Below, piece after piece: positions 1 through 64,000 of a stretch of 64,000 bases of DNA. Location of the stretch: assembly GCA_010093515.1 (NCBI GenBank), contig MU001676.1, positions 1 through 64,000 on the forward strand, written 5' to 3'. The notes beneath the pieces were generated by a model. It worked only from the letters and a program-made list of their open reading frames with translations, was not told the origin of the DNA and searched no databases. Both the position numbers and the translations under genes were made by a program. This stretch comes from Lineolata rhizophorae. Its lineage: Eukaryota > Ascomycota > Dothideomycetes > Lineolatales > Lineolataceae. Each line of letters begins with the position of its first letter. The stretch's first letter is position 1.

Positions 1-861
1 CTTGGCAAAAGTGGTCGGCTCGCTTGGGTGGTCGGTTCGCTTGTGAAGTACGTTAATATGGAGGAATAGACTGACTAGGAGTTATTTTTTAAGAAGATAA
101 ACGGTATAATATAATATATACGGCTTTTCGGAAGATTTATCGTCGTAGCTGCTACAACGAGATATTATATAAAGGAAGGAAGGGCAGGGGTAGACGAACG
201 AGAGATAGAAATCTAGCGATAATACGACGCGACCGGGGGCCGGACAATATTTATAAAATCTTTTGCGCGTCGAGGGTTCGAAGTTCGCACAGGCCACGAT
301 GGGAATGAATAAGCTTTCCTAGGCTACCTCATGGGTGGAAAGGTTCGTGTGGACTCGCGGTTGCCGTTCGGGGTACTTGGAGGAAGTTGCCAGGGGCACC
401 TGGGAAGTTGCACGGGAACCGCGCCATGGTTTGTAGTTGCCGCTCAACCCAATGCAGGCCTTCGCCTTCTCGGCTTTCCAGACGAGAACTTCCGAATATA
501 TTGAGAGATATGGGACAGCTGGAAGTTGCCGCGCAAGTGCTATCCATACATAGGCAGGTGTATGGCGAGTTCGTAACCTGCATACAAAACACAATTATCA
601 ATTCGTGTCTGGCATCCTATTGCGTGACATTCGAAGGCACCTATGCGCGGCCGAATTCTCCCCTTACGCCCTAACAAAACATGGCTCGACGATGGACCAT
701 GAGAACATCGTCATTTCAATCACCAAAGCAAACAACCAACTAACACGCTGTATTGTACAAGCGAGCAACAACAAAGAACACAGAAAGTTCGTCCATCACC
801 GCTAGGAGGCCGGGTAGCCACATGCTCAGATAGACCTAGCAGCTCAGCTCAAATACGAGAC
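1..861. other. Left-edge intergenic region
   Basis: No gene is supported here. The first 300 bases are AT-rich and begin with two imperfect copies of a 16-base unit (GTGGTCGGCTCGCTTG-like, 11-43). Several short open frames overlap one another on both strands at 320-800, without codon bias or family resemblance, and I treat them as chance. The right part would contain the 3' UTR of the small minus-strand gene that follows. Confidence 0.5.
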
Positions 862-1542
862 TTATTTAGTCCAGCCCTGTTCCGCAAAAAGCCGTCAGTG
901 TTCACCTTCCTTGGATTCATTGATGCGCAGGACACGATAGCATCTCCTCGCTGAAAGAAAAAAGCCATCCCGGAAAACTCACCTTCTCCTTGAGCTTGTC
1001 GTGGTAGGCCTTGTCGCGCGTGGAGCCCTTGACGTGGCCGTCGCGCGAGCTTGGCGTCGAGTAGATGCTGCCCTTGCGCTTCTGGAACTGCGATGGGGGC
1101 ACTTTGGCGGCGTCTACCGGACGAGAATATTAGCACGCACGAACGCACGCATCCCAAAGTACAGGATAAGAGAAAAGCCTGCAATGACACGTGGCGAATG
1201 GCGAAATGAAGGATGCGCATGGACTCACCCCACTCGCGGCTCATGCGCCGGTCCGACGGCGGTGACTGACTGCCCATCCGCATGTTGTCGTTACCGGCGA
1301 TGTTTTCCAGCTTGTCGCCAGCGAAGGGGTCGTTGTCGCCGGTGCGCTGCTTGGCGAAGGGGTCTCCGGCCGAGGGGTTCCCGGTCGGGGTGGAGTCGAT
1401 GGCTGTGCAGAGTTTCAATTCGTGTCAGTCAATAAATCTGATCAGGTTCGGTCCGTTGGTGACGGGCAGTCGTTTGCGGCGAGATGCCCGCGAGTGAAGT
1501 GACGGGAGCCTTACGATTTGTTGCAGACTCGGTGGCAGCCAT
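862..1542 (-). CDS. Small conserved fungal protein, 115 aa, unknown function
   Basis: Four exons on the minus strand: 1542-1515, 1402-1229, 1113-983 and 876-862, with introns of 112, 115 and 106 bases that all carry GT...AG ends. The start is the ATG in a good context at 1542. The protein is hydrophilic: residues about 10-65 are rich in Asn, Asp and Gly with two DPFA-type motifs, and the conserved-looking core follows (PPSQFQKRKGSIYSTP, then SSRDGHVKG, then AYHDKLKEKGW). I recall small Pezizomycotina proteins with this RxGSIYxTPxSRDGHV core, but no function. The last exon adds only GWTK and the stop; it was chosen over a 32-base intron or read-through because it restores the KEKGW ending and has a CTGAC branch site. 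No signal peptide or membrane segment is seen. The C-terminal exon is the least certain part. Confidence 0.7.
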
Positions 1543-4500
1543 TGCGAACAGAGGGCGAAGCGTGGAAGACTGAAGAGCGCCAGACGCGGTCGAGAGTATG
1601 TGGGAGGGGCAAGGAGTAAGAGTGAAGTGAAGTGAATTCAGGAGTCTATGGATCTCGAAGAACAGTCGAGAAGGTGGGTGAAGGACGGGGAAGTCGCAGC
1701 TGGCTCTTGGGACAGATAGGAAACAACCAGTCCTTTTTAGATGGGGCAAGATGAAAAGGCAGGCGCGGATCTGGGGCAGAGATAAGTAATTTATCTCCCT
1801 CTCGTCGGGGCCCCGCCAGAAACGGGCGGCCCGTATATAAACGGGCGGCGGGGAGCGATCGCATGCCTACGTCAGGAAAAGTAAGGGTGAGGGGCAAAAC
1901 CACACACGCAGCAATGGGGTCACCGATCCAGTCACCAGGCGGGGGCCGGGGTGGATGGAGGGTTAGATCCCATGCCAGTGGATGGATGGATGGGAGGGGG
2001 TGGAATGGGACAGGATAGGGCGGGCGACCCTCTGCCTCTACGCGTACTAGCCCCTCCTCGCGACGCAAACGGGGGGTGCGCAACAAAGAGCTCGTTGGAC
2101 GGCGTCGCACATGATGCGCCACGCCGAACAAGGGAAGGAGGGGCTCGTCTCTAGGGCAGGCGGGCGCAGGGTGCAGGGCAACCGCTGACGACGACGGCCG
2201 GGCGCTGCGCCCCAAGGGACCCCGGCCCCTGCCCAATCGTCCCCAGCCGTTCGCATCTCGCGCGCGCGCGCCCCCATAGCATCCGTGCGCTTCGTGCATC
2301 GCCGCCGCGTCCCCGGTGGCGTCGCCGCCGCGGGGCTGACGATTGGACGGCCGCCGGCTCGGCCAGCCCGCCCAGCTTGGTCCTTCGCAGCCCAGAACAA
2401 ATCCTCTGCTGCGCATGTGTTGCGGTTCGAACCACCAGCCGAGCGGAGGAAGATCTAATTGCGCTTCGCGATGCCCGCGCCGGCCCCAGGCGCGCCGCGG
2501 CGAGACGGGAGGGCAGAGGGGCATCTGGGTGTGACGGACGCCGTTACGTCAGATGGCGGGGCATGTTCGCCTGGCCCGCGCCGATCGGGGGAGTCATCGC
2601 GAGCTCGCGACGAAGGAAATGGAACAGCCGCCGGATGTGTCGAGGCGCTTCCATTGGGCCCCGGACCCGTTCCTCTCGTTTCTTCTCCGGAGCGGCGGCC
2701 CATGGTTGCGCGCCGTGCGCCGCGCTCATGCTTCCACCACGCCGTGCCCTTCTTACGCTCAGGCGTCTTATCTCAAAGGGCTCGCGCGTTGCCCTTCCCT
2801 GGCTGTGCAGCGACACCTTACCCTCTTAGGGGGCTAGCTTCCCGCGGCTTCCCCGCAGTCCCAGTCGTCCTCCACCATGCCGCCCGCCCCTTCGTCCATC
2901 GTCAATATTGGGCTCCTGTTGTGCTCCACCGCCGAAACGCGTTCGGAACCGCGCATCTCGAGTGTGCGTGGCGCGCTGACGCCCCATTGGGCGGCCGGCT
3001 GAGGGGCCTTTTCGAGCGGAAGGATGACGGGGCCCGCAGCGCAAAGATGCGCGGCGGCCAAGACGTCGGCCAAGACGTCGGCCAAGACGACCGATCCGCG
3101 GGACAAGCGCTGCGCTGGAGCCAGGCAGGGGCCCCGAACGCCTCTTGGCCGGCTGGGAGGCGCCGTGGTCCCTGGGTCCATCATCCATCCCGTCACGCAT
3201 CGGCGCTTACACGACGCATTATTCTGCACCTCCCCATTACCAATTCTTTCTTCCTCCGTCGTGGCCTATAGCACTATGTGTTTACATAGTAAGATGGTTA
3301 GGTAGAGCAGGAGGGGAGGTGCGACGGGCTTAAGGGACGCCTCGGACCCTTCTCCCGCCTCTGCCGATCGGCGCATCCAAATCGGGATGGGATGAGCCCG
3401 ACGGTATACCTAGGTGGATGCGAAACTCAGATCCCTCATCTATCTCCGGGAATGTTCCTACGTTCCCCTACCCACATGAGTTGGTGGCCCTCGGATCCCG
3501 CTTGGCCGCGCGTACTGTACTCGCTTGAGGGAAGAGTGAGAGGCAAGGACGGTCCCATCCCGCTCATTTTCACACCTCAGCACTTTTGAAGGTGAATCAA
3601 TCGCTCTCCGAGACTGACGGGTAAGCACGGCTATCCGGCTTCATCCGACGCAGCACGCACATAGTCGAGCAAAACGCCTCAGCAATCTTTGCCTCCCCGC
3701 TTGGCCTCACGATAACTCCGGTGAAAAGGCCGGTGCGTGAGCATTGACTGTGGGTAGGTACATACACAATAGTCCCGTGGCTGTGTACATGAACCTACCT
3801 ATTTGAACACCGTAACATGATGCATCACATGCCCGCATCTGATCGGCGCCCCGACCAACGGCGCGCCCCGAGGCACATCCAAGACCTCATCTTGCTTCTT
3901 CGGCCGGCGAGATAAAATAATAGCCGAACTTGGTCGCCCCGGGTTGTGGACCGGGGGCGGACTGGAGAAGGGAGGAGAGAGGGTGGCCAGAGCCAGAGGT
4001 GGCCTATCGCGGCCGACCCGACGCTCCGGATAAGACGAGACAGGTGCGCCCGTGGCGCCTTAGCACGCGACGATGGTGACATTGGCCCGGAGCCGGCTGC
4101 ATACGCGGACCGGTCTCGTCCGCCGTTGTCATCGGCCATCTCGATTCGAGCTGGGCAGCTAACGAGATGTGCGAGAGCGGTGCCGAGAGCACAGTGGGTG
4201 GGAATTATTTGAGAACCACGTGTTTGCCGATGGAATCTTCTTCTAATCTGCCCAGGGGTCAATCTGCTGTCCATGACCGAAGTAAGAGTTTCATGAGACG
4301 GAAAGGCAGCGTTTGACAACGATCCTTCCTTTTGCCAACAGCCGATGAAGGCGGACTTGCGCGTGTTACTCAAAGGTAACTGGTTAGTTGGTGTGGGCTG
4401 ATATTACAAGAAACGGGAAGGAAGAAGGATGTCCAGCCTCTTCAAGAACAAATAGTCGCAACAGCATCCATTCACATACATAGCATAAAAAAAGACCAGA

Positions 4501-5095
4501 CAGAATGGGCCGACTCAATCAAACGCCCAATCGTTCGTTGTAAAAGCAACTCTTGTTCCTTTCCGCCCTCGCAAGAGCTACCAGTAACATTCCGGTGTTA
4601 TTTTCTTTTCGGAGGACCGGAGCGCAGAAGAAGCAAAGGGAAGAGAAACAACGCCGACCCCTCATCCTCAGCTGAGAACAAAAAGAACAATGACTGCAAG
4701 CCGGTGGCCATCGACCTGTCGTGGAGCAAGCGTCTCGACCGTTCCGAGAGAAAGAGATGCCTAAGAGAAGTACGCCTTGTAAATGCATCTGCATAGTAGA
4801 TAGATAGCGACGAAAAAAAAAGGGAGAAGAGAAGGCAGTAAAAAAAGGAAAGCAATATCCGTAAAAACTAAGACCACTTGCCGTCACATGTATTGACCCA
4901 ATCAGCCGACCCATCGTGCATTCCAAAAAAAAAAAAAACAAATGAGACCCGTCCGATGTCGCTTCGTACGCTGTCTGCAGGTAGGCAACTCCGCCTTGTT
5001 TGTTCCGCATTTCCGTCTACGCCTGCTAGCCAACGCCCTGATATCTCCTGAGCAGTCCCGATACGTCGACAGGCTCGAGCGGCGAGTGAAGCGGA
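1543..5095. other. 3.5 kb gap with no supported gene
   Basis: A long GC-rich stretch lies between the small gene at 862-1542 and SYF1. The open frames here (the largest 270 codons at 2459-3271) overlap on both strands, have no family resemblance and follow base composition, so I do not call them. Visible structure: a 12-base tandem repeat GGCCAAGACGTC, three copies at 3056-3090; poly-A runs near 4806 and 4926; and purine-rich stretches at 4800-4870 that probably fall in the 3' UTR of SYF1. The 1.6-2.6 kb part is presumably the promoter of the left-hand gene. Confidence 0.5.
3056..3090. repeat. 12-base tandem repeat, about three copies
   Basis: The unit GGCCAAGACGTC is repeated about 2.9 times, with GACGTC palindromes 12 bases apart. 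It could be a minisatellite or a spaced set of CRE-like sites; the sequence alone does not decide this. Confidence 0.6.
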
Positions 5096-7623
5096 TTATA
5101 TGTCATCATCCATATCAATAGCGTCCGGATTGGCGGCCGACTTCTGCTCTCCGGCAGGCTTTGGCCTATCGCCGCCCTCGGGCCCAGTTCTAGCCGCGAC
5201 AAAGCCGGCCGGGGCGCGGGCCTGCCTCTCGAGAGCAGCCATCGCGTCGGCCCTCTCCTGGGTTGCGGCAGCCTCCTCTGTTTCGCCGTCTTGCTGCTGC
5301 TGGGCTTGCTGCGCGCGCGCAATAGCTTGCGAGGCAATGAAGTTGACGTCGGTGCTATCGAGTTGGTTAGCGAATGCTGAAATGTTGACAAGTAGAACAG
5401 GGGGCTATACTTGTACTGCGCTTGTACGCTCCGCTTGATACGCAGCATCTCCTTAAAAGTATCTTCGTTGCCGTGCTGCACTTCGAACGCCTCCCACTTC
5501 TGCCAAAAGGCCGGGTTGGTACGCGGATCGCAGAACTGGCTCGCATGCCCGTAGATCGCGCGCGCGCGGTCGATCTCGCCCAGCCGCCGCTCCATCTCGG
5601 CGAACTTGAGGCACATATCCTTAGCCTCGGAGTCCGGCAGCGCCGCGATGGCCCGCTCGTAGATGGGGCGAGTCGACGTGAGGCCAAAGTTCGAGGCAGA
5701 CTTAGTGATGTAAAAGTTAAACATCTCCATGCGGTCCTCGTCGGAGACGGCGCGCGTGGCGCGCTCGTAGATGCGCATAGCGTGGCGGGCAAGCCCGCGT
5801 TCCTCCTCGAGAGCGCCGTACATGAGGTAGAGCGTCTTGGCAAACTTGGGCGGGCAGCCGTCGATAGCCTGCTCGAAGAGGTCGCGGAGACGTTCTAGGC
5901 CAATCTTGCGGTCGACGGCCTTGGTGAGGTATAGGTTCCATAGCTCGAAGGCGACGGGGTAGGAGAAAAGGTCGAGACCGCGTTCGTACACCTTGAATGA
6001 CTCCTCGAAGTACTTGTTCTCCTCGAGCAGGTTGGCGTAGTTGACGACTGTCTGGGGCGTGGCGATACGGAGCTCGAAGATGCGCTCGTACACCTTGCGC
6101 GTTTCCTCGAGCGTGCTGACCGACTCGACGAGGTCCACGTAGAAGCTCCAGAGTTTCCAGCTCTTGTGCACGCGCTGCTGTGGCGAGAGCGTCTCATCAA
6201 AGTAGTCGACCGTAGAGCGCTTGGGAGCTTGGGTCGCCTTGGCCATGATGTCCACGGCGCGGTCGAAGTTTTCGTGCCGCAGCTCCATCTCGGCCCATGC
6301 GACCCACATGTCCGCTAGCTCGGCGACGGATTTATACGGCACCCTGACCGACTTCTCCATGAGAATACGTGCGGTCTTGAGGTCGCCATGCTCTTCGTAA
6401 AACTTGGCGTAGTTGACCCACAACTCATGAAATTTGCCGACGGCCTTCTTCGGATGGATGGCGACGATGGCGTCGGCGTAGGTCTGGGTGACCTCCTTGA
6501 GATTGGTTCCCCAGAGACCGACGCGCTTTTCCCATTCGTTGACATTGTGCGGGTTCTGCCTTAGGAGGACGTCGTTTACCAGGAACGGGCGGCGGTCCAT
6601 GAGCTGCTCGAAGCGCATCATGCGTATGTCGAGGTCGACATCGGCGTCCTCGTCTAGTTTGCCCTTGTTAGATCGTGCAGCGGCCTCTTCCATCTTGATA
6701 CCGATGACGGCCTCTTCAGCCTCGGCGTACGTATCGAACACGATGGAAAAGTCTCGCACTGTCATAGCAGTCGTGATACCTTCCTCAAACACGTCCCTCG
6801 CTCGCTCGTAGTCGCCCTTGTTAATCCAATATCGAGCGAGACCGACCCATAGGATGCCCGTCTGGTCCGGAAAACGCGTAATGCTGCTCCTAATGATAGC
6901 ATCCACATTAACACCTGCATCCTCTCCAGTCTCGATTTCCTTAGCGTGGTCGATAATTAACTCCATCATCTCGGTGAGGAACTGGAACGGCCCTTTGGCC
7001 TCCTTGCTACGGAAGCGAGGGTTGTTAAGGATGTTTATGTACTGCTTGACGGCCTCGTTGTAGCGGCGCATGTCGACGAGGAGCTCGATGAAGTCTTCAG
7101 CATGCTCCGGATGGATCTGAATATACCGACGCCAGATCTTGACCGCAGTTTCGCCCGACGCCTTGTTTGCAAACGGTCGATACAGCGCCCAGATGCGATT
7201 GTGCTGGGTGAGGGGTAGGGCGCGGAGGGCACGGTCAAAGGTGCGGCGGGTAGTGGTAACGAGCGGTTGCTTGGTGAGAAAGGAAAGATACATTTCCCAG
7301 ACGCGCGGCATCTTGTTGAGCAGGACGAGGGCGCGCTCGAACAGGGCGTTGACCTTGAGGAACAGCGGCGCGAACTTGGCCGGGTCCTTGCCGTTCAGGT
7401 GCTTGATGCGCAGCTCGAGGTACATCTTCCACAGCTTGTAGGAGCGCGGCAGCGCGGTGCAGGCGCGCTCGAGCACGAAGGCCTGGTCGGCGACGCTGCC
7501 GTGCTTCTTCTTGTGTAGGGCGTACTCGAGCCACGGCTTGACGCTGCCGGGCTGGCGCGCCAGGTCCTGCTCGAACGAGACGTCATCGTCCGAGACGAAG
7601 CGGCGTACGATGCTGGTCGCCAT
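5096..7623 (-). CDS. SYF1: Pre-mRNA-splicing factor SYF1 (XAB2 family)
   Basis: Minus-strand gene with exons 7623-5411 and 5354-5096 and one 56-base intron close to the 3' end; 823 aa. SYF1 is a scaffold of the Prp19-associated (NTC) complex in the spliceosome. Nearly the whole protein is made of half-a-TPR (HAT) helix pairs, for example LPRSYKLWKMYLELR, LLNKMPRVWEMYLSFL and HKSWKLWSFYVDLVES, followed by an acidic Asp-rich end (DAIDMDDDI). The intron is required: without it the frame leaves the family pattern after SVQAQY, and with it the sequence continues NTDVNFIASQAIARAQQ as in orthologues. An in-frame ATG exists upstream at 7752, but the intervening 43 residues are Pro/Ala/Ser-rich and unlike orthologues, which begin shortly before the SDDD segment, so 7623 is preferred. 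It is divergent from the V-ATPase subunit D gene. Confidence 0.95.
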
Positions 7624-8343
7624 TGTCGTCGCGGTCTTCGCCGCCGGGGCCGACACGGCCGGGGCAGGGAAGCGCTTCGTCGACGGCGGCGACTGCGACG
7701 ACTGCGGCGCCGAAGGAGCGGCGGGGGACGGCTGCAGCGCTGGGCCGGGCATCGAAGCGGGCGATGCCGCGACCGAAGCAGGCCGGGGGTAGGTGGATTG
7801 GGCGGCGGTGGCGGCGAGTCGGGCGCGATGAGCGGCCGCGTGGTGTTGCGGTCGGATTCTCGTCCTCAGCCGCGACGGAAGTTGCAGCTCGCGGCGCCAC
7901 TAAGCGCGCGCTACGCGCGTTCGAGGCGGGCACGTGCACGCAGCCGGCAGCGGCGAGTGGCTGGGACGAAGCTCGAGCGAGCCGGTTGTCACGGTCGTAT
8001 CATGGGGAAAACTGCAGCAAGATTGACGTTGCAGACGCAGCGGAGAGGCAGGACACGAGACGAAGAGTGTAGGTACAGCAGCTGTGAGGCTAAAAAAATA
8101 TCGTCGGAGCTCCATCAGCCGCGCACGCGCCCGGCCGGGGTCCGCGCAACGACGAGGCTTGGCACCCGCATGGGCCAGGCGAGCTTCATGCAACGCCGAC
8201 CCCGCCGTCCACGGTCCGCCTATCACCACCACCACGACCACGCGGTCTTGTGCTGCAGCGTCGACGCCCCCTCGACGACCGTTTCAACTGCCTCGTCCCA
8301 TCCACCCCCGGGCCTCTGACCCCGCCACGTCAGATCCGCCATC
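7624..8343. promoter_or_regulatory. Divergent SYF1 / VMA8 promoter region
   Basis: 720 bases separate the two divergent start codons. The stretch is GC-rich near SYF1 and has a CAC-rich stretch (CACCACCACGACCACG) at about 8225-8240. No clear TATA box is seen. Open frames inside it on both strands are not supported as genes. Confidence 0.5.
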
Positions 8344-9364
8344 ATGTCCGGGAGCGGGGTACGTTCTCTCCCCCGAGTTGCTCGAGCTCTCAAGCTGCGA
8401 CACCGCGTTATGCCGCACCCATGCTGATAACAGCCGCCGCCCGGCTACGCAGGCTCGCGAGGCCGTCTTCCCTACGCGGCAGTCGCTGGGTCTCATGAAG
8501 AGCAAGCTCAAGGGCGCTCAGACCGGCCACGATCTGCTCAAGCGCAAGAGCGAGGCCCTCACCAAGTCAGTCAGCTGCCCGCCGATTGTTATGCACGAAA
8601 CAGGCTAACCGCGATCGACCCAGGCGTTTCCGAGGTATGCATCCTCATATATGCGATCGCCGGCACCGCGCACGCTGACTGCTCTCAGAGATCACCCGCC
8701 GCATCGATGAGGCCAAGCGCAAAATGGGCCGCGTCATGCAGGTCGCCGCCTTCTCGCTGGCCGAGGTCACCTACGCCGTCGGCGGCGACATCGGCTACCA
8801 GGTCCAGGAGTCGGCCAAGTCGGCCCGCTTTCGCGTCCGTACCACCCAGGAAAACGTCTCCGGCGTCTTCCTCCCGGCCTTCGAGAGCTACCAGACCGAG
8901 GGCAACAACGACTTCAGCTTGACCGGCCTAGGTAAAGGAGGGCAGCAGGTCCAACGCTGCAGGGAGACGTATGCGCGCGCCGTCGAAGCCTTGGTCGAGC
9001 TGGCCAGCCTGCAGACGGCCTTCGTGACGCTGGATGAGGTCATCAAAGTCGTGAACCGGCGTGTGAATGCAATGTAAGCGTTCCTACCGCGCGTCTTGCG
9101 CTACGCGCTGACCCCGCCAGCGAGCACGTCATCATCCCCAGGACCGAAAACACCATCAAGTACATCAACTCTGAACTTGACGAGCTGGACCGTGAGGAGT
9201 TCTACCGGCTGAAGAAGGTCTCTGGCAAGAAGGAACGTGACGCCCACGCCGCCGAGCTCGAGAGGGCCGAGGACAAGGACGCGGCGATGAGAAAAGAGAA
9301 GGCGTCGGAGGCAGAGAGGCATGATATGTTGGGAGAGGAAGGCAACGAGGACGTCATCTTCTAA
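8344..9364 (+). CDS. VMA8: V-type proton ATPase subunit D
   Basis: Five exons: 8344-8358, 8453-8565, 8624-8634, 8689-9073 and 9121-9364, giving 255 aa. Subunit D is the central rotor stalk of the V1 sector and couples ATP hydrolysis to proton pumping at the vacuole and endosomes. The family is unmistakable: KLKGAQTGHDLLKRKSEALTK, KRFREITRRIDEAKRKMGRV, YAVGGDIGYQVQES, ARFRVRTTQENVSGVFLP, then HVIIPRTENTIKYINSELDELDREEFYRLKK in two stretches, and the acidic end EDVIF. The first exon encodes only MSGSG. The third exon is just 11 bases and supplies the KRFRE junction; skipping it breaks the frame and this near-invariant segment. A paired pump gene (subunit c'') lies about 12 kb to the right. Confidence 0.95.
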
Positions 9365-9582
9365 CGAAGACGGATGCAGCGACGAGGTAACATCGATTTC
9401 TCGGGGTTGGAGCACACAAATTTCTGTAGCACTACGATCAAGGTGTTTGTCCATGACTTTCTCTAGCATCTCAAGCCTGATCCTAGCCTGTATATATTCC
9501 AGTTGAACTCAAATTGCGTTCATGCTTTTTTCTTCCCGTGGGTATCTATCCTACACGATAGCGTCGTCGCGTCACCAATCTC

Positions 9583-10461
9583 CTATTGTCTCTGGTACGT
9601 GACTTTGATGGGCTTGCCCTCGTCCCCTAGCGTCATGCCCGCTGTCCCTTCCTTGGCGCTAATCGCTCCATTCTCCGCCTCGTACTCGACGAAGGCGATT
9701 CCCTTCCTACCCGGCACCAGACGCACCTCCTTGAACCCATCGAACCGGCTGAAGATTGCGGACAGCGCGTCGGCGTCGTAGCCCTCTGGCAGGTTCTGCA
9801 CGAACAGGATCCGGTTGGGCGGCAGGTATTCATCGGGAATGACGGCGGAGCCGCCGGGCGCGGCCGGCTTGGGCCCGGGGCCGGCCTTTACCGTCTTCGC
9901 CGGGCGCGAGGGCATATCGGCGCCGGTCGGTCGCTTGAGCTTCTGCTGCGTCTCCAATGCCTGCTTGCGCTCTTTCCATCCGTCAGCAACAGCGCGCCCG
10001 AACAGCTAGACAAGTAGTTACCCTTCTCGGCGAGCCGCCTCCGCTTGTGCGCCTCGAAATCGTCCTCGGTCCCCTCCGACTTGACCGTGGCATCGCTCGG
10101 GGTGCGGGCAAAGTCAAGCACCATGGGCTTGTCGAAGAGGTCGAAGCCCTGCACTTCCTCTATCGCATGCGCGGCACTCTCGTAGCTATCGAACACAATA
10201 AAGGCCTGCCCTTTGGCCTTGAGGTTGCGCTTTGCCACGATATCGATGATGTTGCCGTACTCGGAGAAGATCTCCGTCAGCGCCGACTTCAAGTCATCGA
10301 CCTTGACGCGCTCCTCGAGGTTGCGGACCTGGGGATGGTTAGCGAGACGTGGGATACAGAGAGGCAGGAGACGTACGTAGAGCCTACAGGAGGTTAGAAT
10401 GGTGGCCAAGCATCAAAAGGAAGGCCGGGACTTACGTCTTGCTTGGTGGAGTAGACGCCAT
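9583..10461 (-). CDS. U1A/U2B''-type snRNP protein with two RRMs
   Basis: Four exons on the minus strand: 10461-10436, 10383-10377, 10328-10022 and 9971-9583; 242 aa. RRM1 (about residues 10-90) has RNP2-like LYVRNL, the spacer KVDDLKSALTEIFSEYG and RNP1-like KGQAFIVFDS. RRM2 (about 165-242) has RILFVQNLP and KGIAFVEYE and ends in KVTYQRQ. A basic KRRRLAEKERKQALE linker joins them. This is the architecture of the U1 snRNP A / U2 snRNP B'' family, which binds snRNA hairpin loops in the spliceosome; a two-RRM fungal protein could be either, so no symbol is given. The second exon is only 7 bases (GCTCTAC), giving T-L-Y of the first beta strand. It is flanked by 52- and 48-base introns, the upstream one with a CTAAC branch site. 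Convergent with VMA8. Confidence 0.92.
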
Positions 10462-10910
10462 GGTGGGTGACAGGGACGGAGCTTCGGGTGGTGCCGCGCA
10501 TCCGCGTCGCTTGCGCGCGGTAGAAGATGCGGGCCACTGCGGGCTGGCAAACGGTGCAAACCAGGCAAACAGCACGGAGCGCCCCGCCTGCCCGCGTCGC
10601 GACGCGACTGCCCGCGTTCCTCGACTGCATCACCCTCGCCCCGTACAATGATTGAATCCGCAGCACGTTCGAGTCCCGGCTCGCATGGACAGCACTCGAC
10701 GCAAATAAGCCACCGCAAGGCGCCGACGCGGCCACTCGCCTGACGTCTCATGTGCCGCTTCGAATTGCTCGGCGTCCTGATTATATATTTCCGGCGCCTC
10801 TTCGAGAAACCGACTCCACCTGAAGACTCGTACGGGTTTCTCTCGGCTTCGCAAGCGTTCAGGCCCAGTCTAACGCGTCGCAGCGCCCTCGACCTGCCCA
10901 GCTACCCGCA

Positions 10911-13295
10911 ATGCTGCACGAGATCCTCCTCTCCCTCTCCGGCCACCCGTCCGCGCTCTTCGATGCCGTCGAGCGCGACAGCGCGGGTGCCTCACTGAAA
11001 GACCCCTCCTTCCCACTCCTCTCACCGCCGGAGACCGCACTCCTGTCATCCATCAAGCGCTTGGCTCAGCTGCACCGCGCCCTGCGTTCACACACGGCGC
11101 TCATCTCCGCGACGCACCCCTCCACAGTCTGCCGCGCGGTAGCTACCGCGATCGCCTCAACCCACCTAGCGCGCTTCCAGCAGAAGGTTCTAGCCGTTGA
11201 GCGCGATATCCTGCGCAAGGATGCTGCCGTCGTCGGCGCGTACGATATCGTGCCGCTGGCAGGCGTCGTCGGTGAGTTTGACGACTGGTCGCGCCGCATG
11301 GAGTGGTTCTGGGCCACCGTGACCTACATGCTGCCCGTGGAACCGCCGGAGGGGGGGGACAAGAGGGGTTGCTCAGGTGCGGAGATTATCAACCGATTAA
11401 GGGATGAGGCGCAGACGGGATATCCGGACATCGAGGAGGCGGCGGTGGATTTGTCCAAGACGGCAGAAATGGCGTGGTTGCGGCAGCTCTCTAGTTGGGT
11501 ACTATACGGGCGACTACCGTCGTATGGCACGGAGGACTTTTTCATCCACGAAGAAGAGATAGAGGACGGGCCACCGGAGTTTCGATCCAACAGCAGATTG
11601 CTACCAAAATTTGTCTCCGCGCAGACGGCCTCCTCGATCTTATTCATCGGGCGATCGCTGAACCACATCAGAGCGCGGAAGGCAAATCTTGAGTCTAGAT
11701 CTTCAAGATCCTCTGAATTGACGCTACTTCCATGTCACCTCGAAGAGTTGGGCAAGGTCAAAGCACCGATTACCTCTGCCAGTCTTTCGGGCACCGTGTC
11801 CGCTATCCGAGCGTCGCTCTCTAGAAATACTCTACAGGAACTCCTTCCTCTTCCCAAAATCATACAGATACTCACTTTGCTGCGAGACTTTTTTCTTCTG
11901 GGCAGAGGGGAATTTGCCGTGGCTCTCATTGAGTCTGCCGACGAGTGCCTTCGAAACCGTACCGAACGTTCGGCCTCGCACAAGCCATCGACCGGCGTGC
12001 GTGGCCTACTGTTCAAAGATAGCGAGCTCAACGGCGTGCTCTCAAAGACGTGGTCGACGCTGTCTTCTCTCGTAGACCAGGACGATGGCGACAATTTTTC
12101 TGCCGACGAGATCCTCGATCTCGCCCGCGACATTGTTCGCCTGAGTGTATCGAAGCAACCGGCGCCTACGCGGCCATCGACACCGGGACGCGCGCGAGAA
12201 AAGGACGACATCCTTCCGACGCTACCCATGTCCTTGTTTAATGACGTCCTGCTCTCTGTTCCCACGACCCTCTCGCTCGACATTTCATCCCCGCTCGACC
12301 TCTTTCTATCACAGCCCGAGATCGATATTTATTCTACCATCTGCTCCTATCTTTTAGGCATCCGACATTCGCACGTGCGACTCGCCAGTCTCTGGAAAGA
12401 GACTACCCTAAGGCGAGATCACCCGGCGCCTTTGGCTGGAACACATTGCGCCACCCCTACCGGAAAGAATCTTCTCCGAGTTCGTAGAGCCAGGTCGAAG
12501 GCCCGAAACATCGAAATGCGCAAAGTCTGGGCGACGTGCAGTGCCGCTGTATTCTTTCTCGCCGAGGCAGGGGCGTATTTTGAGGGAGAGGTCATTTTGG
12601 AATCGTGGAGGCACTTTCACGAATGGCTTGTCGGTCCCAGCAACGAGCGTCCCGGCTCGAGAGCGGCGTTACGGCAACAAGGGGACCGGTCTGCTTCGGG
12701 CACGCCGCAACCGCCGGACATGAGCACGCTGTCCATGCACTCCCCCGGTGTGGTCCGCCAAAGTTTCGCTTCTTCCCAACACCAACCCGACTCAGGCGTC
12801 CCCCTCGATCCCGAATCCCTAGCCGCCGCTCACAAGCGTTTTCTCTCCTCCATCGTGCACGCCCTTCTCCTCTCAGACCTTCCATTCACCACCTCTCTCC
12901 GCGCCCTTGTCTCTCACACCGACCAGCTCGTCGCCTTCTTCGCGCGCCTACGTGCCATCCAGACCAATCTCGACCTCGAAGAAGATGAAGGCGTTGTCGA
13001 CGCCTTAGCGGATTATGCAAACGAGGAGAAGGAGGTCAAATTGGAGCTAGACAGGGCAAGGAAGCGGATCGACGGGGATTTAAAGGCCCTTGTGGGGAGA
13101 CTGAGGGAAGTAGACGTGGAGAGGGTGAGCGGCGGGCCGGGAGGTATTGTTGGCAAGGGTGGTGGTCGCGGTGCGGCAGGGAGGCTGGACGAGAAGCGCG
13201 AGTATGAGCCTTGGAAGAGTGGCGGGGTGGATCGGCTATTGATGAAACTAGATTTTGGGAGCGTGGTAGAAGAGGAGGACGAGGGTGCTGATTGA
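10911..13295 (+). CDS. Gamma-tubulin complex component 4 (Spc97/Spc98 family)
   Basis: A single uninterrupted frame of 794 aa beginning MLHEILLSLSGHPS, the typical GCP4 start. GCP4 belongs to the Spc97/Spc98 (GCP) family whose members build gamma-tubulin ring complexes that nucleate microtubules at spindle pole bodies and septa. Supporting segments are WLRQLSSWVLYGRLPSYG with the following acidic EDFFIHEEE stretch (the Grip1 region), and the C-terminal half with HVRLASLW and EMRKVWATCSAAVFFLAEAG (the Grip2 region), then a charged tail. The reading frame is clean with no need for introns. It is divergent from the snRNP gene with a 449-base gap. Together with the dynein gene at the right edge it is one of two microtubule-related genes in the window. 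The GCP4 assignment rests on remembered N-terminal similarity. Confidence 0.85.
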   Translation: MLHEILLSLSGHPSALFDAVERDSAGASLKDPSFPLLSPPETALLSSIKRLAQLHRALRSHTALISATHPSTVCRAVATAIASTHLARFQQKVLAVERDILRKDAAVVGAYDIVPLAGVVGEFDDWSRRMEWFWATVTYMLPVEPPEGGDKRGCSGAEIINRLRDEAQTGYPDIEEAAVDLSKTAEMAWLRQLSSWVLYGRLPSYGTEDFFIHEEEIEDGPPEFRSNSRLLPKFVSAQTASSILFIGRSLNHIRARKANLESRSSRSSELTLLPCHLEELGKVKAPITSASLSGTVSAIRASLSRNTLQELLPLPKIIQILTLLRDFFLLGRGEFAVALIESADECLRNRTERSASHKPSTGVRGLLFKDSELNGVLSKTWSTLSSLVDQDDGDNFSADEILDLARDIVRLSVSKQPAPTRPSTPGRAREKDDILPTLPMSLFNDVLLSVPTTLSLDISSPLDLFLSQPEIDIYSTICSYLLGIRHSHVRLASLWKETTLRRDHPAPLAGTHCATPTGKNLLRVRRARSKARNIEMRKVWATCSAAVFFLAEAGAYFEGEVILESWRHFHEWLVGPSNERPGSRAALRQQGDRSASGTPQPPDMSTLSMHSPGVVRQSFASSQHQPDSGVPLDPESLAAAHKRFLSSIVHALLLSDLPFTTSLRALVSHTDQLVAFFARLRAIQTNLDLEEDEGVVDALADYANEEKEVKLELDRARKRIDGDLKALVGRLREVDVERVSGGPGGIVGKGGGRGAAGRLDEKREYEPWKSGGVDRLLMKLDFGSVVEEEDEGAD

Positions 13296-13619
13296 ACTTT
13301 GTTCAGAAGGGAGCTCCGCAATCCCTTGAGCACATTTCTACGAACATGAAGATACCATTTGTTATAGACTTCACCGGAGTTGTAACCTTGTAATGCATCG
13401 CAAGCTGTCAAGTTGCCATAGCCAGCTGCTACGTTATTCAGTCCGTCCACGAGCACCCGCATGAATCAGGTTTCATGGTCACGCAGACATTGTAGTCCAA
13501 ATCACGCATTCCTATGCCTAGGCAGTAGATGAGGATACGATGAAATGCCTTTCAACCTAGGATTTTAACAATAATGACTTGAGCCACGTTGTGTGAGCTT
13601 CTACGCTATGTGATGTTTT

Positions 13620-13800
13620 CTATACTATAGGTTCTTCTACGTACTACGTGCTCTTCGTACTACATACTCTTCTCTACGTTGCATGTCCCTTTCTGTATAG
13701 TCTGCTCCTCTGATCCGTGTATGCTACATCCTCTGCATACTACATCTTCTTCGCTGTCCTGCGTGCTTCTGGTATACTATATATTCTTTTTTCCGCTGCG
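13620..13800. repeat. Imperfect pyrimidine-rich tandem repeat
   Basis: Degenerate copies of a TACTACRT-CTCTTC phrase occur about every 25-40 bases on the plus strand (CTACGTACTACGTGCTCTTC, ACTACATACTCTTCTCTACG, and further). The degeneration suggests an old minisatellite. No coding role is seen. Confidence 0.45.
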
Positions 13801-14049
13801 TGCTCTTCCATATGGCGCATAAGGCAAGCAAGGTTAGTGCGTCTCGAAGTTGGAAGTTGAAGTCATAGTTCAAGGCGTAATAATGGCAGTAAATAATACT
13901 TTATGGCTAACTTAATGGATTCTACAGATACAGACAGCTTTGATTCATATCCTGAACCTTAACTATTCTTTGTGAAACCAGGGCTCGAGTGGAGCAGCGA
14001 AGGGCGATCTAGAGCATAGTGACTTGCTAACAGTGAAAGTTTTAGACTG

Positions 14050-14330
14050 CAACAGCTCCAAACCCGACTAAGAATATCCCGCGTCCCACACGATGCCACT
14101 CAATGTGTCCTTTGTCAGGTTGTCCCATATCTCCTGAAACTTCTATTTTGCCTTCCGCGAGTCCTCCTGTCCCCGTAATCTCTTGATTCTAGTCTGCAGC
14201 TGTGTCTTTTGAGTCGCGATTTCTCGCCGAAGCTGCGGCTCTGCCTCGGTATTCTCGTTGACAGTCGCCTTCTACCAATGAATGGTCTCATTCCCACGTT
14301 CACTAACTGCGGCTTTGTGCCCTAGAGCCT
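14050..14330 (-). pseudogene. Possible coding relic, charged helical peptide
   Basis: One minus-strand frame gives an uninterrupted-looking helical segment rich in Arg, Lys, Glu and Gln (EPQLRREIATQKTQL, then IKRLRGQEDSRKAK), followed after a stop by FQEIWDNLTKDTL. The frame is broken by stops of the TAG type, which C-to-T change would create. I do not recognise the family; such Gln/Arg-rich helices occur near the C-termini of several fungal mobile-element and zinc-finger proteins, but nothing here decides it. Confidence 0.3.
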
Positions 14331-15718
14331 CTCACACAGCTGTGATTTTGGTGTGCCCCAAAAAGATACCTTGTCACTGGTGATTGCAAGCTTTCTGGTG
14401 ATGTTTATAAGATCGTTTCTCAACTCTCATATTTCGATTATGACTGGACCTGAGAGGTATGATTTCCTTGAGTGGCAGATATGCTGTTCTTCACACTATT
14501 CTACTAAGCTCTCATAGACTCTAGGCTCCGTTGTCTCTGGTCAACATGGCGATGAAGACGCACAAACGAGAAGAAATCGCAGGTTGAACAAGCATTCTTT
14601 AAGACGGCAACACTAAGATGATATGCACCCAGTAGTTAGCAAAGTACTAAGTGGGATAGACGTTCATCCGGTGTGAAAAGGGCGAACTTGCCGGCAGCGG
14701 GCCCGAAACCGGCCTACAGAGGCTAACTGGTAAGATCTGTGCGATGTGGTGGTCTAGCATAGAAGGAGTGTCGTTTTAATGAAATACCTAACTAAACGTA
14801 CCAGTCCGGTACTGTCTATGGATGAGAGGTTTATGGCGGATAGTCGGGAGAATACTCGGCCATTAATTTAGTATCTTTTGTATAGGAATGCCTCGAAGTG
14901 TACATAATAGCTACGTGCTAAGTATTATAAGAAAGTAAACACCACCAATTCTAATTGGTCTAATGAATTCACAAGATATGTGCGGTCAAGCTCCTCTACC
15001 ATCATGTTTGACGAATTGGAGATTGCGATGGTTGAATGGCGGGCTGAATGTCGGCCCGATCCGGCCGTTCACGACCATTTCTAAACTTTCGATTACTTCA
15101 TAGATAGTGCCACATTCTAGCGGTAGCTCGGGTCGGCGAACCCATTCATCTTGGGACGGATGCATGACGCATTCGTCGGACAGATACTGAGGCCGACGGC
15201 GAGGAACAAGTTTCGTCCGAACGCCCCGCTGACCAATGCGATCAGTGAAGGTAAGACGGTTCAGGCACATCCGCACTATCCACGGTCAATTTTCCGGTTT
15301 CTTTTCTCAGGCACTATGTTGGATAGTTCTGAGCGAAATTTTTGGACAGTTTATGTAAAGTTCACGTTGTCCGTAGCTCGCAACTCTTAGGAATCTAGCG
15401 GTGCAGGGTACCGCGTAGCTCTTTCTCAGCGTTCTGTAACAGCGTTCTAAACGGCCTCATCAATTTTTGGTCCTTCGGATGCCGACTACGCTAATATTGC
15501 AAAACCTGCTTGGAGTAGAGAAAGTAACGGCTGCCACTGGTTATTTAACTGAAGCAGATGCCAATAATCCATCTCACTGAATGCAAACGACAGCCCACCT
15601 TGTGCCTAATCTAACGCATTGTCACGCTAGACAATCGCCTTCGAGTTGAAGCCTGTGGGTTGATTGTTTCCCGACCTGAACCAAAACCCAAATCGAAGGT
15701 CCTCTTTGTCGCTTGATA

Positions 15719-16479
15719 ATGGCGCAAAACGAGACGATCCTCGTCCTGGGGGCAACCGGTATGAGCTCTAGTTTCGAAAACCAAAAGTCTCTTCACTAAC
15801 GCGCCAGCTCCACTCGGCAGGTGCTAGCGGCCTCGCTTTTCTCGACGAAGCTCTCGTGCACAAAAACAACCCTAACCTAGTCTTGCTCGTCCGCACACCA
15901 AGCAAGCTTCCCGCTGGTATTGAGTCCAATGACCGCGTGCGCGTAATCAAGGGGAATCTCGACAATCGCGCACAGCTGGACGACGCTATGAGAGGCGTAA
16001 CAGTCGTCGTGAGCTTGGTCGGCGGGTACTTTTCCTTGCATGGCTTGTTGACACGGGACTCGTCGACGCCGATTGCAGACCATTTTCCCTTAGTCTTCGA
16101 TGCGATGCGCTCTGCGAATGTCAAGCGCATTTTTGCGTTGTCCACGGTGGCGTTCAAGCAGCCTGGTGACGAGGCACCCATGAAGTGGTGGTTCTCCCAC
16201 CTCATGGTCTGGTTGATGGTGCCAGGGCCGAACGCGGAGATGCGTGCCATCGGAGAGCAAGTCTCTTCCCGGGATGACTTAGACTGGACTGTTTTCCGCT
16301 CTCCGGGTTTGACCGACGAGCCTGCTGGCAAGGAACTCGCGGTCAACGGGCTGCTGAAGCGCAATTGGAAGGGTGCTTCGAGTTGGAGCCTGTCCAGGAA
16401 GAGCCAGGCGAGGTGGATACTGGATGAGATTGCGGAGAGGAAATGGGTGAAAATGACGCCTGTTTTGGTGAATATATAA
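15719..16479 (+). CDS. NAD(P)-binding Rossmann-fold protein (NmrA/SDR-like)
   Basis: Two exons, 15719-15758 and 15821-16479, separated by a 62-base intron with a CTAAC branch site; 232 aa. The intron falls inside the dinucleotide-binding loop: exon 1 ends ILVLGATG and exon 2 continues ASGLAFLDEAL, giving the GATGASG form of the GxxGxxG motif. Then come a typical strand and arginine (LVLLVRTPSKL), GNLDN after the third strand, a VTVVVSLVGGYF strand, and VKRIFALSTVAF. Late segments DLDWTVFRSPGLTD and KWVKMTPVLVNI resemble NAD(P)H-binding (NmrA-like) proteins. The YxxxK motif of classical dehydrogenases is not obvious, so the protein may bind nucleotide as a sensor or atypical reductase. The substrate is unknown. 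Confidence 0.82.
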
Positions 16480-17866
16480 CTGTGTTGGAAGAGTGGACAT
16501 CCCGTTTACCGAGCATGGCTACCATAGTGACCAAATTAATACTAATACCATTCTTGTGTGATTTTTATGTGACTGAAAATGACCTTTTGGCCGAGGGATG
16601 CTACAATCAAGAAAGCTATCGGTGAACGACGCATAATACTCAATTCGACGTGAGCGTGGGGTTTTGAGCCGTCCGCTGCGGAGATCAGGCCCGCGATTCA
16701 AAGTAAGCTTAAATCGACGGCCGATTCTAGTTCGTCAACCGTACGGCAGCGATCATCGGTGTTTTCTCGTGTCGAGTGTTGTCTCATTTTGTTTTCTAGG
16801 TTGACGGGAGTTTGGCCCCTCGGGCGGTTTAGCAGCACATCGAGGACGGAAATTTCAGTGGGGGCCAGTCTGCATCGAGCTTGAAATGGTGTTCAAAGCT
16901 CCTACGTATGCTCAGCGGTGACGCGAAACGAGCCGATTTTGTCGCAGGCCAATAAACAGGGGTATCGCAGCGATTCCGATACAGCGGGTTGTTGTGGGGG
17001 CCAAAAAGATGTACGTATACATAGTAGTGCCGAGGTATGTAGTAAGTCTTTGCCTCGGCCGGGATTTTTTACTCAGTAGAACGCCTCAACAAGCGTTGAG
17101 TCTTGTACCCATTAAACCGGGTGCGTCATATTCGAACCAGCTGTTCTCAACATTATCCCCCGGGCCTCGAGAACTTGCACGTAGGTCGCACGGAGTCTAC
17201 GTACCGTAGAAGGTCGGCTGTGCTACCTTTTCGGGTACTTGAAACGATCACGAACTCAGAACAAGCAGAGCATTGCCGAAAATAACGCGGATGGGTGGCA
17301 GTGGAAGAGTGACGGGCCAATTGATTGCGACGGGCCACTGCCACCCGTCCGTGGGTTCCACGCGCACTAACGGCCTCCGGGATTCCGCCAGGAGCTGGGC
17401 CCGTTTCCATTGGCCGCGGAAGCGTGGCCGATGCCTTTCGCCTCTACTCCAGCATCGCCCCGGCGCTTGGTGATATCGGCACGGGCGAGATGGATGCCAA
17501 TCCCAGTCTCAGCCACGGCCACCCCTTGCTCTCTGTCTGCCGGATCTGCGCCAGGCAAATTTAGGCATGACTGTTCTACTGGGATGGCGACACAATGGTG
17601 GAGAGGTGCGCGACCGGGCGCGGCGATCTAGGTATTCTCCTATTCCCTTGTTTCCCTCATGCTTGGGCGTCCAATTCTCCCTTCTCTCATGATACTTGCT
17701 CGTGTCGTGCCGCTCTACCCTTCGCATTCGTTTGCCTTGTTGCTTTGCGTTTCACTGCCTCCGCGCCGTATCTTGACATTCCCGTGGCTGCCCTGGTCGA
17801 GTCTGGGTAGTGAGCCGCATACGCCACAAGTCCAGTGAAAGATCCAACGACAAAAACACGTCCACC
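16480..17866. other. 1.4 kb gap with no supported gene
   Basis: Open frames at 16994-17630 overlap on both strands and look like chance. The sequence just upstream of 17867 is pyrimidine-rich (about 17640-17760), as is common in fungal promoters. I see no RNA gene or repeat. Confidence 0.45.
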
Positions 17867-18673
17867 ATGGCCCAGGAGGGCACGCCCTTGGGACCGAAGC
17901 CCGAGGGGCCGATGCCGTATGCTGAACAGATGAACACCAACAGCATTCAGCGTCTCGAGCCGTCGGCTGGTCTCGAGGTCGTCCCGCCGGGCCCCAGCGT
18001 CTCGAAACCCAAGGAAGGCACCGGCTGGCCACCGTACGGCGCCCACGGCGCGTACCCGCACGGCGCTTATCAGAAGAAGAAGATTTGCGGGCTGCGGCCT
18101 AAGTTCTTTTGGATGGTCATGGTCGTCATCACCGCCATCATCGCCGCGGCCATCATCGTTGCCGCCGTGGTAGCCTCGCAAAATAGTAGCGATGATGACG
18201 ATTCGAGCAGTAGCGCGAGCTCCGGGGATAGCACTCCGACAGCGACTTTGGATCCCTCCGAAGTTCCCTCAGCAACGGAGACGGAATGGACGACGATCGA
18301 GACGGATGTCAACTTCGCCTACAAGCAGCCTCAGATAAACGCGACCACCGGACTAGCAGATTTGGTTTGCCCTAGGCGGAACCAGACCTCGTACAATACG
18401 CAGGGCGGCTCTACGCTAGAGATATATTGCAGCATGGCCATCAGGACCGATGCGGCCGACATCACCCGCACATTCTCTTATTCTCTTAGTGCATGCATGG
18501 AAGTATGCGGCACCTGGACGCGGTTCAACTCGGACCGGCCTTGCGTTGCTATCACTTACCATCAGAACATGACAGACTCGCTGAAGAACTTTGGCAACTG
18601 CGCACTGAAGTCTGAGCCAGGTTCCTTCGTGGAAGAGGGGGACTACGTCGCATCTGCTTTTTTGCTGGATTAA
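17867..18673 (+). CDS. Single-pass membrane protein with Cys-rich ectodomain
   Basis: One exon of 268 aa; the start is the ATG in the strong context TCCACCATGG at 17867. Residues 1-70 are Pro/Gly-rich and have no signal peptide; a KKK cluster precedes a hydrophobic segment at about 80-103. An acidic Ser/Asp-rich stalk follows, then a region with Asn-linked glycosylation sites (NQT, NMT) and seven cysteines in the order LVC, IYC, SACMEVC, RPC and GNC. The short C-x3-C spacing followed by an aromatic segment resembles PAN/apple-type or related fungal adhesive modules, but this is weak. The topology suggests N-terminus in and C-terminus outside (type II), at the plasma membrane or a secretory compartment. 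Function unknown; a surface or wall-sensing role is inference. Confidence 0.75.
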   Translation: MAQEGTPLGPKPEGPMPYAEQMNTNSIQRLEPSAGLEVVPPGPSVSKPKEGTGWPPYGAHGAYPHGAYQKKKICGLRPKFFWMVMVVITAIIAAAIIVAAVVASQNSSDDDDSSSSASSGDSTPTATLDPSEVPSATETEWTTIETDVNFAYKQPQINATTGLADLVCPRRNQTSYNTQGGSTLEIYCSMAIRTDAADITRTFSYSLSACMEVCGTWTRFNSDRPCVAITYHQNMTDSLKNFGNCALKSEPGSFVEEGDYVASAFLLD

Positions 18674-18795
18674 AAACGTGACGGCCTAGGCGTTTTCTTT
18701 CGGGGTGGAGTCACGGCCCAGTTCTGGATTTTTGCATTGTTTGGGGAATCGATTCGTCAAAGCCTTGTATCTACTACGCATCCTTTTCTGTTTAC

Positions 18796-21202
18796 TTATT
18801 CAAGCTCGCCCAGAAGCTTGCCCATCATGAGTGCTTCGATCTGCTGTCCTTTTTGAATGGTTCCCTTTCCGGCGGGTAGGTGGAGCAACGCGTTTGCGCC
18901 CTTGAAGCTCCCGATCCTGGAGCTGCGCTGGCCGCCAGTACTTGACGCGTGCAGCAACCCGTCCTTCTTGGCTATGACCAGTGCTCGGTGATATTCTGGC
19001 CTCTGGGCGTCCATCCGAACGTCTTGGGCTAAAGTCGCCATCACCTTTGGCAAGCCTGCAGGGCGGATACCCGCGGCGCGGTGCAGCGATGGCAAGACGA
19101 AGAGGTGATATGTGACCACGGCCGACGCTGGATTCCCTGGAAGGGAGAAGACGACTTTAGCTGCGCGGAGTCCGGCATTCGTCTTGAAAGGCACGGTTGC
19201 AAAGGTTGTCGGTTTCCCCGGCTTCATGTTGACGCGTCCGAAGTGGATGGTGCCGCCCAACGATCGCTCGATGGTGGGCTTGAGGAGATCTAGCTCACCC
19301 ATCGATACGCCGCCAGTAGTGATGATTACGTCCACTTGGCGCATCGCGGAGCGCAACGTTTCCTCGAGGGAGCCAGGCCTGCCTGGAGTTAGAGAGCGTA
19401 GGAACTGCGATGGAACACTCACTTGTCTGAAGCGATTCCTAAGTCCACTGCTTCAAACCCGGACCCCCTGATGGCCGTCAGTAAGGTCGGCCTGTTAGTG
19501 TCCCTGACCTCACCGAAGCTGAGTACTCCGGGACGATCGTGAGGTACAATTTCGTCCCCTGTGCTCAAAACACCAACGATTGGTCTTCTGTACACGGCTA
19601 CTTCCTGACATCCTACGGACGCTAGTAGCCCGAGCTCCCCACCCACGGCGCTCACCCCTTCGCCTTTTCGCATCACCACTTCTCCCGCGTGGACGTCGCT
19701 ACCGATCTCGCGGACATTTTCTCCGCGCACCACTTCGTCCGTCATCACTTCGACCTCGGCCTCCTCTGCGCCGTCGTCAGTTTTGCGGACCAACACCGTG
19801 TCCTCTACCATCACGACCGCGTCCGCGCCGCGCGGAAGAGGGGCTCCCGTGGTGATGCGCGCAATGCTCCCTTCGCTCAATTGCGCGTCCGCGCTCGCTT
19901 GCGCATGCGATACCAGCGCGACTGGGTACGCGCCTTTAGCGAACGAGTCTTTTCCAGCGGGGAAATGGACTGCGTAGCCGTCCACGATGCTGGCGCGGAA
20001 GGCCGGCACCGCCTCGGCAGCCTTCACGTCTTCAGCTAAGACTGCGCCAACGATCCCAGCCTCGGAGACTGCGGCAACGACTGGCGACGGAGCCGGAGTA
20101 TGCGTGTCGATGAGATCTAAGGCGTCGCGGACGGAGAGCATTGGGTACGGTGAAGCTCTGTGGCGCCGCGAAGGGCCTGCAGCGGGGTCGTTCGATTGAG
20201 GGTGCAACAATTTAGACGTGTGAGGAACGGGGGGCCTATGGCCGCCGTGGCCGTGTGCGTGCCCATGTCCATGGTGATGCGAATGCGAATGGCCTGTAGG
20301 GTCAGGTATAAACTCGAGACCAGTCCACCACGCTCCAAAGCGATGTAATAATCTACCCTGGTAAACATCGAGTCTACAGGATTTACCAGAATCGGGCATT
20401 TGATGTGACATCTTTGAATTGAAGAAGACGGTTGATATCACAAGGGAGACTCCATGTGCTTACCCTCGCCGTGCGACCGCACTCCGGACGCTGAGCCCGA
20501 CTTTACGCCAGCTTCCTTTTCGAGCTTCTTCAATCCGCCAGCATGCAAGGCGCGCGAGTTGGATCCGGCGGCCTGCATGCAAGCGTGCGGCAGAAGCTTG
20601 AGGATGGCTTCCAGATTCTCCTTGGCCCCCTTTGGGGATCCTGGCAACGTGATGATGAGAGACTTGTTGCGAACGCCGGCCACGGGGCGGGACATGAGCG
20701 CGACTGCGCAATGATTAGCTGGCGGCACGTTGTCGATACTCGGTGGCTTACAGGGGGTAATGGCGAGCGACGCAGCAAGCATGCCGTGGCTGGAACAGTG
20801 AGCAACTAGACTAGGTGCGGTGCTAATGAAAGCAATTCCTACACTATGCCGGCTGCATGTCTGTGCAGAAGAGGCGAGACAGCCTGACAGTGATCAGCCG
20901 CAGAGGAGGCGGAAGCGGGAAGATCTAGTGCGTACTTCGGGCGTGGCGTCCTTAACGGCAAAGCCGGTCCCGCCTGTCGTGATGATCAGGTTGAGCGGGT
21001 CGTCGTGATCCGCCCACTGCTGAATCGCCTGCTGGACGCGCTGCACGTTGTCCGGCACGATCTCCTTGGCGGCGACATCCCACTGCCCGCCTGCCGAGCC
21101 GAACACCTCTTGTAAGGCGGGAATCGACTTGTCCGTCGCCGGATCCTGCGAAGCCGTGTCGGACACGACCAGGATGCCGGCCCGTAGCGTGTTGTCACTC
21201 AT
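18796..21202 (-). CDS. cnxE: Molybdopterin synthesis enzyme, MogA-MoeA fusion (gephyrin/CnxE type)
   Basis: Six exons on the minus strand: 21202-20936, 20883-20843, 20789-20752, 20703-20464, 20293-19423 and 19378-18796; 679 aa. The N-terminal MogA-like G domain (about 1-170) adenylates molybdopterin: ILVVSDTAS, then NLIITTGGTGFAVKDATPE, then HGMLAASLAITPFALMSRPVAGV and LIITLPGSPKGAKENLEAIL. The C-terminal MoeA-like E domain inserts molybdate: FRASIVDGYAV, ITTGAPLPRGADAVVMVE, VLSTGDEIV, ITTGGVSMGELD and VVFSLPGNPASAVVTYHLFV. Together they complete the molybdenum cofactor needed by nitrate reductase and other Mo enzymes. A linker near residue 200 is very His-rich. Five introns, including ones flanking exons of 41 and 38 bases, restore the frame exactly; the 170-base intron before the His-rich segment is the least certain. 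Confidence 0.93.
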
Positions 21203-21575
21203 GTTCGGATGCGATGCTGGCGTATAGAGGTGAGGGAGCTTCAAGCGGCGGGGGAGTGTCGCGGGCCGTGATGTCCGCCGGCCAATAGCGTGCCGCGTGC
21301 CGGAGTTACCGGCGTCGCGAGAGCCGCAAAAGCAACAACGAAACCCAGATATATCGTGGTAGTTCCTATTCACCCTATGGATGCAATATCTAACAGGTGG
21401 CGCGAAATGCTATGTTACACTTAATCAACCTGGAAACACCCGCACCGTCAATATAGCTGCTCTGCAGTAGCGAAATATGCCTCCTTTATACCGTCCCTTG
21501 TCGCTGGTCGGCTCAATGCCATTTGCTGCACGGCCCGCGGCCCAGCGTGAGTGATTACATTCTTTCCCGACGTTC

Positions 21576-22379
21576 TCATGATAAGTCCGGAGCCTTTCCA
21601 GAAACCAACAAGCCGACGATGAGACCGAATAGGCCGAGGACGGAGCTAAAAATCTCGATGACAAGAATCTTGACGAACCTGCGGTACATGTCAATCAGCG
21701 TTCCTAGAGTACAGCTAGTTGTATGCCTTACAAGCTCGGATCCGCAGCATCGGCCAGAGCCGCGCTGCTGCCGTTGATCCCCACAGAAACGCCACAGACC
21801 AGGTTGCAAACGCCGACCGTGATACCACCCCAGAAAAGGGCGTAGCCCGTATAGTAGTTGGCGCCAGAGTACAGCGCGTCGCCCTCGACGATGTTTAACT
21901 TGGCCGAGAAGACGATGGACATGATGACGCCGTAGATGGCGACGACTTCGCAGAAGATGATGGAGATGAGGTTCTTGGTCCGGATCCGCGGGGCTTTGAC
22001 GCCGCCGCCTAGGATGGACACGCCCGTGATGAAGATGCCCCTGTGCAAGCGGTCAGAATCATGCTTCGTAGCCCTCTCTGGTAGCCATACCATGCCGCGC
22101 CGACGACGGAGAGGCCGATGCAGAGGCCGATGCCGACGTCCGCCCACGCATACGGTGACACGCTCTCGAGGAAACTTCCGACCTGCGGGCGTCGTGTTAG
22201 AGCAACTCGAAGGGAAGTGGACGGCTGCAGCGTACGTTGAACGCCTCTCCCTCGCCGTTGAACAGCATATCTGTGGGCGGTCAGCGGCTGCCTGGAGCTT
22301 CCTCCGAGTCTCAGCACTCACAGAGGCCTACCACGGCCAGGGCGCCGGTGGCGCCGCCAACTGCGTATTGGAGCCCCAT
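21576..22379 (-). CDS. VMA16: V-type proton ATPase proteolipid subunit c''
   Basis: Five exons on the minus strand: 22379-22322, 22270-22236, 22182-22091, 22040-21732 and 21678-21576; 198 aa. Subunit c'' is part of the membrane rotor ring of the V0 sector. The two four-helix-type halves show [20 protein letters not shown] and [20 protein letters not shown], then [20 protein letters not shown], where the Glu in FCEVV is the proton-carrying residue. A second proteolipid half has [18 protein letters not shown] and [18 protein letters not shown], and the final helix is [18 protein letters not shown]. All five exons are phase-consistent with introns of 50-53 bases. The gene is divergent from NDUFS4 across 260 bases. 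Confidence 0.95.
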
Positions 22380-22639
22380 GATTTCACGACAGCTAGGCGC
22401 GAGCTGGGCGAAAAAAGGTGTCGCTGCCGCGTGTTTTGTCGAAGTCGAGTGGTGACGGGAGGGGAGCTCGGGCAACGAGTCTCGCCGGACCTGTGCCTTT
22501 GCCAAAGCAACCCCGGCCCAGAGCGCGCCCGGACCCGATAAGATGCGGATGACTAAGTTCGAGACACCTGGGGTCACCTCGACTTCGACCCTTCCTGCCA
22601 ACGCTCCTCCGTCAACACCAACTGTTCACAACGACCACC
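22380..22639. promoter_or_regulatory. Short divergent VMA16 / NDUFS4 promoter
   Basis: Only 260 bases separate the two start codons, so the proton-pump ring subunit and the complex I subunit probably share promoter elements. No TATA box is clear. Confidence 0.5.
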
Positions 22640-23412
22640 ATGCCGCCGCTCCCCAAGTCAATTCGCCCACGGCTACTTCAGAGCGCCGCCGTGCGGCCGG
22701 CCACCCAGCGATTCTGCGCCGCCATAGGCGCGCGGCGACCGTACAGCGACGCAAAGTCCGGCCCGCCTGCATCCGCTCCCGAAGAATCGGCGATTCGCGA
22801 CGAGGACTTGGCCGGGGACCAGCCGAGACACCAGCCGGACTACAATGTTGCGACGGACTACAGGATCTCGTGCGTTGTCCTGAGGCGTGTCGTACGAAGC
22901 AAAGCTAACGTTGGGCAGGACTTATTCCCCCGTCCCCAAGCGCGTCATGGATGGCAGCGAGCCCGGCGAATCCGTCCCGGCCGCCGTACTTTCTGGTGCG
23001 CCTACGGATCTTCAGGCGCGAACGGTCCGGTATGTTTAATCATGTTTAATTTTGCCCGCTCCGCTGGCACCCCTCTATCGTCGGCGCTAACGTCGGGGCC
23101 AGCATCTATAAGCCCGCTAAGACCGCCACTCAATCCGGCGACTGGATGAGCCACGAGTGGCGTATGGACTGGGACCCGCTGGGCAAGGGACACCGCTGGG
23201 AGAACCCGCTCATGGGGTGGCAGTCAAGCGGCGACTTCATGCAGGGCCATCGCATGGCCTTCAAGTCCAAGGAGGACGCCATCCGGTTCGCCAACAAGCA
23301 GGGCTACGAATATTTCGTCCAAGAGCCCAACGAGCGCAAGTTTACGCCTAAGGCCTACGCCAACAATTTCATTCACAGTCCGAAGAAGCTGAAGATTGTG
23401 AGGACCAAATAG
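22640..23412 (+). CDS. NADH:ubiquinone oxidoreductase 18-21 kDa subunit (NDUFS4)
   Basis: Three exons, 22640-22869, 22919-23029 and 23103-23412; 216 aa. This is an accessory subunit of mitochondrial complex I, located near the N/Q module junction. The first about 35 residues are Arg/Ala/Ser-rich and lack acidic residues, as expected for a mitochondrial presequence. The family core is clear: YSPVPKRVMDGSEPGESVP, then RIYKPAKTATQSGDW, then WRMDWDPLGKGHRWENPLMG, QGHRMAFKSKEDAIRFANKQG and the C-terminal PKAYANNFIHSPKKLKIVRTK in two stretches. Both introns are needed to join these segments in frame. Confidence 0.95.
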
Positions 23413-23963
23413 CAGAGTGCGAGGGCAGGAATTGTATATACTACTTGGGCATCTAGGAATCAGTGCTAGCCTAGTATTGTCTATCATCCAAGAGCTATAG
23501 CGACTATTCTGGAGACATTGTTGAAGGAAAGGGCCCGCCTGCGTCCAATTATTGTAGGAGTCCGATCTCTGCTACGGGAGCCCATCAATGCTAGTTGAGG
23601 TCAAAGTTGCATCACATGGTGTTTAGTTCCCAAAAAATGGTCGGCCTATTCTATTGAACGACGGCTGAAACGAACGAAATCCACAGAGGGTATCAAATCT
23701 AACAATACAAGGCAGATGCAGAACCAAAGCCGAAGACCAATCGTCGCTATGAGCGGCGCCATGCTTTTCCCATGCAAACCCCATATTCCTCATGCTCGTG
23801 ACCGATCGTGTCCCGATGACATCGTAATGTCTCACCGGGTGTAACCAATGTATCGCAGACGCAAAAACAGGAAAAAAAAAAAAATGCAACGCAAGAAAAA
23901 CGCTCGATAAATACGTTTACCAACCCTCGATTACCCTTCCCGTCTCCCGTGACGTCAGCACAA

Positions 23964-25563
23964 CTACAATCGTTGTCTCGCCCGGACGGCTTGCAGAAAA
24001 GCACCATAACTCCAAGTCAGATCCTCCGCGCCACGTTCGTACCCGTTCCACCGATCAAACTGCTCGCTCAGGCGTCCTTCCGCATCGGTATGCTTCTTGA
24101 CAACCACGAGGAACGCATCACCGGCGCGCCTCAACCGCGCCATCACCTCGTCGAATTCGGGATCCGTCGGCTTGTACGTGCGGCCGGGTTCTAAGGAGGT
24201 GGATGAGTTCTCCATCAACGCGTCCCAGAAAGGCATACCGCGGCTCGAAATTGGCAGCTGCTCGACGGCGACCGCGTGCTCTACCGTACGGAACAGCGTC
24301 TCGGCGACGGAACTTGTGCACAAGAACCACGGATTACCGCCACGCGGGCTCGTGCCGTATCCGTCGTACACGTCCTCCGGATAGCGGCCGACGCCGGTGC
24401 CCTGGAGCAGACTGAACTCGCTCTCGGCGTTGGACGAGTCAGACGGGGCGGAATTGATCGGGAACCGGTACCGTTGATCACGCGCAAGGGCGAGCAGGGA
24501 CACGAGGACCTCGTCCGAATACGGTGCGAAGCGCTCCGTCGCCGTGCTGTTCCGCTCGGTGCCGTGGAGGGCGCCCAGGAGCAGGCCGCAGTCGAGCCCG
24601 CCGCGCGGGGAGTCCAATGTCTCGACCAAATGTCCGTTGCGCTCGCTCCAAAACTTCGGGAGGAGCTCCTCCTCCAGCTTCCGCGCCTGCAGCGCGTACC
24701 AGGCCGCCGCGCCCGGATCTTCGAACAAGGCTGCCAGCTTGGCACCCTCACGCAGAGCGCGCGCCTGCACCATGGCGGTGAAGAAATGAAGTCCTTCGAC
24801 TTCCTCCCAGAGATCAAACCCGCTCGCATTCCAATAGTGCGAGACGTATTCGAGGTCAGCCTTGATGATGCTGTCAGCCGGCATGTCGGCGTCGTAAAGT
24901 GGGCGGAACCACTCGTCGCCGAAGTCGCTGTCCCACAAGGACGAGTGGGTCTCGTTGTACGCCTTGAGGTAAGAGATGAGCGTCAAGGCGCGCAGAGCCG
25001 GGCCATCACGCTGCGGACGACCCCATGAGCCGGTAAAGGGTGACCCATCCGCTTCAAATTTGGGCTCTCCGAGGCCCGAGAGGTCGTCAAACGAGCCAGA
25101 CGGGTTGTTCGAATGCTGCAGCTTGTACTGGAGAACGGTGTAGGCGTCAAGGATCGGAACGAGGTCGGAGCTCAGGAACGAGTACGGGTCCTCGGCGTAG
25201 AGGTCCACGAGTGTGGAGGTGGTGATGGCAGCGTCACGAACCCCTGCGGCTGGTCAGTGACGCGGGCTTAGATTTGGACGCCCCGGATGGCTTACATTGG
25301 TAGTAGTAGTTTGGATGATGCCTGGAGGGGCTTGCGATGACGGTTCCGGGCGCGGCGTCCCGGACGTTGCGCCCTCCAGGAGCCACGTTGTCTAGAAGCC
25401 TGTCTATTGCGATGTCCTCTTCCCGTTCTAGCCACGAATCTAACGAGTCTCTGGAGAGGGCTTCCTGGAGCGGGCGCTGCCACGACTCCGGAAGCGGTGG
25501 GATGCTATAGGCGAGCGCATACAGCACGCCGTAGGCGACGAGAACAAAGGGAACCAGTAACAT
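23964..25563 (-). CDS. GH15 glucoamylase-like enzyme
   Basis: Two exons, 25563-25296 and 25243-23964, with a 52-base intron; 515 aa. GH15 enzymes release glucose from the non-reducing ends of starch or glycogen. Key segments: YYYQWVRDAAITTSTL, which is created by the splice; GRPQRDGPALRALTLISYL; GFDLWEEVEGLHFFT, holding the general acid Glu; NPWFLCTSSVAE; and SEQFDRWNGYERGAEDLTWSY, holding the general base Glu. The N-terminus is a hydrophobic segment (MLLVPFVLVAYGVLYALAY) consistent with a signal peptide or anchor; the ATG at 25563 has a better context (GTCACCATG) than the one five codons upstream. No starch-binding domain is present, so the enzyme is short, like vacuolar or cell-associated forms such as yeast Sga1. 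Glycogen turnover is an inference. Confidence 0.92.
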
Positions 25564-26857
25564 GGTGACCGAATACAAAGTAAGAGGAGCGGAACTGTGT
25601 CTAGTTGTGAAGTCTTACGCAGACGAAACGAAACGCAAGGAGCGGCAAGACGGCATACGGCTAGCAATAAGCACGCGCGGAGGCGAAAGAAACGGAGAGC
25701 GCGGAGGCGAGGCGAAAGACGAGGGCGGTCACAAGAGCGGAGCCACGGGAGGCCGGCGCCGGCGAGCGCGTGCCCTGGAGGAGCATCGTGGCTCCGTCAG
25801 CGGCGGGCAGCGGCGACAGGCGGCAGGGTCGCGGAAGGCGCACGCGATGACGAGCCGGCCGCGCAGGGAAGGGGCAGCGACGGACGCGGCTTCCGAGTGG
25901 ACGGGGCGGCGGACGCGCTCGGCGGGGGTGACGTGTGACGGCCAAATTCGCCGGCCGGGACGTCACCGCCGGGTGCGCGTGACGGGCGTTGGCGGGGCGC
26001 CGGGCCCGCCGTTCCTGCGGTTGGCTGCCGTTCCTGCACCGCGCCCAGGCCCGGAACCGAGGTCGCGGGCGGCCAGCCTACCACGCCCCGAGCCGTGGCT
26101 GCCTTGGCGCCCGCGCTCGTGCCTGGCCCGACGCCCCGACCGCCCCCGCGCACGTGAAATCTGCTCCCGCCTGTCGAAGTCTCTTCGTCCTCTCGTGACC
26201 GCCGATTTTCACCGTGCCCCGGTAGCCGTCCCCAAGAACAACCGCAAACCCGGACTAAATTTTCGCCACCCCCGACGCTCTTTCGCGCATCATGTCCCGC
26301 GATTGCATCGTGATTGTGTACCGTAGTACACCAAGCCCGGGTCGGAGCCGAGACAGTTCCAACTCACGTGAGCTCGTTTTCCTCTTCGGGCCGCACCAGC
26401 ACAGGTTTGCTCTACCAGTGACTCCATCAAATAGAAGTGGTGTGCTAGGTATTTGAACACGGGCCCGACAGAACTCGCGCCGGCCATCAGCACTAGGTAG
26501 GCGCCGTAGCAAGACAACGAGACATGGCATGCGGAGTCATCCTCGAAGTACGCCGAAGCCGTCCATCCGTCCTCTGTCCGATGAAGCTTATCGTGAAAGT
26601 GCGCGAAGTATACGAGAGGAATTCAGCCAAGTGTTCACAAGCGGACCAAGACCTCATCACTGTTGTCTGGCGAGTGAAGAGCCGACTGTAAGTCTTTTAA
26701 AAAGATGCGCGAGCATGCGGAATGTTCTCGATTTCCGTGTGTACGCTGTCCTATCCGCAACGAGCCTTCCATTCCAGCTCATCAACGGTGTTTCCTGCAC
26801 TTCCATCAGTTCTTGCGGCATGCGACCAGTCCTGCAGCCCTCCTTGAATGCACACAC
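25564..26857. other. GC-rich gap upstream of the GH15 gene
   Basis: No gene is supported. The 254-codon frame at 25562-26326 and overlapping frames on the other strand are GC-driven and lack similarity. The stretch near 25900-26200 is very GC-rich; 26320-26860 is closer to average and would hold the 3' UTR of the transporter gene. Confidence 0.45.
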
Positions 26858-27570
26858 CTACTTGTTATCGTCGTCCTGGTCCACGGTTCTCAGCTCCACG
26901 CTAGATCTCGCGTCATCCGCCCTGCTCCCAGGCTCCGCCGCGCACGGTAGCGCCGCATCTTCTCCCAAATCGTCTCTGAATTCCGTCCCAGGGCCTAGTA
27001 ACGGCTCCGCCCCCGCCGTGCCGCCGTCACCACTCTTCTCCGCTTGCTCACGACGTCCGATAATCACGCTACCTGCGACCAGCATGGCAGCACCCAGCCA
27101 CCACAGGCCAGGCAGAGACTCGCGGAAAATGGCGGCGCCAAGAAGCGCGGTGAGCATGAAGTTTGCCGACGTGTTGATGACGGAGACGCGAACCGTGGAC
27201 GTGGCCAAAGTAAGCGCACGCGTGAATAGTGCCCACATGATGGCGTTGAAGAGCAGGTTGAGGCCGAAGAACATCTGGCCCAAGTTAGTCGGGACGAGAC
27301 GCCATCGGGGACAAGGACGGACGCCGCGGATGGCATATTCGACCAGCTTGTTCGAATCGCCGAGACCCAGAGCGCCAGAGATGGCGTGCGACCAGGAAGT
27401 GGTCAGCTTCGTTGTGGTCCTAAACGCATTCCAGTAAGTTCGTATCGGCGGCATCTCTTTTGTGGAAAGATGAGCGCGTACAGTTTGGCGAAGACGCCGT
27501 TGAATGCCGCGCACGCCCCGCTAGAAATGGCGAGTCCTAGCCAGGCCGTCTTGCCTTTGGTGATTTCCAT
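26858..27570 (-). CDS. EamA/DMT-superfamily membrane protein (TMEM42-like)
   Basis: Two exons, 27570-27482 and 27419-26858, with a 62-base intron; 216 aa. Exon 1 begins MEITKGKTAWLGLAISSG and leads into AAFNGVFAKL, and exon 2 continues TTTKLTTSW, the pattern I recall from TMEM42-type half-size drug/metabolite transporter proteins. Later hydrophobic helices include QMFFGLNLLFNAIMWALFTR, TSTVRVSVINTSANFMLTAL and SLPGLWWLGAAMLVAGSVII, followed by a hydrophilic C-terminal tail rich in Asp, Glu and Arg. Half-size EamA proteins probably act as dimers. The transported substrate is unknown. It lies on the same strand as, and upstream of, the GH15 gene, with a 1.3 kb gap. Confidence 0.85.
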
Positions 27571-29025
27571 GGCTGCGGACTACGGTGGGGATAAGGGCGA
27601 TGCAGAGCCCTTGAAAATCCCTTCCGGGGATGGAGCTAAACGGCGAGCGTCTCCGCGCGGCTTCGCGAGCTTAGCGGAACACACGTGAAAACAATTGGTT
27701 CACGTGATTCGTTCCCCGGCTAGGTTAGCCGCGTTGACTCGACCTTGCGCAAATCGACCGGTTCAGACACGGCGTAAGTCCAATCTTGGTCTACTGCTCG
27801 AGCTCCCCAGGCCGTCCTAATCTGCTTCTCGTTTTCAGTCGTACTCTGCGTTCGCCTCCATATTGTTAGTCGTGCTAAATTCGTACCACCTCTAGCCCGA
27901 AAATATTTGACATATGGGTACTGGCAAGCTCCTCTTTGGTGTCGCAAGCTCCTCTTTGGTGTCCCGCGATCCTCCTATTCTTGTCCATTAAATAAAGCGT
28001 GCTGCATTCAACGCGGCTCGACATGAACCCCGCACGGTCCTATTCGTACATTGCTTAGAGAATGGCATGAAGGTTCTTACATTCTATACGAGCGTTGAAA
28101 GGCTCGTCGATATCGTATTATTGTGCTCTCAGCATGGCGAACTTTTCGTTTTGTGAGAAGCCGAATGCGACTGATCCAGCTACAAGTGGCGGCAGCTGTA
28201 GACGGGCCTTATATCGCGCGCAGGTGCAATCTTTATCTGGCCGGCAGGGCCACAAGTCAACGCTATGCAAATGCTTTAATAATCCAGAGACATGGCACTT
28301 GCCAGTTGTGTCTCCAAGCCAGAAAGAGTGACACGAAATATGGACATTTCGCGAGGCTTCAACACAATAGTCAGAGCCCTACCTTAGTAATTGAGAACGA
28401 ACGCTGACGCCAACAATTTTAGTGATCACGCTTCCTTCCCGAGTTGCGGTAACGTTCCCCATTTCGTTCTAGTATTTTTGCAATTCTACTATCCGCGGCC
28501 CGAAATATATAGTTAGGAAACAAGCTCGAGTTGTATATAGGCACGGAAGTACCCTTGAAAATCATGCTGCTCCGTGTCAATGCGAGACCATGCCATGCAA
28601 ATGTCGCCATACTTTCGCTTTCGTCGCTTCATTCAGCCCTTCCGAGATACCGCCCCTCCGCTGTCGATTGAAATTGAGATCGTGACAATAGGCAACGCGA
28701 CATCGTTGACGGACCTATCACATCTGTTAAAACTTTGGCCAAGCAGGGCTCCCTAACCGGCACAAGTGCCTCGGACTTACTTTTTTTTCTATCCCAGCCT
28801 GAGCGTAATATTTGCAAAGCACGATATCCGGTACAGCATGACCAAGAGCTCGTTCAACACATGGGAACTGCACTCATTTCGTGTGTTCACCGTCAAACGG
28901 TGCTTAACTAACCAAAAGAAGGCGTCTAAATAAGATCGTATCAGCATCTGCACCTACATCAGCAACCGCGTAAGGCAACTTACCGTGCTTGTATACAGTT
29001 TTGGACATATCCTTAAGAACTAATT
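27571..29025. other. Start of the accessory island; no gene seen
   Basis: Short open frames only, on both strands, without similarity or codon bias. A short direct duplication GCAAGCTCCTCTTTGGTGTC occurs twice at about 27925-27965. From here to about 36 kb the sequence is gene-poor and repeat-bearing, unlike the flanking regions. Confidence 0.45.
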
Positions 29026-29096
29026 GAGCTCGTCTTAGCTTCGCCTAAGGCTACTAGACCCCAGCACCACGTTGAGGTGCGAGCTCGTCGCTGGGG
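29026..29096 (+). repeat. Structured unit, copy 1 of 3
   Basis: A 71-base unit starting GAGCTCGTCTTAGCTTCGCC. It can form two hairpins: CTTAG/CTAAG near its start, and an outer CCCCAG/CTGGGG stem enclosing GCACC/GGTGC. A near-identical copy lies at 29519-29590 on the same strand, so the pair brackets the 54-base hairpin array. A diverged third copy lies at 29699-29765. Strand is arbitrary. Confidence 0.75.
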
Positions 29097-29165
29097 CCCC
29101 AGTTCCCTTTCAGGTCCTGAGGGGGCCTGGGTCACCTTCAAGGTACCCATTTGAAGTGGCCCTGA

Positions 29166-29512
29166 ATGGATAGCCTTTCGGGTGTCCATTTGAGGGGCGG
29201 CCGCAAAGAGCAGCCTATATGGATAGCCTTTCGGGCGTCCATTTAAAGGGGGCGGTTACATAAAGTAGCCTATACGGATAGCCTTTCGGGCATCCGTTTG
29301 AAGGGGCGGCCGCAAAGAGCAGCCTATATGGATAGCCTTTCGGGCGTCCATGAAGGGGGCGGTTACATAAAGTAGCCTATACGGATAGCCTTTCGGGCGT
29401 CCGTTTAAAGGGGCGGCCGCAAAGAGCAGCCTATATGGATAGCCTTTTGGGCGTCCATTGAAGGGGCGGCTACATAAAGTGGCCTATACGAATCACCTTT
29501 CGGGTGTCCATT
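29166..29512. repeat. Tandem array of about 54-base hairpin units, seven copies
   Basis: The phrase GGATAGCCTTTCGGG recurs at 29168, 29221, 29276, 29330, 29383 and 29437, with a diverged seventh copy at 29490; the period is 53-55 bases. After the first copy two subtypes alternate: one carries GCGGCCGCAAAGAGCAGCC, the other GCGGTTACATAAAGTAGCC, so the higher-order unit is about 108 bases. Each unit can fold into a hairpin with an outer stem (ATGGA with TCCAT), a small internal loop, an inner stem (GCC with GGC) and a TTTCG loop. The stems covary between copies: ATGGA/TCCAT becomes ACGGA/TCCGT in copies 29276 and 29383, and GCC/GGC becomes ACC/GGT in the last copy. No open frame runs through the array. 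Confidence 0.85.
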
Positions 29513-29518
29513 TGAGGT

Positions 29519-29590
29519 GAGCTCATCTTAGCTTCGCCCTAAGGCTACTAGACCCCAGCACCACGTTGAGGTGCGAGCTCGTCGCTGGGG
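29519..29590 (+). repeat. Structured unit, copy 2 of 3
   Basis: Nearly identical to 29026-29096 over about 70 bases, differing mainly by CTCATC for CTCGTC and one extra C in the CTTAG/CTAAG loop. It immediately follows the hairpin array, in the same orientation as copy 1. Confidence 0.75.
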
Positions 29591-29698
29591 GCCCATTCTC
29601 TTTTGGAAAAATGAGGGTCCGGTGCTCAGCCTGATAGAGCGGCCTGGTGGAGCGGCCTGGTATGGCGGCCTCGAGAAGCCTGGTAGATGGTGTTAAGG

Positions 29699-29765
29699 TC
29701 GTCTTAGCTTCGACCGCAGGCTTCTAGACCACGGCACCGCGACGAGGTGCGAGCTTGCCGCCGGG
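29699..29765 (+). repeat. Structured unit, diverged copy 3 of 3
   Basis: Shares GTCTTAGCTTCG, CTAGACC and the GCACC-loop-GGTGCGAGCT core with copies 1 and 2. In the outer stem one base pair has changed in a compensatory way (A-T to G-C, CAGC/GCTG to CGGC/GCCG) while two others are lost. Confidence 0.6.
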
Positions 29766-30280
29766 AGAAACTGCAGTCCTAGCCTGTCGCCGTTGAAGCT
29801 GGAAGCGTAGAGAGCAAGATACTGCAATCCAAGTTTCGCGGATGTATAGGCGAGAAAAATAGCGAAAATGTAGTAGAGGAGGCAAAAACTGTGGGGAAGA
29901 AGAGGGCAAGACGGCGTGAAGAAGAAGCGCAGAGGGTTGTGGGAGGAAGATGGTAAAGAGAAAAGGCGACGAGGAGCGCGATCTTCGTGCGGGGCGGTCC
30001 GAGCCGAATCGGGTCGATGCTTCATTGCCAAGACTGTCGCGGTCTGAAACACAAGCAAAAACTCCCGTAGAAGAGCCTTGAATTCTAGCTCATTGACAAG
30101 AACTTGCACGAAGAAAGTAAGAGGAAAGAGACGGAGGTAGAAAAGTGGACGGAAGCAGGTTTAAGTACATTTGTCGGGAAAGTTCTGAGCGCCCGTGATG
30201 CAAGATAGATCGTGATCTACCAGTAACCAAGAAAGGCGAATTTGCCAATGTAATACTCGCCGTGATCCAACCAGTAACAC

Positions 30281-30870
30281 TGTCGAGCGTCACAGAGCGT
30301 ACGGTGTCAAACAGAGTGTGTATTTGAGGTTAAGGTTGCAGAGTGTAGGTGAAACTGCACTCTGCGATCTATGTAAGCTGCACGCTAGACCGGGGCCGGC
30401 ATTGCTTGGCCCCGAACTCACGTGACTATTGCTGACGCACAATCAGCATAGATCAGAAGTCACGTTATAACGTGAAGTGACCCGCGGTCAGATCGTGATT
30501 TACAGTCCCGTGACAGTCCCCACTTGGGATACTCTACGCCGAAAAAATGTAACACGCCAAAAAGACAGCCATTCTGACTTGGCCGAAGCATTTCGTGACT
30601 CTCTCTCTCTCATGTGGCCAGAGGCTGCATAGCTTCCGGACCACCTAAATATGTTGAGCGTCACAGAGTGTACTGTGTCAAACACAGTGTATTAGGTGAG
30701 GTTGCAGAGTAAGAGGTAAGCTCTACTCTGCGATCTACGTATGCTGCACGGAGCGAAACCGGGGCCGGCATTACGTGGCCCTGAGCTCACATGCTACTGC
30801 TGCCATTCATGATATCCACGACAAAATCTATCATGTGACTTCAGATCTATACGGCTCAGGCTAGGATCAT
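30281..30870 (-). mobile_element. Pair of LTR-like repeats, old miniature or remnant LTR element
   Basis: Two related direct repeats lie at 30281-30515 and 30652-about 30870, sharing GAGCGTCACAGAG, ACTCTGCGATCTA and GGGGCCGGCATT blocks. On the minus strand the better-bounded one begins TGTCACGGGAC and ends CGACA, as LTRs with TG...CA ends do. It is preceded by a purine-rich tract (AAGTGGGGAC) like a polypurine tract. The interior is only about 136 bases, so it is either a miniature (TRIM-like) LTR element or what is left of a larger one. The two repeats differ clearly by eye, which suggests an old, non-functional copy. The far boundary of the second repeat is uncertain, and no target-site duplication is evident. 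Confidence 0.5.
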
Positions 30871-31475
30871 GCTTAGAGTGATAGGTCTAGTGTTACCATA
30901 GATCCACTAACCTATGGTTATGGTGCTAACGTTACTAGGCACATTCACCTATAGATCACGGTTTCTAGCATCACTATCGGTTCAGAACTCGCTCGCCAAA
31001 TTTGCTTAAAGCTGCCTCCCTTCTCTTCTTGTTCTCCTCTCCGTCCTTCCTGTTCTCTCTTCGTGCCAGCTCTACAGGCAGCCAGAACACGGGTCTTCTT
31101 TCCAAGCCTCTGCCTGCGCCTTAACACTCTAATACTTTCTGCCTAGACTAGGTATTCTAGCTCGCAGGCACCTGTCTTCGGAATTGTTTCTGGTTCTCTT
31201 TCACGATTATCTCACCCATCAGGCTGGAGCGCGCCCTCTTCGCTTGCTCTACGCGGTGCTCTCACTAGAGCGACGTTCCGCGGCCTCACTCCGCGCCTTC
31301 CTGGTAGTTACAAGCCTCCGCACACTTAACAGACCACAAAAAAATTTACTTCCGTCTGATACAAGTACGCGTCTTCGTCCACGCCCAGTCCTCCCTCTCT
31401 TTTCTTTTCCACCTTTAGGCAACATTGCACAGGGCATTTCTTGCTTGCTCACTACGCATCTACAAGAGGAAGAGA

Positions 31476-32350
31476 ATGGGTAAGCGGCCGGCAAACCTTG
31501 CGGAGGACGATGGGCCCAACAAACGGAAGAAAACCCCAGACGAGAAGGTAAATCCTGTGTATCAGTGGATTTGAAGAATGCATCGATGCTGACTGGCCCA
31601 GGCGGCCGAATTTCACCAGATCTGGGACAGAAGGTGTTTAATTTGCCACGGTACAATCATCGCGAGTCGGGCTGTACCAGCCAGTGCAAGGCATGCGGCG
31701 TTTCGAATGCCTCCTCGCACCTCCGTCATCCGCCTTCCGGGCCGTGCCAAAAGTTTCAAACTATGTGGCAGAGCAAGTTCGGGTGGACGGAACAAGACTT
31801 TGATGAACGTTGGAATGCCCGTTGGACGCATTGGGGTCAGATCCAGGCCCGCAATTCAGGAGTCGACCCTTCTCCTGTGCTAGCTGAGCAGCGAATCAAT
31901 GAGCTTAACGACAGCATCAACAAACTTTCCCAACAGCTACCCGAGATGATTAACCAACAAGCGTTAAACACCCAAGCCATAGGAGCACAGGGGAACAATC
32001 ATGCTGCTGAGCTTACAGCCCTGAGGAACGAGTTTACTGGCGCCCGTCGCCAGCTCGATGACAGAGTCAGGCGGCTAGAGCTAGAAGCTTACCCCAGCGA
32101 ACAACTGCCAGGTATACAACCAGCGCGCCGCGCTATTTTAATGAGCACGATACCTTTCGCCATGGCTCTCCGGCGGCGCAGTCTACTCGCCCTATAGGCG
32201 AGCGTGACGAAGCTGCGTACTCGCCGTCTCCGGCGCCGACAGCATATGCGCCTCGTATCATATACGATGCAAATGACGACGCACCAGAATCTCTTCCGCC
32301 CGTCGCTCGTAGCCGCTTGCGTTATGATGCCTATGGACAATATCAGTAAG
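31476..32350 (+). CDS. Unclassified ORF with Cys/His cluster and coiled coil
   Basis: The longest open segment is 31565-32197. Its distinctive parts are a Cys/His cluster (CTSQCKACG, then HLRHPPSGPC), followed by KFGWTEQDFDERWNARW and a heptad-rich stretch with RINELNDSINKLSQQLPEM and ALRNEFTGARRQLDDRVRRL. A plausible short first exon starting at 31476 encodes a basic nuclear-localisation-like peptide (NKRKK). Downstream sequence to about 32350 looks coding-like and Pro-rich. I could not settle the exon structure. It sits beside the LTR-like repeats, so it could be part of an old mobile element or a lineage-specific nuclear protein. I do not recognise the family. Confidence 0.35.
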
Positions 32351-33184
32351 AGTAAGCACGGCGACAATACCACCATTGCCCCGACATCGCTGTCGCCTAC
32401 TCATGCTTACCCTTTTCAAGTACGGTAGAGGAGCGCGATGCAGCAGGAGCGGTAGACAAATTCCTAGCATTTGGTACATGGCTCACCAGGGTTACATAAC
32501 GCCACACCCCCCGGCGTCTCTGTCTTAAGTAGTCTTTTTCCTAATCCGAACAGCACATCAATATCATGAGTGCACCCTCCCATAATATTTCCACCAAAAG
32601 TCATCCTGCTTTACTCTCAAACTTTCCTTTCATTACCTTTCTACCCTTTCTAGTTCTCCTAGCCTAGACAAGTTAATACAATGGAGATAGTAGAACCTAC
32701 AACCTACCCTTTCAAGCGAAGTAATGAGGTTGTGAAAAGATATCACGTTCTTCACGTTCTTGCTTAACTTCATTCTCCATACCTAATCCAGGTAAAAGTT
32801 AGGGAATAACCCTAGTCCACTAAATCAAAATAGAATTTTGGTGACATAATAATATCAAGAGGAGTATCGTACGAGAGGAGTATGTTAGTGTAGTGTAAGA
32901 CTATTTGCCTTAATTGTCACTTCAGGACTCTAAAACAATTTATGCTATTGCCTATCCATTTGCTAAGGCCCTAAGGGGGGGCAAAGAAAAGGTTGAAAAA
33001 GCGTTCTCTAGAACAAGTCCATGTGCCTGTAGTCGATTCACCCCGCAAAATCACGCAGATATCGAAGCTGACGTTCCTCTTCACGTCCTCTAGTTCCTAT
33101 GTTCCCTAGTTTATAGAACCCCGACTACCGGTCTTCCGACCGCGTAGCTGTCGCACCGGAAGCGTAGCTAGGACGCGAATAATC
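32351..33184. other. AT-leaning gap, nothing recognised
   Basis: No open frame of note, no repeat family and no RNA gene recognised. Confidence 0.45.
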
Positions 33185-33541
33185 TCAACGCGACGGCCTC
33201 GCAGTGAAGCAGGACGTCAATGAGATGACGTTCAAACAGAGCCGAGCACTTGGCTTGATGTTATTGGCGGTATGTAACGTTATGAGTCCTTTTTTGTGGT
33301 CAAAGGAGGAGCAACCACTCTCGCCGCAAATTTGGCCAGACAGGCTCGCGCCGTTCGTGAAGCCACCAGAGCCATCGAAGCACATAGATCCGCTAAATTC
33401 CTGGCCGAAGGCTTCGATGGTCGCCGTTTTGCAAAATGTTTCCTTGATGGTTATGTGGCCGTCGGTAGCAGAACGGGTCTGTCCCCACGCCACAAACAAA
33501 GTGAGACAGAACAAAGTGATCACCCAATTTTCGGTCTTCAT
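33185..33541 (-). CDS. Candidate small secreted cysteine-rich protein, 118 aa
   Basis: A single open frame with a convincing signal peptide (NWVITLFCLTLFVAW, cleavage likely near residue 25). The mature part of about 93 residues has six cysteines (ETFC, SMC, QIC, SGC, RLC, TSC), an even number as in disulfide-bonded secreted proteins, and is rich in Gly, Ser and Thr. I know no family for it. It is isolated in the repeat-bearing island, a usual setting for lineage-specific secreted proteins, including host-interaction effectors; that role is inference only. The frame could also be a chance ORF, but the signal peptide plus the cysteine pattern argue for a gene. The single-exon model is the simplest one. 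Confidence 0.55.
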   Translation of the reverse strand: MKTENWVITLFCLTLFVAWGQTRSATDGHITIKETFCKTATIEAFGQEFSGSMCFDGSGGFTNGASLSGQICGESGCSSFDHKKGLITLHTANNIKPSARLCLNVISLTSCFTARPSR

Positions 33542-35041
33542 AATGACTCCTATTTCAAAGCGTGGGATTATACGAATACTAAGGACCTATGAATGAACCG
33601 TGTCATATTTATTTGTTTTGGAACTGCGGCCTTCCAGGAACAATGCGCTACGGCGATTGTACTCATTAGAGTCATAAAGGGTCAATATTTAGGCCCGCAA
33701 CGGCAGACAACAAAAATATGCGCTGACTATGCTCTGGGCTGCTATTTAGTTAGTAAAACGGCTTCGCATGGTGTATGAAATCACTTTACATTCAACTTGT
33801 TCAGACTGAAATGAGTGCATTGTTATAGCGTGGCCAATATGGAAGGAAGTCGATATGACTGGATGCAAAATTAAGCACGTAGTTAGTTATCTACCGTCTT
33901 AATCAACTCATACGTGTCAGGCCGTGTTTATCCAGTAGAGATAACGACTGCTCATACAGCTATTCTCCAGCGATAGTGCTTCTCGAGAACGACATAGAAT
34001 TGCTATTTAGCATGAAGGTCATCTACCGAATCCACCAACTTCACCAAGGATAGCCACATATTTGTTTGCTACCTGCGTGAAATTTGCTTGAAATAAGTTT
34101 TATTAAAACATCTCTTCGCCGGACGTGCCTACAGTTCTTTGTCTGAGGGTAGAGGCGTTTGTTCTCCACGAATAGTACTTTACAAATTGAAGTTTATATT
34201 CATTGTTAGAAATTAGAAGAATATTTGATGAACAATGCTCTTGCTCAATGAGGAAGAAAAAAAAAAGGAAGAAAACATGTATAACTCTGTGCCTAGGTTA
34301 ATTTTTAATCTGATTTGCTACAAGGACATTGAATGAGTGCGCAGCAGAATATCTTGAGTTGGGTAATTCGACCTACCTTAATTATGTGCGAATATCTATC
34401 ACAATGAGCAAAGTGAACTAGATAAGCACCACTCTACAAACCTTGGCAGTACAATATTTGAGTTACAAAGTTCTGCCCTAGCCTAAACCACAAGCATAAT
34501 CATTTAGTTTTGTTATCCCGACATATTAGGTTCAAGCCTATTCTTCCGCGCTATACTATAGCATCCGTGCTCTGAGAGCCCAGAGTCCTCCATATCGCCC
34601 AAGCACTCGGAGTATCGATCTAAGCAGAGGTACAATGCCATAACGTCACTAAAATGTTTCTTGCGTTCTAACATTACGTTTACCTATCCACCTTATTGTT
34701 TCACGGTCAACACCCGACCATCATTGCACGACAGAAACTTCCAAGGCTAGTCCAATGTCTGCAATAAAGCATAATTGTGAGTGTGTAATATCTGGAAGAA
34801 CTTGTCTATAGTGAATGCGCCATCACTTTACTCCGAAAGACAACCACTTCGGAAGGAACCCCAATTATGGTTGCCATACAGTTTCAAGACCAAAGTAGTG
34901 AGAAACATAGGGTCCGTACTTCCCCTTGGCTAAGAGATGCTCCGAATAATTCTCTAGCGATGTGAAATTTGATAGGAAACCGTGCTCTTTCTCCCGTCAA
35001 TAACAAAACATTGTCGTAGCACTGAATTCAAAGATACCCGC
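33542..35041. other. AT-rich gap, nothing recognised
   Basis: 1.5 kb of AT-rich sequence without meaningful open frames and with an A-rich run at about 34256-34276. It looks like neutral or mutation-degraded DNA. Confidence 0.45.
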
Positions 35042-35419
35042 TCAAGCGCACCAGTCACCACCACCTTTGTCGACGCAATCGGTGCACGGGTACATCGGAT
35101 CGAGGCCACCGCCAAGAGCCTTGGTCGTCTCGTCGCAGCGGTAGAGGGTCTCACGGATGACGTTGGGGTTCCAAGCGATCGTTCGAGCGCCGGACTGGTC
35201 GCGGATCTCTTCGTAGGTCCAATCTGCGTTTGGAACGTGAGGGGTAAAGTGCATTGAGCATGACGCTGTAAAGATGTAAAATAAAATGTGGCATGACTGA
35301 CCATAGGTGTCGACGAGGGTCTTGCCGCAGTAAAGGGTGTTGTGCTCGCAGGCGCCGTTGTCAGCAGCCGCAAGGGAAGATGCAATGGCGAGGACCAAGG
35401 ACGCACTGGAGAACTTCAT
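35042..35419 (-). CDS. Small secreted cysteine-rich protein, 99 aa
   Basis: Two exons, 35419-35302 and 35223-35042, with a 78-base intron (donor GTCAGT, acceptor CGCAG). Exon 1 encodes a typical signal peptide (MKFSSASLVLAIASSLAAA) and the first two cysteines (GACEHNTLYCGKTL). Exon 2 starts DWTYEEIRDQ and ends YPCTDCVDKGGGDWCA, giving six cysteines in the mature protein. The layout of an early YCG, an aromatic stretch, LYRC and a terminal CxxC...GGG...WC is one I recall from small secreted proteins of Sordariomycetes, including plant-associated ones; no biochemical function is known to me. Splicing restores the frame and removes an otherwise odd hydrophobic insertion. Location in the accessory island fits a secreted, fast-evolving protein. 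Confidence 0.78.
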   Translation of the reverse strand: MKFSSASLVLAIASSLAAADNGACEHNTLYCGKTLVDTYGQSCHILFYIFTASCSMHFTPHVPNADWTYEEIRDQSGARTIAWNPNVIRETLYRCDETTKALGGGLDPMYPCTDCVDKGGGDWCA

Positions 35420-36051
35420 TTTTCTTCAAGGGATTATGGAAGTGCTTGAGACAGTGTACAAGGCTTATGTTTGGGCGGGTGGCGTGAAGTTGTGGACGTG
35501 GGAAGGAGAATGTAGGGATGGGCATTCCAGAGTTATCGAATCCCTAGGCATATGCGGGAAGCGGAAAGCGAGAAACATGTAGCGCCTTCCTTTGCTCCAT
35601 GATGCTCATCACTTAATGTTGGCGAACGGAGGGAGTCCCACTAGTCCAACATCGGAAGGCCTAGCTGCCTGCGAGTGCAGTTTAGATTGGCAGCCGCCAC
35701 TTTTCTCAAGTTCAAAAGCGAGGGTGACGGTGAAGGACGCGGAATTGCATGGAACTCGCCATTGGAAGGTACCTAAGGTGCCTATGCATCCAGACAAGGT
35801 CCCACTTCTCGCACCTTGCGGCGCGACTAGAATAAATGACTGACTTAGATATGACCTGGGCCTCGTTCTAGAATGCGTAGAATGGCTGATCTCCGTGATC
35901 TCACAATATAATCGAAGCGTCGATACTTCGAAGTAAAGGAGGGTATAAAACATCGGCCCTTGCTATTTAGACAAGCGATCGTCAAACGTGACGAACTTTC
36001 TAGACTATATACAAATAATATCTCTACACAAACACGTAATTCTACACGCAC

Positions 36052-38244
36052 TTACTTCATCCCCCAAATCGTCCTCCACCCGCTCGGATCCAACTCCAGT
36101 GCACCATGCAGCCTCCCGAACCGCGGTGCGCCCTTGCCGGGCTCCGGCAAGCACAGCCACTCCCTCACGCAGCCGGGGACTTCGACCATGTTGTGGCTGA
36201 CGACTAGCAGCGCCTGACGGTCGAGCAGGCCCTCCATCTTGGCCAGACCAAAGCGGCTGACGAAGCTCTCAGCGACGACGAGGCCGCGCTCGCGCCCGCC
36301 GCGCTCGCCCGCGCCCTCGCCCTCGCCCGCGTCCACCATTTCCGAGCGGACAGTCCTGCGCTCGCCGTGCGCGAGGAACAGAAGGCACTTGTTGCGGGCG
36401 GCGGGGTCCATGCCGGAGAAGGCCTCGTCGAGGACGAGCAGGTCGGGGTGGCGGACGACGGCGCGGAGGAAGAGGGCGACGCGCTGGGCGGCGAAGGGCA
36501 GGTCGGCGAAGCGGAGCGCGTCGGCCCAGTCGAGGCGCGCCGGGTCGGCGGCCTCGGCCTCGAGCGCGCGCCGGATCTTGGTCGCCTGCACGGCGCGCAG
36601 GCTCGCGCTGGCGCTGGGGAACTGCGTCAGCTCGCGCACCGCGGACGGCGCGTAGGATGGGTTGAGCTCGGGGTCGAACCACCGCAGACAGGCCTCGACT
36701 TTGAGGTCCGCTGCATAGTCCAGAGCCGGCTTGGAGAGCGGCGTGTCTGCCCAGGCGGACTCGACCGTCTGCCGCACGGTCAGCTGGCGCGGAAAGTAGG
36801 TGTGAACTTCCGGGGAGGAGTGCCCGGTGAGCTTCTGGATGTCGAAGTAGGAGAGGCCTGGGGCGCCCGGCTTGGGTAGGCGGGATTGCTGGAAGAGGCG
36901 CATGGGAGCCGAATAGGACTGCGGATGGTCAGAAGTGAGTAGGGAAAGGAGCGTCGTCTTTCCCGAGCCATTGGGGCCGAAGATTCCCCATCGCTGGCCC
37001 CGTCGTACGGTCCACCATAGACCTTGCTTGGGCTCAGGAGAACCCTCGACAGGTTGATTCCAGCCACCTAGAGCCGTTTGGTCTCCGTACTGGACTTTGA
37101 CGCCTTCCATTTCCACCACTGGATCTCCCAGAGTCGGTCGACGCTGGTCACGCTCCGGAAATCCGTCTTTACTGACGACTCGATCTGGCGCCACGTCATC
37201 AGTTGCCTCGTCATCAGACTTCATACAGTACTTTAGCCCGAGCGACTCCGCGTCGGCACCTTCCTGCAGGACCTTCTCGAACATCCTCTTCTTGTGGCTG
37301 AGGCCCTTTGTTCCTTTGACCAGGTGCGAATTTAGAATCTTAGCTAGCGTGCGGTACCGCGACCCTTGGAGGACGACGCGGTAGTCGGCATCCAGCTGGA
37401 CGAGGTGCGTGACCCACTCCGGGACCTGATCAGGCGTCCTGGCCGATAGCAAGACGCGGGGCTCGCGCGCGAAAGCCATGTTGTACAGGAGGCCGGATAG
37501 CTCCTCAGCCGTGGGCGGGTCGAGGCCCATGAAGGGCGCGTCGATGAGCAGCAGCTCGGGCTCGCCCAGCAGCGCCTTGGCGATGCGGGCCCGGCGCGTC
37601 TGCCCGTTGCTCAGGCTGCTGACGGGCATGTCGAGCAGGTCGCGCAGGCGCAGCTGGTCGACGACGCGGGCCAGCAGGCGTTCCGGTGGCTTTTCGCGCG
37701 CCCACAGCCGCTCGTCCATGTTGAGCTGCGTGTGGCCGTCGAGGTAGGCCCGGACGGAGAAGTCGTCGACCTCGCGGTGGCTCTCGTAGCGCTGGCTGAG
37801 GTAGGCGCCGCGCGTGGCGGAGCCGCCGAGGCCGCCGCGCTGCGCGTCGAAGCCGACGTACTTGATGGCGGTGAGGGGGTCCAGGGCGCGGCCATGCCTC
37901 TTGACGATGTCCGGATGCGACAGGAACGGGTACGAGCGCGCGCCCTGCGGCGCGCAGTGGTGCTGCCCGCGCAGCACCTCGAAGAAGGCCGTCGCGGCCG
38001 CCGACGAGGCGCTCAGCACGGCCCACAGCTCGGGCGCGTAGTAGACGGGCCGCGACTGCAGCGTGAAGCTGCAGTTGGGGAACAGCGGCGGGTTCGCGGC
38101 GCCATGATGGCCGAGGCCGCCCGGCGTCGATGGCGGCGGGACGGCGGCGGGGTGGTGCCGGTAGAAGGTGGCACTCGCGATGCGGACGATGGGCGGCTTG
38201 CTGGGCGGCTTGGCGGGGTGCCTCCTGGGTCTGGGGACGCGCAT
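36052..38244 (-). CDS. Soluble tandem ABC ATPase (yeast YDR061W-like)
   Basis: One uninterrupted minus-strand frame; from the ATG at 38244 it gives 730 aa with two nucleotide-binding domains and no membrane segment. In domain 1 the Walker A position is degenerate (LSASSAAATAFFEVL), while its signature (SSLSNGQTRRARIAKAL) and Walker B (LLLIDAPFMGLD) are intact. Domain 2 has an intact Walker A (GIFGPNGSGKTTLLSLL) and Walker B (DLLVLDEAFSGMD), but its signature is degenerate (DLPFAAQRVALFLRA). This matches the fungal ABC ATPases related to bacterial PhrA/ModF, whose role is unclear. The N-terminus (MRVPRPRRHPAKPPSKPP) is basic and could be a mitochondrial presequence. An upstream in-frame ATG at 38430 would add 62 residues of low-quality sequence, so 38244 is preferred. 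It shares a short divergent promoter with the Pro-rich gene. Confidence 0.88.
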   Translation of the reverse strand: MRVPRPRRHPAKPPSKPPIVRIASATFYRHHPAAVPPPSTPGGLGHHGAANPPLFPNCSFTLQSRPVYYAPELWAVLSASSAAATAFFEVLRGQHHCAPQGARSYPFLSHPDIVKRHGRALDPLTAIKYVGFDAQRGGLGGSATRGAYLSQRYESHREVDDFSVRAYLDGHTQLNMDERLWAREKPPERLLARVVDQLRLRDLLDMPVSSLSNGQTRRARIAKALLGEPELLLIDAPFMGLDPPTAEELSGLLYNMAFAREPRVLLSARTPDQVPEWVTHLVQLDADYRVVLQGSRYRTLAKILNSHLVKGTKGLSHKKRMFEKVLQEGADAESLGLKYCMKSDDEATDDVAPDRVVSKDGFPERDQRRPTLGDPVVEMEGVKVQYGDQTALGGWNQPVEGSPEPKQGLWWTVRRGQRWGIFGPNGSGKTTLLSLLTSDHPQSYSAPMRLFQQSRLPKPGAPGLSYFDIQKLTGHSSPEVHTYFPRQLTVRQTVESAWADTPLSKPALDYAADLKVEACLRWFDPELNPSYAPSAVRELTQFPSASASLRAVQATKIRRALEAEAADPARLDWADALRFADLPFAAQRVALFLRAVVRHPDLLVLDEAFSGMDPAARNKCLLFLAHGERRTVRSEMVDAGEGEGAGERGGRERGLVVAESFVSRFGLAKMEGLLDRQALLVVSHNMVEVPGCVREWLCLPEPGKGAPRFGRLHGALELDPSGWRTIWGMK

Positions 38245-38461
38245 CGCTCGTCGGGCGCGTGGGCGAGCCTCGCGGGCCTCGTGGTGTTGGCGCAGGCGCG
38301 CCGGGGCGCTGCGCTGCGCTCCCCCCCTCCCCTGACGTCGCGCACACCGGTATGCCGAGGTCCAGCGCCCATTGCCGGCGTCAGTGTGGCGCCCGCTGCT
38401 CCACATTGTTTGCCCGTCGGATAGCTGCAATAGCTTCTAGCTTTGTCCAAATACAAGCGCC
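38245..38461. promoter_or_regulatory. Short divergent promoter, ABC ATPase / Pro-rich protein
   Basis: 217 bases lie between the two proposed start codons. No TATA box is obvious. Confidence 0.4.
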
Positions 38462-38911
38462 ATGTTCCCAGCATTGCAGCCCACTCGGCCAACCGTGAGT
38501 CTGTCCAGCTAGGTTCAAAGAGGCTGCTGACCCGGCCACCAGCACCCCTCGCCGCCGCGACCATCTCCGGCGTCCCAGCAACAAGTCAGACCGGTCCAGT
38601 CCGCCGCGCCGCACGACTCCAATGCGCCGGCGGCGCTCCCGTTCGACAAACCAAGGAATCAACTGGAAGCCATGCCGCCGTTTCAAGCGCCTCCCGCACT
38701 TCAGCCCTCTCAAGTCGCAGCCCGGAGCATCCCCGCTCCGCCGCCGTACAACAGCGCAACCCGACACCCCGTCTTCTTCGGCAGCAGCCTCCGCCAATCG
38801 CCGTTCCCCATGGGAGCGGCGCTGGGCCACGAAGTGAGCCCCGTGGCGCATGGATACATCTTCCACGAGGGCAGGCCGGGCACGGGATCCGGAGGGCAGA
38901 CGAAGCTTTAA
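38462..38911 (+). CDS. Small proline-rich protein, 133 aa, unknown function
   Basis: Proposed exons 38462-38494 and 38543-38911, joined by a 48-base intron (donor GTGAGT, acceptor CACCAG). The product starts MFPALQPTRPT and continues HPSPPRPSPASQQQ; the rest is rich in Pro, Ala, Ser and Gln, with a more structured C-terminal part (HPVFFGSSLRQSPFPMGAAL and VAHGYIFHEGRPGTGSGG). No domain is recognised. The frame is open across the whole second exon well upstream of its first Met, which is what led to the first exon. It may be an intrinsically disordered regulatory or wall-associated protein, but nothing in the sequence decides that. A chance frame in GC-rich DNA is possible. Confidence 0.42.
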
Positions 38912-39666
38912 GCCACCGAAGAATCGACCGGTTGAAAGTTGAAGAGGGGCATTAGCGGCTTCGCCTCGCCAAGTCGACTGCGGAGGTCGGCGCCACATGA
39001 CTTACCACTCTCAGCAGACATACACCTTCACGCCGTGCTCAAAAGCGCGTTTGCAATTGGTCCGCCTTCTGTGTCGAGTTGACGGAGATTGAGTTACGTT
39101 GGCGTACCTTAACAACCGGCAATGGACCTCCACTCGGCTTCGGAGCCCTGTTTGATTACCAGTTACATGCTCGAACCGGTCGCAATGCGGATGTTGCACA
39201 AGTTTTCAACAGAACTGCAGAAGTTGGTGAGGACTGCCATACTTCCTCCAGGCGAGCCGAGCGGTTTTGTGGTCACATGTATGAGGCGTCACTAGGGTTC
39301 GACCAATGTACTTATAACCACCTTGATACTCCGCTGACATTCATGATATATGCTCTTTGCTCGAGCTGGTAGACCGATCCATGATTGAAAACCATGGTGG
39401 AAGCATCTACATGTGGTCAATGGTTGAGATGCTTGCCTGCGATCAATGCCAATCAACCCTCAGCCATTCATATCAAGCGCAAAGCAAAGCTGCAAGACGT
39501 CGTTCAAGCCAAAAGCACGACAAGTAACAAACCGCGCCGCGACACGGGGGCGCGGCTGCAGATCCTACCGAAGCATGCGTATATACAATGCAATAGCACA
39601 GCAAGAAATCATACCGGACCACTTATCCGACCTCGACTCTCACATCTAGCCGCCACGACGCCGGCA

Positions 39667-40182
39667 TCATTCCCCATCCTTAGTCTCCGGATCCGGCAGG
39701 ATGCCTTCCTTTTCGAGTCTTCGCCTCGCCTCCTCGAGGGCCCAAGTCTGTATGCTACGTGACGTTAGCACAGCGAGCAAGCGATCCTAGCCTAGGAGCA
39801 AACCAAGACCTCACCTTGTATCCGGTTTAAACGCATACGCCACCACGGCCGCGCCCAAGCTCCCAAAAAACCCCACGTAAAACACAGTCTCCCAGCCTTC
39901 CTTCTCCGCCTTCTGCCCCGGCGGCACCCCCCACAGCCACCCCGTCGGCGGGTCGAAGTGGCCCCCGTGCCCGTGGTCGCCGTGGTCATCGTGCTCGTGC
40001 TCGTGCCCGTGCGCCGACGCCGAAGATGATGACGACGGCGAGGACGCCGCGGGCGCCGCGCCGCTCGTCGAGAAGCTGGCGCTGCTGCGCGGGTAGCTGG
40101 CGCGCACGCGGCGGGCGGCGAAGGCGGCGCCGCGGCTCGAGGGGAAGGTGAGCACGTTGGCGAGGCGGCCGAGCGGCGGCAT
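39667..40182 (-). CDS. Complex I subunit ESSS / NDUFB11
   Basis: Two exons, 40182-39815 and 39754-39667, with a 60-base intron; 151 aa. This is a single-pass accessory subunit of the complex I membrane arm. The N-terminus (RLANVLTFPSSRGAAFAARR) is a good mitochondrial presequence. A Ser-rich and then His-rich segment (HGHEHEHDDHGDHGHGGH) precedes the family core FDPPTGWLWGVPPGQKAEKE, the helix GWETVFYVGFFGSLGAAVVA, and YAFKPDTSIQTWALEEARRR across the splice. The second of two nearby acceptors (CACGTAG) is the one that restores SIQTWALEEA. It is the second complex I gene in the window after NDUFS4. Confidence 0.9.
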
Positions 40183-41241
40183 GGTGGGCGGGCGGGCGGG
40201 CGGCGAGGTTGGCGACGGATATGGGCGGCGGCGAGGAGCGGCGCTCTGTTTGGCCGTGCGTGGATTTGTCGGTGTGCTGACGAGCCTGGGTTCCGGGTAG
40301 GTGCGTGTGTGTAGGCCGCCGGCGACGATGGAGGCCCGGGCGGAGAAACGCCCAATTGGCGCGGCGAGGGGTCGAGAGAGGTTGAATGGGGGGACCCGGT
40401 GCGCGCGGACGGCGTTGCGAAGGGGAGACGGTAAGGGCGAGGTCGAAGGGACGACCTGCGTGATGCGCGGTGGACGGGCGGACGGGGATGGGTGTGGGCG
40501 GGTGAAGTCGAGGTCCGATGGCCGGGCCGAGGAGAGCGTTGACTAAGCGATGAGCTTCGGCTGTGGCATTGGCTGGTGGTCGCAGCTGCATACCTGCACG
40601 GGCGCGGGAGCTGCGGCAAGGTTGAAAAAGCACCTGGCGATCTGAGCGACCGTTATCTCTGGCGCCAAAAGCATTTATTCGCCATGGCGGGATTCGCCAC
40701 GAAGCTCCTAGCAGCCGCGGACTTGGTCGATGGCTGCGCATTACCGTTGCCGGCATCATCGTGTCGCGTAGAAACGTCTTTGGATAAGCACACAGCTAAT
40801 GGGGATGATTATTTTCATTGGGAATATCTGCGTCCATCCATGCTCATTTTCAGTGGGTAGACCGGAAAAGTGGAAAATTCTACACCGCTTCGTTACAAGC
40901 TCCTTGTTCGCATTACCTGCGCGGCGCACCATCAGCCTTAGCCGTGCAAGCATCAGATCCATCCACCGATAAACTCGAGCCCCAGACGCCAGGGTTGTGC
41001 TGATGCAAAGTTGTTAAGAAGAAAAGTACATGGTCCGTAAAACGCCGAGTCCCAACCCTGGTCTCTCGCGAGCTGGGTGGACAAAAGAGGAGAAAAATAA
41101 TATCGAATTCAACCCGAATCGTGACGCACTTGCGCGTCTGTACAGAAAATATAGGTCCCCATCACCGCCGCGAATGCCGTGTCCCCCTCGTCCGTCGGTC
41201 TGAGCTAGAGCTGCCTACACCAACGTATTAGCATAGCTGCT
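40183..41241. other. Upstream region of the NDUFB11 gene
   Basis: GC-rich near 40200-40550, then average. Frames here are chance overlaps. No RNA gene or repeat recognised. Confidence 0.4.
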
Positions 41242-42375
41242 TCATCGCCGCCTCGACCGCGACCGGTACCCACTTGAGCTCGTCGTGTAGTCGCTCGAGT
41301 AGTAGGTGCTCGAATAGTCGGACTTGTCGTCGTGTCGTCGCCGGTCGTGCCTCCTCTTCAGTCCGAGCGCCAGGGCCAAGGCCCCGAGCCCGCCGGCCAG
41401 CGCTCCCATGTTCCCCCAGCGGCCGCCGCGCCTCCTCCGCTCGACGCGCGACGGCCGGTCGCTGCCGTACCAGCGCGAGTGGGCGCCGGGCGAGACGCCG
41501 TGGTGGTGCTCCTCGACGTACTCGGTCTCGGTGCGACGGCGGCGGCGCCCGCCGCGGAAGATGGCCATGAAACTGTCCCAGACGGTCTTGAAGCAGCAGC
41601 AGATGCAGAGGAGGATGAGGAGGAGGATGCCGACGAGGACGCCGATGACGATGCCGGCGATCTCGCCGCCGCTGAGGCCGCCGCCGCCGGTCGCGGGCTC
41701 CGCTGTCGCGTTGGTGCCCGCCGTGCCCGTCGGCACCGGGGTCCCGAACGGCGACGTCTGGGTGCCGCCCGTAGCTGTCACAATGATCAGTGTCGAGCTC
41801 GTAGGGCGCAGCGGTGGCGTGGCTTCTTGGGTGGGAGGTGTGGTACTCTGAATGACGGAACTGCCGCCCGCGGCGGGCGCGCACTGGCCGGCGAGCTTGC
41901 AGTACTCGCCGCTCGAGCAGCAGACGTTGCCGCAGGGCTGCTCGCTGAGCGCCTCGTTGCACGATGCCGTCGGCTGCGGCGTGTTGTAGCCGACAAAGGT
42001 CGAGTAGACGCTGGTGCGCGTCACCAGGTCCGTCTCGACCCACGTCGTCGTCACCGTCATCCAGTAGCCGTCGCCGTCGTCGGCGGCCGTGACGGGACTC
42101 CCGCCGTTGGCGCATTGCGCCTGGTTGTTGGCGTCGGTGTAGCACTGCTGGTCCGAGCCGCAGCAGAGCTGGCCCGCCCAGCCGCACGGGTTGGCGCAGC
42201 CCTGGCGCGCCGCGAGCACCGTGTCGTTCTGCAGCGAGATGAACTCATCGACGAGCGACTGCGGCTTCGGGTAGGGTTTCGCGAGCGACGGGCGGGGCGC
42301 CGTGGAGAGGAAGAGGAGCGCGGCGGCGGTGGCGGCGGCGCTGAGAGGCGGGGCGCATCGTGGGAGAAATCGCAT
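41242..42375 (-). CDS. Secretory single-pass membrane protein with two Cys-rich modules
   Basis: One exon of 377 aa. A signal peptide (SAAATAAALLFLSTAPRPSLA) is followed by two cysteine modules: GCANPCGWAGQLCC with DQQCY and QAQC, and CNEALSEQPCGNVCC with GEYCKLAGQC. The CC-x4/5-C spacing recalls hevein-type chitin-binding folds, but the match is loose. A Thr/Pro/Ser-rich stalk comes next, then GGEIAGIVIGVLVGILLLIL as the membrane helix with a CICCC palmitoylation-like cluster. The cytoplasmic tail is very basic (RGGRRRRR, ERRRRGG) and ends in a Ser/Tyr-rich stretch. The layout resembles fungal wall-sensor or surface glycoproteins; that role is inference. The ATG at 42375 is preferred because it directly precedes the signal peptide. 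Confidence 0.8.
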   Translation of the reverse strand: MRFLPRCAPPLSAAATAAALLFLSTAPRPSLAKPYPKPQSLVDEFISLQNDTVLAARQGCANPCGWAGQLCCGSDQQCYTDANNQAQCANGGSPVTAADDGDGYWMTVTTTWVETDLVTRTSVYSTFVGYNTPQPTASCNEALSEQPCGNVCCSSGEYCKLAGQCAPAAGGSSVIQSTTPPTQEATPPLRPTSSTLIIVTATGGTQTSPFGTPVPTGTAGTNATAEPATGGGGLSGGEIAGIVIGVLVGILLLILLCICCCFKTVWDSFMAIFRGGRRRRRTETEYVEEHHHGVSPGAHSRWYGSDRPSRVERRRRGGRWGNMGALAGGLGALALALGLKRRHDRRRHDDKSDYSSTYYSSDYTTSSSGYRSRSRRR

Positions 42376-44032
42376 CGTGGGGGGTTGCGCCCGAGGGCGG
42401 TGGAGGAGGAGAGCAGAGGGAAGCTCCGGGAGGGAGGAGCAAAAGAGCTCCAGCGAAGCTCGCGCGGGCGGGACGGCGCAGCCCCTCGACGTCAATTGGC
42501 CGTCGCCCAAGACTCGATGAGTTGTCCGCCGGCGGGGTATGCGGCACTAGCTGTCGACTTGTTCCGGGCTTGCCGCTCGTCTCATCGACAACGCGACGGG
42601 CGCAAAAGGCAAAAGGGCACAAGTCAGCTTGAACGAGCGAAAGAGCGCAGAGCAGGGTATGGATGCTGGAGGAATTGTTGCGCGCGGGGGAAAATGCGAG
42701 GGAAGGAGGAGATGGGAGTTTGGGGGAGCTGCGTAGCGTTTATCGCTGGTGCCCGGCCACCAGAAAAGGTTCAACCACCGCCTTTTCGCGCCACGCCTGC
42801 ACTTGGCCCAGCGCCCGCGTCGGCCCACGTCGATATCGGATGGCTGGTCGGATGACGGTTCGAACGCAGTAGTCCCGCCTGGCAGGCCAAAACCCGCCTC
42901 GAATCTGAAATCGCCCGGATTTTTGTTCCGACGAGTCGCAGAAAAAGTTCGTGATGATGGAGCGGTTGAGGGCCCGCTCAGCCCTGCGACGCCCCGTCGG
43001 TAAACAGCCTCTAGCGCTCCCACTGCCCCGGCAACCATGCACTGACTCGGTCCGCAGCCTCAGGTACGAAGCCCCGCAAAGCGTTGTTGCAGGTACGCTC
43101 CAATCGCAGGCTCTGCGGATTGTGCCCTAACGATGCTCGTTCGTGCAGACTTAAAACCTGGTCTTGTACGGAGTAGTTGCTTTCGTGTGCCAGAAGTTGT
43201 CCACCGGCGAGCTACCGAGGCTTGTTGTTTGTCCGCGCGACAAAACACCGACGGCAGCCCCGGTCGCACCCAGAATTTTCTTATCAAGGTGCCACATATG
43301 ATGCGAAGAGGCGCTATTTTTTTTATTCTTTGTGACTTCGGCATCCTTTGTGCTCCCGCGTTGCGGCATCCCGTCCTCCGAGGGACAAGCTGTGTCAAGC
43401 CACGGTTCCGCACTCTCTGATTGGGCTACGCCAAAACGCCACCGAGCCGGGCCGAGCCGGACGAGAGAATCCGGTCGCTCGCGTTTCCTGCCCAAGCATA
43501 GGTACATACACCATGACGTCCCCTTTCGATCCGCATTCTCGCGTCGGAAATAAATAGGCTAGCTTATTCGCTATTTGATTTTGACGCAAACCATTGGTCG
43601 CATATCCAGGAGCTAACCTCAGGAGCAGAACCTGTGTTCCACCGTTGTTGAGCCGCCTACCCAAGTACACCCTCCTCGTGCAATATTTTTGGATCGCCCC
43701 CCCAGTTCTTACCCGTAAATTGGCTGTTGAAGCTACCCTATACTAAACGCGTAGATTGGAATCGAATCCGACCAATGCGACCATATTAATCATGTGACGA
43801 TGGCCTGTCGGGTTCGATTAACCTCTTTGAGCTTTATAGGTATAGCCAATGCTACTGCAAGCCAGGAATCGCTTAAAGGGCGGTCAGGGCAGCCAATCGG
43901 ACGAGAGAAAAATACGGTCCCCTGCCTTTAAGCCGTGAGCAACATTCGCATATAAATTGGTTGATCCTTGAATAGTGACAGCCCGTCCTGAATTGAACTT
44001 CAAACCCATAAGAGGCAATAGAACCTCCTAAA
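42376..44032. other. 1.66 kb gap, no supported gene
   Basis: The first part is the promoter of the membrane-protein gene. Frames at 42544-43507 overlap on both strands without similarity. Nothing further recognised; 43560-44032 is AT-leaning and would be the promoter of the hydrolase gene. Confidence 0.45.
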
Positions 44033-44897
44033 ATGACATCTCACCCTCCTGGAGAATGTTGCTTCTCGGGCTCCGTTCACGAGGGTACGCCTGTTGGAGA
44101 AATGACTACTCTTGGCCAAGGTATGGCTCTATTTCTAGATCGAATGGTGCCCGTGACTTACCCTGTAGTTTCCGCATACGTTTCACGTCCGCCTAATGAT
44201 CCTCCGAAGAAGGCTCTTATATACTTTGCTGACGGCTACGGCATTCCGTTCATTAATAACCAACTGTAAAAAAGTCCTCCAATTCATACGTTCTGCAAAA
44301 CTCACTCTTCGCAGATTGGCGGACGCGTTCGCGTCACATGGCTATCTGGTCATCATGCCCGATCTTCTGGATTGCAAAGTGTACCCCCCACCTGGCCCTG
44401 CGCGACCAAGCGGTCTCAGCGTCGACAAATGGCTCGCTCAACACCCCGTATCCCGCGTCGACCCAGTCGTGCAAGCGACTATCGCCGCGCTCCAGGCCCC
44501 GCCGTACTCCATGCCAGCGTCCCGCACAGCAGCCCTTGGATACTGCTTCGGCGCCAAATACCTGATCAGGCACCTGCGGTCGGAAAACATGGCGGCGGGC
44601 TACGTCGCGCATCCGAGTTTCGTGACGGCCGAGGAGCTGCGCGGGATCCGCTGTCCGCTGAGCATCGCCGCAGCAGAACAGGATGACATCTTTACCGACG
44701 AGAAGAGGAAGGAGACGGAGGGAATCCTCCGAGAGGTCGGCGCCGAGCGCGGCCTCAAATGGACGATCTGCATGTACAGCGGGACAAGGCACAGTTTTGC
44801 GGTGAGGGCGGATCAGAACGATGAGCGGGCGAGCTGGGCGGCAGAAGAAGCTATGGGCCAGGCATTGCGGTGGGTGAAGCAGTTTATTGCGGAGTAG
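44033..44897 (+). CDS. Dienelactone hydrolase family protein
   Basis: Three exons, 44033-44120, 44169-44265 and 44315-44897, with introns of 48 and 49 bases; 255 aa. The alpha/beta-hydrolase of this family is recognised by VSAYVSRPPNDPPKKALIYF, DGYGIPFINNQLLADAFASH (across a splice), GYLVIMPDLLD, the nucleophile elbow ALGYCFGAKYLIRHL with Cys as nucleophile, SIAAAEQDDIFTDEKR with the acid Asp, and MYSGTRHSFAVRADQND with the His. All three catalytic residues are present. The N-terminus (HPPGECCFSGSVHEGTP) is the usual one for fungal cytosolic members. Natural substrates of these fungal proteins are mostly unknown; roles in degrading aromatic breakdown products or xenobiotic esters are typical suggestions. 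Confidence 0.92.
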
Positions 44898-45402
44898 AGC
44901 AAGGACAAGGCTTGCAAGTGGACTAATGAAGTCTTATTACTCTGGGTAACTATAAGAAGCGTTGGACGCTGCTTCGATTGCGGAAACCTCATTGTACAGA
45001 AGTGCCAAGCTCTCTATTTTGTTTGACCAGCAAGTGTGGCTTCTGTAAGCGTGGACCTATGTTTAATAGCTTGACTCCTTCCCACATGAATCCCCAAGTT
45101 CCAAATTCACATGTCAGTGTTATGAACACTACGGGGCCATTCAGGCGTCAGGGTTGGCCAATGTACACAAGAATAGATGTGCCCCCGCTAAAAATCTCCA
45201 GACCCATAGAACTCTATTTCTCTCAGTCTCCACGCGAACTTCTTGACCACGCTTTAAAATTTGCCCGTAAGTGTTTTACACATGGCTCTTAACAAGCTGA
45301 AATATCGGTACCGTAGGCTCACCCGCGTATAGTAGCCACCAAGATTGCCATCTGCTTTCTAACACAACGGAGAACGCCCGTCCCAAACCGGCATGCTCCA
45401 GA

Positions 45403-45810
45403 ATGGCAGCCACCCGTTGCAACTCGCGATACACCACTATCAACAAGTTATTGTCCGCGATTGAAAACAGATCACGAATGTCTTCAACTACGCACCAACG
45501 GCCCGAAATGGGCCGCCGGTCATTGGCCAAACGCGTGGCTGCCCTCGCAGCCTTGAAAGCGCATTATAAGTCGTTGCTAAATGTGGACAATCTTTCCCAA
45601 GAGGAAATTTCCGCCATGGGCTTGGATGCGGGAATCGCGGCAACCGAGGAGCTGCTCGTCCCTGGGGGCGACGCACACACGGCGCTTCTTGCCACCCATG
45701 GCGTCGCCGTCATCGACTTTGGTGCTAGGCATCGGAACATTACCGCTAGCCAGCTTGCAAAAAAGATGATTAGGTGGATTGATGGCGTGATGGGCGCAAG
45801 CGGAAAGTGA
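45403..45810 (+). CDS. Hypothetical small protein, 135 aa
   Basis: A lone open frame without introns. The second half reads like a folded helical protein (KRVAALAALKAHYKSLLNVD, SQEEISAMGLDAGIAATEEL, HGVAVIDFGARHRNITASQL), with alternating hydrophobic residues and few rare-looking codons, while the first 40 residues are less convincing. An internal Met at codon 26 could be the true start. I recognise no family, and the gene is isolated between the hydrolase and a pseudogene. It may be a lineage-specific gene or a chance ORF. Confidence 0.35.
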   Translation: MAATRCNSRYTTINKLLSAIENRSRMSSTTHQRPEMGRRSLAKRVAALAALKAHYKSLLNVDNLSQEEISAMGLDAGIAATEELLVPGGDAHTALLATHGVAVIDFGARHRNITASQLAKKMIRWIDGVMGASGK

Positions 45811-46326
45811 GAACCTACCTACGTAGTAGCCATGACTGGTAAACCATGGCTAACAGCAAATTAGGAAACGTGCATGGGGCGAAGGAAAGCGCAGGATGGA
45901 TGAGTCGTGGGGTTCCGACCACAAAAAAAGGCACCGCCTGATGGACGAGGGCAATTGATGTGTTACCGGTGCACTGCGTGTTCATGTGCTGTCCACTTGT
46001 TATCACACAACCATAAACGGCATAGCAGCTTCCCAACCATGGCGCTTCTTCGGCGCTGGTAGGCCTTGCCTAGCATTTGCGCCTGCCATCGGTGTTTCCG
46101 CCATTTCCGACTTCCGTGGGGCGCGTGTTGCCCAGTACCAAGAAACCGCTCAAATGCCGCCCGCTCACAGGTTCATAATTTCATCCCGCTCCCCGCTTCT
46201 TGTTCTTATATTTAATCCGCTTGCCGTCCCTTGTTCTTCTCTTAAGTACATCGATCCGCCAATCGCATTTATGAGTTTGATACAAGACTTTGAACATATT
46301 TCCCTGCTTTGAAGCTCGCCGTCGCC

Positions 46327-46978
46327 ATGGCTTCTCAGTCGTCGCCTGTTAGCCCTTCGTCCTCGGCTTCCGACAGCGGTTCGCAAAGTAGCAGTGAAAC
46401 GTCCGTTGCTCGCCCCGAGCACAGCTCCTCCACCAGGCTGGAGCACGACCCATTTGCGATTGACATCCCGAGCACCTCGTCCTGAACCAATGCGGACCTT
46501 CCACTACCGCTTCGGAGATTCCTATACACGGCAATCGAACCTGGCCGCGAATTAGGAACTGCCATCAGACGCATGATCGACGCGCACATTGGACCAGATA
46601 GCACATACGATGAAGGGATGCGACCGGATTATGATTACAACTCGGATGAATTCATGGAGTGTAGGTAGAAGTTCTTCCCGTGCCTTGTATCTGCACTAGA
46701 TCCTGATTATTACAACACCTGCCCAGACTTCCGGAAGAACCCAACTCCATGGCGTCAAGCCCTAGAGTCAAAGTAGTCGCTGACCCATGCAGAATGAATT
46801 CGAGAACTCAAAAACCTGCTGGGAGATGAATATTACGTTCTCATTCACGAGGTCAATATTCGCGGCTCCATTCGCTACCACGAGAGTTTCCACCAGAGGA
46901 ACTGTGTTCAGCACGCGAAGTCAATTTCGGACTTGATTGTTCTAATTTTGGCGTTCATACTTAAAGATCCCATTTGAC
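46327..46978 (+). pseudogene. Stop-interrupted pseudogene, about 217 codons
   Basis: One plus-strand frame reads coherently from the ATG at 46327 (MASQSSPVSPSSSASDSGSQ) to a stop at 46978, with four in-frame stops and no frameshift. Recognisable protein-like segments include PLPLRRFLYTAIEPGREL, RRMIDAHIGPDSTYDEGMRP, KFFPCLVSALDPDYYNTCPD and NLLGDEYYVLIHEVNIRGS. The stops are TAG or TGA, all of which single C-to-T changes can make from CAG or CGA, as repeat-induced point mutation does. I do not recognise the family; a Ser-rich disordered N-terminus followed by a folded domain suggests a lineage-specific protein with functional relatives elsewhere in the genome. Confidence 0.6.
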
Positions 46979-49035
46979 AGTATAGTCCTGGATGGGGGCG
47001 GTCGTCCATGGTCACTCGGCGATCTGCCGGCCAAAGGTTGGTGGGAGCTGGGTTTCTCCCCTAAGTGATCTGAACAGGATCGAGTTCCAATCGTGGGACG
47101 ATCGGCGTGCGACTGGAAAGCATTCACATAAAGGGTTGCGTCCAGTCTCGAGAAAGTGAGAAGTTGATTGATTACTATCTAAGTTGGGTCGGGTTTGCAT
47201 CCTGTCAGGCTCCGGTGGAGATCTGGAACGGATAGGCCAAATCCATTGACCTTGGAAAGATGGTGCTATCTGAAGCTACATAAATACACTTATAGGACCC
47301 TTGTTTGGGGTTGGCAAACTAGGCTCAAATAGGCCACCCAATATTGTCAGAATAGGTTATGTTTCATGTGTCCTCTAAGCCGATTCAGCTAAACACTGTA
47401 ACCGGGAGGATACAGACTCTACAAATTCAGACATTCGTCGGTCTTCCGAGGGCCGATTGCTCCGGCTACCCTTGTACCATGGCATGCAGTGTGGGCAGTT
47501 ATTTACCGACAACCTGAAGGTCTTCAAATTCCGCGCATCCGCCCGTTCATTCTTTGCCTTTATTTTACGGTGTGATCAGTCCATTTTCTCGTCTCTACGC
47601 CACGAGCGACTTAAGAGAAGCCGATCAACAACTATCAAAATAGAACAAGCTATTTTTTCACCTCATATCCTTTTTCGCCTACCAATCACTTTTCTTTCTA
47701 GCTTATTTTCAGCACTTACCATCCCTACACAGAATCTCCAACGCCTTTTGCAATGCATCCTATCGTTCGGAATGAAGGCCACGAGAGGAATAGAACATCA
47801 GGGACTCGGTTGAAGCGCTCAGGTGATATTTTATCATTACAACGCAATAACGATGTAAGAAACCATGGCCTACTCTCCCTCAAGGTGCGCACGACTTAAT
47901 GACACTGAGCGCCAAGCGCCGCCGAGGGCACGCAGAATTGGACAACGCGCTCTTCGACGCTGAGACTTGCTCCTTCGTCGGCCCGTCCAAGAGATGCAAG
48001 ATGGTGCGACTGAATACCCGATCCAAGCTTCTCAACGTAGGCAACGCAAAGACAGCGTGCGCACCCATCATTTGTATGCATAGATTTCACGTTGACAGGG
48101 TAGGTACAGCGAGGATTCCACGAAGATGAAGCCTGAAGGTTAGAAGGAAGATGAACGGACGGAGCTCGCAGCGCGTCATATTTCCCCGAGCTTGGACAAG
48201 CCGACAGCTCCACAACCCCGGCTGAATAACTAGCCTGCGGCTTTTGAGCCCGAAACCGAATCAACATGGCAAATTCAATCCGGAGACCAACGCGAAGGCG
48301 ACGGTGTCGAAGTTGTGGTCGACCTTTAGAAAGACGGATCGGACTAGGCGTTTGTGAGGTCCCTGCTTAGGGATAAGGAACAAAGCTCAGAGGTGCGAAG
48401 GATTTCCGGAGCTTTTCCCAGCATTTACCAAGACTAGCAAAAAGTCATGTTATCCAAAGAAGCGTTGAGTACATAGGTTGACGACATGTTCATACCGAGC
48501 AAGCTACATTGAACAAGCCCGCTTCGGCTGTGATAGCATCTCCTTACCACAGTACCTAATGTCCAGAACCAGTGTCAATCAGACCTACTACGGGAAGCCC
48601 TGAGATGATGGCGTAGTGCTAATACAATCTTTCAATCCACGTCTCGATGGTCACTTTGAGCAAGCTTTCTGCACACATGGATCCATGAGCGGAGAATGAA
48701 GACCGAGAGTCGAAATAAGAACCGAGGTTCCTAGCGCCAAGACTAGAATCGCCAGCAGTGTCATGTACACCGCGGGCCCGCACAGACCTCCAGGACCCAA
48801 TTTCGCCCGCAGCCACGAGCAACGGCTTGCCAGGAGGGGCTCCCGAGTCACTTTACACCAGTCCCTTCAGCCCCCGCTCTCCCTGACTCACGCACATTGC
48901 TCATACCGGTAAGAATAAAGGAACTCAGCGTGCTGCCACCCCTCCCGGCATTTTCTCTGAATATTTCACTTACACGTACAAAAGGACCCAAAGTATAACG
49001 GCCATCCCAACAGATTCGCCCAAAGCCAAGCAAAA
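46979..49035. other. 2 kb gap, no firmly supported gene
   Basis: Possible weak coding at 47752-48129 (two short frames, one starting MHPIVRNEGHERN, one MTLSAKRRRGHAELD) is noted but not called. The stretch 48850-49035 is the promoter and 5' UTR of the prolyl-tRNA synthetase gene. Confidence 0.4.
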
Positions 49036-50837
49036 ATGTCTTCCTCCGGCCCGCCGGCCGGCGACGTCGCGAGCGACATCCCGGAACGCAAGAAGCAAGG
49101 CAAGGAAAAGGCCAAAAAAGAGAAGAAGGAGCAAAAGCCTAAGCAGGCGCCGCAGAAAGCCAAGAAGATTGAGGGCGCCGCGCTGATCGGCATCGACATA
49201 TCCAAGGAGGAGGACCTGTCCATGTGGTACCAGCAGGTTCTCACAAAGGGCCAGATGATGAGTTACTACGATGTCGCCGGCTGCTACATCCTGGAGCCGC
49301 CGTCTTTCGCCATTTGGGAGGCTATTCAGAATTGGTTTAATGCCAAGATCAAGACGCTGGGCGTGCGCAATTGCTATTTCCCCATCTTCATTTCGTCGGA
49401 CAACCTGCAGAGAGAAAAGGACCACCTGGAAGGTTTCGCGGCCGAGGTGGCATGGGTGACGCAAGGGTAGAGTCTCATGCGATATGTTGGAGTGAAGGGT
49501 TGTGCTAATCGTTTGATACAGCGGCACGAGCAAGCTTGAGAAGCCCGTCGCGGTCCGCCCAACGTCTGAAACTGCCATGTACCCTTACTTCGCCGACAAG
49601 ATCCGCAGCCATCGCGATCTCCCGCTCAAATTGAATCAGTGGAACAACGTGGTACGGTGGGAATTCAAACATCCGATGCCTTTCATCCGGTCGCGTGAAT
49701 TCCTATGGCAGGAAGGCCACACGGCGCACCTGACGGAGGAAGAAGCTGGCAAGGAAGTGCTGCAGGTCCTCGACTTTTATGCCGGCATCTACGAAGACCT
49801 ACTCGCCGTTCCCGTAGTAAAGGGTCGCAAGACGGTCAACGAGCAGTTTCCAGGCGCGCACTACACCACGACGGTGGAAGGCTTCATCGCGGCGACAGGC
49901 CGCGGCATCCAGGGTGGTACTTCGCACTGCCTGGGCCAGCACTTCTCCAAAATGTTCAACATCACGGTCGAAGACCCGACGCGGACCGAGACAGGCGAGA
50001 AGAAGCCTCCTATCTATGTGTGGCAGAACAGCTGGGGCTTTACGACGCGGTCAATTGGCGTTATGGTACTAACACACGGCGACAACAAGGGCCTGGTGCT
50101 GCCGCCGCGCGTCGCCGAGACGCAGACCGTGATTGTGCCCGTCGGCGTCACCGCCAAGACGTCCGACGAGGACAAGGCATCGCTGTACGAGGAGGTCGAG
50201 GCCATCGCGGACCGGCTGCGCAAGGCCGGTGTGCGCGTCGAAGCCGACATGCGCGAGGGCTACTCGCCGGGCTACAAGTTCAACGACTGGGAGCTCAAGG
50301 GCGTACCGCTGCGGCTCGAGGTGGGGCCCAAAGACCTGGCGGCGCGCGTGGTGACGACGTCGCGGCGCGACTCGGGCGCCAAGGGCACGCTGCCCATCGA
50401 CGAGCTCGAGGCTGCCGTGCCGGCCTTCCTCGAGACCGTCCAGACGGACATGTTCGCAAAGGCCGACCAAGACTTCCGCTCCCATCGCAAGGTCGTGGAT
50501 GACTGGGCCGACTTCGTCCCCGCGCTCAACGCGAAGAACGTCTGCATCATCAGGCATTGCACAGAGGGGCCCTGCGAGGACGAGATCAAAGAGATGAGCG
50601 CGCGCAAAGACGACGACGACGCGCCTGTGGATGCGCGCGCCCCGAGCATGGGCGCGAAGAGCTTGTGCATTCCGTTCGAGCAGCCGGATGGCCTAGTGGA
50701 AGGCGAGAGCAAGTGCACGAATCCGAATTGTGGAAAGCTGGCTAAGAAATGGGTCATGTTTGGACGTGAGTATCCTAGTGCTATGCTGTCTCCCTGGCGC
50801 TTTGGGCTCCGGCTGACTTGTCGTAGGGAGTTATTAG
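49036..50837 (+). CDS. Prolyl-tRNA synthetase, eukaryotic/archaeal type
   Basis: Three exons, 49036-49466, 49522-50765 and 50827-50837; 561 aa. The enzyme charges tRNA-Pro with proline for translation. A Lys-rich N-terminal extension (KEKAKKEKKEQKPKQAPQK) replaces the longer YbaK-like editing domain seen in the yeast protein. The class II catalytic core shows VAVRPTSETAMYPYFADKI, motif 2 (VVRWEFKHPMPFIRSREFLW), QEGHTAH, GGTSHCLGQHFSKMF and motif 3 near GLVLPPRVAETQ. The anticodon-binding domain follows (VIVPVG, REGYSPGYKFNDWELKGVPL). The C-terminal zinc-type domain has CIIRHCTEGPCEDEIKE, SLCIPF and CTNPNCGKLAKKWVMFG. The last exon encodes only the final Arg-Ser-Tyr plus stop, restoring the conserved GRSY end. 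Confidence 0.95.
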
Positions 50838-52198
50838 ATGCCCTGCATAACGTATCGAGGTGCATGGACAAGAGGAGTAGAAGGTTAAGAAAGGACGGAA
50901 AAGACATGCGCAGTAGCAGGGTGGTGTACGGAGTAGACAGGCACATTCAATGCTCTTTGACTAAAGAGATACCACAATGCACTCTTCGATGGTCGTGCAT
51001 GCCGCGTGATGTTTAGGATTTATTCAAAGCAAAGAGCTAGCAAAGTCCTATTTGCGACTCTTGAACGGGCTTCCACGGACACCTAAAACGCTGACCAGGC
51101 GCGTGGAAACCGGGATACTAAAATATTCATAGCCGAGCAATCCACTTGATCATCATGAGGTGACGCTTAAACTCTTTTAATTGCCTTACGCGGCGTGTTA
51201 TCGTTGAATTGCTAGCCATTGCCGCTGAGTCTACGGTGGCGTAGCACCGAATTCCATTTAAAAAATCATTGGACGCTCTTAATAGAAAACCCGTACTTTT
51301 AGGGAACCTGGAAAATGCCAGGGGACGAAGCAATGTCCAAATGCAAGCTTGAACTAGCGGAGAAGCAAAAGTTTTTTTCCAGTTTTATCTTTTCATTCTT
51401 TTTTTCTTTTTGGTGTTTTCTTTTTTTTTTTCTGGTGTTTTTTTCGTAAGCCAAGTGTACTGCAAGAAACTAACCAAACAAAAGCAAAAGAAATCAAAAA
51501 TCACTTTTTTTATTTCCCAAGCCCCGAACTTCGCGCTATCCTCTCGACCAACATCCATTCGGACTCCTCGTTCTCTCAAAATTTCGTCGCTGCACCCGGT
51601 ATTGTCTCGAGGTCGCTCCCTGAGACGCGAGAGGGAAGCGCATGGGAGATCCATCGACCTTTGAATCAGAGGACAATCCAGTAATGGAATCAACTCTGAG
51701 CAAAGGCCAAGTTCGTCACCAAATTTTTCGTATGGTGCAAATTCGGAGCAAGAAGAGTCGATATCAGCAAATGGGGGACAAGAGTGATGGATACCATTGA
51801 CTATTCAGAGCAGGGAAGTATGTTTTGCGGAAACCTATTGTATTAAAAGAAAGTATTAGACCCTAAACCTGAAGCGATGAAATTGCGTAAATGAGGAAAT
51901 ACCTTTAAAGACTGAAACTGAAATAAAGAGATGTTTTTCCATGGATCCTTTAGCTAACATGGAACAGGAAGCTCGATATGCAGGTATTGGCGACAACAGC
52001 GACCTAATGTGATTGTAGGCGACGACACCCTAGAGCCAAAGGTCCAAGCGAGCACTTGAGTGTCTGGTCGCCGCTATTCTTGGTTGCACTAATCGAAGCT
52101 TGGCCCTAGGCCCTGGCTGAACCGAAGTTGCAATAGGAGGGAAGGAAGTACGAATTCGGTTATGCGTAAGTCGGCCAGTATGTAGCAACCGGAAGGAT
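50838..52198. other. 1.36 kb gap with a T-rich tract
   Basis: No gene is supported. A T-rich low-complexity stretch with TGGTGTTTTCTTTTTTTT-like phrases lies at 51370-51450 and produces a spurious Lys-rich frame on the other strand. Confidence 0.5.
51370..51450. repeat. Poly-T / TGGTGTTTTC low-complexity tract
   Basis: Runs of 5-12 T are separated by short GGTG or C interruptions; two TGGTGTTTT phrases are about 25 bases apart. Simple sequence, probably a slippage product. Confidence 0.6.
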
Positions 52199-54259
52199 TT
52201 ATTTCCTCTTGAAGACAGACATCAAGCTCTTCTTCATTTTCTTGAATACCTTCTTCAAGTTCTTGGCAAAGCAACGTCCAACAGACTCCTTTGGCGGGGC
52301 AGTGATGATGGGAAGGGGTTTGTTGTTCGACCCATTCCGGATGAAGTTGTCCGAAGGGTCAACATCCCCAACATAGATGCCACCGTCCTCCTCGTCGTCC
52401 TCCATAGTGGGACGATCCAATTCCGGGACCGCTCCGGTGGCCAAATCCACGTCCTGATGCGCGAGAACCTTGTAGTAGTTCTGCGCGGTGTTGTTCTGGA
52501 ACGCTGGGTTGAGATAGTGGGCGGCCGGGTCCGAGAGCAGAGGATACTCGGAAGAGAGATTTTCATCGGCGGCCCCGTGCACATAGTGCTCGTTCGGATC
52601 TGTCAAAATTTGGTACGTCGAGGAGCTATCGTCCTCAACCTCTAGAGGCACGAAATGGTCTTGCGGGTTGGAGAGGACCAAATATTCCGACGAACTATCG
52701 TCCTCGTACTCAACCTCGCTGACCGGGCCTGCAACCAGAATCCTCATGTTGACAGGCGTGCCGGCATCCGGGTCGTAATGGTGGTGCATTGGCGAGTCGT
52801 CCCAGGCGGTTGGATCGTGGGTTCCGTCCACCGCATTCGGAGTATTGATCTCCGGGAGGCTCAGATCCGAGGACGGCAGATAGTTCGGATCAAAAGGCGG
52901 GAATGGCTCAAGAGACCGCGGCGAGCTCCTATGCGGCGAGCTCGAGGGCCGGCCTTGGTACACCACCGAGCCCTCGGCTGGAGGCGACGACGGGAGGTCC
53001 GGACTGACGGCACGGGGACTACGACCCTTGAACACAACCGAAGCGGCCGCTTTAGGTGGCGGCAGCTCATAGAGCTCCGAAGTCCTAAAGGACCAGGCGC
53101 TACGAGCGTTGGTGGAACCGCACGCCTGGGCTCCAGCATTGAAGCGCTCCTTGAGGTTAGCGCAACCACCAGCACGATGAAGGCTGGAGGTTGGAGCGCG
53201 CTGGAAGCCGTTTCCTGCCCTCGCTGGGGTCTGCGGGACAGCAGCCTTGTGGACATTGTCCACAGGGCTCGTGGCCGCTTCGGAAGTGAGGACGGGTTTC
53301 TCGTCCGAAGAGACGCAATTGACGTGGCCGGAACTCAGCCGGCGCCCAAGCTCAACTGTTGGGCTGGTGGATTTGCCGACGCTGCTGGAATTGTACTCGC
53401 CGTCATTATCGGGAGCCTTCGCAGTGAGAGCCTCAATCCAGGCTTTAATCGCCGGGTCGTTCTTGGCCTCGTCGATCAAATACCGCTCGGCCTCTTCGCC
53501 GTCGTAGGCGAGCCAGCATTCAGACTCCTCCTTCTCGTCGGCCTTGTGGCCCTCGTCAACCTCGCCGTCCTGTTCCGGCTGGTGTGCAGTCTCGTGCTCG
53601 TGCGGCCGAACGATGCTAAAGTCGGCCATGACCCGAACGCTGGCCGAGTCGTCCGGGATGAGGTCGTTGCCAACTTCGAGGCCGGTCTCTGCGATCTTAG
53701 GACTCGCAGTTAGATTTGCGACCACGCGCTCGAGGTCTTCGACCCTGGCATAGAGACGCCTCTTCTCCTGACACCAGTCATGGATTTGGCCGTCGATTTC
53801 ATGGAGCCTCTCTTGCGTCTTTGTGACGCCGCCCTTGTTCTTATAGACCTGGGTGTTTAGCCACTCCATGGCCTTGGATATTCCGGCAAAGCCGGTCTCG
53901 ACGCCCTGCTGAAAATTGCTAATAACGAGCGCCAACTCAGCAATTTTGAGTTTCATTTCCCCACATTTCTCCAGAGATTGGACCGCGACTCCACTCCAGT
54001 TGTTGTTTTCCTGGAGTTTTGTAAGCGCCGCGTCAAGTTCCTTTATCGCCCCATCCTGGCGTTGAACACTTGCCCAGACGGATTCGACAGGTGGGGCGTA
54101 TTTCTTGTCGTCTTGGAGAGGTTTTGGCTCCATTATTTTGGCGGAAACGTTGTGTTTCTGAGCGGTTGGCCTGGAATTACGTGGTGTTGGCATAGCCATA
54201 CGAGGAATCTTCGGTGGCGACGCGTTGCACTCGCCCAATGACAACATTGTGGATCTCAT
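52199..54259 (-). CDS. Large coiled-coil protein with acidic repeats, unknown family (gene A)
   Basis: One uninterrupted frame of 686 aa, no introns. No signal peptide or membrane helix. Residues about 60-190 are predicted-looking coiled coil (AIKELDAALTKLQENN, KLKIAELALVISNFQQ, RLYARVEDLERVVANL). The middle is acidic and disordered and carries two copies of a VV[FY]xGR motif (SVVFKGRSPRA at 407, SVVYQGRPSSS at 431). Residues 517-587 hold three tandem acidic repeats of 23-24 residues built on SS-x-x-Y-x-x-L-S/T-x-P. The C-terminus is a basic amphipathic segment (KKVFKKMKKSLMSVFKRK), like peptides that bind acidic membranes or nucleic acid. The first Met at 54259 is used; an alternative is four codons later. 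I know no family; the same-strand neighbour at 56179-57972 has a similar plan. Confidence 0.8.
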   Translation of the reverse strand: MRSTMLSLGECNASPPKIPRMAMPTPRNSRPTAQKHNVSAKIMEPKPLQDDKKYAPPVESVWASVQRQDGAIKELDAALTKLQENNNWSGVAVQSLEKCGEMKLKIAELALVISNFQQGVETGFAGISKAMEWLNTQVYKNKGGVTKTQERLHEIDGQIHDWCQEKRRLYARVEDLERVVANLTASPKIAETGLEVGNDLIPDDSASVRVMADFSIVRPHEHETAHQPEQDGEVDEGHKADEKEESECWLAYDGEEAERYLIDEAKNDPAIKAWIEALTAKAPDNDGEYNSSSVGKSTSPTVELGRRLSSGHVNCVSSDEKPVLTSEAATSPVDNVHKAAVPQTPARAGNGFQRAPTSSLHRAGGCANLKERFNAGAQACGSTNARSAWSFRTSELYELPPPKAAASVVFKGRSPRAVSPDLPSSPPAEGSVVYQGRPSSSPHRSSPRSLEPFPPFDPNYLPSSDLSLPEINTPNAVDGTHDPTAWDDSPMHHHYDPDAGTPVNMRILVAGPVSEVEYEDDSSSEYLVLSNPQDHFVPLEVEDDSSSTYQILTDPNEHYVHGAADENLSSEYPLLSDPAAHYLNPAFQNNTAQNYYKVLAHQDVDLATGAVPELDRPTMEDDEEDGGIYVGDVDPSDNFIRNGSNNKPLPIITAPPKESVGRCFAKNLKKVFKKMKKSLMSVFKRK

Positions 54260-56178
54260 TTTCCTTTTGAGTCTTAGTTCCTGTGTTACGCTTAGATTAG
54301 TCCAGCTTCAGTGGTGGTAGTGCTGTTGTCCTAAGATCGCAGGGATGAAGCAACTATTAGGGGTGAAGAAGCAATATGGAATGAAGGAAGGATTTTGATC
54401 GCACATAAGTGGTAACCGATGCAAGAAACTATGTCAAAACAAGGACTTGATATGTTGGAAATTGAAAAATGTCCAGGTACAAGGGCAATACAACGGCTAG
54501 GTCTCATAGAAAGGTTCTAGCAGTGATTATTTAGGTTTGGCCGAGCCTTAGACGATTAGATCGTACGCCGCACAGGGCAGCAGCAAGGTCAAGGCCAACA
54601 ACGATGTTGATCAACAATGATGCTACATATACAAGGGCGAGAAAGAGCGAACATGCGACGACGTACGTTTGGTTGTCTTTGCAACCAAGCCTACCACGCA
54701 GTCTTCGAGGAGGACGGTTCTGGTTAGCTCGCCAGACGGAACACTCCAAGAGAGGAGGAAGGCTGCGGGATCAATCTGGTCGCAAAGTCTCCGAGGTCCC
54801 AAATGAAAATGGGTTTGAAGTCGAGAAGGCGCGATTGTAGATTGGGAAGGAGGAGGTGGAAAATGTTGGGGGACGAGAGTGGAGGACGAGAGTGGAGGAG
54901 AGAGGAAACACTTGCGGTGGATCGGATTTATCTCCACGAAGAGACACTTTCACCCTTAGAACTACTTTGAGAAAGCGTCCACAGATCCGTCTCGGTTAAT
55001 TACCAAAATATATTCACCACTCCCTGTGGTCACACTAGCTCCAACTCTCAGATAGGCGCAAATGGTGATCTATGGTGATCTATGAGATCAGCACATCTCC
55101 TCAGCCAAGCTGCAGGTCCGAACTATGCATACTAGTGAAATAGATCTCGCTTGATAGCTATTGGAGGGTCGTTGTGACTATTCGCATTTTTGGCGAGAGC
55201 TATTCCGCAAATGTGGACCGGTTCCTGATAAAGAAACTATATATATATGAAGACAAATTGAACTCGCACATCTCGCCCTTTTTTTGCTTACCAGTAGCCT
55301 TATATATCATGGTCCAAGCTAAGGCTGCAGAGAAAGCTAGCGCCCACAGCAACAGAACTGATATAAATATAGCAATGTCGCGTTGTAGTAGCGCGTTATC
55401 ATAGGACATTGCAAGATCAACAGTAAAGACAATGCAACATTGATTCTAGAAATATATCTCCTACATGAGATCACACTCCAAAACCAATCGACGGAGGTTG
55501 TTGCAAACCAAGCTTGAAATGACAAATATAATATCCAAAGATTCTAAGTTTGGAGCTAGCGCGACGTCGTCTAACTAATGCCTTCTCAACGGTCAGTTCC
55601 TCTATGCTACTGTAAATTTGGAGCTCGGACAATGATTCTGCAGATGTACATGTCAATACTCTGGAAACTAATTTCCATGTTCTTCATTTTCGGGTTTAGA
55701 CAATGCTCTACACGTTCTATTAATACTTAGTGATCTGCCAAAAGTCATTCGCACGAAAGTCAATCTATTTTTGTGTTTTTAGGGTTCGTGGAAGGGTAAC
55801 TAGCAACTCTACCGGAACACAATTGCCTAATTTGCCGAGCGCAAGACTTTAATAGAATGAATCCCGGAACACGATATGACAATAGCACGTACTGATTTGG
55901 TGCCATAATTGTCAAGAGAGACCGGCTCACCGAAATGGGAGTCAAGAGGTCTGACTAAGGAAAGGGCCAACTACACTGCAAGCAGGAGTCGAAGCCCAGG
56001 TGAAATGGCATAAACACGCAAAGTGCAGCAGCTATTATGGATAGAAGTCAGAAAGACGCAAGGAGTGACTTAACCAGAGCTTAAAATCCCAATAGCCTGA
56101 AGAGAATAAAGAAGACATTCCCCAGAAGACAAGTCACACTGTTGCCCGGCTGGCCCACCTTCTAACACTGATTCAGAC
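54260..56178. other. 1.9 kb gap between the two coiled-coil genes
   Basis: No gene is supported. 54540-54960 contains overlapping open frames on both strands that look like chance, and 55000-56170 is AT-rich. It presumably holds the promoter of gene A and the 3' UTR of gene B. Confidence 0.45.
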
Positions 56179-57972
56179 TTAATACGTTTTAAGTTTTCGG
56201 TTTAGGCCCGGAAAGGTCTTAATCGCATCCTTCGCCATTGCAAGCTTAACTTTAGCCTTAGACACTACACGGCGCGTGGTGGACTTCTTAGCAGCGCCGA
56301 GTGTTAGGACCTTGTCTTTCGTGCCATGATTGATAGAAACGCCACCCACGGAATCGCTGCTAATGGCTCCTATGTTGCTTTTCTGGGCATAGAATATCCT
56401 AGGCCTGGTAGAGCGCGGAAGTGATGTAGAGTCTCGGAGGATGCGGTCAACTAGCCCGGCGCTAGGGTTGGGGGGGAAGGTACCGCAGGAAGAAGAGCGT
56501 TCGTCAGCACCTACCGGATTGGGGCTGACGGCATAGATTGGTCCAGAAATTTTATTGCTGTACCGGTTGGACACATACGGTTTCGCATGCCCAACCGAGC
56601 TATGTTTGATCTGCTCAGGCGCCTTGGGCAGGGTGTCCGTTTCGGCGTTTGGGGCGCGCGAGTTCTGGAGGTAAGAGTGCCAAGGACGTCCGGCACCGGC
56701 AAGTTCGCGGTAAACAACCGTTCCTGTGGCACCCTCGTTTGCAACATCAACATCGGGGTCGTCGGAATAATCCGAGGCGGATTCGGCAGGAATGCCACCT
56801 GCATTGATGCTCCTATGCTCCCATCCATGCGAGGAAGCTTGATCTTCTGACAGTTTCGCATCTTCCTTCGCAATGGCTCTTCGCTGATTCTTATAGACGA
56901 CAACCTCGCCCTCATATGCTCTCCCGGGTGAACTATTGGGATCGGAAGTGGTGTCCGAACTGAAATGTGAGCCTAGATTCACTTCTTTGAAACCAGGTTC
57001 GCGTTCAACTTGAATACTTGCGGACTTCTTCAGAGTTGCCTCGAGATACCCAATCCTTTCATGCAGGTCTGCGTTGGACTCTTCTTGCTTGCGAAGTTCC
57101 CGGGTAGTTTCGTCAAGCTCGGTCTCGAGTTGAGACACGCGAGCGTTCGTGCGACCAATCTGCTCGAAGACATTTTCTAATTTTAGCCCTAGGCTTGGAG
57201 TCTCCGCTGCGCGGAGCTCAGCGTTCTTCTGGATCAGATCGAGCGCTTCGTCCATTTGGGAGTCGCGGTCTGCAACAGTTTTCTGGACCAATTCTAGCAT
57301 CTTGTCGAGCTTGGTGTCGACATCCTGATTCTGCCGCTCCATCTTCCCGTCTATGGTTTCCAAGCGTCCGAACAGTTCGTTCCAACGATCATCTACCGCA
57401 TTCGAACCCCCATTCGTAGGCGATTGACTCGCCTTCTGAGAGTTCTCCACATCTTGAGCAGGCGGCTGTTGCGAGCAGAGCATTAACAATTCCGCGAGGT
57501 GGCTATATTGATCCACATCCGTGTCGTGCTTTTCCTGCAGATGCTGGAGAACTTTGTGATAGGAGGCCGGTTCGCATTGTTCCATCCGCGCTAGCTGATT
57601 GCTGAATTTTATCTCAAGCGTCTTTAGCAAATCGTGAATGTGCATTAGCTGTGCCCTTGTCGCGGTATGAGAAGCCTTGCTTGTTTCGTCGAGTGTGATT
57701 ATGAAAGAAGCGAGCTGTTTAATAAGACTCATTTGTTCTTCGGAGGTTTCAGACACGTTGTGAATGATTTCGTGGTATAGGCGACGAAGGTGAGGAGGGC
57801 TAGGAGTAGGCTTTACGTTCACGGGGGACCCAGACGCCATGTGAGGAGTAAAAAGACCCCTTCGGAAGACTTTGCTCGGCAAAGGCGAGCTATCATGAAG
57901 ACCGCTGGGCGTCTGCATCTCAGTTCGATGGCTAGCCATGTTTGGTCGACGATGAGATGGGCTAGGAGCCAT
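56179..57972 (-). CDS. Large coiled-coil protein, unknown family (gene B)
   Basis: One uninterrupted frame of 597 aa, no introns, on the same strand as gene A. Residues 1-60 are Ser/Pro/Arg-rich and disordered. Residues 60-165 and 195-315 are heptad-rich (LIKQLASFIITLDETS, LHDLLKTLE-like, NELFGRLETIDGKMERQ, DKMLELVQKTVADRD, VSQLETELDETTRELRKQ). The second half is disordered and has two VVY motifs (EVVVYKNQRRAIA at 356, TVVYRELAGAGRP at 418) that resemble those of gene A. The C-terminus is basic and helix-forming (SKAKVKLAMAKDAIKTF, NRKLKTY). No domain, signal peptide or membrane segment is recognised. It could be a cytoskeletal or nuclear scaffold. Gene order and shared plan suggest a diverged duplicate of gene A, but overall identity by eye is low. 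Confidence 0.8.
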   Translation of the reverse strand: MAPSPSHRRPNMASHRTEMQTPSGLHDSSPLPSKVFRRGLFTPHMASGSPVNVKPTPSPPHLRRLYHEIIHNVSETSEEQMSLIKQLASFIITLDETSKASHTATRAQLMHIHDLLKTLEIKFSNQLARMEQCEPASYHKVLQHLQEKHDTDVDQYSHLAELLMLCSQQPPAQDVENSQKASQSPTNGGSNAVDDRWNELFGRLETIDGKMERQNQDVDTKLDKMLELVQKTVADRDSQMDEALDLIQKNAELRAAETPSLGLKLENVFEQIGRTNARVSQLETELDETTRELRKQEESNADLHERIGYLEATLKKSASIQVEREPGFKEVNLGSHFSSDTTSDPNSSPGRAYEGEVVVYKNQRRAIAKEDAKLSEDQASSHGWEHRSINAGGIPAESASDYSDDPDVDVANEGATGTVVYRELAGAGRPWHSYLQNSRAPNAETDTLPKAPEQIKHSSVGHAKPYVSNRYSNKISGPIYAVSPNPVGADERSSSCGTFPPNPSAGLVDRILRDSTSLPRSTRPRIFYAQKSNIGAISSDSVGGVSINHGTKDKVLTLGAAKKSTTRRVVSKAKVKLAMAKDAIKTFPGLNRKLKTY

Positions 57973-59109
57973 TGTATCTATTTTACAGCAGCCACGTTAG
58001 TGCGCGATTGTCCAGGTGGTAGGTACCCACAACCACGTGGAAGACACCACCAAAAATCTTCGCTGTACTGTGGATATGACGATATGGTATAAAGTGGAGA
58101 AGCAGAAACGGATACACTATCGGATATGGAATAGTGCTATGAGGCGAGATTCGAAATATGCCAACAACGTGTGCCGAATGGCAGGATGGGAGTTAAGCCA
58201 ATTGTTGAAGCATTCGAGACAATGGTAAGCTACGTAAATCTCTCAACTCTTACCATTAAGCCTCACAGGGTTTTTCGTTGGTGTTTCCATCACGGATAAG
58301 ACCTTTCGAAGACCTAGGCCTATGTCGATGGGTATAACTTTGATGTAAAGGGAAAGCTGGGTGATAGAGGTGCTCTTAAAAATCCACAAGTTGCACTGTT
58401 TGCTTTACGCCTACGGCTTGTAGTGTAGATGCAACGGAATAGTGTGGGAGAGAATGCTTCGAAAGTAGGTGTAAGGGAGGGATAGAGGTCGGTGGCATGC
58501 AAATATATACCTAGACCAGAGCATGTTCAGCAGAATTTGTGCGCTAAGGTGACATTATAAATAACAGGAACTATTGATCTAATAAGATAGCTCCTAGATC
58601 AACTGCCCAGGTGACAGAGAAAGCTTTTGTTACCTATCAACACCAAATTATTACAGCTCAAAAAAAAAAAAAAAACCCTACCGAGATCTAAAAATATGAT
58701 GGCATGGCTAATATGAAAGGACGGTGCAATTTAGGCCAGTGCAAATCATACCTGACGAATACCGAGGGTGCAAGTGCAGCTCGATATTGATTTTTTATAG
58801 AAAAATGCAAAAGGATGCCACATGCTTAAAGCATCTCAATTGTTCATTTTCGCAGGATCATGGATATTACTTAGTTTTAGCGCTCCCGGCTCACTTGGTT
58901 TGCCCAGTATTTCTGCCCACTATTGTGGCTTGTCCCACAAAGCTGCCTGCGATGAGTTGTGACATTCACTTCGATTACTAAGTCTTTGTATAAGGTGGGA
59001 TTGTTCACAAATACGGATACGCAAGGGCACGGAAAATTGTTACCGCAGCATACGATTTCAAACTCCGGCGAGTACTTGGCATTCGAGTCTACGGATGCAG
59101 CCCATTCCC
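57973..59109. other. 1.1 kb gap, AT-rich
   Basis: Promoter side of gene B and 3' side of the beta-glucosidase. A 15-base poly-A run lies at about 58661-58675. No gene recognised. Confidence 0.45.
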
Positions 59110-61738
59110 TCAAAGCCCATTCCAGAAGTGCGTGTTCTCAATGACGAGATCACTGGTAATTATGTCGGGACCAGTTCCCTCGACGCGGATCCCATATGTG
59201 CCTTTCTCGCTGATCCAGGCATCGCGATCCTCGTCCCAGAAGCTGGTTGCGAGCCTCTTGGAGATGACGAGCTCGACGTCTTTCGACTCGCCCGGTTGTA
59301 GGAACACCTTCTTGAAGCCCTTGAGCTCGCGCGGCGGCCTCCACAGGCTCGCGGTCGAGGGCGGCGCAACAAAGATTTGAACAGTCTCGGCCCCGGCTAC
59401 CGAACCAGTATTGGTCACGCTGACATTGACGGTGATGGTGGCATCCTCGGCCAAAACGTCGCTCTCCGGCGTACTGACAATTCTGACGTTGCCGCGGGAG
59501 AAGGTCGTGTATGACAGGCCGTAGCCAAAGGGGAACAGAGGCGCCAACTTCAACTTGTCGTACCAACGGTATCCGACGTAGACGTCCTCACTGTAAAGCA
59601 CGCGGCCGCGTTCCGAGCGGTAGCTAAGATATGCTGGATTGTCTTCGAGGCGAACTGGAAAGCTGAGCGAGAGCTTGCCGGACGGGTTCACGGCACCGAA
59701 GAGAACGTCGGCGATGCCGTTGCCTGTCTCATTCCCGCCGTACCACGCGTGCATTAGGGCCTTAGCGTCGGCTGCCCACGGCATGGTAACGGGCGTCCCG
59801 GATTGCATGACAATGGCGGCATTCGGGTTGGCGGCGAGAACCCTGGAGATGAGCTCATCCGTGTGCGGCGGTAGGTCCATGTGCTGCCTATCGTAGCCCT
59901 CGGACTCCCAGTCGTCGTTAAGACCCGCGATAATGACGACCTGCTTGTGCTGTGAAGCGAGCTCGACAGCCTTGGCGATTGACTCCTGGATGTCGATGCG
60001 TCTGCATCCGCTAACGCGGAAGCCACTCATTTCTGGGGGAAGGACTTCAAGTAGCTTCAGGTCTGTCGTCGGCCCGCTGCCGAATTCGAACGTAAACTTG
60101 TACTTTTTGCCTGCTTCAAGTTCCTTAGATCCGACCTTCTCCACCGTGCCAGTGCCGAAGAAGAGCGATCCGCGTTCCTGATTCACTGTATTGTCGACGA
60201 TCAGCTCGCCATCTATGAAGAATTTCCCAGTGCCTGTGACTGAGACGCCAAAGTCGTAAGTGCCGCTGTCTTCAGGGGTGAAGTAGGCTTCTAAGTCCAC
60301 GTAATAGGTGTGCGATTTGATCTTTGGATGCTTGTAGTCAACAAGGAAACCCACAGCCTTGTTTAGGCGCATCTCATCTACCGCTTCACGGCCCGCTACC
60401 GAAGCAGGCTCATTGTACGCCCTAAATGTGATGCCAGGTTCACCGCTCGCCGTCTGCACTTCCTTGCTACTAAGCACTGGAAGTTCCCTGTGACCATATG
60501 CTCCTTGCGTCCAGTGTATGTCGGATTTTGCTTGGGCTTTGATACCCTCGAAAGGAGTTACGACGTAAGAAGTGGTTAGAGACGCGGAGCCGCCGCCGCA
60601 GTAGTTCCCTGTCTTGGAGTTGGGTCCAATGATCGCTACGGGTTCGTCTGGCTTGAACGGGAGTATGCCGCCCTCGTTCTTGAGTAGAACGATAGATTCC
60701 GAGGTGACTCGCCTTAAAAGCGCCTTATCCTGAGGGCGATCTAGACTCTTCTCTGGTCCGCTTTCGGGGATGCCGGACTTCGTAGCAAGGTTGATGAGCT
60801 CAAGAATCTTCCGCACCCTAGCATCTAGCACGTGGCCGAGAACTTTGCGGGATCCGACGGCATGAACCAAGGCTTCCCCCCTCCACCTAGTGGGACCCGG
60901 CATTTCAATCTCCAAGCCGGCATTGATGGAGTCTGAGGTGCTGTACGTCCCGTACCTGCACGTGACCGCTTAGTAAGGTGTTTTTCATGCCTGGCGAAGG
61001 AACTCACCAATCGCTCATGAAGAGCCCGTCGTACTTCCATTCTTTTCGGACGATATCGGTTAGGATCTCGGCCTTTTCGGACATGTGAGTTCCGTTCACC
61101 TTGTTGTAGGCGGTCATGAGAGCTCCTGTCTTCTCGATCCTAAGGGCTATCTGGAACGGGAGCAGGTAGTTCTCCCGAAGTGCCCTGTCAGTGACGATGC
61201 TATTGACGGCCATGCGCTCGTGCTCTAGATCATTGCAGACGAAGTGTTTCAGCGTCGCGATGATGCCCTCGGCTTGCACTCCCTTGCAGTAGTGCCCGGC
61301 GAGAGTTCCGGAAAGGACGCCATCCTCCGAATAAGACTCGAATCCGCGGCCGCCAAGAGGAGCTCGTTGGATGTTGATCGTGGGGCCGAGTAGTACGTGT
61401 GCACTTTTGGCCTTGCACTCCTCGCCGAGAAGATGACCGACCTCCTCCAGGAGCTGGCTGTTCCACGTCGCGCCGAGGGCTGTGCCGCATGGAAAGCAAG
61501 CGGCCGGAACTGCCGCGAAGAACCTGGTACCGCGAACGCCGTTGGGACCATCCGACATGCGCAGAGACGGGACGTTCAGCCTTGGGATTGGAACGGTATG
61601 CCAGAAATCAATTCCTGTCCGGGTTCGTCAGAACGGCAGAAGCCTTTGTCGGGAATGGCAAGTCTCACCCGCTGTGAGAGCAGCCTTCTCTGGTAGCGTA
61701 AGCTGCGAGAGCACCTCCTCAATGTTGAGCGGCTCCAT
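59110..61738 (-). CDS. GH3 beta-glucosidase with PA14 domain
   Basis: Three exons, 61738-61669, 61614-61008 and 60955-59110, with introns of 54 and 52 bases; 840 aa. It hydrolyses terminal beta-linked glucose from cello-oligosaccharides or plant glucosides. The N-terminal barrel has [70 protein letters not shown] and the nucleophile Asp in [16 protein letters not shown]. The second domain includes [14 protein letters not shown] and [22 protein letters not shown]14 domain (about 390-530) is inserted with [20 protein letters not shown] and [14 protein letters not shown] fibronectin-III-like end has [12 protein letters not shown] and VQIFVAPP. No signal peptide is present, so the enzyme is probably intracellular, like many PA14-bearing fungal GH3 enzymes. 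Confidence 0.95.
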
Positions 61739-63632
61739 TTTTGCGAAGATCGAGGAGCTCTACAGAAATTGATGGAGCAGTCTTCCAAGTGGAAGTACCT
61801 GTACTTTCTGAACCTTTCCATCTCGCGCCGGCCCGTTCTTATATGTTGAGAGGATGGGCTCAGTAAGTGGCCTTCGGCTGACCCCGCGGATCCCTGGTCG
61901 TACATATCCGTCCGAATCAACGTACAAGATCCTCCACTTATAACGGCGGTGCGACCGTCTGGTCCGGTACGTAAAAGGCAAGGAGCCATCCCGCCGGACC
62001 GACCTTGCGGAATGCCGGTCCGCCCATCCACTTGGCAGATCTCCAACGGCTCCAGCAAACGACGAGCAGCACCGGCAGGCATGTAAGTGGGTCAAAGAAG
62101 GCTAATTGAGGTCACTTGTGCCCTGCAAGCTGCAAGCTGCACCAGTGTTGGTGCCGCCTCGGCCTAAAACCCGCTGCCGAGAGCTTGGCATGGAGGTGGT
62201 ACCAGGCACCGAGATGCCGGATCAAGCATTCCTCAGCACGAGGAGGTCGATACTAGTGTGTGCCGCTAGAGAAAGTCGCCATCATCGTGGCGGAGGATCG
62301 CTGATAATTTCTTTGTTCACGTTTTTCACCCTTACTGAAATGGCCGAAACATGTACGCAGCGGTACGTTAAGGCTCACAAATGTGATTCGAATTCCCTTC
62401 TTCGGTAAGCCGAGGGCGTAGGGGGTAAATGCACACCGCAGGCTGCGAGATATCGGCATTTATCCGGCACCGGCCTAGTGTCATGCGGGCGCTCAGGAAC
62501 TACATTACCCTTATACATGACGTCACGTGTATCTGGATTGATGGTTTTGCTAGAAAGGTTTTGTCGGACCCAGCTCTTTGCGTATTGAGATTCGCGGAGA
62601 TGCTATCTTAAATATGATTGGAACCGCAGATAAGGCCGAGGTCTAATGGAGCCACGTGCATCGCTAAGCTTTGTGGAGAGGCATGCTGTCGCGATAGGTT
62701 CAGGGCATCGTGCTTTCTATAAGACCCTGGCTACCAGTACGGTCGTCCGCCGTATGCTAGGTGGTAGAAGAAGCGAAATATGAGAGACGAATTGTTTACA
62801 TCGCGGATAGGCTCCTTGAACTTTCCGAGGGAAAGTCCGCAGCGTTGCACTTTAAACTTTACTTAACACGCTTGGGCATACCGCCCTCTCGAGAAAAATA
62901 AGCGACTAGTCGAACGCATGTGTGGGCACGATGGACAGGACAGAAGTTTGGTGTTTAGGACATAAACAGGCTAGACGTACCCTGAAGGCCCTGCAGGCCA
63001 ACATATCCTGCGGGCCGTCAGTAATCGTCGTGGATATCGATAACCAGGCGTCAGCAAAATATCTGGGAGCGCACTAGCTGTCGGCTGAAGATCTCGATGG
63101 TGCGGGAGCGCCGAGAAGTTGCCGCGAGCTATGGAAGAGGGGCGCAATCTAGGGCCAGACAACCCGCATGTCGTGCGAAGGTTACGACTCATGTGAAAGA
63201 AAGAAGCATCAAGACATGGCGAGAAGCGTGTCGCCGCAGGTCCAGCGGTAGGTGAGACAGGACAGACGGGCAAGCCTCATTCTTGTGTTGCGGCAACGCC
63301 ACCCCACGGCGGAGCACGTGTAGGGCCACGAAGCTTTAACGCGGTCGCGTTAAGGCGCTAAGCCTGTTTCAGGCGTGACCGGCACGCCTTAGCGATTGGC
63401 CGACGACGCGGTCCGCCCGCAGGCAATCGCGACGCAGGCGTAAGGGTTGTGTGGACATTAGCCCAAGGCCACGGTCGACCATCACGACAACACCGACCAC
63501 CGCCTCATCCGCCATCCATCCCTTTCCGCCGCGCGCATCGACCTTCGCTCCTTTGTGCCTTTCTTCGACCCTCCCTCAGCGCGCCGGCATCCCACATGTC
63601 TGTCCCTACTGCCTCCGAACGTTAGATTCGTC
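61739..63632. other. 1.9 kb divergent promoter region, GH3 / dynein
   Basis: No gene is supported; frames at 61760-63273 look like chance. Near the dynein start are an 18-base palindrome (63336-63353) and a second inverted repeat (CGCTAAG...CTTAGCG, about 63356-63394). Confidence 0.5.
63336..63353. promoter_or_regulatory. Perfect 18-base palindrome TTAACGCG-GT-CGCGTTAA
   Basis: Two ACGCG half-sites face each other across a 2-base spacer, 280 bases upstream of the dynein heavy chain start. ACGCGT-type sites (MCB boxes) are bound by the MBF cell-cycle factors in fungi, so this may be an operator; that is inference from the motif only. Confidence 0.4.
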
Positions 63633-64000
63633 ATGGAGGATCCGCTCTTGGCTTCCCCAGGGGCGAACGGCATCCAGACTCCCAACACAACCGTCGCCCC
63701 CGCTTTGGACGCCAGCATCATCGTCGAGCATCTAGTCAAGCTGCTCGATGCTACTCTGGGCGCGTCCAAACATGACCTTGAGGCGCCGGGCAGCCTGCTG
63801 TCCCCGTCCAAGCGGGCCGACACGCTGCAGCGGTGCCGGAGGTTTGCCCTAGAGTCCCAAGAGGCTCTCTACGTGCAAAAGGATGCCGTGGACCGATCCG
63901 ACCGGTTGGATGGAGTGGAGGTTAATGGCGGTACGACGTCTCCGCTCGGAAAGCCGAATGTTGGGCCGGCTAACACTGTCGTAGTGTCACCTTCTAATTT
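63633..64000 (+). CDS. Cytoplasmic dynein heavy chain, 5' end only
   Basis: The frame opens at the ATG at 63633 and runs off the window's right edge after 122 codons. It begins MEDPLLASPGANGIQTPNTT, and the recognisable N-terminal tail follows: ASIIVEHLVKLLDATLGASK, DLEAPGSLLSPSKRADTLQR, CRRFALESQEALYVQKD. This matches the start of fungal cytoplasmic dynein heavy chains as I remember it (the EHL...LE.TLGA...DLE.PGSLL pattern and RFA.E.Q.ALY.QKD). The full protein is a motor of more than 4000 residues that moves nuclei and vesicles toward microtubule minus ends; none of the motor domain is in view. No splice site is needed within the visible part. Confidence 0.85.
   Translation, partial: MEDPLLASPGANGIQTPNTTVAPALDASIIVEHLVKLLDATLGASKHDLEAPGSLLSPSKRADTLQRCRRFALESQEALYVQKDAVDRSDRLDGVEVNGGTTSPLGKPNVGPANTVVVSPSN

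Follow-up and report, generated by a model that had tools for sequence, protein, structure and literature searches.

The hairpins of a tandem array in the genome of the mangrove fungus Lineolata rhizophorae (Dothideomycetes, Lineolatales) raise the question of whether their folded form serves, or once served, an RNA, and if so to what kind of locus the array belongs. The window, that is, the whole 64,000-nt stretch of DNA that was analysed, holds this array at 29166-29515 as seven units of 53-55 nt, together with a diverged eighth unit, X. The number and length of the units given in the preliminary description are borne out by TRF (span 29168-29515; period 53 x 6.4 copies) and by the starts of the H1 core at 29174, 29227, 29282, 29336, 29389, 29443 and 29496, in steps of 53-55 nt, and the two alternating subtypes that it reported are best seen as a 107-nt dimer of 3.2 copies, which gives the better TRF score (575; matches 91%). 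Every unit was said to fold into one and the same hairpin with a TTTCG loop. A shared 24-nt hairpin, H1, is present in 7/7 units, but its loop reads TTTCG in six of them and TTTTG in unit 6, and a second hairpin of 17 nt, H2, with arms GGCCGC/GCAGCC or GGTTAC/GTAGCC, precedes the next unit in the six full units. The described exchange of ATGGA/TCCAT for ACGGA/TCCGT in the outer stem holds for four and two of the seven units, respectively, but unit 7 carries ACGAA/TCCAT, mismatched on the plus strand; that of GCC/GGC for ACC/GGT in the inner stem is complete in unit 7 only, with unit 1 an intermediate (GCC/GGT). Across the seven units, H1 changes on both sides at pair 2-23 (TA to CG) and at pair 8-18 (GC, GT, AT). 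In H2, one of six pairs does so across the six full units (8-16, GC to AT), and another pair is mismatched on the plus strand in three of the six. Unit X, whose alignment score is matched by 0/1000 shuffles against unit 7 and by 2/1000 against the whole array, keeps the H1 shape in a hairpin at 29127-29150 (TGGGT/ACCCA and ACC/GGT) and contributes a further two-sided change, at pair 5-20.

A protein-coding repeat was rejected, because units of 53-55 nt shift the frame and no ORF longer than 58 aa overlaps the array; a search with the minus-strand frame 29693-30109 finds no homologue at E <= 0.1. Elsewhere in the window, the sole ARAGORN call, a tmRNA at 39981-40554, lies far from the array and is not credible in a fungal nuclear genome. 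Two small minus-strand frames in a low-GC stretch near the array (33185-33586 and 35042-35425) look by eye like secreted cysteine-containing proteins and have no Pfam match at E <= 0.01. The array itself is flanked by a repeat of about 72 nt, a diverged third copy of which lies further upstream on the minus strand, and the features of the locus are as follows.

29026-29096, minus strand: ribozyme A, an HDV-like representative of the fungal loop-E type, with a predicted cut at 29097/29096 (Rfam RF02682, 19.3 bits, E 1; model R1, 96.5 bits as a training sequence; descriptor)
29097-29122, minus strand: stretch immediately 5' of A, weakly like 29591-29616 immediately 5' of B (78/1000 shuffles score as high)
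29123-29165, minus strand: unit X, diverged eighth H1 copy (shuffle-tested alignment)
29166-29515, no strand assigned: tandem array, with H1 in seven units and H2 in six full units (TRF, unit alignment)
29519-29590, minus strand: ribozyme B, 99% identical to A, with a predicted cut at 29591/29590 (RF02682, 20.9 bits, E 0.45; R1, 99.4 bits as a training sequence; descriptor)
29591-29694, minus strand: 104-nt spacer from C to B that holds a tandem repeat of period 13 nt at 29629-29671 (TRF)
29695-29766, minus strand: ribozyme C, diverged, 78-80% identical to A and B (BLAST/pattern copy; R1, 81.6 bits as a training sequence)
29850-29999, minus strand: pyrimidine-rich tract upstream of C, a possible Pol II promoter or start region (composition)

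The three ribozyme copies share one orientation, with C upstream of B and the array between B and A, beginning 3 nt behind B. At the Rfam gathering threshold there is no match in the whole window. The loose threshold gives only two, both to the F. prausnitzii HDV ribozyme (RF02682) and both on the minus strand of the array flanks, where 20.9 and 19.3 bits fall below the gathering cut-off of 44; C has no Rfam match at E <= 10 and is missed by the strict descriptor. Searches with model R1, and of 28500-30200 with Rfam at E <= 10, place ribozymes on the minus strand only, the plus strand of that interval having no ribozyme or other Rfam match at E <= 10, and hammerheads are absent from the window at gathering and from 28500-30200 at E <= 10. 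The helices of A (P1 CCCCAGC/GCTGGGG, P2 GAGCTCG/CGAGCTC, P3 ACC/GGT) and of B form a nested double pseudoknot of P1, P2 and P3 with a 7-bp P1. BLAST and patterns locate four dispersed copies of the same loop-E type in this genome (31.0 Mb, 48 contigs), starting at C9:826933 (L002), C36:112017 (L003), C33:109030 (L004) and C3:462572 (L006). Model R1, built from the A2 alignment of these four with A, B and C, scores its seven training copies at 75-99 bits, with a relic of 16.6 bits the strongest remaining match across the 25 sources searched. Among the seven copies, with P2 of L004 aligned by hand, two-sided changes are found at 6/7 pairs of P2, 2/7 of P1 and 1/4 of P4, and P3 is invariant. In the automatic alignment, in which P2 of L004 is shifted, 5/21 pairs are two-sided against 1.5 +/- 0.9 in shuffles, of which 1/500 reach five, and six slid registers give none; pair types are no more numerous than expected (392/500 shuffles reach as many).

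A generic descriptor of the HDV pseudoknot, in which the L3 and J4/2 letters are those of the HDV class and the length ranges were chosen in the knowledge of these copies, detects A and B as well as two unlinked copies (on C33 and C3) and misses C, L002 and L003, which carry mismatches. Its one other match in the window, at 22421 on the plus strand, was taken as chance and not counted, and 30 shuffles of the window gave four matches in all. In 7/7 loop-E copies, the 3' strand of P2 is preceded by CTAA or CCAA, which fits C-N-R-A, presumably the J4/2 motif bearing the HDV catalytic C, the catalytic C here being placed by alignment, and by eye at 29038 in A and 29531 in B. A C-G pair stands at the cut site in 6/7 copies, A and B among them; AGTA opposite GAA within P4, letters that we take to be the loop E motif (AGUA/GAA), also occurs in 6/7; and an extra C lies before P3, between P2 and P3, in all seven, with P2 of L004 possibly extending to include it. 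By eye, a possible P1.1 sets the CC of L3 against GG after P1 in most copies of a second, classical group described below, and is not clear in the loop-E copies. Rfam gives no HDV match to L002, L003, L004 and L006, as to C, even at E <= 10. In the available text of its description, a fungal HDV variant of 230 copies in 26 species is set apart from the general class by a C-G at the cut site, a loop E in P4 and an additional nucleotide, usually C, that separates P2 from P3, and cleavage is reported for two of its RNAs (PMC5640933). These features, together with the fold, make a strong case from sequence that A and B are HDV-type ribozymes of the fungal variant kind. Ribozyme C, with one mismatch in P1, one in P2, T.G at the cut site and AGAA for AGTA in loop E, is probably decayed and inactive.

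The classical HDV-like group also comprises seven copies. A pair in direct tandem that starts at C3:682398 and 682222 (L070) and single copies at C9:97778 (L071) and C13:866823 (L072) came from a loose core pattern, those at C13:912857 (L075) and C2:1328488 (L076) were added by Rfam genome searches, and that at C11:307924 (L078) by a pattern. With helices placed by hand, two-sided changes occur at 3/7 P1 and 4/6 P2 pairs, and 91/91 cells are paired, partly by selection, as 6/7 copies were kept because the scan found P1 and P2 paired. Matches at E <= 10 also arise in control genomes (RF02682 8/14, RF00094 4/14), so loose matches to these two families were counted only with P2 pairing, which rests on the scan for L070, L071, L072, L075 and L078 and on the hand-placed helices for L076, missed by the scan. 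The loose core pattern gave 31 sites, 7 of them already known and 6 examined (4 kept, 2 dropped), and the count covers these 13; the pattern behind L078, one base off the known copies, has 31 real and 31 control matches, and of two new sites examined one was kept. Sites at C11:103870 (16.6 bits with R1, six broken pairs) and C16:360880 (18.2 bits), as well as L073, L074 and L079, which match in the core letters alone and in which the scan saw no pseudoknot, were not counted. The genome thus holds at least 14 ribozyme-like copies, C included, at 11 loci, a lower bound given that the searches were pattern-led or scored 61/3301 and 86/1850 candidates. Best Rfam scores in the classical group are 26.6 to 42.3 bits, the highest of all 14 copies comparing with a gathering cut-off of 50; standard annotation would miss such ribozymes, as none of the 14 reaches the Rfam cut-offs. 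Five of the 14 (A, B, C and the L070 pair) stand in direct tandem, a share that is no estimate for the genome. The remaining nine are solitary in the flanks examined, which span roughly 0.4-5 kb and were scanned with the descriptor for either type and with R1 for the loop-E copies; tandem order is thus not general.

Several features of these copies were noted in passing. L072 and L075 have 12 identical bases in common close to the cut site. Immediately 5' of the ribozyme, the loop-E copies L003, L004 and L006 read TTTA and the classical L076 reads GTTA, which may reflect an insertion preference. Short tandem repeats of the GGCGTTT type lie upstream of two ribozymes of different groups (L076, upstream of 389; L055, 4734-4774). 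Upstream of the L004 ribozyme (C33; L054, about 4850 to 5115) lies GGTTCGATTCC, which we take to resemble the tRNA B-box motif, and eight consecutive T lie behind the ribozyme; this is perhaps a Pol III unit, and ARAGORN finds no tRNA.

The spacing of the tandem copies suggests how the array may have come to lie between A and B. The start-to-start distance is 176 nt both for C-B and for the L070 pair, an equality at two loci that was noticed post hoc and may be luck. That of B-A is 494 nt, which becomes 172 nt once the six extra units, 322 nt from the first hairpin to the last, are subtracted. These distances point to a probable ancestral unit of about 172-176 nt, made up of a ribozyme and some 100 nt of hairpins, and the B-A spacer would have grown from it by tandem duplication of a two-hairpin unit. 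At L070 (C3:681700-682900, minus strand), the 100 nt before each ribozyme folds into short hairpins. The spacers of different loci share nothing convincing (48 comparisons, 300 shuffles; the lowest, 4/300, is unremarkable among so many). A and B are each other's nearest copies, as are the two of L070 (84% identical), and C is equally near L072 (0.80) and A (0.80), which leaves a common tandem origin of C and B weak. Transcription is predicted to run on the minus strand from upstream of C, perhaps starting at the pyrimidine-rich tract, whose near and far ends lie 84 and 233 nt upstream of C. Such CT tracts are a mark of fungal promoters, and on the minus strand 29850-29949 consists of 81% pyrimidine, which places it at the 99.9th percentile within the window. 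Self-cleavage by B and A, and in the past by C, immediately 5' of each ribozyme would then free an RNA of 494 nt that runs from ribozyme B through the seven H1 units, with their H2 hairpins, and unit X to the stretch preceding A, and that carries a 5' hydroxyl at one end and a 2',3'-cyclic phosphate at the other. The tRNA-ligase pathway could join such ends, in which case the product may be circular and retrozyme-like, and the locus might be mobile. We place at about even the chance that the array is the body of a non-coding, retrozyme-like, ribozyme-bracketed locus of the minus strand, the transcript of which is processed by its own ribozymes into a 494-nt hairpin RNA, possibly circular.

How far the fold of the array itself speaks for this locus depends on the strand and on the history of the units. 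The minimum free energy of the array has a z of -4.98 on the plus strand and -2.90 on the minus strand, with 0/100 dinucleotide shuffles reaching either, and the predicted 494-nt product, folded as a circle, gives -4.43 plus versus -3.98 minus; two 176-nt units as circles are no better than chance (z -1.38, 4/40 shuffles; z -1.73, 2/40). With X included, H1 changes on both sides at 3/9 pairs, where six slid registers give 0-1. Three such pairs are reached in 36/500 shuffles, the observed five double-changed cells in 0/500 and the number of pair types in 433/500, all on 7 distinct rows that are related by duplication. Two observations add weight to the claim of present or past maintenance of a folded RNA: the array lies in a non-coding segment between HDV-type ribozymes, and X retains the H1 shape with an additional two-sided change. 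What tempers the claim is a neutral minisatellite. Slippage or unequal exchange would have multiplied a short, palindrome-rich unit within the spacer of two locally duplicated ribozymes, the two-sided stem changes would come from template switching or conversion between arms and have been spread by duplication, and the array itself would do nothing. This possible, if doubtful, alternative agrees with the few distinct H1 rows and the shuffles that match their two-sided pairs, with the regular 107-nt dimer period, which points to duplication of two-unit blocks, with the better folding of the strand opposite the ribozymes, and with the lack of a second array in the genome, where the hairpin pattern with 3 mismatches matches at 6 sites inside the array and 3 elsewhere, compared with 2 in the control. 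It sits less well with X, diverged and still forming the same hairpin, and with the paired intermediate at H1 pair 8-18 on the plus strand (GC-GU-AU). Arm-to-arm conversion of a palindromic seed, possible for the array, cannot explain the ribozymes, as their pseudoknotted P2 covaries across unlinked loci. Relatives of the array are absent from IMG/VR (two exact patterns), GTDB contigs (one exact pattern) and plasmids, a weak test in non-fungal collections.

The strand on which the array folds better also bears on a quite improbable alternative, that a plus-strand structured RNA or cruciform DNA keeps the hairpins and the minus-strand ribozymes are unrelated neighbours. More H1 cells are indeed paired on the plus strand (69/72 versus 64/72), and both this and the z-scores would be expected of it, but the two A.C mismatches of unit 7 on the plus strand are G.U pairs on the minus strand, the plus strand lacks Rfam matches over the interval searched, and 3 nt separate ribozyme B from the array. 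The solitary copies could instead mean that the ribozymes are gene-processing elements, trimming the leader or 3' end of a host transcript in the vicinity, for example upstream of the EamA-like frame 26858-27520 on the minus strand (91% over 85% of the frame to a Lineolata rhizophorae EamA-domain protein), with tandem order and array incidental. The widely variable gene associations in the available account of the published fungal set (PMC5640933) and the finding of no retrotransposon or reverse-transcriptase domain in 10 ORFs tested near four copies fit such a role, which we nevertheless judge unlikely, with A about 1.5 kb from that frame and direct tandem ribozymes, which would shred a leader, at two separate loci. 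The ribozyme-bracketed locus, for its part, has against it the stronger plus-strand fold, the single array, the unrelated spacers, the probable decay of C, the Rfam scores below cut-off, the 176-nt circles that fold at chance and the nine solitary copies. Its generalisation, that tandem units of about 176 nt with HDV-type ribozymes form a fungal retrozyme-like class making small circular RNAs, one of which grew a two-hairpin minisatellite body whose shape was kept by RNA selection, is tentative and rather on the improbable side.

Set beside known systems, A and B share with the fungal HDV variant the C-G cut site, a loop E replacing part of P4, the extra C and the nested pseudoknot, and differ in their tandem pairs and hairpin array, which are absent from the available part of its description, and in being known from sequence (PMC5640933). 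LINEs, R2 and L1Tc among them, have HDV-like ribozymes of the same class (PMC7761336), and the 10 ORFs tested near four copies here carry no retrotransposon domain. Fungal viroid-like RNAs and ambiviruses are also reported to have self-cleaving ribozymes, but as RNA replicons, whereas the present ribozymes are chromosomal and on one strand (PMC10162972, PMC13343976). The layout comes closest to the retrozymes, as their available accounts present them. Animal non-LTR retrozymes are likewise non-coding, with ribozymes in direct tandem and a unit of about 170-400 nt, compared with 176 nt at two loci here, and the same order yields circles there, most likely via tRNA ligase (PMC7229834); they differ in using type I hammerheads rather than the HDV type, and in occurring as dimers to large multimers in many copies, compared with two small tandem loci, a longer B-A unit of 494 nt and predicted circles here. 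Plant LTR retrozymes, which also yield circles, resemble the locus in that two direct repeats with a ribozyme each delimit a non-coding body and little sequence is shared between elements, but they have hammerheads, LTRs of about 350 bp, a PBS and PPT and a body of 600-1000 bp (PMC4918200). Of the retrozyme features, direct-repeat ribozymes around a non-coding body are thus present here; hammerheads and many dispersed copies of the element are absent, only the ribozyme being dispersed. Since the ribozymes are no hammerheads, the layout is a variant of that of retrozymes and no retrozyme proper. In the open-licence full-text literature, we recognised no description of tandem HDV-type ribozymes bracketing a fungal non-coding body, and in the accounts available, chromosome-encoded RNA circles made by ribozymes are tied to hammerheads in plants and animals (PMC4918200, PMC7229834). 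If the proposed locus is real, a second ribozyme class and a third kingdom would have reached the same layout, and the fungal HDV variants would gain a testable job. The ribozymes are new members of a known HDV-type kind; the layout in which they bracket the array is what appears to be new.
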